A stretch of DNA of 48,393 bases from Acidobacteriaceae bacterium (GTDB lineage Bacteria > Acidobacteriota > Terriglobia > Terriglobales > Acidobacteriaceae): NCBI GenBank assembly GCA_003140235.1, contig PLJN01000123.1, positions 5,525-53,917 of the forward strand, in the 5' to 3' direction. Positions 1 to 48,393 of the stretch are shown here, in pieces. Position 1 is the first letter of the stretch; the number at the start of each line of letters is the position of its first letter. A program made the translations under genes and the position numbers. The notes below the pieces were generated by a model. That model was not told where the DNA came from, ran no database searches, and saw nothing but the letters and a program-made list of their open reading frames with translations.

Positions 1-1
1 T

Positions 2-1330
2 GGCCGCTTCTCGCAGAACGTAAAGCGCCTCGGATTCTACGCGCAAGATTCCTGGCGGATTCGCCGCAACTTCACCGTGAATCTTGGCTTGCGGTATGAC
101 ACGACGTTTGGCTTATTCAAATCCAACGGCCTTGACCAGACTTCCAACCCCGCGGTCCAGACCATCGTTGCGCAGAATCTGGCGCTGCCTCGAGGCGTAC
201 CCCAGGATTACCGCAAGGCCTTTGCTCCGCGTCTGGGCTTTGCCTGGTCACCGGGCAGCAGCGGCAACACCGTGATCCGCGCGGGCGCAGGAATGTATTT
301 CAATGACCTGGCCCAGAACGGCTGGGTCGACGCTTTCCGCGCGGTAACGCCCGGTGGCGGATTGCTGGCGGCAGGCGACCAGGGTGCCATCATTGATCCG
401 AACTACCATTCGCCCTACGCGATTCAGGCCAGCGCCGGCTTGGAACAGGCGTTCGGAAAAACCTGGAAACTGACGATTCAGTACGAGCATCAGCAGGGCG
501 TCCACCAGTACCGACGCTACGAATACGTGGCCCAGGACCCAGTCGCTGCGCCGAACGGAACATTGCCATCCACAGCGCCCAATATTTCGGTGTTCCGCAC
601 CGATAACCGCTCGCGCTATGACGGAGTATCTTTTGCCATCAATCACAGTTTTTCCAAACGTTTTGAAATGACCGCGCACTACACGCTGGCCAAAGCCACA
701 ACCTGGGGAGCCAACGTTGGTGAACTGTTCGATTACGTAAATGGTGTGACCAGCGTGACCAATCCGTTCGGCCCCGGAGACCATGGGCCGTCGGGTGAAG
801 ACGTCCGCCATCGTTTTGTGATTGCCGGGACCGTGCATCTGCCGGGAAAATTTGATGTGAGCACACTCTCCCAGTTTGAAAGCGCGCGGCCTTACACCCT
901 GAGCACCACCGTGGATATCAATGGCGACGGTGTTGCCACCGACCGCGCCGTGGTCAACGGTCAGCAGACTACTCTGGACGAATTCCGCGGCACGCCGTTC
1001 GCCCAGGTTGATCTGCGCATCAGTCGCGACTTTAAGTTCGGCGACCACATGACCCTGCGGCCTTTTGTGGAATTCTTCAATCTGCTGAACCGCGTGAACC
1101 CGGGCAACAACTTTGTCGCGGACATTGGCGCGCTACCGGTGCCGGCCAGCGAAGTTGCCGCAGGCAACGTGACTGATATCTGCCTCGATCCGGCATGCAC
1201 CACCACGCGGCCGATTCGCAGCTTGAAGGACCTCAGGGTACCGGGCGGCGCGCTCGGAGACTTCTTTGGCCCGGGCACAACGGTGGGAATGCCGTTAGCT
1301 GCACAGTTTGGACTTAGATTTAGTTTCTAG
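2..1330 (+). CDS. TonB-dependent receptor, C-terminal part (cut by window start)
   Basis: The reading frame is open from base 2, so the gene starts upstream of the window; the GTG at 77 is internal. The visible 442 residues are outer-membrane beta-barrel sequence with alternating aromatic strands, such as FYAQDSWRIRRNFTVNLGLR near the left edge and a C-terminal strand ending AAQFGLRFSF with the terminal Phe expected of barrel proteins recognised by the BAM machinery. Large receptors of this style, usually with an N-terminal carboxypeptidase-regulatory-like domain, are abundant in Acidobacteriota and are presumed to import glycans or other bulky nutrients. The plug and N-terminal domains lie outside the window, so substrate cannot be judged. 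It is followed by a long inverted repeat and faces a minus-strand operon. Confidence 0.85.
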   Translation, partial: GRFSQNVKRLGFYAQDSWRIRRNFTVNLGLRYDTTFGLFKSNGLDQTSNPAVQTIVAQNLALPRGVPQDYRKAFAPRLGFAWSPGSSGNTVIRAGAGMYFNDLAQNGWVDAFRAVTPGGGLLAAGDQGAIIDPNYHSPYAIQASAGLEQAFGKTWKLTIQYEHQQGVHQYRRYEYVAQDPVAAPNGTLPSTAPNISVFRTDNRSRYDGVSFAINHSFSKRFEMTAHYTLAKATTWGANVGELFDYVNGVTSVTNPFGPGDHGPSGEDVRHRFVIAGTVHLPGKFDVSTLSQFESARPYTLSTTVDINGDGVATDRAVVNGQQTTLDEFRGTPFAQVDLRISRDFKFGDHMTLRPFVEFFNLLNRVNPGNNFVADIGALPVPASEVAAGNVTDICLDPACTTTRPIRSLKDLRVPGGALGDFFGPGTTVGMPLAAQFGLRFSF

Positions 1331-1375
1331 ACTTTGCCGCAGATTAACGCTGAAAAACGCAGATCAGGAAACCGG

Positions 1376-1530
1376 AAAACCCTTTACCACAGAGAGCATA
1401 GAGGCACACAGAGGAAAGTCGGAATTAGATCGCGCTTTTTTTTATCAGCGTTCATCTGCGTGAATCTGCGGTAAGGTCCGGTTTTTGCCTTCCTCCGCGT
1501 TCCTCTGTGCTCTCTGTGGTAAAGGGTTTT
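1376..1530. repeat. Long inverted repeat with a second interleaved pair
   Basis: A 29-base arm at 1376-1404 is repeated in inverted orientation at 1502-1530 with one mismatch; its core is ACCACAGAGAGCA. A second, looser inverted pair (core CGCAGATTAACGC) lies at about 1335-1364 and 1443-1475, so the arms are ordered A-B-A'-B' and cannot all pair in one simple hairpin. Motifs of this type recur between genes in many environmental bacterial genomes. It fills the gap between two convergent genes and could also terminate transcription. Confidence 0.8.
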
Positions 1531-1531
1531 G

Positions 1532-2257
1532 TCAGGTTTTCAAATCCGGGATGGCGACAAACTTCTTTCCTTCCGCCGAATACTCTTCCAGTAGCGCGCG
1601 TGTCGCTTCTACGGTGTAACGGCGATCTGTGCCAAAGGCGCGGTGTCCGCCGTCGTGCAGCAGGACGATCTCGCCCTGCGGATTTGGGTGGGAAGCAATT
1701 GCGCTGTCAACTTTTTTGACAATCGCTTCCGAAGATTGGGCGCTCCAGTCGTAGGCGGTCACGGACCACATCACCGGCGTCATGCCCAGGGACCGCGCGG
1801 TTTTCAACACATCCGGACGCCTGCCGCCAAACGGCGGCCGAAACAGAGGCGCAGGCGTGCCGATTGCATCTCCCAGGGCCTTACGGCAGGCTTCCAGCTC
1901 CTGCTTCACTTGCTTTACAGGAACAAAAATCAGATTGGGATGGGTATATGTATGGTTGCCAATCGCGTGGCCCGCTCCGTGGATGGCGCGAACAATGTCC
2001 GGACGCTGGTGGGCGTATTTGCCGATCAGGAAGAACGTGGCCTTGGCTTCATGTTTGGCCAGCACGTCGAGTAGGTGCAGCGTGTGCGGATCGTTGGGGC
2101 CGTCATCGTAGGTGAGGGCCATCTGTTGGGGATCGTTGCCGTGGACCAGCGTTTGTCCGTAAAGCTGCGAGCCCGGCGCCATGGTGGCGTATCCGGCGTA
2201 ACTCGCTGCGGCTGCGGCGGCGGCCACACCCGCGCCGGTTGCTAGGATCGTCCACAT
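1532..2257 (-). CDS. Polysaccharide deacetylase (NodB homology, CE4 family)
   Basis: This 241-residue protein carries the CE4 motifs in order: TYDDGPND (metal-binding Asp-Asp), NHTYTH (the two metal-binding His), RPPFG (catalytic-site Arg), a Trp motif around VTAYDWS, and LLHDGG with the C-terminal His. Such enzymes remove N-acetyl groups from peptidoglycan or other amino-sugar polymers. An N-terminal Ala-rich hydrophobic stretch (residues 3-25) suggests an uncleaved anchor or signal, so it probably acts in the cell envelope. It is the last gene of a minus-strand run, starting 7 bases after the preceding small gene. The exact substrate cannot be read from the sequence. Confidence 0.9.
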   Translation of the reverse strand: MWTILATGAGVAAAAAAASYAGYATMAPGSQLYGQTLVHGNDPQQMALTYDDGPNDPHTLHLLDVLAKHEAKATFFLIGKYAHQRPDIVRAIHGAGHAIGNHTYTHPNLIFVPVKQVKQELEACRKALGDAIGTPAPLFRPPFGGRRPDVLKTARSLGMTPVMWSVTAYDWSAQSSEAIVKKVDSAIASHPNPQGEIVLLHDGGHRAFGTDRRYTVEATRALLEEYSAEGKKFVAIPDLKT

Positions 2258-2264
2258 GGTGGGA

Positions 2265-2528
2265 TCAATTCTTGATTTCGCGTATGACCAGCGCCGCGCC
2301 TTTCGCCAGATAGCTTTTTCTGCGGAACCAATCTTCCATGTCCGCGCGCAGCCGTTCCAGAGGCACGCGTGAGCCTATTTCCATCACGCCGTCGGCAACG
2401 GGAAGGGTGTCATCAAAGATTGGATCGTTGGTAAAGTTGCGCATGGCAAAGTTGTCGATCCATTTCATGGGACAGGGCGCGGGTTGCCCATCGACCCAGT
2501 AGTCCACGCTGATTTTTCTGGAGTACAT
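2265..2528 (-). CDS. Small conserved-looking protein of unknown function
   Basis: Eighty-seven residues, soluble, with no signal or membrane segment. It begins MYSRKISVDYWVDG and has a charged central segment (PLERLRADMEDWFRRKSYLA). It lies 17 bases downstream of the PEP carboxykinase gene and 7 bases before the deacetylase gene, so it is probably co-transcribed with both. No family was recognised. The tight spacing and unbroken frame are the main support for it being a real gene; no clear Shine-Dalgarno sequence precedes the ATG. Confidence 0.65.
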   Translation of the reverse strand: MYSRKISVDYWVDGQPAPCPMKWIDNFAMRNFTNDPIFDDTLPVADGVMEIGSRVPLERLRADMEDWFRRKSYLAKGAALVIREIKN

Positions 2529-2545
2529 ATGCTGTTTCTGGCGCG

Positions 2546-4144
2546 TTACTTCTTTTTCAAACCCGGCCCTGCGGCGCGAACACTTTCCGGCGCTTCAAAC
2601 TTCTCAAAGTTCTTCGCAAAGCGCGCGGAGAGATCGGCGGCCGAGCGGTCGTAGGCGTCTCTGTCCGGCCACGCGTTGCGTGCATTCAGAAATTCCGCAG
2701 GAACGCCGGGAGCTGTCTTGGGGACCGTGAATCCAAAGGCGGGATCGGTTTCAAACTCAACCTTGTTGAGGGAGCCGTCAATCGCGGCGCGCACCATGGC
2801 CCGCGTATAAGCTAGTTTCATGCGCTTGCCCACGCCGTAAGGACCGCCAAACCAGCCCGTATTCACCAGCCAGCATTGCGCTTTGTGCTCTTGCAGGCGG
2901 CGTCCGAGCAACTCCGCATAGACCTTGGGCCGCAACGACATGAAAGGCGCGCCGAAGCAGGTGGAGAAATTCGGCTGCGGCTCATTGATGCCGGCCTCTG
3001 TACCTGCGACCTTGGCGGTGTATCCGGAAAGGAAGTGATACATGGCCTGGTCGGTTGAGAGCTTGGAGATGGGAGGCAGAACACCGAAAGCGTCGGCGGT
3101 GAGGAAAATCACGTTCGGAGGATGGCCGCCGATGCCGGGGATTACGGCGCCGTCGATGTAGTCGACGGGATAGGCACAACGGGTATTTTCGGTGAGGCTG
3201 ACGTCGTCGTAATCGGGAACGCGCGTTTCCGCATCGAAAATCACGTTCTCCAGAACGGAACCGAAACGGATAGCGTTCCATATCTGCGGCTCATTTTCCT
3301 GGGACAACTTGACGCACTTGGCGTAACAGCCGCCTTCAAAATTAAAAATGCCATTGGCGCTCCAGCCGTGCTCGTCGTCACCGATCAGCAGGCGTTCCGG
3401 GTCGGCGGACAAAGTGGTCTTACCGGTGCCGGAAAGACCGAAGAAGAGCGCGGTTTCCGCCTGTTTACCCACGTTCGCCGAGCAATGCATGGGGAAAACG
3501 TCCTTTTGCGGAAGCAGGAAATTCATCACGCCAAAAATGGACTTCTTCATTTCCCCGGCATACTTGGTCCCGCCGATCAGCACGATCTTGCGCGTGAAGT
3601 TCACAATGATGAACGCTTCGGAGCGCGTGCCGTCGCGCTGCGGGTCCGCCTGGAATTCCGGGGCGGAAATAATGGTGAACTCGGCGTGGTGCGTCTTCAG
3701 CTCTTCTGTTGTGGGACGAACAAACAGGGCGCGCACAAAAAGGTTGTGCCACGCATATTGATTGATCACACGGATGGGCATCCGGTACTTGCTGTCGGCG
3801 CCGGCGAACAGGTCCTGGACGTACAAATCGCGTCCGCGCAGGAACGCCACCACGCGTTCGAAAAGAGCGTCGAACTTGTCCGGCTCGAAGGCATGGTTGG
3901 TGTCGCCCCAGTTCACCAAGTCGGCGGTGATGGAGTCTTTCACGGTGTACTTATCTTTGGGCGTGCGTCCGGTAAATTTGCCAGTGTAGGCCACCAGGGC
4001 GCCATTGTCAGCGAGATGGCCTTCGCCGCGCCGGATGGCGTGTTCCACGAGAATGCCGGAATGCAAATTGCGGTGCACTGGACTGCTCTTTAGCAGGACT
4101 TCCAGCGCCGCGACGGAATCAATGACTGGCAATGCTTGCGACAT
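2546..4144 (-). CDS. pckA: Phosphoenolpyruvate carboxykinase (ATP)
   Basis: Converts oxaloacetate and ATP to phosphoenolpyruvate, CO2 and ADP, the entry step of gluconeogenesis in the cytoplasm. The 532-residue length matches the ATP-dependent family. Visible motifs are FTGRTPKDKYTV near residue 55, the kinase-1a P-loop GLSGTGKTTLS near residue 236, LLIGDDEHGW (metal-binding Asp pair) just after it, and NTGWFGGPYGVGKRM in the C-terminal third. The start has a good Shine-Dalgarno sequence, AGGAGAT, about 10 bases upstream. It sits in the middle of a minus-strand run with an unknown 124-residue protein upstream and two genes downstream. Confidence 0.97.
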   Translation of the reverse strand: MSQALPVIDSVAALEVLLKSSPVHRNLHSGILVEHAIRRGEGHLADNGALVAYTGKFTGRTPKDKYTVKDSITADLVNWGDTNHAFEPDKFDALFERVVAFLRGRDLYVQDLFAGADSKYRMPIRVINQYAWHNLFVRALFVRPTTEELKTHHAEFTIISAPEFQADPQRDGTRSEAFIIVNFTRKIVLIGGTKYAGEMKKSIFGVMNFLLPQKDVFPMHCSANVGKQAETALFFGLSGTGKTTLSADPERLLIGDDEHGWSANGIFNFEGGCYAKCVKLSQENEPQIWNAIRFGSVLENVIFDAETRVPDYDDVSLTENTRCAYPVDYIDGAVIPGIGGHPPNVIFLTADAFGVLPPISKLSTDQAMYHFLSGYTAKVAGTEAGINEPQPNFSTCFGAPFMSLRPKVYAELLGRRLQEHKAQCWLVNTGWFGGPYGVGKRMKLAYTRAMVRAAIDGSLNKVEFETDPAFGFTVPKTAPGVPAEFLNARNAWPDRDAYDRSAADLSARFAKNFEKFEAPESVRAAGPGLKKK

Positions 4145-4220
4145 AATCGTAGTATCTCCTGTTCCCGAAAACGCCGTGGCAGCGGCGAGCTGGCAATCGG
4201 GTCAATGGCGTGAGTTGCGG

Positions 4221-4595
4221 CTAGGCCGTGTTCATCAGCGCGTCTTGAGGCGCGCCGACCTCTTTCAAGACTGCGTTTAAATGTTCAAGGACTTCCGCCA
4301 CGGTCAGGTTGTACATTTCGCGGCCATGCTCGTAGCTTCCGGATTCGATGGCGGTCTTCAGAAAACGGCCGGCAACCTGAATGGCCAGGGGATCTGTAAT
4401 GACGCGTCCGGTGCTTTTGTGATATTCCACCCATGCCGGGTGTGGCAGGGCAATCCACACTGGAGAGCCATTGACAACGAACTTAATGTCGATGGCATCT
4501 GCATGGCGTGTGGCCACGGCCACAATCAGGGCTTGGTACAGGCAGTGTAGTCTGTGGGTTGTCCAGCGGTCGGTAGCGTGAAAGTCCTCGTACAT
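4221..4595 (-). CDS. Protein of unknown function upstream of pckA
   Basis: The frame stays open much further upstream, but that part is antisense to the next gene; the ATG at 4593-4595 (MYEDFHATDRW) gives a sensible 124-residue protein and leaves about 50 bases for a divergent promoter region. The sequence is soluble, mixed alpha/beta in character, with a central segment VWIALPHPAWVEYHKSTG and a helical C-terminus (VAEVLEHLNAVLKEVG). It ends 76 bases before pckA on the same strand, so the two may share a transcript. No family was recognised. Confidence 0.65.
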   Translation of the reverse strand: MYEDFHATDRWTTHRLHCLYQALIVAVATRHADAIDIKFVVNGSPVWIALPHPAWVEYHKSTGRVITDPLAIQVAGRFLKTAIESGSYEHGREMYNLTVAEVLEHLNAVLKEVGAPQDALMNTA

Positions 4596-4646
4596 TGCTC
4601 TTAAAACTATATCGGAGCTGGCACTGGCGCAGCAAGGAGAAGGAAG

Positions 4647-5642
4647 ATGAGCACCATGAAAGCCGTATGGATCTCGAAATTCGGCGGTCCGGAAGTCCTT
4701 GAAATTCGCGAAGTTGTCAAGCCTGAAGTTGCGGGGGCCCAAGTGCTGGTCCGTGTGCGGGCGTCGGCGCTGAATCGCGCCGATTTGTTGCAGCGCGCTG
4801 GGAAATATCCACCCCCGTTCGGCTATCGGCAGGAGATTCCCGGGATGGAATTTGCCGGCGAGGTCGCTGAGGTCGGCCCCGGCGTCCAGATGTGGAAGCC
4901 CGGGCATCGGGTTTTCGGACTTACCGGCGGCGAAGCGCAGGCTGAGTATGTTGTGACCCATGAGCGCTTGCTGGCGGAGGTCCCTGGCAACCTGGATTGG
5001 GCGGAGGCGGCGTCCATTCCGGAAGCCTTCATCACAGCTCACGATGGTCTGTGGACGCAGGCACAGCTCCGACCCGCGGAGACTGTGCTGATTCACTCGG
5101 TGGGAAGCGGCGTTGGTCTGGCTGCCGTGCAATTGGTCCGCGCCATGCGCGCTGTTCCTTACGGCACCTCGCGAACGGCGGACAAGATCACTCAATCAAA
5201 GCAATACGGGCTCGAAGAGGGCCTGGTGGTGCGTGAGAATTTCGATGATCTGGTTACCGAGGCAAACAAATGGACAGCGGGAAAGGGAATCAACGTTGTC
5301 CTGGACCTTGCCGGAGGTCCTTACGTAAGAGCCAGCCAGAAGCTAATGGCGCTAAAAGGCAGAATGCTGCTGGTGGGGACGGTAGCCGGCGGAAGTTACG
5401 AGCTGGATTCACGGTTTGTGATGGGAAAGCGCCTGCAAATTCGCGGGACCGTGTTGCGCGCGCGTTCGCTCGAAGAAAAGATTGAGGTCACACAGAGTTT
5501 TGCCGCGGAAGTTGTCCCGCTTTTTGCCCAGGGAGTGTTGCGGGCCACCATCGACAGCAAATTCAAGCTGGCGGACATCGCCAAGGCGCACGAGCGGCTC
5601 GAATCCAACCAGACGCTGGGCAAGGTTGTGATCGAGATTTAG
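4647..5642 (+). CDS. NAD(P)H-quinone oxidoreductase, PIG3-like (MDR superfamily)
   Basis: A zinc-independent medium-chain dehydrogenase of 331 residues that should reduce quinones or related carbonyls with NADPH. The N-terminal GroES-like domain contains the characteristic SALNRADLLQRAGKYPPP segment (about residues 40-57) of the PIG3/TP53I3 group. The Rossmann domain has VLIHSVGSGVGLAAVQL near residue 150 for nucleotide binding. It lacks the cysteine cluster of zinc alcohol dehydrogenases. AAGGAGAAGG at about 4634-4643 supports the start at 4647; a second ATG three codons later is possible. Its stop overlaps the stop of the convergent methyltransferase gene. Confidence 0.92.
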   Translation: MSTMKAVWISKFGGPEVLEIREVVKPEVAGAQVLVRVRASALNRADLLQRAGKYPPPFGYRQEIPGMEFAGEVAEVGPGVQMWKPGHRVFGLTGGEAQAEYVVTHERLLAEVPGNLDWAEAASIPEAFITAHDGLWTQAQLRPAETVLIHSVGSGVGLAAVQLVRAMRAVPYGTSRTADKITQSKQYGLEEGLVVRENFDDLVTEANKWTAGKGINVVLDLAGGPYVRASQKLMALKGRMLLVGTVAGGSYELDSRFVMGKRLQIRGTVLRARSLEEKIEVTQSFAAEVVPLFAQGVLRATIDSKFKLADIAKAHERLESNQTLGKVVIEI

Positions 5643-6271
5643 GTTTGGCTGCAGTAAAACAAATACGCCGGCGGGATATTGCGCGGCTCAAATCCCCGAT
5701 TGACCTGAGTGAAACAGGACCGCAGGTATGGCAGGGCAGTCCGCGTAAATTGGTAGAACAGTACAGTGCCTCCCGGGTTCAAGGCCGCGCAGGCTTCCTG
5801 CGTGATCCTGGCCCGCAAAGATTTCGACATGGGGGTATAGGGGACGCCGGAAATAATGTAATCCGCGCCGTCCATTTTTAGCTTGCTTAGTTCTTCTTGT
5901 ACGTCCTCCGCCGACCCGTGGACCACATACAGTCGGGAATCCACAAAAGCGCTTTTCAGATAGCGGACAAAGTCTTCATTCTTCTCGACCACCACCAGCC
6001 TGGCGTCAGGCGGCATTCGGTCGAGGATGTGGGACGTGAATGTTCCCACGCCCGGCCCGTATTCCACGATGGTGCGAGCGCGGTCCCAATCCACCTGGCC
6101 CAGCAAACGGTTGATGAGGAAGCGGGAACTGGGAATGACGGAACCCAGCATGTTGGGATGTTGGAGGAAATTCTTAACAAACAGCAGCTTTTGCCCGTTG
6201 CGCGATGCGCGAGTCTCTAACATTCGTCCCTTAGGGTCCAAGATGGCTTTTATTAACAGTGAGATAACCAT
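5639..6271 (-). CDS. SAM-dependent methyltransferase, phospholipid N-methyltransferase (PmtA)-like
   Basis: About 210 residues with an early FVKNFLQHPNMLGSVIPSS segment followed by the SAM-binding motif VEYGPGVGTFT, an acidic VVVEKNEDF strand end, and GVPYTPMS. The opening segment and motif order are those of the PmtA-like group, related to the KsgA fold, which methylates phosphatidylethanolamine. The start at 6271 (MVISLLIKAIL) has AGAAGG about 10 bases upstream; 6295 and 6223 are alternatives. Substrate is inferred only from similarity. The stop codons of this gene and of the convergent oxidoreductase overlap at 5639-5642, leaving no room for a terminator between them. Confidence 0.8.
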   Translation of the reverse strand: MVISLLIKAILDPKGRMLETRASRNGQKLLFVKNFLQHPNMLGSVIPSSRFLINRLLGQVDWDRARTIVEYGPGVGTFTSHILDRMPPDARLVVVEKNEDFVRYLKSAFVDSRLYVVHGSAEDVQEELSKLKMDGADYIISGVPYTPMSKSLRARITQEACAALNPGGTVLFYQFTRTALPYLRSCFTQVNRGFEPRNIPPAYLFYCSQT

Positions 6272-6347
6272 ACTCGCTTGCCTTCTCAGATGCAAAAAGC
6301 AGACCCAAAACCTGGTTCTTACGTCCGGGAAACCGGCCCAAACCTGA

Positions 6348-6353
6348 TATGAT
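6348..6353 (+). promoter_or_regulatory. Possible -10 box before the first VWFA gene
   Basis: TATGAT ends 11 bases before the ATG at 6365, and no Shine-Dalgarno sequence lies between them. This would give a very short leader or a leaderless transcript. It is a pattern match only. Confidence 0.35.
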
Positions 6354-6364
6354 TTTTAACTGTC

Positions 6365-7912
6365 ATGAAGACTTATCTTGCCAATTTGCGCACACTTTCC
6401 CTGGTTTTTTTCCTTCTCGCTCTGTCATTGAGCATGGTCTCGCCCATGCGTTCACAAACGACGCCAAAACCAGAAAAATCAGACAGCGTGCTGCGGGCAA
6501 CCACGCGCCTGGTGGTGGTGGACGTGGTGGTCGTTAACGAAAAAGGCAACTCGGTCACCGGCCTTAAGGCGGAAGATTTTACCGTTTTGGAAGACGGCAA
6601 GCCGCAGACGATACGCGACTTTAGCTTCCAAACGCCCAAGACAGTCGCGCCGGCGCCCCTCAAGCTGGCGCCGGGCGTTGTGACCAATGCTCCGCAGTTC
6701 GGCGACGCCAGCGCTCTCAACGTGATTCTCCTGGACGCGACCAACACAGATTTTTCCAACCGCGCTTATGCCCAGGACTTGCTGATCAAGTACCTCGAAA
6801 CCAGTCCCACGATCCAGCCGACAGCGGTTTTTGCTCTGGAAGGTAAGTTGACGATGCTCCACGACTTCACGACGGACACCAAAGCGCTGAGGGACGTGGT
6901 GGCGAATTTCAAGCCGGCGGGACCGACCCATATTCAGACCGTAGAGTCGGGATCCACTCCGTTTGGCCATAGCGGTTCATTTCAGACGTCAGCGCATGGC
7001 CGCAACATTACTTTCAATGCAATCAGCTTTCTCGCGAAAGCACTGGCGGGATTGCCGGGACGGAAGAACCTAATCTGGCTTTCCGATGGATTTCCCATCA
7101 GTCTTTTTCCCAACGCCCCAGTGGCAGGCGCGGAAACGAGTTTTGAGGACTTCTCGGCTGTCGCGGAGAAGATTGCGGATGATCTCATGAACGCGCAAGT
7201 TGCGCTTTATCCCATCGATGCGGCTGGTGTGTCATTGAATGATACTTTCCCCAACCGCGTGGCCATGCTCAGCATGTCGGAACGGACCGGCGGCAAGACT
7301 TTCTACAACCGCAACGACCTGGATATGGGCATTCGTACCAGCATTGACGACGGCGCCACCTACTACACGCTGGATTACTATCCGGACAACAAGACATGGG
7401 ACGATAAATTCCGCGAGATTCGAGTCAAGGTCACCCGTCCGGGGGTACGCTTGCGCTATCGGCAGGGCTATTTCGCGCAAGCCCCAACGAAGGAACCCGA
7501 ACCGGTAGCCAGACAATTCACCCAAGCCATGTTTCCTGATGCTCCGCCTTCCACCGGCGTGCTTTTCCAGGCGTTCGCCGCCCCTCCTTCCGAAAAGACA
7601 GGCAACAAGCCGGTCGTGAACTTCGGCATTGATGCCCATACGCTGGCGTTTCAACGAGGCGCGGACGAGCAGGAGCATGTCGCGATCACCTGCGTGGTAT
7701 GGGCTTATCCCGCCAAGGGAGAACCCGTCCGCGTGGAGAACGAAACCACGGCTGGCCTCAGGGAAGACGATTATCAAAGAGCTATGCACAGCTACTTCCC
7801 CTGTAAATGCATACTGGACCTCAAGCCTGGCCGTTACACGTTGCGTTTGGGTGTTCTCGATCGCACGACGAACCTGATCGGGACTACCACCACGCAACTC
7901 ACAGTGCCATGA
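6365..7912 (+). CDS. VWFA-related acidobacterial exported protein, copy 1 (subfamily A)
   Basis: A 515-residue member of the TIGR03436-type family; the biological role of that family is not established. A signal peptide spans about residues 1-31 (hydrophobic LSLVFFLLALSLS core). A beta domain with TRLVVVDVV and DFTVLEDGKPQ follows (about 42-80). The von Willebrand A-like fold has its first strand at about 117-129 (LNVILLDATNTDF), where the canonical DxSxS metal site is changed to DATNT, and the third site as IWLSDGFP near 236. A central YYTLDYYP block and a C-terminal Ig-like beta domain ending TTQLTVP complete it. Two conserved cysteines (about 443 and 479) are joined by a third in FPCKC, unique to this copy. 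First gene of the tandem array. Confidence 0.88.
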   Translation: MKTYLANLRTLSLVFFLLALSLSMVSPMRSQTTPKPEKSDSVLRATTRLVVVDVVVVNEKGNSVTGLKAEDFTVLEDGKPQTIRDFSFQTPKTVAPAPLKLAPGVVTNAPQFGDASALNVILLDATNTDFSNRAYAQDLLIKYLETSPTIQPTAVFALEGKLTMLHDFTTDTKALRDVVANFKPAGPTHIQTVESGSTPFGHSGSFQTSAHGRNITFNAISFLAKALAGLPGRKNLIWLSDGFPISLFPNAPVAGAETSFEDFSAVAEKIADDLMNAQVALYPIDAAGVSLNDTFPNRVAMLSMSERTGGKTFYNRNDLDMGIRTSIDDGATYYTLDYYPDNKTWDDKFREIRVKVTRPGVRLRYRQGYFAQAPTKEPEPVARQFTQAMFPDAPPSTGVLFQAFAAPPSEKTGNKPVVNFGIDAHTLAFQRGADEQEHVAITCVVWAYPAKGEPVRVENETTAGLREDDYQRAMHSYFPCKCILDLKPGRYTLRLGVLDRTTNLIGTTTTQLTVP

Positions 7913-7993
7913 GATGAAACGAGGCTATAAGCCGGGGCGCCGTCCCTCGCGGCATCGGTTTTCTTCCATCTATGGAGGAGCTAATTTTGTTGC

Positions 7994-8014
7994 TGATTTC
8001 CGCGCAAGAAATCA
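7994..8014. repeat. Small hairpin between VWFA copies 1 and 2
   Basis: TGATTTC and GAAATCA form a perfect 7-base inverted repeat around a 7-base loop in the 235-base gap between copies 1 and 2. There is no T-run, so it is not an obvious terminator. It may be an mRNA stem. Nothing else recognisable was seen in this gap. Confidence 0.4.
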
Positions 8015-8147
8015 GAACACCTGGCGTTCCTCGTCGTTAGAGACGACATAAGAGCTTGCCATCGAGCTTTCCAGGATTCTCTAGCTCTCTTTTCGAGCAT
8101 AGGATCGTCTAACCTGCAACAATCCAGTCCTTTTGGGAGAAGTAGAA

Positions 8148-9728
8148 ATGACCTCGGAACCCCGTACGCGCAGTCATCTTCCGGTTTTTTTCATCATTTT
8201 TTCATTTTTGCTTTTGCTCACAGTTGGAGGACACCCACAGTCAGCTTCGGGGGATACTTCGCAAAAGGACAAAGGACAGGTCTATCAAACGCCCGAAGTC
8301 CTGCGGGCAACAACGCGGCTGGTCGTTCTGGATATTGTGGTCAAAGACAGCAGCGGCCATCCGGTAAAGGACCTGAAGGCGAGCGACTTCAAGGTCTTCG
8401 AAGAGGGCAAGGAACAAAAGATCACTGATATGAGTTTCCACGAGCCCTCTTCCAATTTGAGGACCGTGTCCCTGCACCCCAAAGGCGTGCTCACGAACGT
8501 ACCGGAGTACCGGGACAACAGTTGCCTGAACGTGATCCTGCTGGACGCAATCAACACGGACTTTTCCAACCGCGCCTATGCCCAGGACATGTTGATCAAA
8601 TATCTGAACAGCCAGCCGACCATTCAGCCTACGGCGGTATTTGCCCTGGATGGCAAACTGAGATTGCTGCACGATTTCACTACCGACACCAAGGTATTGA
8701 AAGACGTGATTGCCCACTACATGCCCAAGGACATGCTGACCCACATCGACACGGTGTTTGCCGCGGCATCGCGGTATGGCGTGGACGGTTCTTTCCAGAC
8801 CAGTGATTTAGGGCGCGTGAAGACCCTTTCGGCCATGAACTACCTGGCCCACGCGTTGGGCGGCTATCACGGACGGAAGAACCTGATCTGGGTTTCTGAC
8901 GGTTTTCCCATCGACGTAGTTCCTGACCCGAAGACGGGGTCTTTCGGAGAAACCGACTACTCCGCCGCGGTAGAAAAAGTGGCGGACGCATTGTTGACGG
9001 CGCAAATTGCGGTCTATCCCATTGACGCAGCTGGCGTTGGCCGCGGCGGCAACTTCGATTCCCACGTCACCATGTCGAACATGGCCGATCGCACCGGCGG
9101 CAGGACTTTTTTCAATCGCAACGACATTGAAGTCGGCGTCCAAACCAGCATTGACGACGGCTCCACTTATTACACGCTGGAGTATTATCCGCAAAACAAA
9201 AAGTGGGATGACCGCTTTCGCCGGATCAAAGTCGAAGTGTCCAGGCCCGGGGTGAAGCTGCGTTACCGCGAGGGCTATTACGCGGTGAGTCCGGAAGCTT
9301 CCCGCCGGGCGGACCTCGCGGATGTAGCGGATGATTTCAGCCATGCCATGGACCTGAATGCACCTACTTCCACGGCCGTGCTTTTTGAAGCTGCCTTGCC
9401 CGCCTCGCAAAGGACCCAGAACAAGGTGGTGGTTAACTTCGCCATCAATCCCCATACCGTTTCCTTTGAAACGGGGACAGACGGTTTGCAGCACGCGACC
9501 GTCAACTGCGTGGCCTGGGCTTATCCCGAGAAAGGTGATCCGGTCCGGTCAGAAGGTGGAAGCACCGCCGCGCTTAGTCCCGAAGTTTATAAGCAAGTAA
9601 TGAGCAACTATCTACCGTGCCAGCGCACGTTGGAGCTCAAACCAGGGCGCTACACTTTGCGACTCGGCGTGCTGGACCGCACTACCAACCTGATTGGAAC
9701 ACTGAGCACCTCACTTACAGTACCGTAG
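8148..9728 (+). CDS. VWFA-related acidobacterial exported protein, copy 2 (subfamily A)
   Basis: The ATG at 8148 is preceded by GGGAGAA at 8135-8141 and is preferred over an in-frame TTG at 8133. The 526-residue product has a strongly hydrophobic signal (VFFIIFSFLLLLTVGG, about residues 11-26). It resembles copy 1 most closely, sharing NTDFSNRAYAQDMLIKYL and the phrase IQPTAVFALDGKL. The third metal-site region reads LIWVSDGFPID, retaining Asp. The conserved cysteine pair is at about 453 and 491. The gap to copy 1 (235 bases) and the strong hairpin after its stop suggest its transcription may be separable from copies 3-6. Confidence 0.88.
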   Translation: MTSEPRTRSHLPVFFIIFSFLLLLTVGGHPQSASGDTSQKDKGQVYQTPEVLRATTRLVVLDIVVKDSSGHPVKDLKASDFKVFEEGKEQKITDMSFHEPSSNLRTVSLHPKGVLTNVPEYRDNSCLNVILLDAINTDFSNRAYAQDMLIKYLNSQPTIQPTAVFALDGKLRLLHDFTTDTKVLKDVIAHYMPKDMLTHIDTVFAAASRYGVDGSFQTSDLGRVKTLSAMNYLAHALGGYHGRKNLIWVSDGFPIDVVPDPKTGSFGETDYSAAVEKVADALLTAQIAVYPIDAAGVGRGGNFDSHVTMSNMADRTGGRTFFNRNDIEVGVQTSIDDGSTYYTLEYYPQNKKWDDRFRRIKVEVSRPGVKLRYREGYYAVSPEASRRADLADVADDFSHAMDLNAPTSTAVLFEAALPASQRTQNKVVVNFAINPHTVSFETGTDGLQHATVNCVAWAYPEKGDPVRSEGGSTAALSPEVYKQVMSNYLPCQRTLELKPGRYTLRLGVLDRTTNLIGTLSTSLTVP

Positions 9729-9745
9729 CCAGGTAATTCTTTCGC

Positions 9746-9775
9746 GATGGCCGGCCTTAAAGCGGCCGGTCCATC
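9746..9775 (+). terminator. Strong hairpin between VWFA subfamilies A and B
   Basis: GATGG-CCGGCC pairs with GGCCGG-CCATC around a TTAAAGC loop, an 11-pair stem with one bulged T. It begins 18 bases after the stop of copy 2. No T-tract follows, so it is either a factor-assisted terminator or an RNA-stabilising or processing stem. It marks the boundary between the two subfamilies. Confidence 0.5.
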
Positions 9776-9856
9776 GGCGCTTACAAAACACTACAAATCA
9801 TTCCCAGGTGGCATTGGACGGAGGTCTATACTTGGCTTGTCCAATCGGAGGCCTTT

Positions 9857-11497
9857 ATGAGGTCATTCTCCCTTATCCTGGCGGTCGCCACTCTGGTTTT
9901 TCTGTCCACTGGTCCGCGCTCCCAGTCACAGGACGCACAGCAGTCTGCCAACCCATCGAAACCTGTCTTGAAAGCAAATACGCGTCTGGTGGTGGTGGAC
10001 GTGGTCGCGACCGATTCCGCGGGGCATCCGGTCTCCGGTCTGGAAGCGCAGGACTTCACGGTGCTGGAAGACGGCCAGCCGCAGAATGTGAGCGGTTTCA
10101 GTTTTCAACAGCCGGGGACCAGGATCACCGAGGTTGCGCTTCGTCTTCCTCCGGGCGTGGTATCCAATGTTCCCCAGCACAAGGCGACCAGCCTTAATGT
10201 GGTCTTGCTGGATACGATGAATGGAGATTTTGCCGGACACGCCGCGGCCCAGGCAGCCCTGGTCAGGTACCTTGCTTCCGCCCAGCTAGCGCAACCGCTG
10301 GCCATCTTTGTGATGGGAGACAAGCTGACGATGCTGCATGACTTCAGCACAGACGGCCAGTCGCTGAAATCGGCAGCCATGAGGTTCAAGCCGCCCGCCC
10401 CGAGAGGAAGCACGGAGACCGTTCAGACCGTCGCCACGCCCTTTACCAACAAGGGTGATTTTCACACCGATGACCGGAAAATCGAATCCACTCTGGCCCA
10501 GTTGCACGCCTTGGCACGGACGCTGTCGCGATACCCCGGCCGTAAGAACGTTATTTGGCTGTCGGAAGCCTTCCCCCTGGATCTGGTCCCTGAGGCCGCT
10601 GTACGAGATAGCGTGAATTTGGCAAGCGTGGACTGGCAATCTCTCGGCGGCACAAAAGGGCGCAAAGGGCCAGTTAGTGTGCCGATGGCCTTTGACAATC
10701 TGAGGGATGCACGCACCAACCACGATTTTGGAGAGTTGGTCCAGAAACTGGTGGACGCCATGATGGGAGCACAAGTCGCCCTGTATCCCGTGGATTCGGC
10801 CGGGCTGGGCAAGGACGATCATCTCGCGTCATTGCATACCATGAGTGACATGGCCTACGGGACCGGTGGCCGGGCGTTCTATAACCGCAACGATCTCGAG
10901 GTCAGCCTGCGCACCAGTCTGGAGGATGGTTCGACCTATTACACTCTGAGTTACTACCCTGGCAATAAACAGTGGGACGGCAAGTTCCGTGTCATTTCCA
11001 TCAAGGCCAACCGTCCGGGCGTAACCCTTCGCTATCGGCTGGGTTACTACGCGCTCGATCCCGACGTTGCCGCCAAGGACGAACTTAAGAAAACTGTCGA
11101 CGACTTTGGCCATGCCCTGGAGATGGATGCTCCGTCCGTCAGCGCGGTCCAGTTCCGGGCTACCGTGGCGCCGCCCAGTGAGAAAACCCAGGGCATGGTA
11201 GTGGTGAAATTTGCCATCGACCCGAACACGCTGCGCTTCGAAAATCAAGATGGTTTGGAACACGCCGCGGTCACCTGTGCCGTTTGGGCCTATTCCGGAA
11301 AGGGAAACCCCGTGCGATCTGAGGGGACCAGCAATGCCGCGATCAAGCCAGATGTGTTTCAGCAGGTGATGGAATCGATCTACCCTTGTCAACGGACCAT
11401 GAGTCTGAAACCCGGTAAGTACACGTTGCGGCTGGGCGTTCTGGATAACATCTCCAACCAGTTTGGGACCACAATGTCTGAGATTACGGTGCCTTAG
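9857..11497 (+). CDS. VWFA-related acidobacterial exported protein, copy 3 (subfamily B)
   Basis: First of four subfamily-B copies, 546 residues, with GGAGG at 9847-9851 before the ATG. The signal peptide (MRSFSLILAVATLVFLST) is short, and the processed protein would begin near QSQDAQQSANPSKP. Subfamily marks are VVLLDTMNGDFAGHAAAQ at the first metal-site strand and VIWLSEAFPLDLVPE, where the Asp of the SDG motif in copies 1-2 is Glu. It is the longest copy because of an added loop at about residues 256-276 (GGTKGRKGPVSVP region). The cysteine pair is at about 474 and 511. Its last 200 bases are nearly identical to those of copy 4. Confidence 0.88.
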   Translation: MRSFSLILAVATLVFLSTGPRSQSQDAQQSANPSKPVLKANTRLVVVDVVATDSAGHPVSGLEAQDFTVLEDGQPQNVSGFSFQQPGTRITEVALRLPPGVVSNVPQHKATSLNVVLLDTMNGDFAGHAAAQAALVRYLASAQLAQPLAIFVMGDKLTMLHDFSTDGQSLKSAAMRFKPPAPRGSTETVQTVATPFTNKGDFHTDDRKIESTLAQLHALARTLSRYPGRKNVIWLSEAFPLDLVPEAAVRDSVNLASVDWQSLGGTKGRKGPVSVPMAFDNLRDARTNHDFGELVQKLVDAMMGAQVALYPVDSAGLGKDDHLASLHTMSDMAYGTGGRAFYNRNDLEVSLRTSLEDGSTYYTLSYYPGNKQWDGKFRVISIKANRPGVTLRYRLGYYALDPDVAAKDELKKTVDDFGHALEMDAPSVSAVQFRATVAPPSEKTQGMVVVKFAIDPNTLRFENQDGLEHAAVTCAVWAYSGKGNPVRSEGTSNAAIKPDVFQQVMESIYPCQRTMSLKPGKYTLRLGVLDNISNQFGTTMSEITVP

Positions 11498-11544
11498 TCG
11501 TTTTGATCGGTTCGTGCTCGACCTGATTCACTCTGGAGGGTCTT

Positions 11545-13158
11545 ATGAAATCACTTTGCCTGAGCGTGGCGGTTGCCACTTTGGTTCTACTGCCTGTCGG
11601 TTCGCACTCCCAGCAGTCTGCTGACCCGTCGAAGCCTGTGCTGAAAGCAAAGACGCGTCTGGTGGTTGTGGACGTGGTCGCGACCGATTCCGAGGGTCGT
11701 CCGGTCTCCGGTCTGGAAGCGCAAGACTTCACCGTACTGGAAGATGGCCGGCCGCAGAATGTCACTGGCTATAGTTACCAACAGCCCGGGACCATGATCA
11801 CCGAGGTCACGTTTCGTCTGCCGCCCAACGTTGTGTCCAATATTCCGCAGCACAAGGCTGGCACTCTCAATGTGGTTCTGCTGGATACGCTCAACGGAGA
11901 CTTCGCCGGACACGCCGCGGCCCAGGATGCTTTGATCAAATATCTGGACAGTGCTCAGTTGACGCAGCCGCTGGCCATTTACACCCTGGGAGATAAGCTG
12001 GTCCTGCTACATGATTTCAGCACGGACAATCAGGCGCTCAAGACCGTCGTACAGAAGTTCAAGCCTGCCCCGCAAAGGAACTCCACAGAGAACGTGATGT
12101 CCATGGCCTCAGCTTTCCCCAACCGGGGCGACTATCACACCGATGACCGGAAAAGAGAGACCACGGTGAATTCGCTGCATACTTTGACCCGGACGCTTGC
12201 GGCATACCCGGGGCGGAAGAATGTCATCTGGCTGTCGGAAAGCTTTCCCATGGACCTAGTCCCTGAGGCCGCCGTGCAAGACAGCAACAACATTGCCATC
12301 TTTTCGCCCGCCATCATCCCAGGGAGCCCTGGTGCGAAGACCCCGATGACCTTTGACGCTCTGCGGGATTCAAATGACAGTCATGATTATTCAGGGATGG
12401 TAGCGAGTCTGGCGGACGATATGATGGGCGCTCAAGTCGCCCTCTATCCTGTGGACTCCGCCGGGCTGGGAAAAGACGACCACTTGGCGTCGCTGCACAC
12501 CATGAACGCACTGGCCCAAAGCACAGGTGGGCGGGCGTTCTATAACCGCAATGACTTCGAGGTCAGCCTGCGTACCAGCCTGGAGGATGGCTCAACTTAT
12601 TACACGCTGAGTTATTATCCTGACAACAAAGCGTGGAACGGCAAGTTCCGTACCATTTCCATCAAGGCCACCCGTCCAGGTACCACCCTTCGCTATCGCC
12701 TGGGCTACTACGCGCTCGACCCTGAAGCTGCTGCCAAGGACCAAACCAAGAACACTGCCGAGGGCTTCAGCCACGCCCTTATGCCGGATGCCCCGTCAGT
12801 GACCGCCGTCCAGTTCCGAGCCGGCGTGGTGCCGGCCAGTGACAAGACCCAAGGCAACGTGATGGTGCACTTCTCCATTGATCCGCATACTCTGGGCTTC
12901 GAAAATCAAGACGGATTACAACATGCTGCGGTCACCTGTGTCGTTTGGGCCTATTCCGGAAAGGGAAACCCCGTAAGATCTGAGGGGACCAGCAATGCGG
13001 CGATAAAGCCGGACGTGTTTGAGCAGGTGATGCAATCAGTTTACCCTTGTCAGCGGACGATCAGCCTTAAGCCCGGTAAATACCGGCTGAAGCTGGGCGT
13101 TCTGGACAACACCACCAACCAGTTTGGGACCACAACGTCTGAGATTACGGTGCCTTGA
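11545..13158 (+). CDS. VWFA-related acidobacterial exported protein, copy 4 (subfamily B)
   Basis: A 537-residue product starting 47 bases after copy 3, with GGAGGG at 11535-11540 before the ATG, so the two are likely one transcript. The signal peptide is MKSLCLSVAVATLVLLPVG. The first metal-site strand reads VVLLDTLNGDFAGHAAAQ and the third-site region IWLSESFPMDLVPE. The loop before the YPVDSAG strand differs from copy 3 in sequence (IIPGSPGAKTPMTF), while the flanks agree, so variation between copies is concentrated there. C-terminal domain: VTCVVWAYSGKG and YPCQRTISLKPGK provide the conserved cysteines. Confidence 0.88.
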   Translation: MKSLCLSVAVATLVLLPVGSHSQQSADPSKPVLKAKTRLVVVDVVATDSEGRPVSGLEAQDFTVLEDGRPQNVTGYSYQQPGTMITEVTFRLPPNVVSNIPQHKAGTLNVVLLDTLNGDFAGHAAAQDALIKYLDSAQLTQPLAIYTLGDKLVLLHDFSTDNQALKTVVQKFKPAPQRNSTENVMSMASAFPNRGDYHTDDRKRETTVNSLHTLTRTLAAYPGRKNVIWLSESFPMDLVPEAAVQDSNNIAIFSPAIIPGSPGAKTPMTFDALRDSNDSHDYSGMVASLADDMMGAQVALYPVDSAGLGKDDHLASLHTMNALAQSTGGRAFYNRNDFEVSLRTSLEDGSTYYTLSYYPDNKAWNGKFRTISIKATRPGTTLRYRLGYYALDPEAAAKDQTKNTAEGFSHALMPDAPSVTAVQFRAGVVPASDKTQGNVMVHFSIDPHTLGFENQDGLQHAAVTCVVWAYSGKGNPVRSEGTSNAAIKPDVFEQVMQSVYPCQRTISLKPGKYRLKLGVLDNTTNQFGTTTSEITVP

Positions 13159-13223
13159 TTGACCGGCCGTTGCTTGCTCAATCAGAACGAACAGGTCTAT
13201 GCTGGTTTGACCATGGAGGCCTC

Positions 13224-14813
13224 ATGAAGTCGTTTCTTTCAAGCCTGACCGTGGCTGCTCTGTTATGTCTTTCCCTGCCAGGCACACCGGACGCACAGCA
13301 GCCCGCCGGCCCATCGAAACCCACGTTGAAAACAAATACCCGTCTGGTCGTAGTGGATGTGGTCGCTACCGATTCCGAAGGGCGGCCGATTTCCGGCCTC
13401 AACGCTCCCGACTTCACCGTGTTCGAAGATGGCCATCCGCAGAAAATCAGCGGCTTTAACTATCAGCAGGGTGGAACCAAGGTTACACAGGTTGTGCTTC
13501 ATCTTCCGCCCAATGTGGTGTCCAATATTCCCACGCAAAAAGCCACGAACCTCAACGTGGTAGTGCTCGACACCTTGAACGGAGACTTTGCCGGACATGT
13601 AGCGGCGCAGGATGCCCTGATCAAATATCTTGACACCACGCAATTGACGCAGCCCATGGCGATCTTTTCCATGCAGGACCGGCTGACGATGCTGCACGAT
13701 TTCACCACCGACAGCCAGGCGCTGAAGTCGGTTGTTGAGAAGTTCAAGCCGCCCGTGCGTCACAACGGCTCGGAGAGCATGGCGTCCCGCATCTCAGCCT
13801 TCACCACCAAAGGTGATTACCACACCGATGAACAGAAGATCGAAGCCACGCTGAACCAGTTGCATTTGCTGGCGCGAACGCTCGGGGGATATCCCGGGCG
13901 CAAGAATGTCATTTGGCTTTCGGAAAGTTTCCCTCTGGTGCTGGCCCCGGAAACAGCAGTACGTGACAGCGCTGGCCTCGCTAGCATGGAGGGGAGTGCC
14001 TTCGACAACCTGCGGCAGGGAAATATCACCAACGATTATTCCGGGCTGGTACAGAAATTGGCGAACGCCATGATGAGCGCTCAGGTCGCCATGTATCCTG
14101 TGGATTCCACCGGACTGGGAAAAGACGACCATCTGGCGTCCCAACATACCATGAGCGACCTGGCTTTCAGTACTGGAGGCCGCGCCTTTTTCAACCGCAA
14201 CGATCTCGAAGTCAGCCTGCGCACCAGTCTGGACGACGGTTCCTCTTATTACACGCTCACATATTATCCTGACAACAAAGACTGGAACGGCAAGTTCCGC
14301 ATTATTTCCATCAAGGCCGCGCGTCCCGGCGCGAAGCTTCGCTATCGCCTGGGTTACTACGCGCTTGATCCCGGAGCCGTGGCCAAAGACGAAACGAAAA
14401 GAATTTCCGAGGATTTCAGTTACGCCCTTACGCTGGATACCCCGTCCCTCACCGCAGTCCAGTTTCAGGCCCGTGCGGTGATGCCCAGTGATAAGACCCA
14501 GGGCAAGGTACTGGTGAACTTTGCCATTGACGCGCATACCCTGGCCTTTGAGCGAAGTCAGGACGGCGTGCAGCATGCCTCCGTAAGTTGTGCGGTCTGG
14601 GCCTTTTCCGGTAAGGGAGATCCGGTGCGTTCGGAAGGGAATGCCATTGAAGCTAACCTCCCGCCGGAGGTGTACCAGCAGATGATGGCCTCGTACTTTC
14701 CTTGTGCGCGAAGTCTGAGTCTTAAGCCTGGTCACTACACCCTTCGTCTGGGCGTTCTTGATCGCACTACCAACCAGATGGGCACCACAACCGCGGAAGT
14801 CACGGTGCCTTAA
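13224..14813 (+). CDS. VWFA-related acidobacterial exported protein, copy 5 (subfamily B)
   Basis: The frame is open from 13155, but the start at 13224 fits: it has GGAGG at 13215-13219, and MKSFLSSLTVAALLCLSLPG aligns with the signal peptides of its neighbours. The 529-residue protein has VVVLDTLNGDFAGHVAAQ and IWLSESFPLVLAPE. It lacks the extra loop of copy 3. The C-terminal domain is slightly divergent (YFPCARSLSLKPGHY) and ends DRTTNQMGTTTAEVTVP, combining the DRTTN phrase of subfamily A with subfamily B surroundings, which hints at recombination between copies. Confidence 0.88.
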   Translation: MKSFLSSLTVAALLCLSLPGTPDAQQPAGPSKPTLKTNTRLVVVDVVATDSEGRPISGLNAPDFTVFEDGHPQKISGFNYQQGGTKVTQVVLHLPPNVVSNIPTQKATNLNVVVLDTLNGDFAGHVAAQDALIKYLDTTQLTQPMAIFSMQDRLTMLHDFTTDSQALKSVVEKFKPPVRHNGSESMASRISAFTTKGDYHTDEQKIEATLNQLHLLARTLGGYPGRKNVIWLSESFPLVLAPETAVRDSAGLASMEGSAFDNLRQGNITNDYSGLVQKLANAMMSAQVAMYPVDSTGLGKDDHLASQHTMSDLAFSTGGRAFFNRNDLEVSLRTSLDDGSSYYTLTYYPDNKDWNGKFRIISIKAARPGAKLRYRLGYYALDPGAVAKDETKRISEDFSYALTLDTPSLTAVQFQARAVMPSDKTQGKVLVNFAIDAHTLAFERSQDGVQHASVSCAVWAFSGKGDPVRSEGNAIEANLPPEVYQQMMASYFPCARSLSLKPGHYTLRLGVLDRTTNQMGTTTAEVTVP

Positions 14814-14846
14814 GAAATCGGAGTTCGTTTTCCGCAAAAGGTTTTT

Positions 14847-16454
14847 GTGAAATCATTTCCTGCCCGCGGAGCTTTCGCCAGTCTCTGCTTTCTGGCGCTT
14901 TTCGCCGCGTCCCATGCCCAGTCGAGTGCACAAGACGGACAACAGGCTGCCGGTCCGCCGAAACCCGTGTTGAAAGCGAATACGCGCCTGGTGGTCGTGG
15001 ATGTGGTTGCTGCCGATTCCACGGGCAGGCCTGTCTCCGGTCTTGAAATCCATGACTTCACTGTGCTCGAGGATGGCCGCCCGCAGAAAATCAGCGGTTT
15101 TAGCTTTCAGCAGCCTGGACCCAGGATCACCGAGGTCGCGCTTCGTCTCCCACCCAACGTAGTGTCCAATGTTCCCCATTACAACGCCACCAGCCTGAAC
15201 GTGGTGCTGCTGGACACGCTCAACGGAGATTTTGCCGGACACGCGGCGGCCCAGGATGCGCTCGTGAAATACCTTGCCACCGCCCAATTGACGCAGCCGC
15301 TGGCCATCTATGTGATGGGCGATAAGCTGACGCTGCTGCACGACTTCACCACCGACAACCAGGCGCTGCGAGCCGTGGTGCGCAAATTCAAAGGGCCGGC
15401 GCCAGCGACTGACGAAAGTATGAAGTCACGCATTTCAGCCTTCACCAACCGGGGTGATTTTCACACGGATGACCGGAAAATCGAAGCCACGGTGAATCAG
15501 TTGCACGCTCTGACTCTGATGCTTGCCGCGCACCCAGGACGCAAGAACGTGATTTGGCTGTCGGAAAGCTTTCCTCTGGTGCTGGTCCCTGAGACCGCCA
15601 TCAAGGACAGCAAGAGTGTGAGCGAATTGAACGGGGCGGACAGCTTCTCCATGCTGCGGGACTCAAACACCAGCCACGACAATGCGGGAATGGTAAAGCG
15701 GGTAGCCGACGCCATGATGACCGCGCAGGTCGCCATCTATCCCGTCGATTCCACCGGGCTGGTAAAAGACGACCATCTGGCGTCCATGCACACTATGGGT
15801 GAACTGGCCTCCAGTACCGGCGGCAGGGCCTTCTACAACCGCAATGATCTCGAAGTCAGCCTGCGCACCAGCCTGGAAGATGGCGCAACCTATTACACGT
15901 TGAGTTATTACCCTGACAATAAACAGTGGGACGGCAAATTTCGGAGCATCGCCATTAAAACCAGCCATTCCGGCGCCGCCCTCCGCTACCGCCTGGGCTA
16001 CTATGCGCTCGATCCGGAAGCCTTGGCCAAGAACCAACCAACAAAGACGGCCGATGACTTCAGCCGGGCCCTTATGCTGAATTCTCCGACCGTGACCGCT
16101 GTCCAGTTCCAGGCTGGCGTGGAGCCGCCCAGTGATAAAACCAAGGGCAAGGTTGTGGTGAGCTTCTCCATTGATCCGCACACCCTGGCCTTTGAGAAAA
16201 ACAGCGACGGCGTGGGACATGCCTCGGTCAGCTGTGTGGTGTGGGCTTTTTCCGGCAAAGGAGATCCCATTCGATCGGAAGGGACAAGCAAAGCCGAGTT
16301 CTCCGAGGATAGGCTTCCGCAAATGATGCAATCACCCTACCCATGTCATCGGAGTATCAGCCTCACGCCGGGCAGGTACACTCTGCGGTTGGGGGTGCTG
16401 GACACGACTACCAATAAGTTTGGCACCACAACAACTGAAGTCACGGTGCCGTAG
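14847..16454 (+). CDS. VWFA-related acidobacterial exported protein, copy 6 (subfamily B)
   Basis: Starts with GTG at 14847, 33 bases after copy 5; AAAAGG at 14836-14841 is the likely ribosome site and the resulting MKSFPARGAFASLCFLALFA aligns with the other signal peptides. The 535-residue protein has VVLLDTLNGDFAGHAAAQ, IWLSESFPLVLVPE and VYPVDSTGL-type strands. Its C-terminal domain reads SCVVWAFSGKG and YPCHRSISLTPGRY. It is the last copy, and its stop lies only 5 bases from the stop of the convergent Kdo hydroxylase gene, so no separate terminator fits between them. Confidence 0.88.
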   Translation: MKSFPARGAFASLCFLALFAASHAQSSAQDGQQAAGPPKPVLKANTRLVVVDVVAADSTGRPVSGLEIHDFTVLEDGRPQKISGFSFQQPGPRITEVALRLPPNVVSNVPHYNATSLNVVLLDTLNGDFAGHAAAQDALVKYLATAQLTQPLAIYVMGDKLTLLHDFTTDNQALRAVVRKFKGPAPATDESMKSRISAFTNRGDFHTDDRKIEATVNQLHALTLMLAAHPGRKNVIWLSESFPLVLVPETAIKDSKSVSELNGADSFSMLRDSNTSHDNAGMVKRVADAMMTAQVAIYPVDSTGLVKDDHLASMHTMGELASSTGGRAFYNRNDLEVSLRTSLEDGATYYTLSYYPDNKQWDGKFRSIAIKTSHSGAALRYRLGYYALDPEALAKNQPTKTADDFSRALMLNSPTVTAVQFQAGVEPPSDKTKGKVVVSFSIDPHTLAFEKNSDGVGHASVSCVVWAFSGKGDPIRSEGTSKAEFSEDRLPQMMQSPYPCHRSISLTPGRYTLRLGVLDTTTNKFGTTTTEVTVP

Positions 16455-16459
16455 TTTCC

Positions 16460-17374
16460 TTAGCTCACCATGGCCGTGCCGGTGACCTGTTCCAGCACGC
16501 GCACCGGCGCAACTTGCGGTGTGACCAGGGCTTCCGGCGGCACAATGAACGTCTGCTCGAGCGCGAACTTGCCGGACATCACAGCGTGGGGAACGCCATC
16601 GGTATAAACCAGCCATGTCCATCCCGGCAGCAGCGCCAGTTCCTGCTTGGACGAATTCTGCTGGAAGTTACCATTTTCCTTGAGCCAATCGTGGAAGTAC
16701 AGCATGAACTCGTCATAGCGCGAGCGGTCGGCGAACGGCAGTCCCATACCGCTGGCCAGATGCACCAGGCTGCGGGCCAGAGCGCCGCGGTACGGCGGAC
16801 TTAGTTTTTCTGACTGCGCCAATTTCGGAACAAAGACGTGAAATGGCTCACCGACGTTCCAAATGCGCGAGGCCTCTGCGTTGATGTTGACGAACACGCG
16901 AAGAATACGGCCACCGCGGGTCGGCCGCGTAGGGAATGCGTCCACGTGGAGCAAATCATTGCGCTTGTGCAGCGGCAGATCGCGGCTGTGTTCTTCCAGC
17001 GGGCGAAAACTGGCAAAGTCCATCTTGCATTTGCCGGCATACGGCGCGAGAAATGAATCCACAAACCCGGCGGTCTCTTTCGAAAAATGTCGCATGATCC
17101 CCAGGAGGCGTTCACGGTCCGGCGAGTCCGCGGCAACGCCTTTCAGCAGGTCGCGCGAAGGCCTGAACGAAATGTTCTTATGAAATCGAGACTCGGCCTG
17201 CTTCTGCGATAGCAGAAACTCGCGGTCGCTCTGCGGCAAATCAAAGGGGACCGTGGGAAAAAAAAGCACATGCCCGCGTTCCAGTTGATCACAATACCAG
17301 CGGGCCTGTTCCGCAAGCCACGACTTCGGCTGGTAGCCGTTGACTTGCAGTAAAGCCGGGTCTGAATTCTTCAT
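16460..17374 (-). CDS. kdoO: Kdo 3-hydroxylase, Fe(II)/2-oxoglutarate dependent
   Basis: About 304 residues matching the Kdo-hydroxylase family, which converts 3-deoxy-D-manno-octulosonate of the lipopolysaccharide inner core to Ko (3-hydroxylated Kdo). Visible signs are NDLLHVDAFPTRPTRGGRIL, giving the HxD iron ligands, the following RVFVNINAEASRIWNVGEPF block typical of the family, and DGVPHAVMSGKFALEQTF with the distal His. The start is uncertain: ATG at 17374 has AATAAT six bases upstream and would be leaderless, while ATG at 17395 adds seven residues; neither has a Shine-Dalgarno sequence. No other lipopolysaccharide gene lies beside it. Confidence 0.8.
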   Translation of the reverse strand: MKNSDPALLQVNGYQPKSWLAEQARWYCDQLERGHVLFFPTVPFDLPQSDREFLLSQKQAESRFHKNISFRPSRDLLKGVAADSPDRERLLGIMRHFSKETAGFVDSFLAPYAGKCKMDFASFRPLEEHSRDLPLHKRNDLLHVDAFPTRPTRGGRILRVFVNINAEASRIWNVGEPFHVFVPKLAQSEKLSPPYRGALARSLVHLASGMGLPFADRSRYDEFMLYFHDWLKENGNFQQNSSKQELALLPGWTWLVYTDGVPHAVMSGKFALEQTFIVPPEALVTPQVAPVRVLEQVTGTAMVS

Positions 17375-17581
17375 GGTCGGATTATTGTCTGGCATGCGGC
17401 ACTTTTCAGAGAGAAGAATTTTGGATCGACGAGCCCACCCCAAGCACTTGTGTGTTCAGCGCCGGCTACGCTACTTGCGGGAGATGCTGGAGACTTCACC
17501 GCCGAAATCAACTGGAAATTGTTTCACGTGGAACATAGCAAAGACGCTGGTTCAAGCGCAACCTGAGTTGAAAATACGAAA

Positions 17582-17603
17582 GGCCCGGTATGCGCCGGGC
17601 CCT
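17582..17603 (-). terminator. Intrinsic terminator after trxA
   Basis: GGCCCGG and CCGGGCC form a 7-base GC-rich stem around a short loop, 28 bases beyond the trxA stop. On the minus strand it is followed by a T-rich run (TTTCGTATTTTC), as expected of a Rho-independent terminator for trxA. Confidence 0.7.
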
Positions 17604-17631
17604 CGAACCTTAGAAATCACACAAAGCACAG

Positions 17632-17994
17632 TTATTGGGCGAGCACCTTGTTGAGCGCGTCCTCGATGTAGGCGCGCGAAACATTGCCGCCGACGATCTG
17701 TTGCTGCACTTTACCGTCTTTAAAAATCAGCAGCGTCGGGATGCCCCGCACGCCGTAACGTTGCGGGGTGCTCGGACAATTGTCCACATCCATTTTCCCC
17801 ACTGTCACCCTGCCGGCAAACGCCGTGGCTACTTCGTCCACAGTGGGCGCAATGGCCTTGCAAGGGCTGCACCATGTGGCCCAGAAATCTACCATCACCG
17901 GCTGCGAGTTCTTGAGCACCACCTGGTCAAAATTGGCGTCTGTTACTTCAACGGTCTTGCTGCTGGCCGCTCCTGCGACCGTATCGATTGCCAT
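17632..17994 (-). CDS. trxA: Thioredoxin with a CSPC active site
   Basis: A 120-residue single-domain thioredoxin, the cytoplasmic protein-disulfide reductant. The ATG at 17994 has AAGGGG at 18004-18009 as ribosome site and is preferred over the open frame continuing to 18036. The fold signatures are VDFWATWCSPCK, the buried Asp strand VGKMDVDNCPSTPQRYGV, and the cis-Pro loop GIPTLLIFKDG. The usual WCGPC active site is WCSPC here, so Gly is replaced by Ser between the catalytic cysteines. A third Cys lies in VDNCPST. The gene appears monocistronic. Confidence 0.93.
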   Translation of the reverse strand: MAIDTVAGAASSKTVEVTDANFDQVVLKNSQPVMVDFWATWCSPCKAIAPTVDEVATAFAGRVTVGKMDVDNCPSTPQRYGVRGIPTLLIFKDGKVQQQIVGGNVSRAYIEDALNKVLAQ

Positions 17995-18294
17995 GAATTT
18001 GTTCCCCTTTCTGCAAGGTTCAGGGCCAAGTCCCAAGGAATTGTTACGTCTGGCCCAAATATCCTAACAAACATTAGATGACGCTGGCTGCCGGAAGATT
18101 CTTCTGCCCGCAATTTGCAGCCGACAGAGAGAGAATCCCGGGGGCCTGACTCTCGCCGGGTTGCGTTACGTTAGGCCGTCACGGCGGACGCCGGCGGACA
18201 CGAGGCAAAGTTACTAAAGTGATATAGACGCATAGATAAACAGCGTCCTAGACTCAGTTTGGTGGTATGGCAGTTCTGGGGGAGGGCTGCCCGG

Positions 18295-18331
18295 GCGTCC
18301 TGCGATTAACGTCGCAGGGCGCTTGTTTTTT
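18295..18331 (+). terminator. Terminator-like hairpin in the sucA leader; possible attenuator or small-RNA end
   Basis: GCGTCCTGCGA (18295-18305) pairs with TCGCAGGGCGC (18312-18322) over 11 positions with one G-T wobble, around loop TTAACG, followed by TTGTTTTTT. This is a strong intrinsic terminator on the plus strand, yet no plus-strand gene precedes it: the 460 bases from 17995 to 18455 hold no coding frame I can support. A TATAGA box at 18223-18228 and a second stem, GGCAG/CTGCC, at about 18269-18291 lie upstream. The element could attenuate sucA or end a roughly 100-base RNA. No known riboswitch was recognised. Confidence 0.6.
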
Positions 18332-18455
18332 GGATCGACCAAAACTTCCGTAGGTCTCCGGCCATTCAAATCGCAGCGTGCAAGTGTTATCCTCGTAAGG
18401 AAGATCTTCAGGAACTTGTTTCAGAGCGGTCCTGTCACTTTTGGAACCACCAACC

Positions 18456-20936
18456 ATGACTCCAAGCGCAGAGCTACAAATCAGCGAACTCCAGTCCCTG
18501 GAGCGCGAACGTGTGTTCGATCTGTTCCGGCGCTGGGGTTTCATGGACGCCGAACTATATCCGTTCGGCGGGCCCATTGCCGGGGGTTTTCCGGAAATTC
18601 GAATCGAGGGCACCGCAGCGGACGAAGCCCGGCACATCTATTGCGGCTCCATTGGCGCGGAGTTCATGCATCTTCCGCAAAGCGATCGCCGCGAGTGGGT
18701 CCAGGAGCGTTTGGAAGACGAAAACTTCGGATCGCAAACGATTGATCGCCGCTGGTTGACCGAGCGGCTGCTGCAAGCTGATCTGTTCGAGCAGATTCTT
18801 CAGACGCGTTATCTCGGCACCAAGCGTTATTCCGGCGAAGGCGCTACCGCGCAGATTCCGCTGCTCGATACAGTGCTCGAAACCGGCGTTGAGCTGGGAG
18901 CGCACACGGCCGTGCTGGCCATGAGCCATCGCGGACGCCTTGCCGTGATGTCGCTGGTGGTGGGTGTGCCTTTGGAAAACGTTCTTGCCGGGTTTGAAGA
19001 CGTTGATCCGCGCAGCGTGCTGGGCGGCGGTGACGTGAAATATCATCACGGTGCAACCGGCGAGTACCACACACGGAGCGGCAAGCCCGTGCGCATGCAT
19101 CTGGTGTCGAACCCCAGCCATCTCGAAGCCGTGGACCCGGTAGCTCTGGGCCGCAGCCGCGCCAAGCAGACCCACATTGGCGAAAACGGCGTCCGCGAAA
19201 TTTTTCCAATCATCCTGCATGGTGACGCCGCATTTTCCGGCCAGGGTATTTGGGCGGAGACACTGAATTTTTCCGGGCTAAAGGGCTTTTCCGTGGGCGG
19301 ATGCGTCCACGTGATAGTGAACAACATGATTGGCTTCACCACCAATCCTCGTGAGTTGCATACCGCGCGCTTTGCTTCCGACCTGGCCAAGCGCCAAGCT
19401 ATCCCAATTTTCCACGTGAACGCGGAAGACCCGGAAGCCGTGTTGCGCGTGGCCCGGCTGGCGGCGGAGTACCGCTATCACTTTGGCAGTGACGTGGTGA
19501 TTGATCTCATCGGCTATCGCCGCCATGGTCACAGTGAAGTGGATGATCCCACCATTACCCAGCCCCTGCTCTATAAGAAGATCAACGCTCGTCCGCCGCT
19601 GTTTCAGCTCTACGCGCAAAAGAGCAAGATTGACACCGCGGAGATGGAGTCGCGCTTCCGCAAAGAAGTAGACGTGGCTTATGACGCAGCGGCGAAGATG
19701 CAAAAGGCACCCGTGCTGCGCCACTTGCCCGGTTACTGGGGCAAGTATGTTGGCGGACGCTACAACGCTGCATTGGAAGTGCCCACTGCGGTAGACGAAG
19801 ACACTCTACGCCAGCTCACGCACGGTCTTACCAGCTATCCCACAGACTTCGCGATCCATCCCAAAGTAAAAAAGCTGTTGGAGCAGCGGGAGAAAATGGG
19901 CACCGGCACAACGCCGCTCGACTACGGCATGGCGGAAGCTCTAGCTTTCGGGTCACTGTTGACCGAAGGAATTCCGATTCGCCTCTCCGGGCAGGACAGC
20001 CGCCGCGGCACTTTCAATCATCGCCATTCCGTGCTGATTGACACGGAGAATGAGCAGGAGTACGTCCCGCTGAACCATCTTGCGGCCGACCAGTCGTCGT
20101 TCGAAGCTTACAACTCCATTCTGTCGGAAGCAGCGGTTCTCGGCTTTGAATACGGATACAGCCGCGATTATCCCGATGCACTGGTGCTATGGGAAGCCCA
20201 GTTCGGAGATTTCGCCAACGGCGCGCAGGTCATCATTGACCAATTTATTGCTGCTGGAGAAGACAAGTGGGGGCTTCTTTCCGGATTGGTGATGCTGTTG
20301 CCGCACGGCTACGAAGGCCAAGGCCCGGAGCATTCCAGCGCGCGCCTTGAACGCTATTTGCAACTCACGGCCAAAGACAACATGCAGGTCTGCCAGCCCT
20401 CGACTGCCGCGCAATATTTTCATTTACTGCGGCGACAAGCGCTCCGCAACTGGCGCAAACCGCTAATTGCGCTGACGCCCAAAGGCATGCTGCGCCATCC
20501 GGCGGCGGCGAGTCCACTGAGCGAGCTGAGCATTGGCAGCTTCCAAACCGTGATTCAAGACCCCGAAATCATCAGCGGCGAGCGCGTCATCCTGTGTACC
20601 GGAAAAATCGGCCACGAGCTGCGGCTCGATCGCAAGCGCCGCGGTGATACGCGCACGGCAATCGTTTTTGTGGAACAGCTGCATCCTCTGCCGGAAGCGG
20701 AACTGGCAGCGGCCATCGCGCAACATGCCGGCGCGCGCGAATTGCTGTGGGTGCAGGAAGAGCCAGCCAACATGGGAGCGCTCCATTACATCTATCCTGA
20801 GATAGAGCGGCTGGCCGGCGGAGCGCGCGTCCGTTCGGTAAAACGCTCGGCTTCGTCCAGCCCCTCCACGGGATCGCACACTGCGCACGAGATGGAGCAA
20901 AAGACGCTGCTGGAAATGGCGTTCGCGGAAATTTAG
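18456..20936 (+). CDS. sucA: 2-oxoglutarate dehydrogenase E1 component
   Basis: Thiamine-diphosphate E1 subunit that decarboxylates 2-oxoglutarate and passes the succinyl group to the E2 lipoyl domain in the TCA cycle. Landmarks are GVELGAHTAVLAMSHRGRL (about residues 148-166), KYHHGATGEY, the cofactor segment GDAAFSGQGIWAETLNFSG near 256 with VNNMIGFTTNP after it, and a C-terminal transketolase-like domain. At 826 residues it is shorter than the enterobacterial enzyme of about 930, mainly at the N-terminus, though MTPSAELQISELQSLERERV is an orderly beginning. The ATG at 18456 lacks a clear Shine-Dalgarno sequence; an in-frame TTG lies at 18441. The usual partner sucB is not adjacent. Confidence 0.95.
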   Translation: MTPSAELQISELQSLERERVFDLFRRWGFMDAELYPFGGPIAGGFPEIRIEGTAADEARHIYCGSIGAEFMHLPQSDRREWVQERLEDENFGSQTIDRRWLTERLLQADLFEQILQTRYLGTKRYSGEGATAQIPLLDTVLETGVELGAHTAVLAMSHRGRLAVMSLVVGVPLENVLAGFEDVDPRSVLGGGDVKYHHGATGEYHTRSGKPVRMHLVSNPSHLEAVDPVALGRSRAKQTHIGENGVREIFPIILHGDAAFSGQGIWAETLNFSGLKGFSVGGCVHVIVNNMIGFTTNPRELHTARFASDLAKRQAIPIFHVNAEDPEAVLRVARLAAEYRYHFGSDVVIDLIGYRRHGHSEVDDPTITQPLLYKKINARPPLFQLYAQKSKIDTAEMESRFRKEVDVAYDAAAKMQKAPVLRHLPGYWGKYVGGRYNAALEVPTAVDEDTLRQLTHGLTSYPTDFAIHPKVKKLLEQREKMGTGTTPLDYGMAEALAFGSLLTEGIPIRLSGQDSRRGTFNHRHSVLIDTENEQEYVPLNHLAADQSSFEAYNSILSEAAVLGFEYGYSRDYPDALVLWEAQFGDFANGAQVIIDQFIAAGEDKWGLLSGLVMLLPHGYEGQGPEHSSARLERYLQLTAKDNMQVCQPSTAAQYFHLLRRQALRNWRKPLIALTPKGMLRHPAAASPLSELSIGSFQTVIQDPEIISGERVILCTGKIGHELRLDRKRRGDTRTAIVFVEQLHPLPEAELAAAIAQHAGARELLWVQEEPANMGALHYIYPEIERLAGGARVRSVKRSASSSPSTGSHTAHEMEQKTLLEMAFAEI

Positions 20937-20947
20937 ACAAAAAGTTT

Positions 20948-20964
20948 CGCGGGAATAGCCCGCG
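20948..20964 (+). terminator. Short hairpin after sucA
   Basis: CGCGGG and CCCGCG form a perfect 6-base stem with a 5-base loop, 12 bases after the sucA stop, followed by TTGCTCCTGT, only weakly T-rich. It may be a weak terminator separating sucA from the superoxide dismutase gene. Confidence 0.4.
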
Positions 20965-21006
20965 TTGCTCCTGTAGTTTGGGAGAAGAAAAGAAAAGGTG
21001 ATTGAT

Positions 21007-21630
21007 ATGGCTTATGAAGTCCCTGCATTGCCCTACGCGTACAACGCGCTGGAGCCCCACATTGACGAAGCAACCATGCATCTCCATCACGACAAGCACC
21101 ACGCGGCTTATGTCACAAAGCTGAATGGCGCGGTGGAGAAATATCCCGACCTTCAGAAAAAGACCGCTGAAGAATTGGTCCGCACGCTCAGCACTTTGCC
21201 GGAAGACATTCGCGGCGCAGTCCGCAACAACGGCGGCGGTCACGTGAACCACACCATGTTCTGGGAGATCATGGGCCCCCACAAAGGCGGCGTGCCCACG
21301 GGCGCCATTGCTGACGCCATCAACCGGTCGTTTGGCAACTTCGACGCTTTCAAAGAAAAATTTGAAGCTGCCGGCGTAGGCCAGTTTGGCAGCGGCTGGG
21401 TGTGGCTGGTACGTACGAAAACCGGTGAGTTCCAGATCAAGGCAACCGCGAACCAGGACAATCCCATGACCAATGGAGAGTTTCCGGTAATGGGCAATGA
21501 CGTCTGGGAGCATGCCTACTATCTGAAATATCAGAACCGCCGCCCCGACTACCTGAAAGCCTGGTGGAACGTGGTGAATTGGGACGAGATCAACAAGCGT
21601 CTCGCTCAGGCGGACAGCTTTTTCAAATAA
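21007..21630 (+). CDS. Superoxide dismutase, Mn/Fe family (Mn-type residues)
   Basis: Converts superoxide to hydrogen peroxide and oxygen. The 207-residue product begins [20 protein letters not shown]; the ATG at 21007 has AAAAGG about 8 bases upstream, while an in-frame GTG at 20998 is less likely. Metal ligands are visible as the first His in EPHID, the His of VNHTMFW, and Asp/His of [11 protein letters not shown]. The outer-sphere Gln lies in TANQDNP, the position used by manganese enzymes, so Mn is the likelier metal, although cambialistic use cannot be excluded. No signal peptide, so it is cytoplasmic. A good terminator follows. Confidence 0.95.
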
Positions 21631-21650
21631 CGCCGCAAATTAGTGATGGA

Positions 21651-21680
21651 AGCCGCTCTCTCGGGAGCGGCTTTTTGTTT
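21651..21680 (+). terminator. Intrinsic terminator of the superoxide dismutase gene
   Basis: AGCCGCTC and GAGCGGCT form a perfect 8-base stem with loop TCTCGG, followed by TTTTGTTT. It lies between the convergent dismutase and alkyltransferase genes and its T-run touches the end of the latter. Confidence 0.85.
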
Positions 21681-22173
21681 AGAACAGTCTCACGCCTTCC
21701 AGTTGCAGAAGTTTTTCCTTGGTTTCCAACCCGCCACCGTAGCCGGTGAGTGTGCCATTGGCGCCAATGACCCGGTGGCAAGGCACAACAATGGCAATGG
21801 GATTTTGATGGTTTGCCTGACCAACGGCGCGAAACGCTTTCGGGCTACCAACTTTTTCCGCCAGCTCCGCGTAGGAGCAGGTCTGGCCGTAAGGAATTTC
21901 GCACAGGGCGTTCCAGCACTTCTTCTGGAAGTCTGTGCCGACCAGGTCCAGGTCGAAATCAAAGTCGCGTAATTCGCCGCGAAAGTAGGCCTGCAATTTG
22001 TCCTGATAAAGCCGCAGCATGGCCGACGACTCAATCCAGACCTCGTCTTTTTCGGGCTCAGGCAATTTGCCGCGATGGAATTGCAGGCAGCGCAGTCCGC
22101 GCGCGGTGGCCGCGAGCAGCAGTGGACCGACGGGAGACTCCATCAACGCATAGTGCACAGTCTGACCGGACAT
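21679..22173 (-). CDS. ogt: Methylated-DNA--protein-cysteine S-methyltransferase
   Basis: A 164-residue suicide DNA-repair enzyme that removes alkyl groups from O6-alkylguanine. The acceptor motif IVVPCHRVIG is present, preceded by the helix-turn-helix segment CEIPYGQTCSYAELAEKVG and the arginine-finger region FRAVGQANHQNP. The N-terminal ribonuclease-like domain (YALMESPVGPLLLAATARGL) is normal for Ogt. There is no AdaA domain, so it lacks an adaptive-response sensor. No Shine-Dalgarno sequence is visible; TAGCAT lies 8 bases upstream of the ATG. Confidence 0.95.
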   Translation of the reverse strand: MSGQTVHYALMESPVGPLLLAATARGLRCLQFHRGKLPEPEKDEVWIESSAMLRLYQDKLQAYFRGELRDFDFDLDLVGTDFQKKCWNALCEIPYGQTCSYAELAEKVGSPKAFRAVGQANHQNPIAIVVPCHRVIGANGTLTGYGGGLETKEKLLQLEGVRLF

Positions 22174-22222
22174 AGAAAGAAATGCTATCAGCTTCGCCGG
22201 CCTTACATCGCGAAAAAACTGA

Positions 22223-23261
22223 CTACTCTCGCGGTACTTCGATACTGGTCGTGGCCGTCCCGATCAGCCTGGTTTTTACATCGCGCACACCGATCTTGAG
22301 CGTGTACTTGCCCGGGGCGAGAGTTAGTTTCTGTGTCAGTTCCAGACGGCTGGCCATGATCGCGGCATAGGTGTCCGGTTTGAGGGCGGTGGTCACGGTA
22401 TCGGCCGCGTTCGCCACGAGCTTGCCTTTCTTGTCAAAAGCATAGGTTCATAAACGGATTATTGGAGTCGGCATCCGGCGCCAGGTAGAAAGGAAACGCT
22501 CCGGAGAGCCAGATCAGGTTCTTGCGTCCGGGAAAACCGGCCACATTGCGCCCAATACTTTTTAGCGCTTCCACGGTAAGAGTGACGCGCATATCCGTCA
22601 TCAACGCCTGCTGTTCCGACTGAAAGTCGGCGATCGATTGCGCCGCCATGCTGGACGAATCCCCAAACGGATCGTACGAATGCAACGCCAGCTTTTTGAT
22701 CGCCTCCTGCAACACGGCGGGATCGGTGGTGAAGTCCTGCACCAGCCGCAGCTTGCTGCCCAGCGTGTAAATCGCCACGTTGTGCCGCGTTCCCATATTC
22801 TTGAGATAGTTGACCAGTTGTTGGCGCATGTAAGGCTGGTCTTTGGTCAGTGTATTCAGAGCGTCAATCAGCACCACGGTCGGCGGTCCGTCCGCGAGAT
22901 TGACGTCCGGGATATTGGTGAAGACGTTCGGCGGCAGAACGCGCGGGGCAAACTGACTGCGTCCCGCGGGCATGCCTTCGCGGGCGCCAAAAGCGCGAAT
23001 CATCTGCTGCCGGCCGTTCTCCAGGACCACGAAATCCGATGGTTGCAGTCCGGTGACCGGATCGCCGTTGTTATTGGTCACCACGGCGTCCACCAGCACC
23101 ATACGCGTGGACACTTTCAATGACGGTATTGGCGCTGTTCCGCTGTTTTGCGTGGTTGCCGGACTGGGGGCGGGCTGTCCGGCTTGCTGGGCGCTAAGGC
23201 AAAGTGCGGCTGAAAACAAAATGAAGAAGAATGGCCTGATTCGGCTTTGCAACTTCAGCAT
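22223..23261 (-). pseudogene. Decayed seventh VWFA-related gene (internal deletion plus frameshift)
   Basis: The 5' part (23261 down to about 22434) encodes a signal peptide, LKVSTRMVLVDAVVTNNNGDPVTGL, VVLIDALNTLTKDQ and GFPGRKNLIWLSGAFPFYLAPD, the first half of the family found at 6365-16454. It then hits a stop after NPFMNLCF. In another frame, from about 22433 to 22223, the sequence continues YAFDKKGKLVANAADTVTTA and ends LTLAPGKYTLKIGVRDVKTRLIGTATTSIEVPRE, the family C-terminus. The roughly 200 residues between, including the YPIDAAG and YYTLDYYP blocks, are missing. A deletion that also shifted the frame explains this. The start has GGGAGAA upstream, so a truncated protein might still be made. 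Confidence 0.8.
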
Positions 23262-23385
23262 AAACGTTCTCCCGGCATGCCAGCTTCACATTCTACAGCC
23301 GGAGGAGCCGAAGCGGACGAATGGGAGAGAAAAGTTAATGGCCCGTTAACATTGTGTGTGGCGATCAGAAAGGCCGCGAGGGCGA

Positions 23386-24312
23386 TTACGTATGGTCGTG
23401 CCGGTGCTGCGGACTCACAGGAATCACGCATCCATGGGCAATATCGCATACCACGTTCTCGAATTGAATCGTGGTGTGATGGATGTGGAAGCGGGCGGCC
23501 AGCACTTCTTTCACGCGCCGCAGGATGGCTTCGCTTTCGGAAACCTGGATATCGGCAATTCCAATATGGCATGACAACGCGTGGGTTTCCGATCCAATGC
23601 TCCACACATGAACGTCATGCACGTCATTCACGCCATCCACGGCGGTGAGACAGGAGGCGATCTGCTCCACGGAGATCCCGCGAGGCGCGCCTTCCAGCAG
23701 AATGTTCAGCGTCTCTCGGATGATGCCCAGCGACGACCAGAGAATCAGGCAGCCAATGCCCATCGAGAGCGCAGGGTCCACCCAGTTTTTCCCGGTCCAC
23801 AAGATCACCCAGCCGCCCACAATCACGGCGGCGGTGGAAAGCGTGTCGCCCAACTGATGAATGAAGGCGCTGCGAATATTCACGTCGCTGGAGGAACGAA
23901 ACAGGAACCAGGACATTACGCCGTTCATCAAAACGCCGGCCACGGCCACCCAGATCATCAGCTTGGGCTGCACGGCAACCGGCTGCTGCATACGCAGAAT
24001 CGCTTCATAAAAAATGTAAAACGCAATGAACACCAGCGTGAGCGCATTCACAAAAGCCGCCAGCACCCCTGCGCGATGATAGCCAAAAGTCTTGGTGGCG
24101 CTGGGCGGGCGCGTCTGGATGTACACCGCAACCCAGGAGAGCAGAAGAGCCAGCAGGTCAGTTACGTTGTGTCCGGCTTCTGAAAGCAATGCCAGACTGT
24201 GCGCACGGAGCCCGGCCACCAGAGTCACCAGCACATAGATAAACGTCGCCACCAGTGAGTAGCGCAGCACTGTGGCGCTGGAATGTCCGTGCGAGTGGGA
24301 ATGGCCTGACAT
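23386..24312 (-). CDS. Cation diffusion facilitator (CzcD/ZitB-type metal efflux)
   Basis: Proton-coupled exporter of Zn, Cd or Co from the cytoplasm, 308 residues with six predicted membrane helices. It begins with a metal-binding His-rich tail (MSGHSHSHGHS). The transport-site motifs are HNVTD in helix II and HQLGD in helix V, the HxxxD pair typical of zinc-preferring members. The cytoplasmic C-terminal domain contains VHDVHVWSIGSETHALSCHI, which carries metal-binding His in the family. TAAACT lies six bases upstream of the ATG and no Shine-Dalgarno sequence is seen, so translation may be leaderless. A His-rich C-terminus (PQHRHDHT) is also present. Confidence 0.95.
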   Translation of the reverse strand: MSGHSHSHGHSSATVLRYSLVATFIYVLVTLVAGLRAHSLALLSEAGHNVTDLLALLLSWVAVYIQTRPPSATKTFGYHRAGVLAAFVNALTLVFIAFYIFYEAILRMQQPVAVQPKLMIWVAVAGVLMNGVMSWFLFRSSSDVNIRSAFIHQLGDTLSTAAVIVGGWVILWTGKNWVDPALSMGIGCLILWSSLGIIRETLNILLEGAPRGISVEQIASCLTAVDGVNDVHDVHVWSIGSETHALSCHIGIADIQVSESEAILRRVKEVLAARFHIHHTTIQFENVVCDIAHGCVIPVSPQHRHDHT

Positions 24313-24327
24313 AGTTAAAGTTTACCG

Positions 24328-24762
24328 CTATTCGCACTCAATGCCCTGGCTGACACGAAATACGTGGCCGTCCGGGTGCCGCACATGCATCTCGCGGACG
24401 TTCCATGGCATGTCGTTGGGCGGGAAAGTGACGTCGAGCCCGGCCGCCGCACACTGTTTGTGGATCTCATCCACGTTGTCCACAAACACCGACATCCAGA
24501 CACCTTTGTCGGCCATTTCGTCTCCGTCTGGTCCAAACGTATAGGCGTTGGCGCCCTTGCCGCGGCCACCCTGGCCTCCCAGGCAAAGAAAAATCTCGCA
24601 TTCGCCTGACCCGATCGCCCCGAAAGTCGGAGGCGTTCCCCAATCCCACATTTTTTTCCAGCCCCATTTTTCGAACCAGGCGAAGCTGGCGGAGATGTCG
24701 GATACGTTCAATATCGGGTTAATGTGTTTCGCATTCATTTGCGGAAGAATAGCGCTTTCCAT
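24328..24762 (-). CDS. VOC-superfamily protein (glyoxalase/bleomycin-resistance fold)
   Basis: A 144-residue protein with two beta-alpha-beta-beta-beta modules: HINPILNVSDISASFAWFEK at the N-terminus and VWMSVFVDNVDEIHKQCAAAG in the second half, ending HVRHPDGHVFRVSQG. This is the vicinal-oxygen-chelate fold used by glyoxalases, dioxygenases and antibiotic-binding proteins, and the particular activity cannot be told. Its ATG overlaps the TGA of the upstream aldolase gene in the order TGATG, so the two are probably translationally coupled; an internal ATG at 24738 is an alternative start. The Gly-rich loop GGQGGRGKGANAY is a noticeable insertion. Confidence 0.8.
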   Translation of the reverse strand: MESAILPQMNAKHINPILNVSDISASFAWFEKWGWKKMWDWGTPPTFGAIGSGECEIFLCLGGQGGRGKGANAYTFGPDGDEMADKGVWMSVFVDNVDEIHKQCAAAGLDVTFPPNDMPWNVREMHVRHPDGHVFRVSQGIECE

Positions 24763-25439
24763 CAGTCGAGGTCGGCGAGCACCGGCAGACGGTTGGCCTC
24801 ATAGTTTTCGCGGGCCTTCATGAGCTTGCGGACTTCTTCTTTCGGCAGCGGCTGTGTAGGACCTAATTGCCGCGCCACGAGTACGATCTTAGCGTAGTGT
24901 TCCACCGTTTCCATCTTCATGTAAGCGCTGAGCAGATCATGACCGGAGGTGACCACGCCATGGTGGGCCATCAGGATAGCATCATTGTCCGGTACTAGAG
25001 GAGCCAGTACCTGTGAGAGTTCCGGAGTTCCGGGAGTGCCATAGCGGGCCAGTGGAATGCTGCCGCAAGCTACGACCACTTCCGCTACCAAAGGTTCGTC
25101 GAGGGGAATGCCGGCGGCGGCAAAGCCGGTCGCCGTAGGCGGATGCGCGTGAACCACGGCGCGTATCTCGGGACGCATGCGGTAGAAAAGCAAATGCATT
25201 CCCATTTCCGTGGACGGCCGCCGGTCGCCTCCAATCTGCGCCCCGGACATATTGATGAGCACCAGGTCGTCCGGCTCCATCATGCCTTTGGAAATTGAGG
25301 TTGGGGTGCACAGCACCAGGTCTTGCCGCAAGCGGACGGAAATATTGCCATCACAGGCAGCCACAAAGCCGCGCTGATGCAGCATATTGCCTACACGGCA
25401 GATCTCCCGCCGGACGTAATCTTCGTTTTCATTAAACAT
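24762..25439 (-). CDS. Class II aldolase/adducin family protein (fuculose-phosphate aldolase-like)
   Basis: A 225-residue zinc-dependent aldolase of the L-fuculose-1-phosphate/ribulose-5-phosphate group, which cleaves sugar phosphates to dihydroxyacetone phosphate and an aldehyde. Landmarks are GNISVRL near the N-terminus, PSTEMGMH with the catalytic Glu, VVHAHPPTATGFA giving two zinc-ligand His, and LMAHHGVVTSG with the third. The start at 25439 (MFNENEDYVRREI) has GGAG about 10 bases upstream; the frame stays open to 25529, but that extension lacks a ribosome site. It is coupled to the VOC gene downstream. The sugar substrate is unknown. Confidence 0.9.
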   Translation of the reverse strand: MFNENEDYVRREICRVGNMLHQRGFVAACDGNISVRLRQDLVLCTPTSISKGMMEPDDLVLINMSGAQIGGDRRPSTEMGMHLLFYRMRPEIRAVVHAHPPTATGFAAAGIPLDEPLVAEVVVACGSIPLARYGTPGTPELSQVLAPLVPDNDAILMAHHGVVTSGHDLLSAYMKMETVEHYAKIVLVARQLGPTQPLPKEEVRKLMKARENYEANRLPVLADLD

Positions 25440-25530
25440 GCACGCATCTCCGCCCTCGCCCAGACTCCACTTAGGGCTTCGTCTTTTGGCCAAGGTCCCC
25501 GGAAACCCCCCAGGGACGGGATTGAACAAA

Positions 25531-25536
25531 TATAAT
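25531..25536 (+). promoter_or_regulatory. -10 box for leaderless queA
   Basis: A perfect TATAAT ends 7 bases before the GTG start of queA, with no Shine-Dalgarno sequence between, so transcription should begin at or next to the start codon. No good -35 element is visible. Confidence 0.65.
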
Positions 25537-25543
25537 CTAAATA

Positions 25544-26638
25544 GTGCTGGTTTCCGACTTCGATTTTTATCTTCCCGAGGAACTTATTGCTCAGGACCCC
25601 CTGCCGGACCGGAGCGCCTCCCGCATGCTCCACCTCTCACGGCGGTCGGGCACGTTCAAAGACCTGAAATTCAAGGACTTTCCTGAGTTTCTGCGTTCCG
25701 GAGACCTGCTGGTCGTCAACAACAGCCGGGTCTTTCCCGCACGGCTTTTTGGACGCCGCGTTGGTCTCAAGGCCCAGCCTATCAGACCCAGAAACCCTAG
25801 AAGCAACGCTGCCGGGGAATTCCTGCAGGGCCAGGTGGAAGTCCTGCTCACGCGGCAGACCGGCGATTTCGTCTGGGAGGCCCTGGTCCGTCCCGGAAAA
25901 AAAATCGGCGTAGGCGAGAAAATCTCATTTGGCGAGAACGAAGAACTGAAGGCCGAAGTTACGGCGCGCGGAGACTTTGGCGAGCGCACACTGCGTTTTG
26001 GTCCGGTACCGGACTTTTTTTGCGTGGTCGAGAAACTGGGCCACGTTCCCTTGCCACCATATATCGGCCGCGAAGACCGAAGCGACGACCGTGAACGCTA
26101 TCAGACTGTCTACGCCAGAACTAAAGGCAGCGTTGCCGCTCCTACGGCCGGCCTGCACTTTACGCCGGAAATTCTTGCAGGCATCCGCCTGCGGGGAATC
26201 GAAATCGCCGAGATCACTTTGCACGTTGGACTAGGGACGTTCCAGCCGGTGCATGTGGACAATGTTGAACAACACAAGATCCATCGCGAGAGCTTCACCA
26301 TTTCTCCCGATGCCGCTAACGCTATCAACCGCGCGTTGGAGGAGAAACGGCGGATCGTTGCTGTGGGCACAACTACGGTGCGGACTCTGGAGTACGCGGC
26401 GGCGAACCCGTCAGGACCAATTCAGGCAGGCTCAGGCGAGGCGGAGGTCTTCATCTATCCCGGTTTTGAGTTCCGAGTAGTTGGCGCAATGCTGACGAAC
26501 TTCCATCTGCCTAAATCCACGCTCCTGATGCTGGTCTCTGCTTTCGCCGGACGAGAGAATATGTTGCGGGCCTATGAACACGCGGTGCGCGAGAAGTACA
26601 GGTTCTTCTCCTATGGGGATTGCATGTTCGTGGAGTGA
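25544..26638 (+). CDS. queA: S-adenosylmethionine:tRNA ribosyltransferase-isomerase
   Basis: Transfers and isomerises the ribosyl group of SAM onto 7-aminomethyl-7-deazaguanine in tRNA, giving epoxyqueuosine, the penultimate step in queuosine synthesis. The 364-residue protein begins with the family signature [20 protein letters not shown], followed by [45 protein letters not shown] and [20 protein letters not shown] short extra loop (about residues 75-90, [13 protein letters not shown]) explains the slightly greater length. It starts with GTG next to a TATAAT box. Confidence 0.97.
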
Positions 26639-26667
26639 ATATGGACCGATTTATCCAAAAGGTTGCC

Positions 26668-26695
26668 TTGTTTTGTCGGTTAGCCGCTATACAAT
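26668..26695 (+). promoter_or_regulatory. Promoter of the ATPase-Toprim gene
   Basis: TTGTTT (26668-26673), a 16-base spacer and TACAAT (26690-26695) lie just upstream of the ATG at 26702, six bases after the -10 box. There is no Shine-Dalgarno sequence, so the mRNA may be leaderless. Confidence 0.55.
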
Positions 26696-26701
26696 TTTGG
26701 A

Positions 26702-28768
26702 ATGCATATATCATCACTATCGGTTAGGAATTTCCGCTCTCTTGACGAGCTCTCAATTGACTTTAAGCCTGGAGCCAATTTGATTGTTGGTCCGAACGCG
26801 GTCGGAAAGACGACTGTGCTTGAAGCAATTCGACTAGTTAAAGCTACGCTTGCTCCTCGGACTCAACAGGAGACTCGCAATACATTCATAAGCTTAGGTG
26901 CAATTTCACCTCAGCTACCTCAAATGTTCAATTTCGGTGCAATCGCCAGAGATAGTAAACGGCCCGTGCAAATTAGTTGTGATTTCACGCTAAGTGACTC
27001 CGAAATCGCACTCTTACCGGAAAAATTCACTGATCTTTGTCGAGCTGTTGTTGCTGCGCAGAGTGGCATTTCGCTGCTGGATAGTGGGCCACTCGGGTTA
27101 GTTCAATTCCTGTCTTCCCCGGCCGGACAACTGGCGATGCAGCAAGCTGGTACATACGTGAACGAGAACATCGGAAGAATTAGCCAGAGCCGTCAATGCA
27201 AACTCGCTCTAAAAATCGATCCAGCTACCTCAGGCATTTCCGGGGACGACTCCTTTTCGCAACTTCTCTTTTCTGTGTTGGAAGGAACCCTCGACCCGTT
27301 CACGACTAAGTTCAGCTATTTCCCCGCCGATAGGGCTTTACCTCCAGGAGAGATGCCAATTCAATTGGGAGCAGTAGATGCTGCCCAACAGCTGGAATCG
27401 CATAACTCCGCGCCCGCGTCAAAATATCAAAGGTTAAAGAATACGATCTTTGCGTCACTGGTCGATAGCCCAGAAAGCAAAGAGATTCTACTTGCAACGT
27501 TTAGTAAGATTTTTACTAAACTGCTTACCGGTCGTGCCATAGAAACATTCGGCGTGAATCAATACGGGCAAGCTTCCATAATCATTAAAGACACCATTAC
27601 GGGAGAGACGTTTGACATTGATTCAATGAGCAGCGGAGAGAAGGGTCTCATCTTAACTTTCCTGATCATTGCGAGATCGATTGAAGCAGGAGGTATGATC
27701 CTTATTGACGAGCCCGAGCTGCATCTGAATCCGGCAGTGTGTAAATCCCTCCTTGGCTTTCTCCTGGATGAGTATCTCTTGCCGAAAAACATCCAGGCCA
27801 TCATATGCTCGCACTCGGCCGAAATATTCAGCACTGCAATGCGACGCGCTGATTGCTCTGCATATCATTTAAGGCAAGGCAGTATCGTCTCTGAGATTCG
27901 GAAAAAAGACCAACCGGAAGTAGCGCAAGCCTTGCGGCTCTTGGGAACGTCCGAAGTGGAAGAGATGCTTTATGAAGGTGTCATTTTCGTCGAGGGCGAA
28001 GATGATGTTGACTTATTGGAAGCCGGTTTTCCCGAAATGCTTGCGAAAATCAAGTTCAGAGAATTGTCAGGACGCGGGCAAGTAGAAAAACATATCCGAA
28101 AATTACAGGAGGCCGAAACAAAAGGCCAAAAGGAAAATATTTCATATTTTCTGTTTGATCAGGATAGAAAGCCGAGCACACTTAAGAGCTCTCTGAAAGT
28201 CAAGATTAAGCAGTGGGATCGTTACTGCTTGGAAAATTACTTGATCGACTCCGCTGTTCTTTTTGACGTACTTCGACAGGAAAAACTCGGGTCTTTTCCG
28301 TCGAATTTAGGTGAGGCAAGCAAGTTGTTCGCGGACACTGCCAGAACACAATTAGTCTCGCGAGTCATTGAAGAAGTGTATGACGCGTACGAGTACGAAA
28401 ACCCCGGCCTCCGCCCCAAAGAAGTGTCAGACAAGAACTTTGGCGAGGCCGCTCAAGTACTTTTTGCAAGGTTGGAGGCGGTGCAAGCTCAAGTATTAAA
28501 GATCAAGAAATCTGACTGGGATGCTGAGTTCGTCAAGAAATGCGAATCGCTGTTGCAGGCTCGAGAACAGGAATGGCAGGACGGGTGGCTGATCAAGTGC
28601 AATGGAAAACAATTTTTTCGAGATCTCTACGTCAAATGTGGTATTGGTGTGGCGCCACTGATCCTGAAACGAAGGATTTTGATGCAGTGCAAACTCACCG
28701 GGTCTGAGGGCTGGAAGTTGCTCCAAGCCGCACTAAAGGAATTGCTTGAAATGAATACGCCTGCATAG
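26702..28768 (+). CDS. AAA ATPase fused to a Toprim/DUF4435-like nuclease domain (OLD- or PARIS-like, candidate anti-phage protein)
   Basis: One 688-residue chain with two parts. The N-terminal ABC-type ATPase has Walker A GPNAVGKTT (about 30-38), signature SMSSGEKGL (about 309-317), Walker B MILIDEPELHLNP (about 331-343) and the switch His in IICSHSAEIF (about 369). The C-terminal part has Toprim-like acidic motifs: FVEGEDDVDLL near 429 and LFDQDRK near 484, then WDRYCLENYLID near 504. OLD-family nucleases have this architecture, and the two-gene PARIS system (ATPase AriA, DUF4435 nuclease AriB) is known in merged form; the VEGEDD and ENYL features resemble DUF4435. Base composition is visibly more AT-rich than the flanking genes, suggesting transfer. 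No partner gene is evident, so it may act alone. Confidence 0.75.
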   Translation: MHISSLSVRNFRSLDELSIDFKPGANLIVGPNAVGKTTVLEAIRLVKATLAPRTQQETRNTFISLGAISPQLPQMFNFGAIARDSKRPVQISCDFTLSDSEIALLPEKFTDLCRAVVAAQSGISLLDSGPLGLVQFLSSPAGQLAMQQAGTYVNENIGRISQSRQCKLALKIDPATSGISGDDSFSQLLFSVLEGTLDPFTTKFSYFPADRALPPGEMPIQLGAVDAAQQLESHNSAPASKYQRLKNTIFASLVDSPESKEILLATFSKIFTKLLTGRAIETFGVNQYGQASIIIKDTITGETFDIDSMSSGEKGLILTFLIIARSIEAGGMILIDEPELHLNPAVCKSLLGFLLDEYLLPKNIQAIICSHSAEIFSTAMRRADCSAYHLRQGSIVSEIRKKDQPEVAQALRLLGTSEVEEMLYEGVIFVEGEDDVDLLEAGFPEMLAKIKFRELSGRGQVEKHIRKLQEAETKGQKENISYFLFDQDRKPSTLKSSLKVKIKQWDRYCLENYLIDSAVLFDVLRQEKLGSFPSNLGEASKLFADTARTQLVSRVIEEVYDAYEYENPGLRPKEVSDKNFGEAAQVLFARLEAVQAQVLKIKKSDWDAEFVKKCESLLQAREQEWQDGWLIKCNGKQFFRDLYVKCGIGVAPLILKRRILMQCKLTGSEGWKLLQAALKELLEMNTPA

Positions 28769-28804
28769 TGTATCTGATCAAACTACTGAGGAAAGGACCA
28801 ACCC

Positions 28805-29497
28805 ATGGCCAACGAAAATGATCAGCGTCCCACGAAGCCGCTTGCAGAAGCTCCTGCGGGCATCAAAGCATATCTCAATCCAGTCATCGTCCTTACGGCG
28901 GCCATGCTTTTCGCAATTGTTCTGTTGATTGGCGCCTCCACTCTGGGATTGGACAAGGGCCTGGTGCTGGCGAAGATGGGTCAGGTTGAATTTGCCCGCG
29001 GCCTGATCACCTATCTTTTTGCCGTGGTGACGATTGGAACAGCGGTTGTGCTGGTGGTCTCGGCTTTAACCACGGAAGAAACGCCGGCGCACGAGCGACG
29101 GTTTGAGCGAGGAAAAGAAATTCTCGCGTTACTTCTCGGTGTCTTCGGCACGATTGTCGGCTTCTACTTTGGTTCTGCCGTCACGGCCTCCGGCCCTACG
29201 GGAGAAACCTTGGTCACGGTTGTTCCTATTCATCTGAGCGCGACCACGGTTGCGCCGGGCGCACCCTTCAACTTGACCACCTACGTTACGGGTGGCAAGG
29301 CCCCTTATAAGTTCGCTACCTTCTACGATGACGACGCGGTGAAACCCGGCGAACCGGTGGAAGCCAGCGGCTGGATTCTCAAGTCCCTGACGGCGCCCAG
29401 CCCAGCGGCACAAAAGCCCGTGACGCTCCACGTGGTGGTTGAAGACGCGGACGGTCATTCAACGAATGCCGCTGTACCGATGATGGTGAAACCGTGA
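28805..29497 (+). CDS. Membrane protein with a C-terminal Ig-like domain, unknown function
   Basis: A 230-residue protein with three hydrophobic segments (about residues 27-48, 65-87 and 104-124), followed by a soluble beta-rich domain. That domain reads like an Ig or PKD-type fold (VVPIHLSATTVAPGAPFNLTTYVTGGKAPYKF, here in overlapping short stretches) and ends TLHVVVEDADGHSTNAAVPM. GGAAAGGA precedes the ATG at 28805. It lies 36 bases after the ATPase gene on the same strand, but its base composition matches the chromosome, so it need not belong to that system. No family was recognised. Confidence 0.7.
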   Translation: MANENDQRPTKPLAEAPAGIKAYLNPVIVLTAAMLFAIVLLIGASTLGLDKGLVLAKMGQVEFARGLITYLFAVVTIGTAVVLVVSALTTEETPAHERRFERGKEILALLLGVFGTIVGFYFGSAVTASGPTGETLVTVVPIHLSATTVAPGAPFNLTTYVTGGKAPYKFATFYDDDAVKPGEPVEASGWILKSLTAPSPAAQKPVTLHVVVEDADGHSTNAAVPMMVKP

Positions 29498-29558
29498 AGC
29501 CGAATTCGTAAGTCAGCAGCCGCGTCGCGTGAGTAATCGAAGCTGATAGACTTTCTCT

Positions 29559-32303
29559 TTGGCCTCGCCTTCCCAAACCGCGCAGACAGGCCGCGTCTAC
29601 CTGCTGGACACCATGTCTTCGATCTTTCGCGCTTATCACGCCATGGCGCGGCAGCGGCCCATGTCTACCAAGACCGGAGTCCCCACGGCCGCGACTTTCG
29701 TTTTCGTCAACATGCTGCGCAAGCTGCGCGCGGACTTTCATCCTGAATATCTCGCTGCTGTGTTCGATGTGGCCGGCCCAACATTTCGCGACGAGCAGGC
29801 CAAGGCCGTCACTTCCGTCAAACGGTTCGATCTCAAGACCCAGAGTTTTCAGGACACTGCCTACCACGGCTACAAAGCCAATCGCGCGGAGATGCCGCTG
29901 GATCTGGTCCAGCAGGTCCCCTACATTCGCCGCGCGCTCGAGGCGTACCGCATTCCGATTCTCGAGCAGCAAGGGTTTGAGGCCGATGACGTAATCGGCA
30001 CACTGGCCCGCAAAGCAGCCGATAGTGGCTACCAGGTTTTTGTCGTATCGAGCGATAAGGACATGCTGCAGCTCGTAACCGACAAGATCAACGTGCTCAA
30101 TCCCACCAAGGACAATCTGATTCTTGACGCGGCGAAGGTCGAGGAGACGCTGGGCGTGCGTCCGGACCAGGTGATTGACGTAATGGCGCTGCGCGGCGAC
30201 TCCGTTGACAACATTCCCGGAGCGCCGGGTATAGGCGACAAGGGTTCGGTCGATCTGATCAAGAAATTTGGAACCCTCGAAAATGCGCTGGACCACGCGG
30301 CTGAAGTCGAGCGCAAGACCTACCGCGAGTCTCTGCAGACCAACCAGGACATGATCCTGTGGAGCAAGCTGCTCGTCACCATAGACCAGAACGTGGCCAT
30401 CGATCTTGATCTCGAAAAGATGGTTGCCGGCGAACCCGACGCCGACGCCCTGCGCGCGCTCTTCAGCGAACTTGAGTTCACCACGCTGCTCAAAGAGATT
30501 GCTCCGTCCATGGAAGTGCGGGAGACGGACTATCGAGGTCTGAAGTCTTCTGAAGAACTGAAGGCTCTAACCAAATCTAAGGCGCCGCTGGCGGTTGCTC
30601 TGGGTGTTGCTGTAGTTGTTCCGGAGACGCAGGAAGAAGAGGAAGAAGAATCCGAGCCAACAACCGGCAATTTGCTTTTTGATGGACCGCCGGTTCCCCC
30701 GACGGTTAGGGCCGAACCTGACTCGTGGAAGATAGGACTGTCGGCGGAACCGGGCAAGGCGTTCACGGCATCGCTCATTGACGACCAAATCAGCGCCGAA
30801 CTCAAGCAGATCCTCTCGGATTCGCAGACGCCCAAGGCCATCCACGATTACAAAGCTGCTCTGCGTCAGCTTGCGCCCCAGGGCATTGAATTGGCGGGCG
30901 TTCGCGACGAGCCCATGCTCTTTTCCTACCTGGTGAATCCTACCTACACCAACCACTCGCTCCCGGAGATTGCCGTCCGCAGCTTCAACCTCAAACTTTC
31001 CGGTTCACCGGCTGAGGCGGCCGATGTGACCGGCCGCATCTCCAGCGTGCTGCGCAAAGAAATTGAAACGGCGGGATTGGTCGAGCTATACGAGCAGATT
31101 GATCTGCCCCTGGTCCCGGTTCTGGCGCGCATGGAGGAAGCCGGGGTCAAAATCGATTGCGACATTCTGCAAGAGCTGTCTGTACGTCTCGAAAGAGAGT
31201 GCGACGCCAAGGCCCGCGAGATCCATCAGAAATGCGATTTTGAATTCAACATCAATTCACCCAAGCAGTTGGGAGATGTTCTGTTCAACAAGCTGAACCT
31301 GCCCAAGCCAATGAAGCAGGGCAAGGGGAAAATCATTTCGACCGCTGTTGACGTATTGGAAGCCCTTTCCACCGAGCATGAAGTTCCCCGGCTGGTGCTG
31401 GAGTATCGCCAGCTTGCTAAACTCAAGAACACATACGTGGACACCCTGCCGAAGCTAATGGACCCAAGCACCAAGCGGGTTCATACGACCTTCAACCAGA
31501 CAGGCACAGCGACGGGACGGCTCTCTTCCACCAATCCCAACTTGCAGAATATTCCGATCCGTACCGAACTTGGGCGGGAGATTCGCGCGGCATTCGTGGC
31601 AGAAGCCGGCCACGTGCTGCTTTCCGCCGACTATTCGCAGATTGAGCTGCGGTTGCTGGCGCATTTTTCTGAAGATCCGCTGCTGGTGGAAGCCTTCCGC
31701 CGCGGTGACGACATTCATTCGCTCACCGCATCCCAGGTCTTCGGCGTGCCGCCCATGATGATTGACGCCGAGCATCGCCGCCGAGCCAAAGCTGTGAATT
31801 TTGGGATTGTCTATGGCCTTTCACCGTTTGGCCTGTCGCAACAACTCGGAATCGATCAGCGCGAAGCCAAAAAGTTTATTGATGCCTACTTTGAGAAGTA
31901 CCAGGGTGTCCGCAAATTCATTGACCAGACACTGGAAGAAACGCGGCGCGAACAACGCGTCAAGACCCTGTTTGGCCGCGTGCGTCCCATTCCGGATATC
32001 AACAGCAAAAACGCCAACATGCGCGGCTTTGCCGAACGTACCGCCGTGAACACGCCGTTGCAAGGCACCGCCGCCGACCTGATCAAGCTGGCGATGATTC
32101 GCATTGACCATGAGCTGCGAATCCGCAACCTTAAGTCGCGCATGTTGCTGCAGGTGCATGACGATCTCTTGTTCGAAGTCCCCGAAGCGGAAATTGAAAC
32201 CATGACCGAGTTGGTGCGGGACAAGATGGAAAACGTCTATGCCTTGCGAGTCCCGTTGCTGGTGGAATCAGGCGCCGGCCTCAATTGGCGGAACGTAAAG
32301 TAA
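29559..32303 (+). CDS. polA: DNA polymerase I
   Basis: Repair and Okazaki-fragment polymerase, 914 residues. The N-terminal 5'-3' exonuclease domain has VYLLDTMSSIFRAYHAM, FEADDVIGTLA and VVSSDKDMLQLV with the metal-binding Asp residues, and the H3TH loop GAPGIGDKGSVDLIKKFG. The C-terminal polymerase domain has LLSADYSQIELRLLAHF (motif A), RRRAKAVNFGIVYGLSPFGL (O helix) and LLQVHDDLLFEVP (motif C). The middle 3'-5' exonuclease region keeps its position but lacks a recognisable DxE motif, so proofreading is probably absent. The start is a TTG with TAGACT six bases upstream; the next ATG would remove part of the first beta strand. An acidic linker (EEEEEES) is at about 356. Confidence 0.95.
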   Translation: MASPSQTAQTGRVYLLDTMSSIFRAYHAMARQRPMSTKTGVPTAATFVFVNMLRKLRADFHPEYLAAVFDVAGPTFRDEQAKAVTSVKRFDLKTQSFQDTAYHGYKANRAEMPLDLVQQVPYIRRALEAYRIPILEQQGFEADDVIGTLARKAADSGYQVFVVSSDKDMLQLVTDKINVLNPTKDNLILDAAKVEETLGVRPDQVIDVMALRGDSVDNIPGAPGIGDKGSVDLIKKFGTLENALDHAAEVERKTYRESLQTNQDMILWSKLLVTIDQNVAIDLDLEKMVAGEPDADALRALFSELEFTTLLKEIAPSMEVRETDYRGLKSSEELKALTKSKAPLAVALGVAVVVPETQEEEEEESEPTTGNLLFDGPPVPPTVRAEPDSWKIGLSAEPGKAFTASLIDDQISAELKQILSDSQTPKAIHDYKAALRQLAPQGIELAGVRDEPMLFSYLVNPTYTNHSLPEIAVRSFNLKLSGSPAEAADVTGRISSVLRKEIETAGLVELYEQIDLPLVPVLARMEEAGVKIDCDILQELSVRLERECDAKAREIHQKCDFEFNINSPKQLGDVLFNKLNLPKPMKQGKGKIISTAVDVLEALSTEHEVPRLVLEYRQLAKLKNTYVDTLPKLMDPSTKRVHTTFNQTGTATGRLSSTNPNLQNIPIRTELGREIRAAFVAEAGHVLLSADYSQIELRLLAHFSEDPLLVEAFRRGDDIHSLTASQVFGVPPMMIDAEHRRRAKAVNFGIVYGLSPFGLSQQLGIDQREAKKFIDAYFEKYQGVRKFIDQTLEETRREQRVKTLFGRVRPIPDINSKNANMRGFAERTAVNTPLQGTAADLIKLAMIRIDHELRIRNLKSRMLLQVHDDLLFEVPEAEIETMTELVRDKMENVYALRVPLLVESGAGLNWRNVK

Positions 32304-32355
32304 ATTTCCCATTTTGATTCCCGGAGCGTCCTCGTGAGTTTCATTGTGGGAAATT
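32303..32355. repeat. Inverted repeat after polA
   Basis: AATTTCCCA at 32303-32311 and TGGGAAATT at 32347-32355 are perfect 9-base inverted repeats, 35 bases apart, directly after the polA stop and before the promoter of the next gene. It could be a terminator stem or an operator pair. Confidence 0.4.
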
Positions 32356-32362
32356 CCATTGC

Positions 32363-32391
32363 TTGACCTGCCTTGTTGCATGCGGTAGGTT
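32363..32391 (+). promoter_or_regulatory. Promoter of the phosphorylase-like gene
   Basis: TTGACC (32363-32368), a 17-base spacer and TAGGTT (32386-32391) fit a sigma-70-type promoter. The start codon is at 32426, with GGAAAGAGA about 7 bases before it, so this gene has a leader and a ribosome site. Confidence 0.5.
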
Positions 32392-32425
32392 AGGGGCTAA
32401 ATTTTCATTGGAAAGAGACCCTCCC

Positions 32426-33571
32426 ATGCCGTTCAACTGCTACCCCTCAGAGACTCTTCAGCGCCGCTCAGATTTGTGTACCCATCTAAAGTACGGCGCA
32501 GGGCAAGCCGAGACCAAGGCCGCGGCTGCGACTTCCTACGTGAAAGACATTCCGTTCCCGAAAGGTCTGGCGCCCATTCCCCAGCCCATGACGCCGGCAC
32601 CAGGACCGAATGACTCGCTTCCGCACGTTGACGTGATTGCCATGATGGACACGGCGGCTGAGGCCCAGGCCATGGCCGACGTTCTGACGCCGGGGCACAA
32701 GGACACTGAGTGGTATCACTATGCCAAGAATTTTGAGACGCACTTCCTGCCGCTGATCGGACCTAAAGGGCCTTCGCTGGTGAGCAAGCGGCTGGGAAGT
32801 TACTTCCTCATTGAAATCAACAAAGTCAAAGTCATGGTTTATAAGACTGAACTCCACATGAGCGAGGACGCCAAGCCGCTTCCCGATGGAAGCATGTCTC
32901 TTCCCATTAAGGACATGCTGGCCCAGATGATTGCGGACTCCCATCCCCGCGTTTTTTTGACTACCGGGACCTCCGGCGGCGTTTACTGCAGCATGCAACT
33001 CGGGGATGTGTCCGTCAGCCGCGCAGCCCGCTTTCAATGCATGAAGGATTTTGCCAAGGCGCCGTTCAACAACAAAACGTTCGAATCAAAGTGGGTCATC
33101 CCGACCAGCCACATGCCGGACGCCGAAAAACTCATGCAGAAATACGCTGAGCACCTTACGGGCAAGAGCGATCCAAAAGGGACGCCGCCGAATCCCAAGT
33201 GCGGCTGCACCACATCGTCAACATACCCGGCCAAAGCGTATTTTGATGGCGCCGATGATATTCCTGCGTTCCATCCCATCCTGACCACTGACATTTTTGA
33301 GTTCGGGACCAGCATGAACCATCTCGACAAACTGGGCATGGCCGTGGAAATGGATGACGCCTGCCTGGGACTGGCGTGCAGTGAAATGAATGCGCCACCG
33401 CATTGGGCCTGCGTACGCAACCTTTCTGATCCGACCATCAATGGCACGTTGGCCCAGTCAGACCAGGAAAGCTGCGCCGAGTATTACTACAAGAAATTCG
33501 GTTACTGGACAACGGTGATGAGCGGCTTGACCACGTGGGGCATCATCGCGGGCTTGGGAGCAAAGGGATAG
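32426..33571 (+). CDS. Nucleoside-phosphorylase-superfamily-like protein
   Basis: A 381-residue protein whose core resembles the PNP/MTA-SAH nucleosidase fold: VDVIAMMDTAAEAQAM (about 68-83), a strand-loop LTTGTSGGVYCSMQLGDVSV (about 178-197), LGMAVEMDDACLGLACSE (about 303-320) and CVRNLSDPTING (about 330), the last carrying the Asp used as general acid in the family. The ribose-binding Glu of the usual VEMEA motif is Asp here. Long N-terminal and central extensions, including a KCGCTTSS segment, are unlike the standard enzymes. Nucleoside cleavage is therefore only a possibility. ATG at 32426 is chosen on its ribosome site; the frame is open from 32363. Confidence 0.6.
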   Translation: MPFNCYPSETLQRRSDLCTHLKYGAGQAETKAAAATSYVKDIPFPKGLAPIPQPMTPAPGPNDSLPHVDVIAMMDTAAEAQAMADVLTPGHKDTEWYHYAKNFETHFLPLIGPKGPSLVSKRLGSYFLIEINKVKVMVYKTELHMSEDAKPLPDGSMSLPIKDMLAQMIADSHPRVFLTTGTSGGVYCSMQLGDVSVSRAARFQCMKDFAKAPFNNKTFESKWVIPTSHMPDAEKLMQKYAEHLTGKSDPKGTPPNPKCGCTTSSTYPAKAYFDGADDIPAFHPILTTDIFEFGTSMNHLDKLGMAVEMDDACLGLACSEMNAPPHWACVRNLSDPTINGTLAQSDQESCAEYYYKKFGYWTTVMSGLTTWGIIAGLGAKG

Positions 33572-33594
33572 TAACTAAGAGTAGGGTTGAATTC

Positions 33595-34938
33595 TCATGC
33601 TCCCAGCGCTGTTTGAATAGCCTGGGCAATTGCGTCGGCGTGTTTTTCCATTTTCTCTTCGGACTCCGCTTCAATCATCACCCGGGCCAGAGCTTCGGTC
33701 CCTGAGTAGCGGACCACCACGCGGCCGGAGCCATCGAGATCGCGCTCGGCTTCTTCGATGGAAGCGTGGACGGCGGGAATCTTCTCCAGCGGCAACTTTT
33801 CGCGCACACGCACGTTCTTGATAACCTGGGGAAAGACCTTCATCCCGGCCACGAGCTCGGCCAGAGTCTTGCCGCTGCGGGCCATGATTCCCAGAACATG
33901 GATAGCCGTGAGCAGGCCATCGCCGGTGGTGGACTCGCGCGAAAGAATGATGTGGCCGGATTGCTCACCACCCAACACGGCGCCGGATTCCTTCATTTCA
34001 TCCAAAACGTACTTGTCGCCGACCGGAGCACGCAGCATTTTGATGCCGGCTTCGCGCAGAGCAATCTCCAGGCCCATGTTCGACATGGTCGTCGCGACCA
34101 CGGTATCGCTGGCCAGCTCTCCGCGTTCCTTCAGTTCACGCGCCAGAAGGAGCATGACGGCATCACCGTTCACAATGTTCCCGCTACTGTCCGCGAAGAG
34201 CGCGCGGTCCGCGTCACCGTCAAAGCAGACGCCCAGATCAGCGCCGCGCTCGACGACCTCGGCGGCAACCACCTTGGGGTGGAGAGCGCCGCAGTCCTCG
34301 TTGATGTTGGAGCCAGTAGGGGTGTGATGAATCAAGTCGGCCAACAGGCCGCAGCGCTCAAGAATGATCGACGCGAGACTACTGGCAGCGCCGTTGGCGC
34401 AGTCCACCACCGCCTTGAGCCGCTCGGCGCCGACAACCGGACGCCCCAGCCATTGCACATAAGCCGCACGCAAAAGATCGTCACCCGGCACCGACGAACC
34501 ACTGGGAATGGCCGGCTGATAGGGCGCTTCAGACTTCAGTAGCGCGAAAATCTCGGTTTCAATTTCCAGTTCGATTGCGTCTGCGAGCTTGTAACCGTCT
34601 CCGCCAAAAATTTTGATGCCGTTATCCTGCCACGGATTGTGCGAAGCGGAGATGACCACCCCGGCGGAAAATCCCTGCGAACGCGCCAGATACGCCACAG
34701 CCGGAGTGGGAATCACGCCGGCGCTCTCGATCTGAACACCCGAGTCGCGCAGACCGGCGGAAAGCACGTCGGCAATCCAGGGGCTGGACTGGCGCGTGTC
34801 CTGGCCAATCACAATGCGCTTCGGCCCCGCGGGCAGATGGTCGCCAAGGGCCCGGCCAATGGCATAGACGGTCTTCTTGTCTAGAGGAGGTTCGCCAGCA
34901 ACGCCGCGAATGCCATCTGTTCCAAAAAGTTTTCTCAC
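33595..34938 (-). CDS. glmM: Phosphoglucosamine mutase
   Basis: Interconverts glucosamine-6-phosphate and glucosamine-1-phosphate for UDP-GlcNAc, peptidoglycan and lipopolysaccharide synthesis. The 447-residue protein begins VRKLFGTDGIRGVAG, the family N-terminus. It has GVVISASHNPWQDNG with the phosphorylated Ser, the metal-binding loop FDGDADRALF, the sugar-binding GGEQSGHII and the phosphate-binding RYSGTEALARVM. The start is GTG at 34936-34938; the frame is open to 35022, but the extra residues are not family-like. TACAAT lies 7 bases upstream of the GTG, suggesting a leaderless mRNA. The gene is separated by about 160 bases from xseA upstream. Confidence 0.96.
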   Translation of the reverse strand: MRKLFGTDGIRGVAGEPPLDKKTVYAIGRALGDHLPAGPKRIVIGQDTRQSSPWIADVLSAGLRDSGVQIESAGVIPTPAVAYLARSQGFSAGVVISASHNPWQDNGIKIFGGDGYKLADAIELEIETEIFALLKSEAPYQPAIPSGSSVPGDDLLRAAYVQWLGRPVVGAERLKAVVDCANGAASSLASIILERCGLLADLIHHTPTGSNINEDCGALHPKVVAAEVVERGADLGVCFDGDADRALFADSSGNIVNGDAVMLLLARELKERGELASDTVVATTMSNMGLEIALREAGIKMLRAPVGDKYVLDEMKESGAVLGGEQSGHIILSRESTTGDGLLTAIHVLGIMARSGKTLAELVAGMKVFPQVIKNVRVREKLPLEKIPAVHASIEEAERDLDGSGRVVVRYSGTEALARVMIEAESEEKMEKHADAIAQAIQTALGA

Positions 34939-34945
34939 GGATTTG

Positions 34946-34951
34946 ATTGTA
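34946..34951 (-). promoter_or_regulatory. -10 box for leaderless glmM
   Basis: On the minus strand TACAAT ends 7 bases before the GTG start of glmM, with no Shine-Dalgarno sequence. The spacing equals that at queA. Confidence 0.55.
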
Positions 34952-35099
34952 CAAAATCTCGAACCCGCGCTTTTTGCGGATGAGAGATCACTATGAACAA
35001 GAACAATCTTAAGGAGCGCCATGTGCGCACCTGAAGCGCCTTCTGGTGATAGAGTTCCCTCACCGCAAAAAACCGCCGGTTCGGGATTTCAGAAGAGAC

Positions 35100-36476
35100 T
35101 CAATCTGGTTTAGTGTCCTTCACTTCTGCTGTAAAGCTTCCGCGGGCTACACGCGCGGAAATCCGATCGCCCGCTGAGAGCTTCCCCGCATCTTTCACCA
35201 GCGCACCGGTCGCATCAAAGACCAGAGCATAACCACGGTCCAGTATCTTCATCGGCGAAAGCGCATCCAGTCTTGCCGAAAGCTGGTCCAGACGCGCGCG
35301 ATGGATCATGGCGTAAGACTGCATTGTACGGATAAGCGCTTCCGTACGCGATTCAAGCTGCGTCCGCGTGATAATCAGAGATCGCCGAAAATCAAAATGC
35401 AGGACACGTCCGGACGCTGTATCCAACCGGCGGGTGTAGTCGCGTAACAAGTTGTGGAAGTTGCCGGCCAGGCGATAGACCAATTCGTCCAGACGCTGCG
35501 CCCGGCGGGCAAACAGGTCCCGCGCGCGGGCAAACGCTCCATGCTGCGAAAGCTCCGCAAGCTGGGACTTGGCCATCAGCAGCCGATAGCGGACAGCGCG
35601 CGCCAGTCTCTGTTGCAGATGGGCCAGGTGTTCATCCAGTTGGCGTTTGGACTCAATCACCAACTCAGCCGCGGCGGAAGGCGTAGGCGCTCGCAGGTCA
35701 GAAACAAAGTCGACAATGGTGAAGTCGGTTTCGTGTCCAATGGCGGAGATTACGGGAAGCGCGGAAGCGGCAATCGTTCGGGCGAGTGTTTCATCGTTGA
35801 AAGCGGCCAGGTCTTCAATGGACCCGCCGCCGCGAGCGATGATGATTACGTCCACGCCCTTTGCGCGGTTGAAGTATTTCACTCCGGCGGCAACTTCCGT
35901 AGCGGCCGATTCGCCCTGCACTTGCGCGGGATAAATCAAGATGCCGACACTCTCATGCCGGCGCGCGAGCACGTTGAGCATGTCATGCAGCGCGGCGCCG
36001 CGTGGGGAAGTCACAATGCCAATCTTTCGCGGCAACAGCGGAATCGGTTTCTTGCTTGCGGGATCAAACAAGCCTTCTTGGGCCAGCTTGGCCTTGAGTT
36101 GCTCAAACGCCAGTTGCAGCGCGCCGGCGCCCAACGGCTCGAGAAATTCGGCGGAGAGTTGGAGTTCGCCGCGAGCGTCGTAGATCGTAACGCGGCCGCG
36201 AGCGATGATCTGCATTCCATTATCTGGACGGAACCGCAGCAAACGCGCCTGGCTGCGGAACATCACAATGCGCAGCTGGGCATCGCCATCTTTCAGCGTG
36301 AAATAAAGATGTCCGGACTCCGCGGGGCGAAAGTTGGAAACTTCGCCTTCCACCCAAACGTCCGTATAGCCGTGCTCCACCATGGTGCGGACGGCGCTGA
36401 CCAGGTCGCCAACGCGCCATATGCGCCGGGATGGCTGTTCAACGAACGTAAAGCCGAGTTGGTCTTGCAATGACAT
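35100..36476 (-). CDS. xseA: Exodeoxyribonuclease VII large subunit
   Basis: The catalytic subunit of exonuclease VII, which degrades single-stranded DNA from both ends. It is 458 residues from ATG 36476 (MSLQDQLGFTFVEQ); an upstream TTG at 36515 is less likely. The N-terminal OB fold is visible as VWVEGEVSNFRPAESGHLYFTLKD. The catalytic region contains KIGIVTSPRGAALHDMLNVL and IIARGGGSIEDLAAFNDE, then ISAIGHETDFTIVDFVSDLRAPTPSAAAE. A long coiled-coil helix region and a C-terminal segment (MKILDRGYALVFD) follow. The small subunit gene xseB is not adjacent, which is common outside the enterobacteria. Confidence 0.96.
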   Translation of the reverse strand: MSLQDQLGFTFVEQPSRRIWRVGDLVSAVRTMVEHGYTDVWVEGEVSNFRPAESGHLYFTLKDGDAQLRIVMFRSQARLLRFRPDNGMQIIARGRVTIYDARGELQLSAEFLEPLGAGALQLAFEQLKAKLAQEGLFDPASKKPIPLLPRKIGIVTSPRGAALHDMLNVLARRHESVGILIYPAQVQGESAATEVAAGVKYFNRAKGVDVIIIARGGGSIEDLAAFNDETLARTIAASALPVISAIGHETDFTIVDFVSDLRAPTPSAAAELVIESKRQLDEHLAHLQQRLARAVRYRLLMAKSQLAELSQHGAFARARDLFARRAQRLDELVYRLAGNFHNLLRDYTRRLDTASGRVLHFDFRRSLIITRTQLESRTEALIRTMQSYAMIHRARLDQLSARLDALSPMKILDRGYALVFDATGALVKDAGKLSAGDRISARVARGSFTAEVKDTKPD

Positions 36477-36653
36477 CAGCGAAAAGTCTATCAGGTTGAG
36501 GATTGTCCGGGCCAAGCCGGCACGGTTGGCTTAAAGCCTTTTATTTTGGGTTGGATGATCATTGAGCGACTTCAGTTTAGACGTGGAGGACGGCATTTGT
36601 TAAGGGCCGGACATCTAGCGCGGATGAGCGAGCGGAGAATGCACTCAACGTAG

Positions 36654-36785
36654 AGACGCGGCACTGCCGCGTCTGACTGTGTGTTCCGGGAAGAATTTTC
36701 GTGGTTCGCGACGAACGCGTATTGATTCTCGTCAGCACACCCATTCTCGTCGCATTGTAGAGTGAGACGTGGCAATGCCACGTCT
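36654..36785. repeat. Pair of palindromic REP-like elements
   Basis: Two near-identical palindromes lie in opposite orientation in this gene-free stretch. The first (36654-36674) is AGACGCGGCA-C-TGCCGCGTCT and the second (36765-36785) AGACGTGGCA-A-TGCCACGTCT; each has a perfect 10-base stem around a single base. GTAGAG precedes the first and CTCTAC follows the second. They resemble the short dispersed palindromes often found between genes in Acidobacteriota. Nothing else recognisable was seen in 36477-36849. Confidence 0.8.
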
Positions 36786-36849
36786 CTACGTCGAGATTTT
36801 GTTGCGTGGCCAGCACTAGAGCGCACGAAATTGTTTAGGTTCGGCGCAA

Positions 36850-37035
36850 TCAGCCGTTGGTGTGTGAACCTCTCAACGTAGCTCTATGCGCTTTTTTGCG
36901 CCGCATTTTCTTGGCGTAGCGGGCTGCGGCAAACAGATCGACGGCGGGCTCGCCAGAAGCTTTTTTCTTCGCGCTTGCTGATGTCTTCGGGGGAGTAGCT
37001 TTTACTTCTGGGGTATCTACTACGGGCGTATCCAT
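36850..37035 (-). CDS. Small basic protein, unknown function
   Basis: Sixty-one residues beginning MDTPVVDTPEVKATPPKT and ending in a lysine/arginine-rich tail (YAKKMRRKKAHRATLRG). AAGGAG lies about 9 bases before the ATG. A second ATG in another frame lies closer to the same ribosome site, but its product has an unnatural composition. The Ala/Lys/Pro-rich N-terminal half resembles a disordered nucleic-acid-binding tail. Function is unknown. Confidence 0.55.
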   Translation of the reverse strand: MDTPVVDTPEVKATPPKTSASAKKKASGEPAVDLFAAARYAKKMRRKKAHRATLRGSHTNG

Positions 37036-37179
37036 AATTCATTTTCTCCTTAAGATTGCTGATAAAAGATGACTGATAAAAAGTGCGGACTAGCTCAATT
37101 GGCAGACTACGCTGATTGGCCTGGCTAGAGTGAGCAGAATTGCTCAGAAGATGGGTGACAGGAAGCGCGACTTGCCCGT

Positions 37180-37770
37180 TCAAACCGCCGATATGAAAAT
37201 ACGCAGTCGATCCTCACTATCATCCCAGGACAAGGTTAGGACGTTGAGCGGTTCAGATTTTCGTGAGCTTTGATCTACCGTTTCGAACGTTACGTAAAAC
37301 TCCGTTAATGCCGCCAGTTTTATGTCTTTGTAAACGCGGTTCATTTTGGGGACCATCTGGAAGTCCCCTTCCTTTACCCACGTTGCGGTCACTTGTTTGC
37401 CGAGCCATTTTTGTAACTCTCGGTTCTTGCTGGTTCTCAGGGTTATGAGCTTTTGTAGCATTTCTTCCGATGCCTTTATGGACTCAGAGCCCTTCCGGAT
37501 CCACGCCGCACCGGCAAAATGTGGCGCGTTTCCGCTATGCTCTATTTCCACTTTCACACATGACTTACCGTCCTTCTCGTACACTGCGGAGCGCCACACA
37601 ATCGGAGGATAGATGGCATCGCACTTCTCACGCACTGTCTTCTGAATGCCATCGGGATTCTTAACGCCTTGAACAGTTCCATCATCCTTTTCCCCAATGA
37701 GAACTGTTGCAACATAGTCGGGCTTAACAGAGTTAGCAAAGGCAACTAATGTCTTGGGAAGATCCCTACT
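37180..37770 (-). pseudogene. 5'-truncated AlbA_2 (Schlafen-type) domain gene abutting gyrA
   Basis: The recognisable protein begins [20 protein letters not shown] at the last codons of gyrA and continues TVLIGEKDDGTVQGVKNPDG and AGAAWIRKGSESIKASEEM, which match the AlbA_2 domain found in many ATP-binding or regulator-like proteins. The frame extends back only to a TGA at 37813-37815 inside gyrA and contains no ATG, GTG or TTG before the GTG at 37635, well inside the domain. The gene thus seems to have lost its first 20-30 residues, including the conserved acidic/FK segment. The rest (to residue ISAV) is intact. A short product from GTG 37635 is possible. Confidence 0.5.
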
Positions 37771-40408
37771 GCAACAAACTCCCGTTCGGGTCTTCTTCTT
37801 TTTCCTGCAGGATCACGGCGGACGCTACTTTGTCGCCGGCTTCGAGATTCAACAGGCGGACGCCCTGCGTCGACCGGCCGGCTTCGCGGATTTGCTTGGT
37901 GTCGATGCGGATGATTTTGCCGAACTGGCTGATCAGCATGGCTTCGGACGTTTCGTCGACCAGCATGATCGCCGAGACTTTGCCGTTGCGCGCTGTGGTC
38001 TTTACGTTGATCACGCCTTTACCGCCGCGGGATTGCAGGCGGTATTCTTCGATCGGCGTGCGCTTGCCGTAGCCTTGCTCGGTCACGCTCAGGATCAGGC
38101 TGGGGACGTTTTCCGGCGGCGCGTCTTTTCCGTCTTTGTCTTTACTCTTGCCGTTGGCTTTCTTTTTGCCGTCTTTCGGCGTTACAGCCATGCCAACGAT
38201 GTGGTCGCCTTTGTCGAGGTCCATGCCGCGCACGCCGAAGGCGGGGCGGCCCATGGAGCGGACGTCTTCTTCGTCAAAACGGATGGCCTGGCCTTCATGC
38301 GAAGCCAGGAACACGACATGATTGCCGTCGGTGAGGCGGACGGCGACTAGCTCGTCGTCTTTTTCAATGCCGATGGCGATGATGCCGCGCTGCATTACGT
38401 TGCTGAAGTCTTTGACCGGCGTTTTCTTCACCGTGCCGTTGCGCGTGACGAAGAAGACGTAGCGGTTTTCTTCTTCGAGATTGCGCACTTCGAGCAGCGT
38501 GCGCACCGTCTCGCCCGGCTGCAGCGATACCAGATTGCCAATGTGTTTGCCTTTGCCTGCGGCGCCCACGTCGGGGACTTCGTAGACTTTCAGCCAATAC
38601 ACGCGGCCGGCGTTGGTGAAGATCAGCAGATACGAATGCGTGGACGCGCTGAAGAGATATTCGACGAAATCTTCTTCGCGGGTCTTCATGCCGGTGCGTC
38701 CGGTGCCGCCGCGGCGTTGCTGGCGGTAGGTGGAGACGGGCGTGCGCTTGAGGTATCCGCTGTGCGAGACCGTGACGATGACCTGCTCGTCGGCAATCAG
38801 GTCTTCGAGCGTGATCTCGGTGGATTCGTCGGTGATCTCGGTGCGACGCTCGTCGCCGAACTGTTCTTTGACTTCTTCGAGTTCTTTGATGATGACGCTG
38901 CGCAGTTTTTTGTCAGACGCCAGAATGGCTTCGAGCCCGGCAATCTTTTCGCGGATCTCTTCGAGTTCTTTCAGGATTTCGTCCGTCGAGAGGCGGGTCA
39001 GGCGATAGAGCTGCAAGTCCAGAATGGCATCGGCTTGCTTGGCGCTGAGCCGGCCTTCGGGGCCGCCGATGCGCTTCTGCATGTCTTTATCGGCGATCTT
39101 GTACTTGGCGGCCAGCAAGGCGTCTTTGGCTTCCGCGCGCGAGCCGGAGGCGCGAATGAGCTTGATAACCATGTCGAGGTTATCGAGCGCCATCTTGTAG
39201 CCTTCCAAAATGTGCTCGCGCTCGCGGGCTTTTTCCAGCAGGTAGACGGTGCGGCGGCGCACCACGTCCACGCGATGATCAATGAAGTGCTGTATGGCCT
39301 GGACCAGGCCCATTTCCTTGGGCTGTCCGTTGACCACCGCCAGAAAAATCATGCTGAAGCTTTCCTGCAATTGCGTGTGCTTGAAAAGCTGGTTGAGAAT
39401 GATCTGCTCTTCGGCGCCGCGCTTCAGTTCCACCACAATGCGCATGCCGTCGCGTCCGGATTCATCGCGGACGTCGGAGATGTCGTCAATGACTTTGTCA
39501 TTCACCAACTGGGCAATGCGTTCGACGATCTTGGCTTTGTTGACCTGGTAGGGAATCTCGGTAACGATGATCGACTTGCGGCCTTGCGCCATGTCTTCAA
39601 TGGCGGCCTTGGCGCGCATGATGAAGCGTCCGCGGCCGTTGGTGTATGCGGCTTCAATTCCGGCGCGGCCGTAGATGTAAGCGCCGGTGGGAAAGTCCGG
39701 GCCTTTTACGATCTTGAGAAGGTCTTTGAGCTTGAGAGCCGGATCGTTGACCAGCGCAATGGTGGCCTCAACAATTTCCGTGAGATTGTGCGGCGGAATA
39801 TTTGTCGCCATGCCTACGGCAATGCCGCTCGAACCATTCACCAGCAAATTGGGAATACGCGCGGGCAGGACCGTGGGCTCGAGCGTGGACTCGTCATAGT
39901 TGGGAACGAAGTCGACTGTCTCTTTGTCGATGTCTTCCATCAGCGAGCCGGCAATGCGCTGCAAACGGCATTCGGTGTAACGCATGGCCGCCGGAGGATC
40001 GTTGTCTACGGAACCGAAGTTGCCCTGGCCATCAATGAGCGGATACCGCAGAGAGAAATTCTGGGCCAGGCGAACGAGCGTGTCGTAAATCGCCGAATCA
40101 CCGTGAGGGTGATAGAGACCCATGGCCTGTCCCACGACCTTGGCGCACTTGGTGAATTTCTTGTTGTACTGCAATCCCATTTCCTGCATGGCATACAGCA
40201 CGCGGCGATGCACTGGCTTGAGTCCGTCACGCACATCGGGAAGCGCGCGGCCAATGATGACCGACATGGAGTAGTCGAGATACGACCGCCGCATCTCATC
40301 TTCAATGTTGATGGGCTGCACGTTAGCGGCGCCGGGAGAACCGGGAGGAAGTGGTCCGTCATCTCCGCCGGGGGTTAATGGGAGTTGCGGGTTCTGGTCA
40401 TCGGCCAT
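37766..40408 (-). CDS. gyrA: DNA gyrase subunit A
   Basis: The breakage-reunion subunit of DNA gyrase, 880 residues. The catalytic Tyr is in [11 protein letters not shown]. The quinolone-resistance region reads [19 protein letters not shown], with Ser and Asp at the two classical positions, so no resistance substitution is visible there. The C-terminal beta-pinwheel carries the GyrA box QRRGGTG, which separates gyrase from topoisomerase IV, and further RGGKG-type blades ([13 protein letters not shown]). A Lys-rich insert ([18 protein letters not shown]) lies in the pinwheel. The ATG at 40408 has no clear ribosome site. gyrB lies about 6 kb upstream on the same strand. Confidence 0.98.
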
Positions 40409-40570
40409 GAAGTTTTGTTCTCAATTTCTCGCTGCCTCTGCGTTGCTATCAAGCCCACAATCAGTGCGATTCGAAAGCTGTTTTCAGGACTCCCGAATTG
40501 CCGCTAACTGCTTGTATTCACAGAGGTTAGTCACAGGAATGAATACAGGAAAGTATATCACGTTTTCACA

Positions 40571-40741
40571 TCCCGAGCGTAGTGAGGGATCCCTATCACC
40601 GGAAAAACATTAGCTGCGAATTGACGCGAATTTCCAAGGTATTCTGAATTGGATTCGCGTTTATTCGCGTGCATTCGCGGCCAAAAAAAATCGTGCCCCG
40701 GAGGGTCTCGCGGCTATAGGGTTCCCTCGCTACGCTCGGGA
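40571..40741. repeat. Inverted repeat pair between gyrA and the next gene
   Basis: TCCCGAGCGTAGTGAGGGA (40571-40589) is repeated in inverted orientation at 40723-40741 with one mismatch. Between them are several TTCGCG/CGCGAA motifs (for example around 40627 and 40655-40678) that also pair. The 335-base stretch 40409-40743 otherwise holds nothing I recognise. The right arm touches the end of the frameshifted gene that follows. Confidence 0.7.
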
Positions 40742-40743
40742 TA

Positions 40744-41467
40744 TTAAAAAAGCCGCAGAGAATTCCCCATCTCATCATTCACTTTCGATGTAGCGGCCAA
40801 GTCCAGATCAGTCAGTAGAATCTTCCGCAAAGGCTTGCTGGAAAAATCGAACAACGTCTGGCCCATGATGGCGAAGTTTTTGCTTTCAATGCGGTGCCCG
40901 TCTTTGAAGATGAACACGGTGGGCGGTGTGTTGTCCGGCTCAGGTTCGATGAATCGCGCTTGCTCGACTGCGGCGGGTTTGGCGTCCGCTGGTGGTCCCG
41001 AACGAGCGCTGGGGGTTGCGATTCTGTTGGGCTAGAGCGTCTTGAGCTCCTCGGTTGTAGGCTTCCTGCAGGGCGGCCTCGTCATCTGACGGTGAAGAAT
41101 TGTCCGCGGCAGCCTGCTGCTCCTGCGGAGCCGCGGAATTATTTGGATAGAGATAGACAGGGTAAAACAACGGTATGGCAATGATTTCCCGGCCGCGGCG
41201 GTGCGGATCGCCAAACGGCACCGGCAGACGCACGGAAACTCTGTGAAACGCTGGCGCAGGTTTGGCCGGGGTTGACGACACGCCGCGCGAGTTGCCATTT
41301 GGTCCCGGCGGGGTCACGGTTGATGGACCGCCATGCGGCCTGATGTTGGGAACAGGAGCGGGTTTCGTGGAAAGCACGCCGCGAATGTCCACTTGCGCCA
41401 GGGCGGATACGGTAAAGGCAAAAAGAAGAATAGAGAAAAATGCGGGACGCGATATGCTGTGCAACAT
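40744..41467 (-). pseudogene. Exported protein of unknown function, frameshifted near its middle
   Basis: From ATG 41467 the product has a signal peptide (MLHSISRPAFFSILLFAFTVSALAQ, in two short parts), a Pro-rich region and IIAIPLFYPVYLYPNN. The frame then runs into unlikely sequence (SGRQTRRSRASAIHRT) and stops at 40940. In the next frame the same region reads GPPADAKPAAVEQARFIEPE followed by PPTVFIFKDGHRIESKNFAI and LTDLDLAATSKVND, ending at a TAA at 40744-40746. This is clearly one protein of about 240 residues split by a one-base slip near 41000, close to CCCCC and GGG runs. It may be real decay or an assembly error. Confidence 0.7.
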
Positions 41468-41532
41468 ATGAAGACCACCTGCCAAAGAATTGCTTACTTT
41501 CTCCGGTAATCATAAACCCGGCGGGCCAGTGT

Positions 41533-42678
41533 TTACATGGGATTTTGATGGATCCAGCCAGCCAGCCGCAGACAGCTCTCAACGATCCTGATGGCTGCGG
41601 CGGCGAAGAAAATCCATAGAAACCAGCGCCGCCAGCGTGTCTCCAGCAGATCAGCCGCTACACCGGCGATAAACAGAAAAAGGAAGCTCAGGCCCAGTGT
41701 TTCCGGCCATAGACGGGCAGCGGGAGGCAGCAGCGCGAAAAGGAACACTGTGGTGAGGGACGTCAGCAGCGGTGCTGTGTTGCCAAAGTAGCGTGCGCGC
41801 TTCCAGCTTCCATAGGCCGTGAGAGCTGCAATGAACAACGCGACCAGTACATAGCTGTCGGTGTCTTTGTTTAATGGAAATCCGACGTTGCGCGCGACTT
41901 CCATTGAGAATTGCGGTGTCAACAAAGCACGCGAGCCGGCGCCGGCGCTGCCCGTGATCCAGGCTACAGCCCCCAGAATCCCAAGTCCCAAGACGGACGC
42001 GCCGACGAAAACCATCAGCGCGGAACGTCGCCGTCCGGGCGTGAGGTAGAGAATGAACGCCAGAGCCAGCAGCACCAGCGTAGCGGCCCACAGGGAAACC
42101 GCGATGCTGAAACCAATCGACAATCCCAGTAGCACGATTCTGGGCGCCCATTTGCGCGGCGGCGAGTAAACGGTGTGAGCAACGCCGATCGCGGTGTAGA
42201 TCAGGCCAAAGCTGCTCCAGGCCAGAATAATTTCCGGGCCAATGTTGGTGCTGATCATTACCATGGCCGGCGAAAAACAGTAAAGGGCCAGCGCGCAGTA
42301 TCCGCCTTCATCACCAAACAGTCTGCGGGCCACCCACCAGATTGCCGCGCCCAGCCAGAATCCAAAAACCACAAATGGCAGCCGCAACAACCATGGCCGT
42401 GGCACAGCCAGAGCCGCGCTGAGCCGCGCCGGCGCCACGCTGCGGACGATGCTCGTGGCCCGCATGGGCAACGAAGCCACTAGTCCGGTAAACGGCGAGG
42501 TGACGCGGAATTCCTGCCCCAGTAGCGGACGATGCCCGGAAGCGATGTATTCATACTCCAGGTCGGACAACCGGCGGTTTCCGGCAACCCACAGGCATTG
42601 CGCCAAAAAAGCCAGCAGCATGGCGCCCGCAATAAGCTGCGGACGGCCGATGCTGAACTCCTTGATGATCCTGAGCAT
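41533..42678 (-). CDS. Polytopic membrane protein, GT-C glycosyltransferase-like
   Basis: A 381-residue protein with about nine or ten membrane helices. The layout resembles GT39/ArnT-type glycosyltransferases of the GT-C fold: an early acidic pair in a periplasmic loop (RRLSDLEYEYI, about residues 35-45), a Phe-Arg-Val loop (GQEFRVTSPFTG) and a helix with LLRLPFVVFGFWLGA. GT-C enzymes transfer sugars from polyprenyl phosphate carriers outside the cytoplasmic membrane. The length is shorter than ArnT, with no soluble C-terminal domain, so substrate and even activity are uncertain. Confidence 0.55.
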   Translation of the reverse strand: MLRIIKEFSIGRPQLIAGAMLLAFLAQCLWVAGNRRLSDLEYEYIASGHRPLLGQEFRVTSPFTGLVASLPMRATSIVRSVAPARLSAALAVPRPWLLRLPFVVFGFWLGAAIWWVARRLFGDEGGYCALALYCFSPAMVMISTNIGPEIILAWSSFGLIYTAIGVAHTVYSPPRKWAPRIVLLGLSIGFSIAVSLWAATLVLLALAFILYLTPGRRRSALMVFVGASVLGLGILGAVAWITGSAGAGSRALLTPQFSMEVARNVGFPLNKDTDSYVLVALFIAALTAYGSWKRARYFGNTAPLLTSLTTVFLFALLPPAARLWPETLGLSFLFLFIAGVAADLLETRWRRWFLWIFFAAAAIRIVESCLRLAGWIHQNPM

Positions 42679-42729
42679 GAATTGACAGTTGTATCATGCT
42701 CGCCGGGAAAGCTGCGCCAGCCGTTGACT

Positions 42730-42966
42730 TCAGTCCAGCCGCAAGGGTTCCAGCACGGGCCGCGAAATCCGCTGGGACAGCGCGCGAATAATGGCAAAGC
42801 CCACGCCCGCCAGGGGCGCGACCGCCATGAGCGCCAGAATGTCGTCAGTGGGATCAGACGTGCCGGGGGCCCATTCGATTCCGCTTGGACCCTCCTGTCC
42901 CAGCGCATATTTCACGAGCAGCATTACGATCAGCACGGCCACAAACAGCAGTATTTTTCGTTTCAT
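42730..42966 (-). CDS. Small membrane protein, unknown function
   Basis: Seventy-eight residues from ATG 42966, with AAAGGA about 7 bases upstream. An N-terminal hydrophobic segment (ILLFVAVLIVMLLVKYA) and a second weaker one (LALMAVAPLAGVGFAII) flank an acidic loop. It lies 51 bases before the glycosyltransferase-like gene on the same strand and may be co-transcribed. No family was recognised. Confidence 0.5.
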   Translation of the reverse strand: MKRKILLFVAVLIVMLLVKYALGQEGPSGIEWAPGTSDPTDDILALMAVAPLAGVGFAIIRALSQRISRPVLEPLRLD

Positions 42967-43101
42967 GAGACGTCCTTTCATCCTCTCTCTATTGGAAACC
43001 TGTGGCGGTGTTTTTGTTCCCGACTGACAGATTGGCCTGCAAATTCTGCCTAAACTTTTTCCCGCGCCTGCCGATAGTATGGATGTCAGCCAAAAGAGAC
43101 G

Positions 43102-43515
43102 ATGCCAACCAAAGCAAAAGCCGCCTTCTCAGCCCGCATCCGCCGGACGCTTGAAGACCTGACGATAATCCGCCAAACCCTGCTCTCCGTAAACGAAACG
43201 GCGGTAGATTCCGTTCATCCGTCCAACGTGGTCCTCGATCTGGAGGTTGCCGGCGAGCTCAAAAATGTGCTCGACGCACTTCGGCAGGTGCTCTGGGCTT
43301 ATATTCAGGCACTCTCCTCCAAGTCCGGGCGCCCGATCAATGAAGTTTTGAGCTGGTACAAGATGGAGCTGGCTGTCGAAATGCTGCGCAGCGTGCGGGC
43401 GCCGACTCGCGCAACGTCTGCCGCCAGCAGCGAGCCCAGATTCAGTTTTGACGATCTGGTGAGCGAAGCCATCGCCGTGACTTCCTCACATACCAAGAAA
43501 AAGCCCACTGCCTGA
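43102..43515 (+). CDS. Protein of unknown function (mostly helical)
   Basis: A 137-residue soluble protein, predicted largely helical (RIRRTLEDLTIIRQTLLSV, NVLDALRQVLWAYIQALSSK), with a basic start and a Lys-rich C-terminus (SSHTKKKPTA). It is divergent from the small membrane protein gene and precedes the CPBP protease gene by 77 bases on the same strand. No family was recognised. Confidence 0.6.
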   Translation: MPTKAKAAFSARIRRTLEDLTIIRQTLLSVNETAVDSVHPSNVVLDLEVAGELKNVLDALRQVLWAYIQALSSKSGRPINEVLSWYKMELAVEMLRSVRAPTRATSAASSEPRFSFDDLVSEAIAVTSSHTKKKPTA

Positions 43516-43592
43516 TCTAACCCTCGCACGCTTCCATCAATCATTCGTAGAGCCTCGTTCTGTTACAGTTTTACTGCCTGCCACAAAACGCC

Positions 43593-44546
43593 ATGGATCC
43601 TCAGAACGTTGTGCCGGAAAATCCTTCTTCGCCCCACAAGGGCATTCTTGTCATTTTTCTAAATCAGCGCGGACTGCGCGCCGGCTGGCGATTGTTGATT
43701 TTTGCCGCGCTGCTCGTCGTGATGATCAATGTATTCGGCGTAATGGCTTTTCTGCTCAGCGCAGCGCTGGGCTTCCCGACCGGTACATTCTCGCCAGGCC
43801 GCCAACTCCTCGTCGAGATGTCGGCTTTTCTCGCAGCGCTGGTTGTCACCTGGGTGATGAGTAAGATCGAGGGCCGCAAGCTGGGCGACTTTGGTCTTCC
43901 CTTGAAGCACTCCGGCGGGCCAAGCTTTGTGCGGGGATATCTCTTGTGGGGATTTGTTCCGCTTTCTCTGCTGCTGCTGACCATGCGTGTGCTCCATCTG
44001 TTTTATTTTGGCAGCGTGGTCTTGCACCAATTCCAGATCTTCTACTGGGCCGCGGTTTGGGGGTTGGTATTTCTGTTTGTTGCTCTCGCAGAAGAATATC
44101 TTTTCCGCGCGTACGCCCTGTCCACCCTGGCGGACGGTCTGGGATTCTGGCCGGCAGCCGTTATCCTGGCGGCTTTGTTCGCATACATCCATACCGGGAA
44201 TCCGGGCGAGACCCGCATGGGGATCATCGGCACTGGCGTCTTCGCCCTCTTCGCCTCGGCAACCATCCGACGCACCGGCAACCTGTGGCTGGCGGTTGGC
44301 GCCCATGCCGGCTGGGATTGGGCACAATCCTACTTCTATGGAGTAAGTGACAGCGGTTTGCAGGTCCCCGGACACTTGATGGACCCGCGCATCAGCGGCC
44401 CTGACTGGCTCACAGGAGGCAGCGCCGGACCGGAAGGCAGTGTTTTCACTCTGGTGCTGTTGATGGTGATGACGGGAGTGTTTCTGGTGGTGTACAAACG
44501 GACGCCCGAAGCCTTTGCAGTGGGCAGCAATGGAGGACATTCTTAA
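43593..44546 (+). CDS. CPBP-family intramembrane metalloprotease (Abi-like)
   Basis: A 317-residue membrane protein with about eight helices. The family motifs are EEYLFRAY (about 167-174, the EExxxR metal-binding/catalytic motif), ALFAYIHTGNP (the FxxxH motif) and AVGAHAGWDW (HxxxD-like). Members process prenylated or signal peptides, and some bacterial ones sit beside bacteriocin immunity genes. Here no bacteriocin was seen. GxxxG-rich helices and two early hydrophobic segments (GWRLLIFAALLVVMI) are consistent with a cytoplasmic-membrane enzyme. Confidence 0.88.
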   Translation: MDPQNVVPENPSSPHKGILVIFLNQRGLRAGWRLLIFAALLVVMINVFGVMAFLLSAALGFPTGTFSPGRQLLVEMSAFLAALVVTWVMSKIEGRKLGDFGLPLKHSGGPSFVRGYLLWGFVPLSLLLLTMRVLHLFYFGSVVLHQFQIFYWAAVWGLVFLFVALAEEYLFRAYALSTLADGLGFWPAAVILAALFAYIHTGNPGETRMGIIGTGVFALFASATIRRTGNLWLAVGAHAGWDWAQSYFYGVSDSGLQVPGHLMDPRISGPDWLTGGSAGPEGSVFTLVLLMVMTGVFLVVYKRTPEAFAVGSNGGHS

Positions 44547-44578
44547 AGGTCTCAGGCTCTCGTTGCCTGATCCTCCAG

Positions 44579-44995
44579 CTATCCTGCCTGTTTCATTTTG
44601 ATCCGGAGCTCATATTTGCGAGGCCTCAAGGATTTCAGTTCGACCTCGACCTTTGTGGGGTCGCCGAACTGCAACGAAAAAGGAAGCCGCAACTGCATGG
44701 TGGGTACCCCTGGCTTGCGCCTCCTTCTCGTTCGGCCTAGCATTTGGCTCACTTCAATGTTGTCGTACGACACACCGATTCCGTAATGCCGTTGCGCAAG
44801 TGCAATCGTTCGAACACTAGGTACCGCTTCACCGCGCAGGTACTTGCGGAGTTGGGGTCGCTCGACGCCTATTGATTGGGCGAACTTCTGATCTGAAACG
44901 CCTTTTTTCTTGGCAACTTCGTACACTTCCTCCAGGCGCTCTCCGAATCGCTCTGCGTAGAAATCGTCTTCAGTTGTACGTTTCAATCGAGACAT
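44579..44995 (-). CDS. HTH-domain regulator (XRE-like)
   Basis: A 138-residue protein. The helix-turn-helix part is KKKGVSDQKFAQSIGVERPQ with LRKYLRGEAVPSVRTIAL (about residues 29-66), the XRE/Cro arrangement. The C-terminal part (about 84-138) is basic and beta-like (RRRRKPGVPTMQLRLPFSLQ and RKYELRIKMKQAG). It is divergent from the DUF5678-like/retropepsin pair. The intergenic region holds AT-rich dyads that could be its operator, so it may regulate itself and the pair. Confidence 0.75.
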   Translation of the reverse strand: MSRLKRTTEDDFYAERFGERLEEVYEVAKKKGVSDQKFAQSIGVERPQLRKYLRGEAVPSVRTIALAQRHYGIGVSYDNIEVSQMLGRTRRRRKPGVPTMQLRLPFSLQFGDPTKVEVELKSLRPRKYELRIKMKQAG

Positions 44996-45022
44996 TCATC
45001 GCATAAATTCACTTGTAATGCA

Positions 45023-45040
45023 ACTTAAGTTATATGTAAC
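45023..45040. promoter_or_regulatory. Candidate operator between the HTH gene and the retropepsin pair
   Basis: ACTTAAGT (45023-45030, a perfect palindrome) overlaps GTTATATGTAAC (45029-45040, matching its reverse complement at 10 of 12 positions) in an AT-rich divergent region. Placement beside an XRE-like gene suggests an operator; this is inference. Confidence 0.4.
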
Positions 45041-45146
45041 ATAAAATACATACCGCATGCTGTGTGGCCTGCTTGCGGAACACAAGTACTTGCGTTAGTC
45101 GGACACTTAGACGATTGAGATGATTTATCGGAAGTGAGGCTGTAAC

Positions 45147-45389
45147 ATGAACAACGAGATGACCACAAGCGACCCGCTATCCCGGGAACTCGACGTTTAC
45201 AACGCCCGCAGACGAGAGTGGCTCGAGTCCTATCTCAATCAATTTGTGGTTATTGCGGGCGATCAAGTGGCGGGGTTTCACCCCGACTACGAGTCGGCCT
45301 TCAAAGCCGGAATTCAAGTCTTCGGAGTTCAGCAACCATTCCTGATCAAAGAGATTTGCGTAACTGAACCGGTTTACGTGGTGTACTGA
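45147..45389 (+). CDS. Small DUF5678-like protein
   Basis: An 80-residue protein with YLNQFVVIAGDQVAGFHPDYESA, resembling the DUF5678 pattern of a short beta-hairpin followed by a helix (EAWLQNYxGKxVAIxDGxVV type). Its TGA overlaps the ATG of the next gene (TGATG), so the two are probably translationally coupled and may act together. Pairs of such a protein with a retropepsin-like protease seem to recur in bacterial genomes, but no function is known to me. Confidence 0.65.
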   Translation: MNNEMTTSDPLSRELDVYNARRREWLESYLNQFVVIAGDQVAGFHPDYESAFKAGIQVFGVQQPFLIKEICVTEPVYVVY

Positions 45390-45844
45390 TGGACGGGAGG
45401 GTAGTCTTACGGACTTCTCCCGCAGAACTTCAACAGCAGGGCCCAATCCTAAAGGTCCTGATCAGCCACACGCAGGCTGAACTAACCGAGGCAACGTCGC
45501 TTGGCTTACAGTTTCCTCCGTCCCTTCCATTTAACGCTCTGATCGATACCGGTGCCGCGGTGACGGTTATCAATCGGCAGCTGGCTGAAACCTACAAGCT
45601 GAAATACACGGGACCAGAGCGCATTACCTCAGTTGGAAGCGCAGCTCAATATTTTCCCGGTTATGCCGCGGCAATCTCGTTCCCCGATCGAAATCTTCGT
45701 CGCTTTGATATCGTCCGTATTATTGCCTGCCCACTGGCCAGTCCGGCGATGTCGTGCTTGATCGGACGCGACATACTACGCTACTGGGAGCTTACGTATA
45801 ACGGAGGATCTGGCGAAGTGACCATTCGGGACTTGCGTCCCTGA
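45389..45844 (+). CDS. Retropepsin-like aspartic protease
   Basis: A 151-residue protein with one copy of the aspartic-protease signature FNALIDTGAAVTVINRQLA (catalytic Asp about residue 53), followed by the flap-like region and a closing SCLIGRDILRYWEL, the GRDxL motif of clan AA proteases. A single domain of this size would act as a homodimer. There is no signal peptide, so it is probably cytoplasmic. It is coupled to the upstream 80-residue protein. Its 3' end overlaps the convergent DUF4145 gene by about 69 bases. Confidence 0.8.
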   Translation: MDGRVVLRTSPAELQQQGPILKVLISHTQAELTEATSLGLQFPPSLPFNALIDTGAAVTVINRQLAETYKLKYTGPERITSVGSAAQYFPGYAAAISFPDRNLRRFDIVRIIACPLASPAMSCLIGRDILRYWELTYNGGSGEVTIRDLRP

Positions 45845-46530
45845 CGAAGAGTTATTAGGGGCTTTGACATCTTTCTTGGCCGCCGCCATGTCAACAACGG
45901 CCTTCAGCCTCTCTTGACGCTCCTGCCGCGTGACATACCAATCCTTCATCAATATTTCACTCAGCTGGATTAGTTGAGCGGCTTCATTGGGATCAACATC
46001 GACGATGATATTGATATCTTTCTCCATGTGTGCCCCAATATTCCCGATGCTCCGCACCGCGTCAATCGCTTGCCAAGTGGGGGGATCGACCTTATCTTTG
46101 ATGTCTTCAATCTCGTCGATGAGTCGGCCCTTGCTGATTCCCCAGAAATCTCTGATCATCCCCTGCAAACAGCGTCTGGCTAAAGTCGCGGAAGCCTTTG
46201 GGCTGAGTTTCTTGATCGCACATGCTTCCGAGTAGTCAGTGCGAATAGGAGCTGGAATGTAATCTGGAAACACCTTGGCGTCCGAAGAGGGAATCAAATC
46301 CCATTCTTGGATAACATCTCCGGTATCCACTCTTTGTCGCATTCGTACAGGGTCACGTTCAAGGTGTACTTCTTGCACTTGGGGTTGGGGCACACGACAA
46401 AATTGCTGAGGAGAATACACGGACCGACTGAATTCCTAACCTTCATCTCATACAAATCACCCGCAGAGTCGTGTTCAGTGATTGTGGTGTCACGCCCGCA
46501 AAACGGGCATGTCCAATGAGATCCAGCCAT
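45776..46530 (-). pseudogene. DUF4145-domain gene with one frameshift
   Basis: From ATG 46530 the frame encodes a zinc-ribbon (WTCPFCGRDTT ... FVVCPNPKCKKYTL) and then stops after PEMLSKNGI at 46294. The -1 frame takes over exactly there: EWDLIPSSDAKVFPDYIPAP, ASATLARRCLQGMIRDFWGI, AIDAVRSIGNIGAHMEKDIN and IQLSEILMKDWYVTRQER, the DUF4145 core, ending at 45776. The total is one base short of a multiple of three, consistent with a lost T between AAT and TGG (giving KNWDLIPSS). The break at about 46305-46312 is either recent decay or an assembly error. DUF4145 occurs alone and fused to restriction-type nucleases. The gene starts 6 bases after the gyrB stop. Confidence 0.75.
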
Positions 46531-46536
46531 ATCTAG

Positions 46537-48393
<1,857 letters not shown>

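Follow-up and report, generated by a model that had tools for sequence, protein, structure and literature searches.

TIGR03436 (acidobact_VWFA, NCBIfam) is defined as a paralogous expansion in acidobacteria; its NCBIfam description states no function, and a search of the open-access literature, screened by title and the opening of the abstract, found no paper on the family. The closest described systems lie among other VWA proteins: the canonical VWA and integrin I domains (ANTXR, vWF A3, integrin alpha I), the bacterial pilus-tip proteins PitA, PilB and Mfa5, which combine a VWA domain with beta domains as the array proteins do, and the BatB-like VWA proteins of Bacteroides, which occur in a Bat gene context with a MoxR-type ATPase. 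Two further systems come from published reports. The Bdellovibrio protein Bd0875 is described as belonging to a family of bacterial adhesins that contain a MIDAS domain (PMC11003981), and the passages on a 'von Willebrand factor, type A' paralogue group of Solibacter usitatus Ellin6076 describe a divergent group without positive selection, with a dN-dS statistic of -0.583 (PMC3174227).

Our study reports on six tandem TIGR03436 genes in a 48,393-nucleotide stretch of DNA (the window) from a soil-type acidobacterium. All six proteins match the whole family profile (from position 1 or 2 up to 323 or 324) at 231.8-256 bits, over the curated cut-off of 81.25 bits. Their middle domain has a fold in common with the canonical VWA and integrin I domains, but they lack the DxSxS motif and reach the cut-off of no Pfam VWA model. 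The pilus-tip proteins are among the Foldseek matches of the array models; they differ from the array in its lack of DxSxS, the whole-length TM-score is about 0.25 by query length, and no pilus gene lies among the window neighbours scanned. The VWA fold is likewise common to the BatB-like proteins (matches to 3ibs and 4jdu), and no MoxR-type ATPase or other Bat gene was found among the same neighbours. The family of Bd0875 is set by the MIDAS domain (PMC11003981), which the class of long proteins containing the array lacks. The Ellin6076 group resembles the array in consisting of divergent acidobacterial VWA paralogues without positive selection, although the passages on it leave TIGR03436 membership unstated and contain no tandem A/B array and no MIDAS analysis (PMC3174227). 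We propose that the array encodes exported binding proteins of the VWA fold, those of B1-B4 without the usual metal, in tandem birth-and-death; we place the probability of this reading at about 0.5.

Layout of the array and spread of the family

The array consists of six intact open reading frames, head to tail on the forward strand in the order A-A-B-B-B-B (Table 1), as the original prediction of six tandem VWFA-related genes had it. Identity is 56% between A1 and A2, 66-73% among the B proteins and 44-48% between A and B; a 26-row tree supports the A group and, as a second group, the four B genes of the window. The gaps measure 235 nt (A1-A2), 128 nt (A2-B1), 47 nt (B1-B2), 65 nt (B2-B3) and 33 nt (B3-B4), so the predicted range of 33-65 bases holds for the last four genes. 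Two genes have alternative upstream starts: an in-frame TTG at 8133 precedes the ATG of A2 at 8148, and a longer TTG frame of B3 runs from 13155 as against the ATG at 13224. A further family gene, cut, lies at 22434-23261 of the window.

Table 1. Features of the array, with positions in the window.
Feature	Position	Strand	Description
A1	6365..7912	+	TIGR03436 protein, 515 aa, long class; 256 bits
A2	8148..9728	+	TIGR03436 protein, 526 aa from ATG, long class; 249.6 bits
Hairpin	9743..9779	+	Strong RNA hairpin in the A2-B1 gap, lacking a U tract; z -3.04, 2/200 shuffles as stable
B1	9857..11497	+	TIGR03436 protein, 546 aa, long class without MIDAS; 237.1 bits
B2	11545..13158	+	TIGR03436 protein, 537 aa, long class without MIDAS; 231.8 bits
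B3	13224..14813	+	TIGR03436 protein, 529 aa from ATG, long class without MIDAS; 243.7 bits
B4	14847..16454	+	TIGR03436 protein, 535 aa, GTG start, long class without MIDAS; 234.9 bits

The short B gaps, a GGAGG upstream of B1, B2 and B3, the lack of excess RNA structure within the three B-B gaps and the A2-B1 hairpin together suggest that B1-B4 are likely a single transcription unit, as had been predicted; the hairpin is a possible transcript boundary. Between 6200 and 16900 a sigma-70 promoter scan gave three sites (4.2 expected by chance) and a search for terminator-like sites gave 19 (12.1 expected), most of them within genes. Rfam models had no match in the window.

TIGR03436 is a known, large paralogous family in the phylum. 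Matches per acidobacterial genome, the original prediction having proposed a count of members, number 8-30 in each of 31 genomes (own included), all of which have matches over the cut-off. At least 92 of 119 sampled Acidobacteriota genomes also pass it, a lower bound because about 16 first-look candidates were scored per genome, and two have no match; among 14 control genomes none passes and three to four have a weak match. This genome holds 24 over-cut-off matches, which form eight neighbour pairs less than 2 kb apart against a mean of 0.34 under random placement with contig ends ignored, and three pairs against 0.21 when the array is counted once. Family members thus cluster in this genome more than by chance.

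Protein fold and the metal site

The N termini of the array proteins are hydrophobic and by eye resemble Sec signal peptides, so the proteins are probably exported; inspection by eye found no lipobox, C-terminal anchor or transmembrane end that would account for attachment to the surface, which counts against the reading proposed here. AlphaFold2 models of A1 and B4 (mean pLDDT 86.6 and 82.9) gave 74 and 81 PDB matches in Foldseek at E <= 0.001. Of the 50 matches listed per model most are VWA proteins, and the matches of both models include ANTXR, integrin I domains and headpieces, BatB and pilus-tip proteins. The models thus support a VWA fold (Rossmann-like) for the middle domain, in agreement with the vWA-like fold first proposed. 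No Pfam VWA model reaches its gathering score in the six proteins (the sole VWA match is VWA_2, 13.6 bits against 27), and a search of solved structures with a 54-row profile gave no match at E <= 0.1. In both models the C-terminal domain is predicted to be all-beta. Of 54 aligned long-class proteins, 36 have a pair of C-terminal cysteines (Cys463 and Cys500 of B4, Cys443 and Cys480 of A1), 18 lack the pair and none carries a single one of the two, an all-or-none pattern that fits export. Parts of two long loops in the B4 model have pLDDT below 50 and may be disordered.

The long class comprises 54 of 99 collected rows, picked as the best matches to the array itself, and all 54 match TIGR03436 at E <= 0.001. 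None carries DxSxS, a result that, given how these rows were picked, applies to this branch of the family, whereas 29 of 33 other TIGR03436 members have DxSxS with the loop-3 Asp. Twenty of these 33 were taken from match lists for 20 genomes (open frames of 306-460 aa, within the high-scoring part of each list), and the other 13 belong to this genome, where 15 more members pass the cut-off; two of those 15 were omitted, as the profile search yielded no ORF for their own match. One of the 13, C192, is not short (767 aa) and has the motif D-L-S-S-M; the full metal site is missing from C192 and from three others of the 13. The family name therefore spans at least two kinds of protein: members with full MIDAS, and long members, the array among them, that lack DxSxS and have a C-terminal beta domain.

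Within the array, the motif is D-A-T-N-T in A1, with a loop-3 Asp and a loop-2 Thr, which amounts to a Thr-for-Ser version of the metal site; D-A-I-N-T with a loop-3 Asp in A2; D-T-M-N-G in B1; and D-T-L-N-G in B2, B3 and B4, all four B proteins having Glu in loop 3. Judged by these residues, B1-B4 have a fully degraded site and A2 a partly degraded one, and degradation is least in A1. The absence of DxSxS makes metal-dependent adhesion unlikely for B1-B4, while A1, with its D-x-T-x-T, loop-2 Thr and loop-3 Asp, may still bind metal. The original description of the domains as adhesion-type is not supported in the usual metal-dependent sense, since DxSxS is absent from all 54 long-class members; A1 has the one near-complete site. 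It could be argued that the proteins are metal-dependent adhesins with a non-canonical site, built from the D and N of the replacement motif (54/54 long-class proteins), the loop-2 Thr (Thr215, 51/54), Thr or Ser at position 5 (43/54) and, in some, Glu or Asp in loop 3 (35/54), and the whole site retained by A1 in its Thr-for-Ser form is consistent with this. Position 3 is nevertheless Leu, Ile or Val in 48/54, Asp occupies loop 3 in 5/54, and in the B genes of the window position 5 is Gly and loop 3 carries Glu; we regard such a site as very improbable.

Arrangement in related genomes

Conserved tandem arrangements, the absence of which the original prediction had named as evidence against itself, were found in related genomes: A-B, A-B-B or B-B units adjoin recA, with gaps of 16-86 nt that rest on chosen ATG starts. 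The genus is represented here by metagenome assemblies. A is followed by B in three relatives (G002, G004 and G008; gaps 30-86 nt), and B-B gaps measure 28 nt in G008 and 16 nt in G005. A then B is the commonest unit in the genus, with both together at the locus in three of the five relatives that have the subfamily. This order survives where the hydrolase-array block is inverted with respect to recA and ABC-F (G004 against G008 and G002), and A precedes B in this genome at another place than in the relatives. Such persistence, with the short A-B gaps, would be expected if A and B proteins were subunits of a hetero-oligomeric surface or periplasmic assembly. Against this, G006 (81% complete) has A without B, in G005 the locus carries B-B and A lies about 464 kb from it, and three of the eight relatives (G001, G003 and G007; 100, 97 and 93% complete) have neither, so A and B co-occur too unreliably for the fixed multi-subunit surface assembly that had been suggested, and we consider an assembly of this kind improbable. 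No recurrent partner gene emerged from clustering 77 related loci, 74 of them with a family ORF: the top non-family cluster, in 12 loci, is a long protein that by eye starts like a TonB-dependent receptor, and the second, in nine, is an ABC ATPase.

The subfamily has zero to three copies in the eight genus relatives, lower bounds given that at most 23 first-look candidates were scored per genome, against seven full-length copies in this genome, six of them within the array; this looks like local expansion and not one fixed machine. In the 26-row tree the A group (seven rows, six genomes) has support of 100/100, and A1 and A2 as sisters are not rejected (p-AU 0.087). The 11 B rows do not form one clade, although B monophyly is not rejected (p-AU 0.341), and B copies group by genome: the four of the window at 100/99, those of G005 at 100/100 and, weakly, those of G008 at 89/71. 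A quick 99-row tree recovered the A group and the window B group in the same way. By this topology, B copies have multiplied separately in three lineages.

Selection and the proposed role of the array

Among the B genes dN/dS is 0.19-0.24, and dS between copies is about 0.8-1.2. Omega is highest, at 0.31, for the top-face loops of the VWA domain (bootstrap 5-95%: 0.16-0.45) and 0.14 for its remainder (0.10-0.19), and the bootstrap ranges of the top face and the C-terminal region overlap. Positive selection was rejected, with dN/dS below 1 in every region; these estimates indicate that the array genes are under purifying selection. Gene conversion among the B copies was likewise rejected: there is no near-identity tract, the top 40-codon windows reaching 0.91 and 0.88 in B1-B2 and 0.51-0.83 in other pairs. 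Top-face loop identity is 55% among A orthologues and 58% among the window B paralogues, and variability this similar need not mean specialisation of the copies. Of the suggestion of a diversifying family, the shift of copy number by lineage stands, while purifying selection in all regions and the equal variation of the same loops among A orthologues speak against it.

The differing copy numbers, the grouping of B copies by genome in three lineages, the equal loop variability and the cut gene downstream would also be explained by neutral or dosage-driven birth-and-death, in which unequal crossing-over leaves largely redundant copies without new specificities. We hold this to be possible yet doubtful, since the B-copy dS and a dN/dS of about 0.2 point to old copies retained under constraint, and no recent homogenisation is visible in the 40-codon windows.

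Our preferred reading, exported VWA-fold binding proteins in tandem birth-and-death, suggests the following model. Each protein would combine three domains, namely an N-terminal beta domain, a VWA-fold domain with a degraded metal site and a disulfide-held C-terminal beta domain, and would be exported by Sec to act as a binding module in the cell envelope or outside the cell. Loops on the open VWA face would meet the ligand, in B1-B4 without the usual metal. The B genes would be co-transcribed, and single lineages would multiply B, and here also A, by tandem duplication, yielding related binding proteins or a higher dose. A bolder proposal, which we think unlikely, is that the long class forms a separate kind of VWA protein, its metal motif replaced by an invariant D-x-x-N, and that the array is an expandable, lineage-multiplied recognition repertoire with a constant disulfide-held scaffold and variable binding-face loops.

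Acidobacteriota are a phylum common in soils, and TIGR03436 is heavily expanded in them. The six natural variants of the array, and relatives with zero to three copies, provide a test set. Dividing the family into one class with the MIDAS and another lacking DxSxS changes what deserves testing, and in the long class the label 'VWA domain-containing protein' is not to be taken to mean a metal-dependent adhesin.

Architecture of the array

Six intact genes lie in a row on one strand in the order A-A-B-B-B-B, as the original prediction described, and all six widely exceed the cut-off of TIGR03436 (acidobact_VWFA, NCBIfam). Protein identity is 56% between A1 and A2, 66-73% among the B proteins and 44-48% between A and B. 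In a careful 26-row tree the A group (seven rows, six genomes) has support of 100/100 and B1-B4 of the window group at 100/99; A and B are real subgroups.

The intergenic gaps are 235 nt (A1-A2), 128 nt (A2-B1), 47 nt (B1-B2), 65 nt (B2-B3) and 33 nt (B3-B4). A strong hairpin occupies the A2-B1 gap (z -3.04 against shuffled sequence), and the three B-B gaps show no folding stability beyond that of shuffled sequence (z 0.24 to 0.99). GGAGG stands a few bases upstream of the start in B1, B2 and B3. The short B gaps, the hairpin before B1 and these GGAGG motifs fit one predicted transcript for B1-B4.

Features of the window and related loci elsewhere
Feature	Location	Strand	Description	DxSxS position	Loop-3 residue
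A1	6365-7912	+	intact, over TIGR03436 cut-off	D-A-T-N-T	Asp
A2	8148-9728	+	intact, over TIGR03436 cut-off	D-A-I-N-T	Asp
Hairpin	9743-9779		A2-B1 gap
B1	9857-11497	+	intact, over TIGR03436 cut-off	D-T-M-N-G	Glu
B2	11545-13158	+	intact, over TIGR03436 cut-off	D-T-L-N-G	Glu
B3	13224-14813	+	intact, over TIGR03436 cut-off	D-T-L-N-G	Glu
B4	14847-16454	+	intact, over TIGR03436 cut-off	D-T-L-N-G	Glu
Further TIGR03436 gene	22434-23261	-	275 aa	D-A-L-N-T
Candidate PARIS gene	26702-28768	+	688 aa
L002	G000 C192:97360-98463		third, longer TIGR03436 kind	D-L-S-S-M	Ser
L103	36-3391		co-directional ORF pair, gap <=120 nt
L111	2470-6283		co-directional ORF pair, gap <=120 nt
L116	7907-11719		co-directional ORF pair, gap <=120 nt
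L049	9815-13660		co-directional ORF pair, gap <=120 nt
L051	200-2763		co-directional ORF pair, gap <=120 nt

A candidate PARIS gene in fused form, which would act in anti-phage defence, lies elsewhere in the window; its product, which carries AAA_15 and DUF4435 domains, matches the PADLOC AriAB model (1.6e-131) across residues 1-664.

Predicted fold and metal site

AlphaFold2 models of A1 (pLDDT 86.6, pTM 0.83) and B4 (pLDDT 82.9, pTM 0.81) both have N-terminal strands, then an alternating alpha/beta domain, then a mainly beta C-terminal region. Foldseek matched both to VWA proteins: ANTXR1/2, integrin I domains or headpieces, the inter-alpha-inhibitor heavy chain, Sec23/24, BatB and the bacterial pilus-tip proteins PitA and Mfa5; PilB was matched by A1 and vWF A3 by B4. 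On these models the array proteins contain a VWA fold, a claim limited to the domain because whole-length TM-scores are low. In integrin beta the VWA domain is inserted in a beta domain, and a similar layout is plausible here, since the TIGR03436 profile covers N-terminal strands, the VWA domain and strands beyond it. The N termini resemble Sec signal peptides, as judged by eye. Of the aligned long class (the 54 array-like family proteins), 36 have both Cys463 and Cys500 (B4 numbering), 18 have neither and none has a single one; this all-or-none pairing points to a predicted disulfide and an oxidising compartment.

The proposal that these are adhesion-type domains loses its usual metal mechanism, least surely for A1. 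DxSxS, which together with a loop-3 Asp makes up the MIDAS, occurs in 0/54 long-class proteins; all 54 keep D at motif position 1 and N at position 4, and five keep the loop-3 Asp. A metal-free reading is less clean for A1, whose Thr at motif position 3 is unique among the 54 and might preserve a Thr-for-Ser metal site. By contrast, the full site is found in 29 of 33 other members (20/20 picked from 20 genomes and 9/13 from G000, the window's own genome). On sequence grounds, TIGR03436 is thus a mixture of MIDAS proteins and proteins that have lost the MIDAS. A literature search did not find this split reported; the nearest text, a passage of a Solibacter paper (PMC3174227), describes a divergent group of paralogues named 'von Willebrand factor, type A' that shows no positive selection.

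The third, longer family kind comprises L002, which has a partly degraded metal site, and open frames of 700-790 aa listed for relatives. The further TIGR03436 gene in the window, long class by its motif, matches profile positions 1-191 only; the typical C-terminal end, identified by eye, is encoded beyond it in a different frame, and the gene looks as if it had either lost an internal segment or been joined during assembly.

Tandem copies and their probable turnover

TIGR03436 is already known as a large family. In the search of relatives all 31 genomes, G000 included, exceed its cut-off, with 8-30 matches each, as do 92 of 119 in a phylum-wide draw (117 with some match), against 0/14 control genomes (three or four with a weak match). 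The G000 assembly (4.9 Mb, 89% complete, 204 contigs) holds 30 matches at E <= 0.001, 24 of them over the cut-off. Tandem pairs recur, as seen both from an excess of close neighbours in G000 (eight pairs against a mean of 0.34 under random placement; with the array collapsed to one, three against 0.21, as many arising in 0.07% of 20,000 draws) and from at least two family ORFs in 8 of 74 related loci elsewhere holding one, including five co-directional pairs spaced by no more than 120 nt. The tabulated pairs are acidobacterial and lie outside the array's own subfamily.

A six-gene profile run against 61 genomes yielded 18 full-length subfamily members (support 100/100 in the 26-row tree), confined to six of nine genus genomes: G000 and its relatives G002, G004, G005, G006 and G008. 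Six in a row is the subfamily's longest run among the matches listed for the 61. G001, G003 and G007 gave weaker, partial matches, and those placed in the tree fall on other branches. Copies lie with recA and with genes for an alpha/beta hydrolase and an ABC-F ATPase in each of the five relatives having the subfamily. These recA-linked loci read A-B in G004 (gap 86 nt) and G002 (30 nt), A-B-B in G008 (86 and 28 nt) and B-B in G005 (16 nt; its A copy is on this contig too, at a distance of about 464 kb), the gaps depending on the ATG starts chosen; G006 has A alone. In G001, G003 and G007, recA/ABC-F has no adjoining family gene in the stretches read, contig ends hiding part. The tandem arrangement expected in related genomes is therefore found, and the A-to-B order recurs, yet the set is accessory in the genus, since relatives range from A-B, A-B-B and B-B to A alone or none. 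A multi-subunit assembly, the first of two suggestions originally made for the array, would have A and B occurring together; this fails in G006, in G005, where A is distant, and in the three relatives with neither. The B copies of G000 and of G005 each form their own group in the tree, as do those of G008 with weak support (89/71).

With respect to recA and ABC-F, the block of hydrolase and array genes in G004 runs the opposite way from that in G008/G002, a rearrangement adjoining recA within the genus (L149-L153). In G000 a methyltransferase gene and a Kdo hydroxylase gene flank the array; their homologues were not found adjacent in the seven relatives with both (different contigs in six, about 540 kb apart in G008), although contig breaks leave doubt. 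Neither recA nor the ABC-F gene was detected in G000 at the thresholds applied, so the incomplete assembly may lack the recA locus.

Selection and the variable face

Purifying selection holds throughout, with dN/dS of 0.19-0.24 for B-B pairs (dS 0.8-1.2) and 0.17-0.25 for A-A and A-B pairs with unsaturated dS. Among B1-B4, regional dN/dS (bootstrap of 100 draws) is 0.31 (0.16-0.45) in the top-face VWA loops on the ligand side, 0.14 (0.10-0.19) in the remaining VWA and 0.24 (0.17-0.32) in the C-terminal region; identity is 58% in the top-face loops, 75% elsewhere in the VWA domain and 83% in its other loops. Because seven A proteins vary alike (55%, 74% and 82%), the variable face is a family property and no proof that tandem copies diverge for new ligands. 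The second suggestion, a diversifying family, holds as lineage-specific change in copy number under purifying selection.

The caution originally voiced about function was fair. We put at roughly even odds (about 0.5) that the array encodes exported VWA-fold binding proteins, most of which lack the metal site, and that its tandem copies evolve by birth and death.
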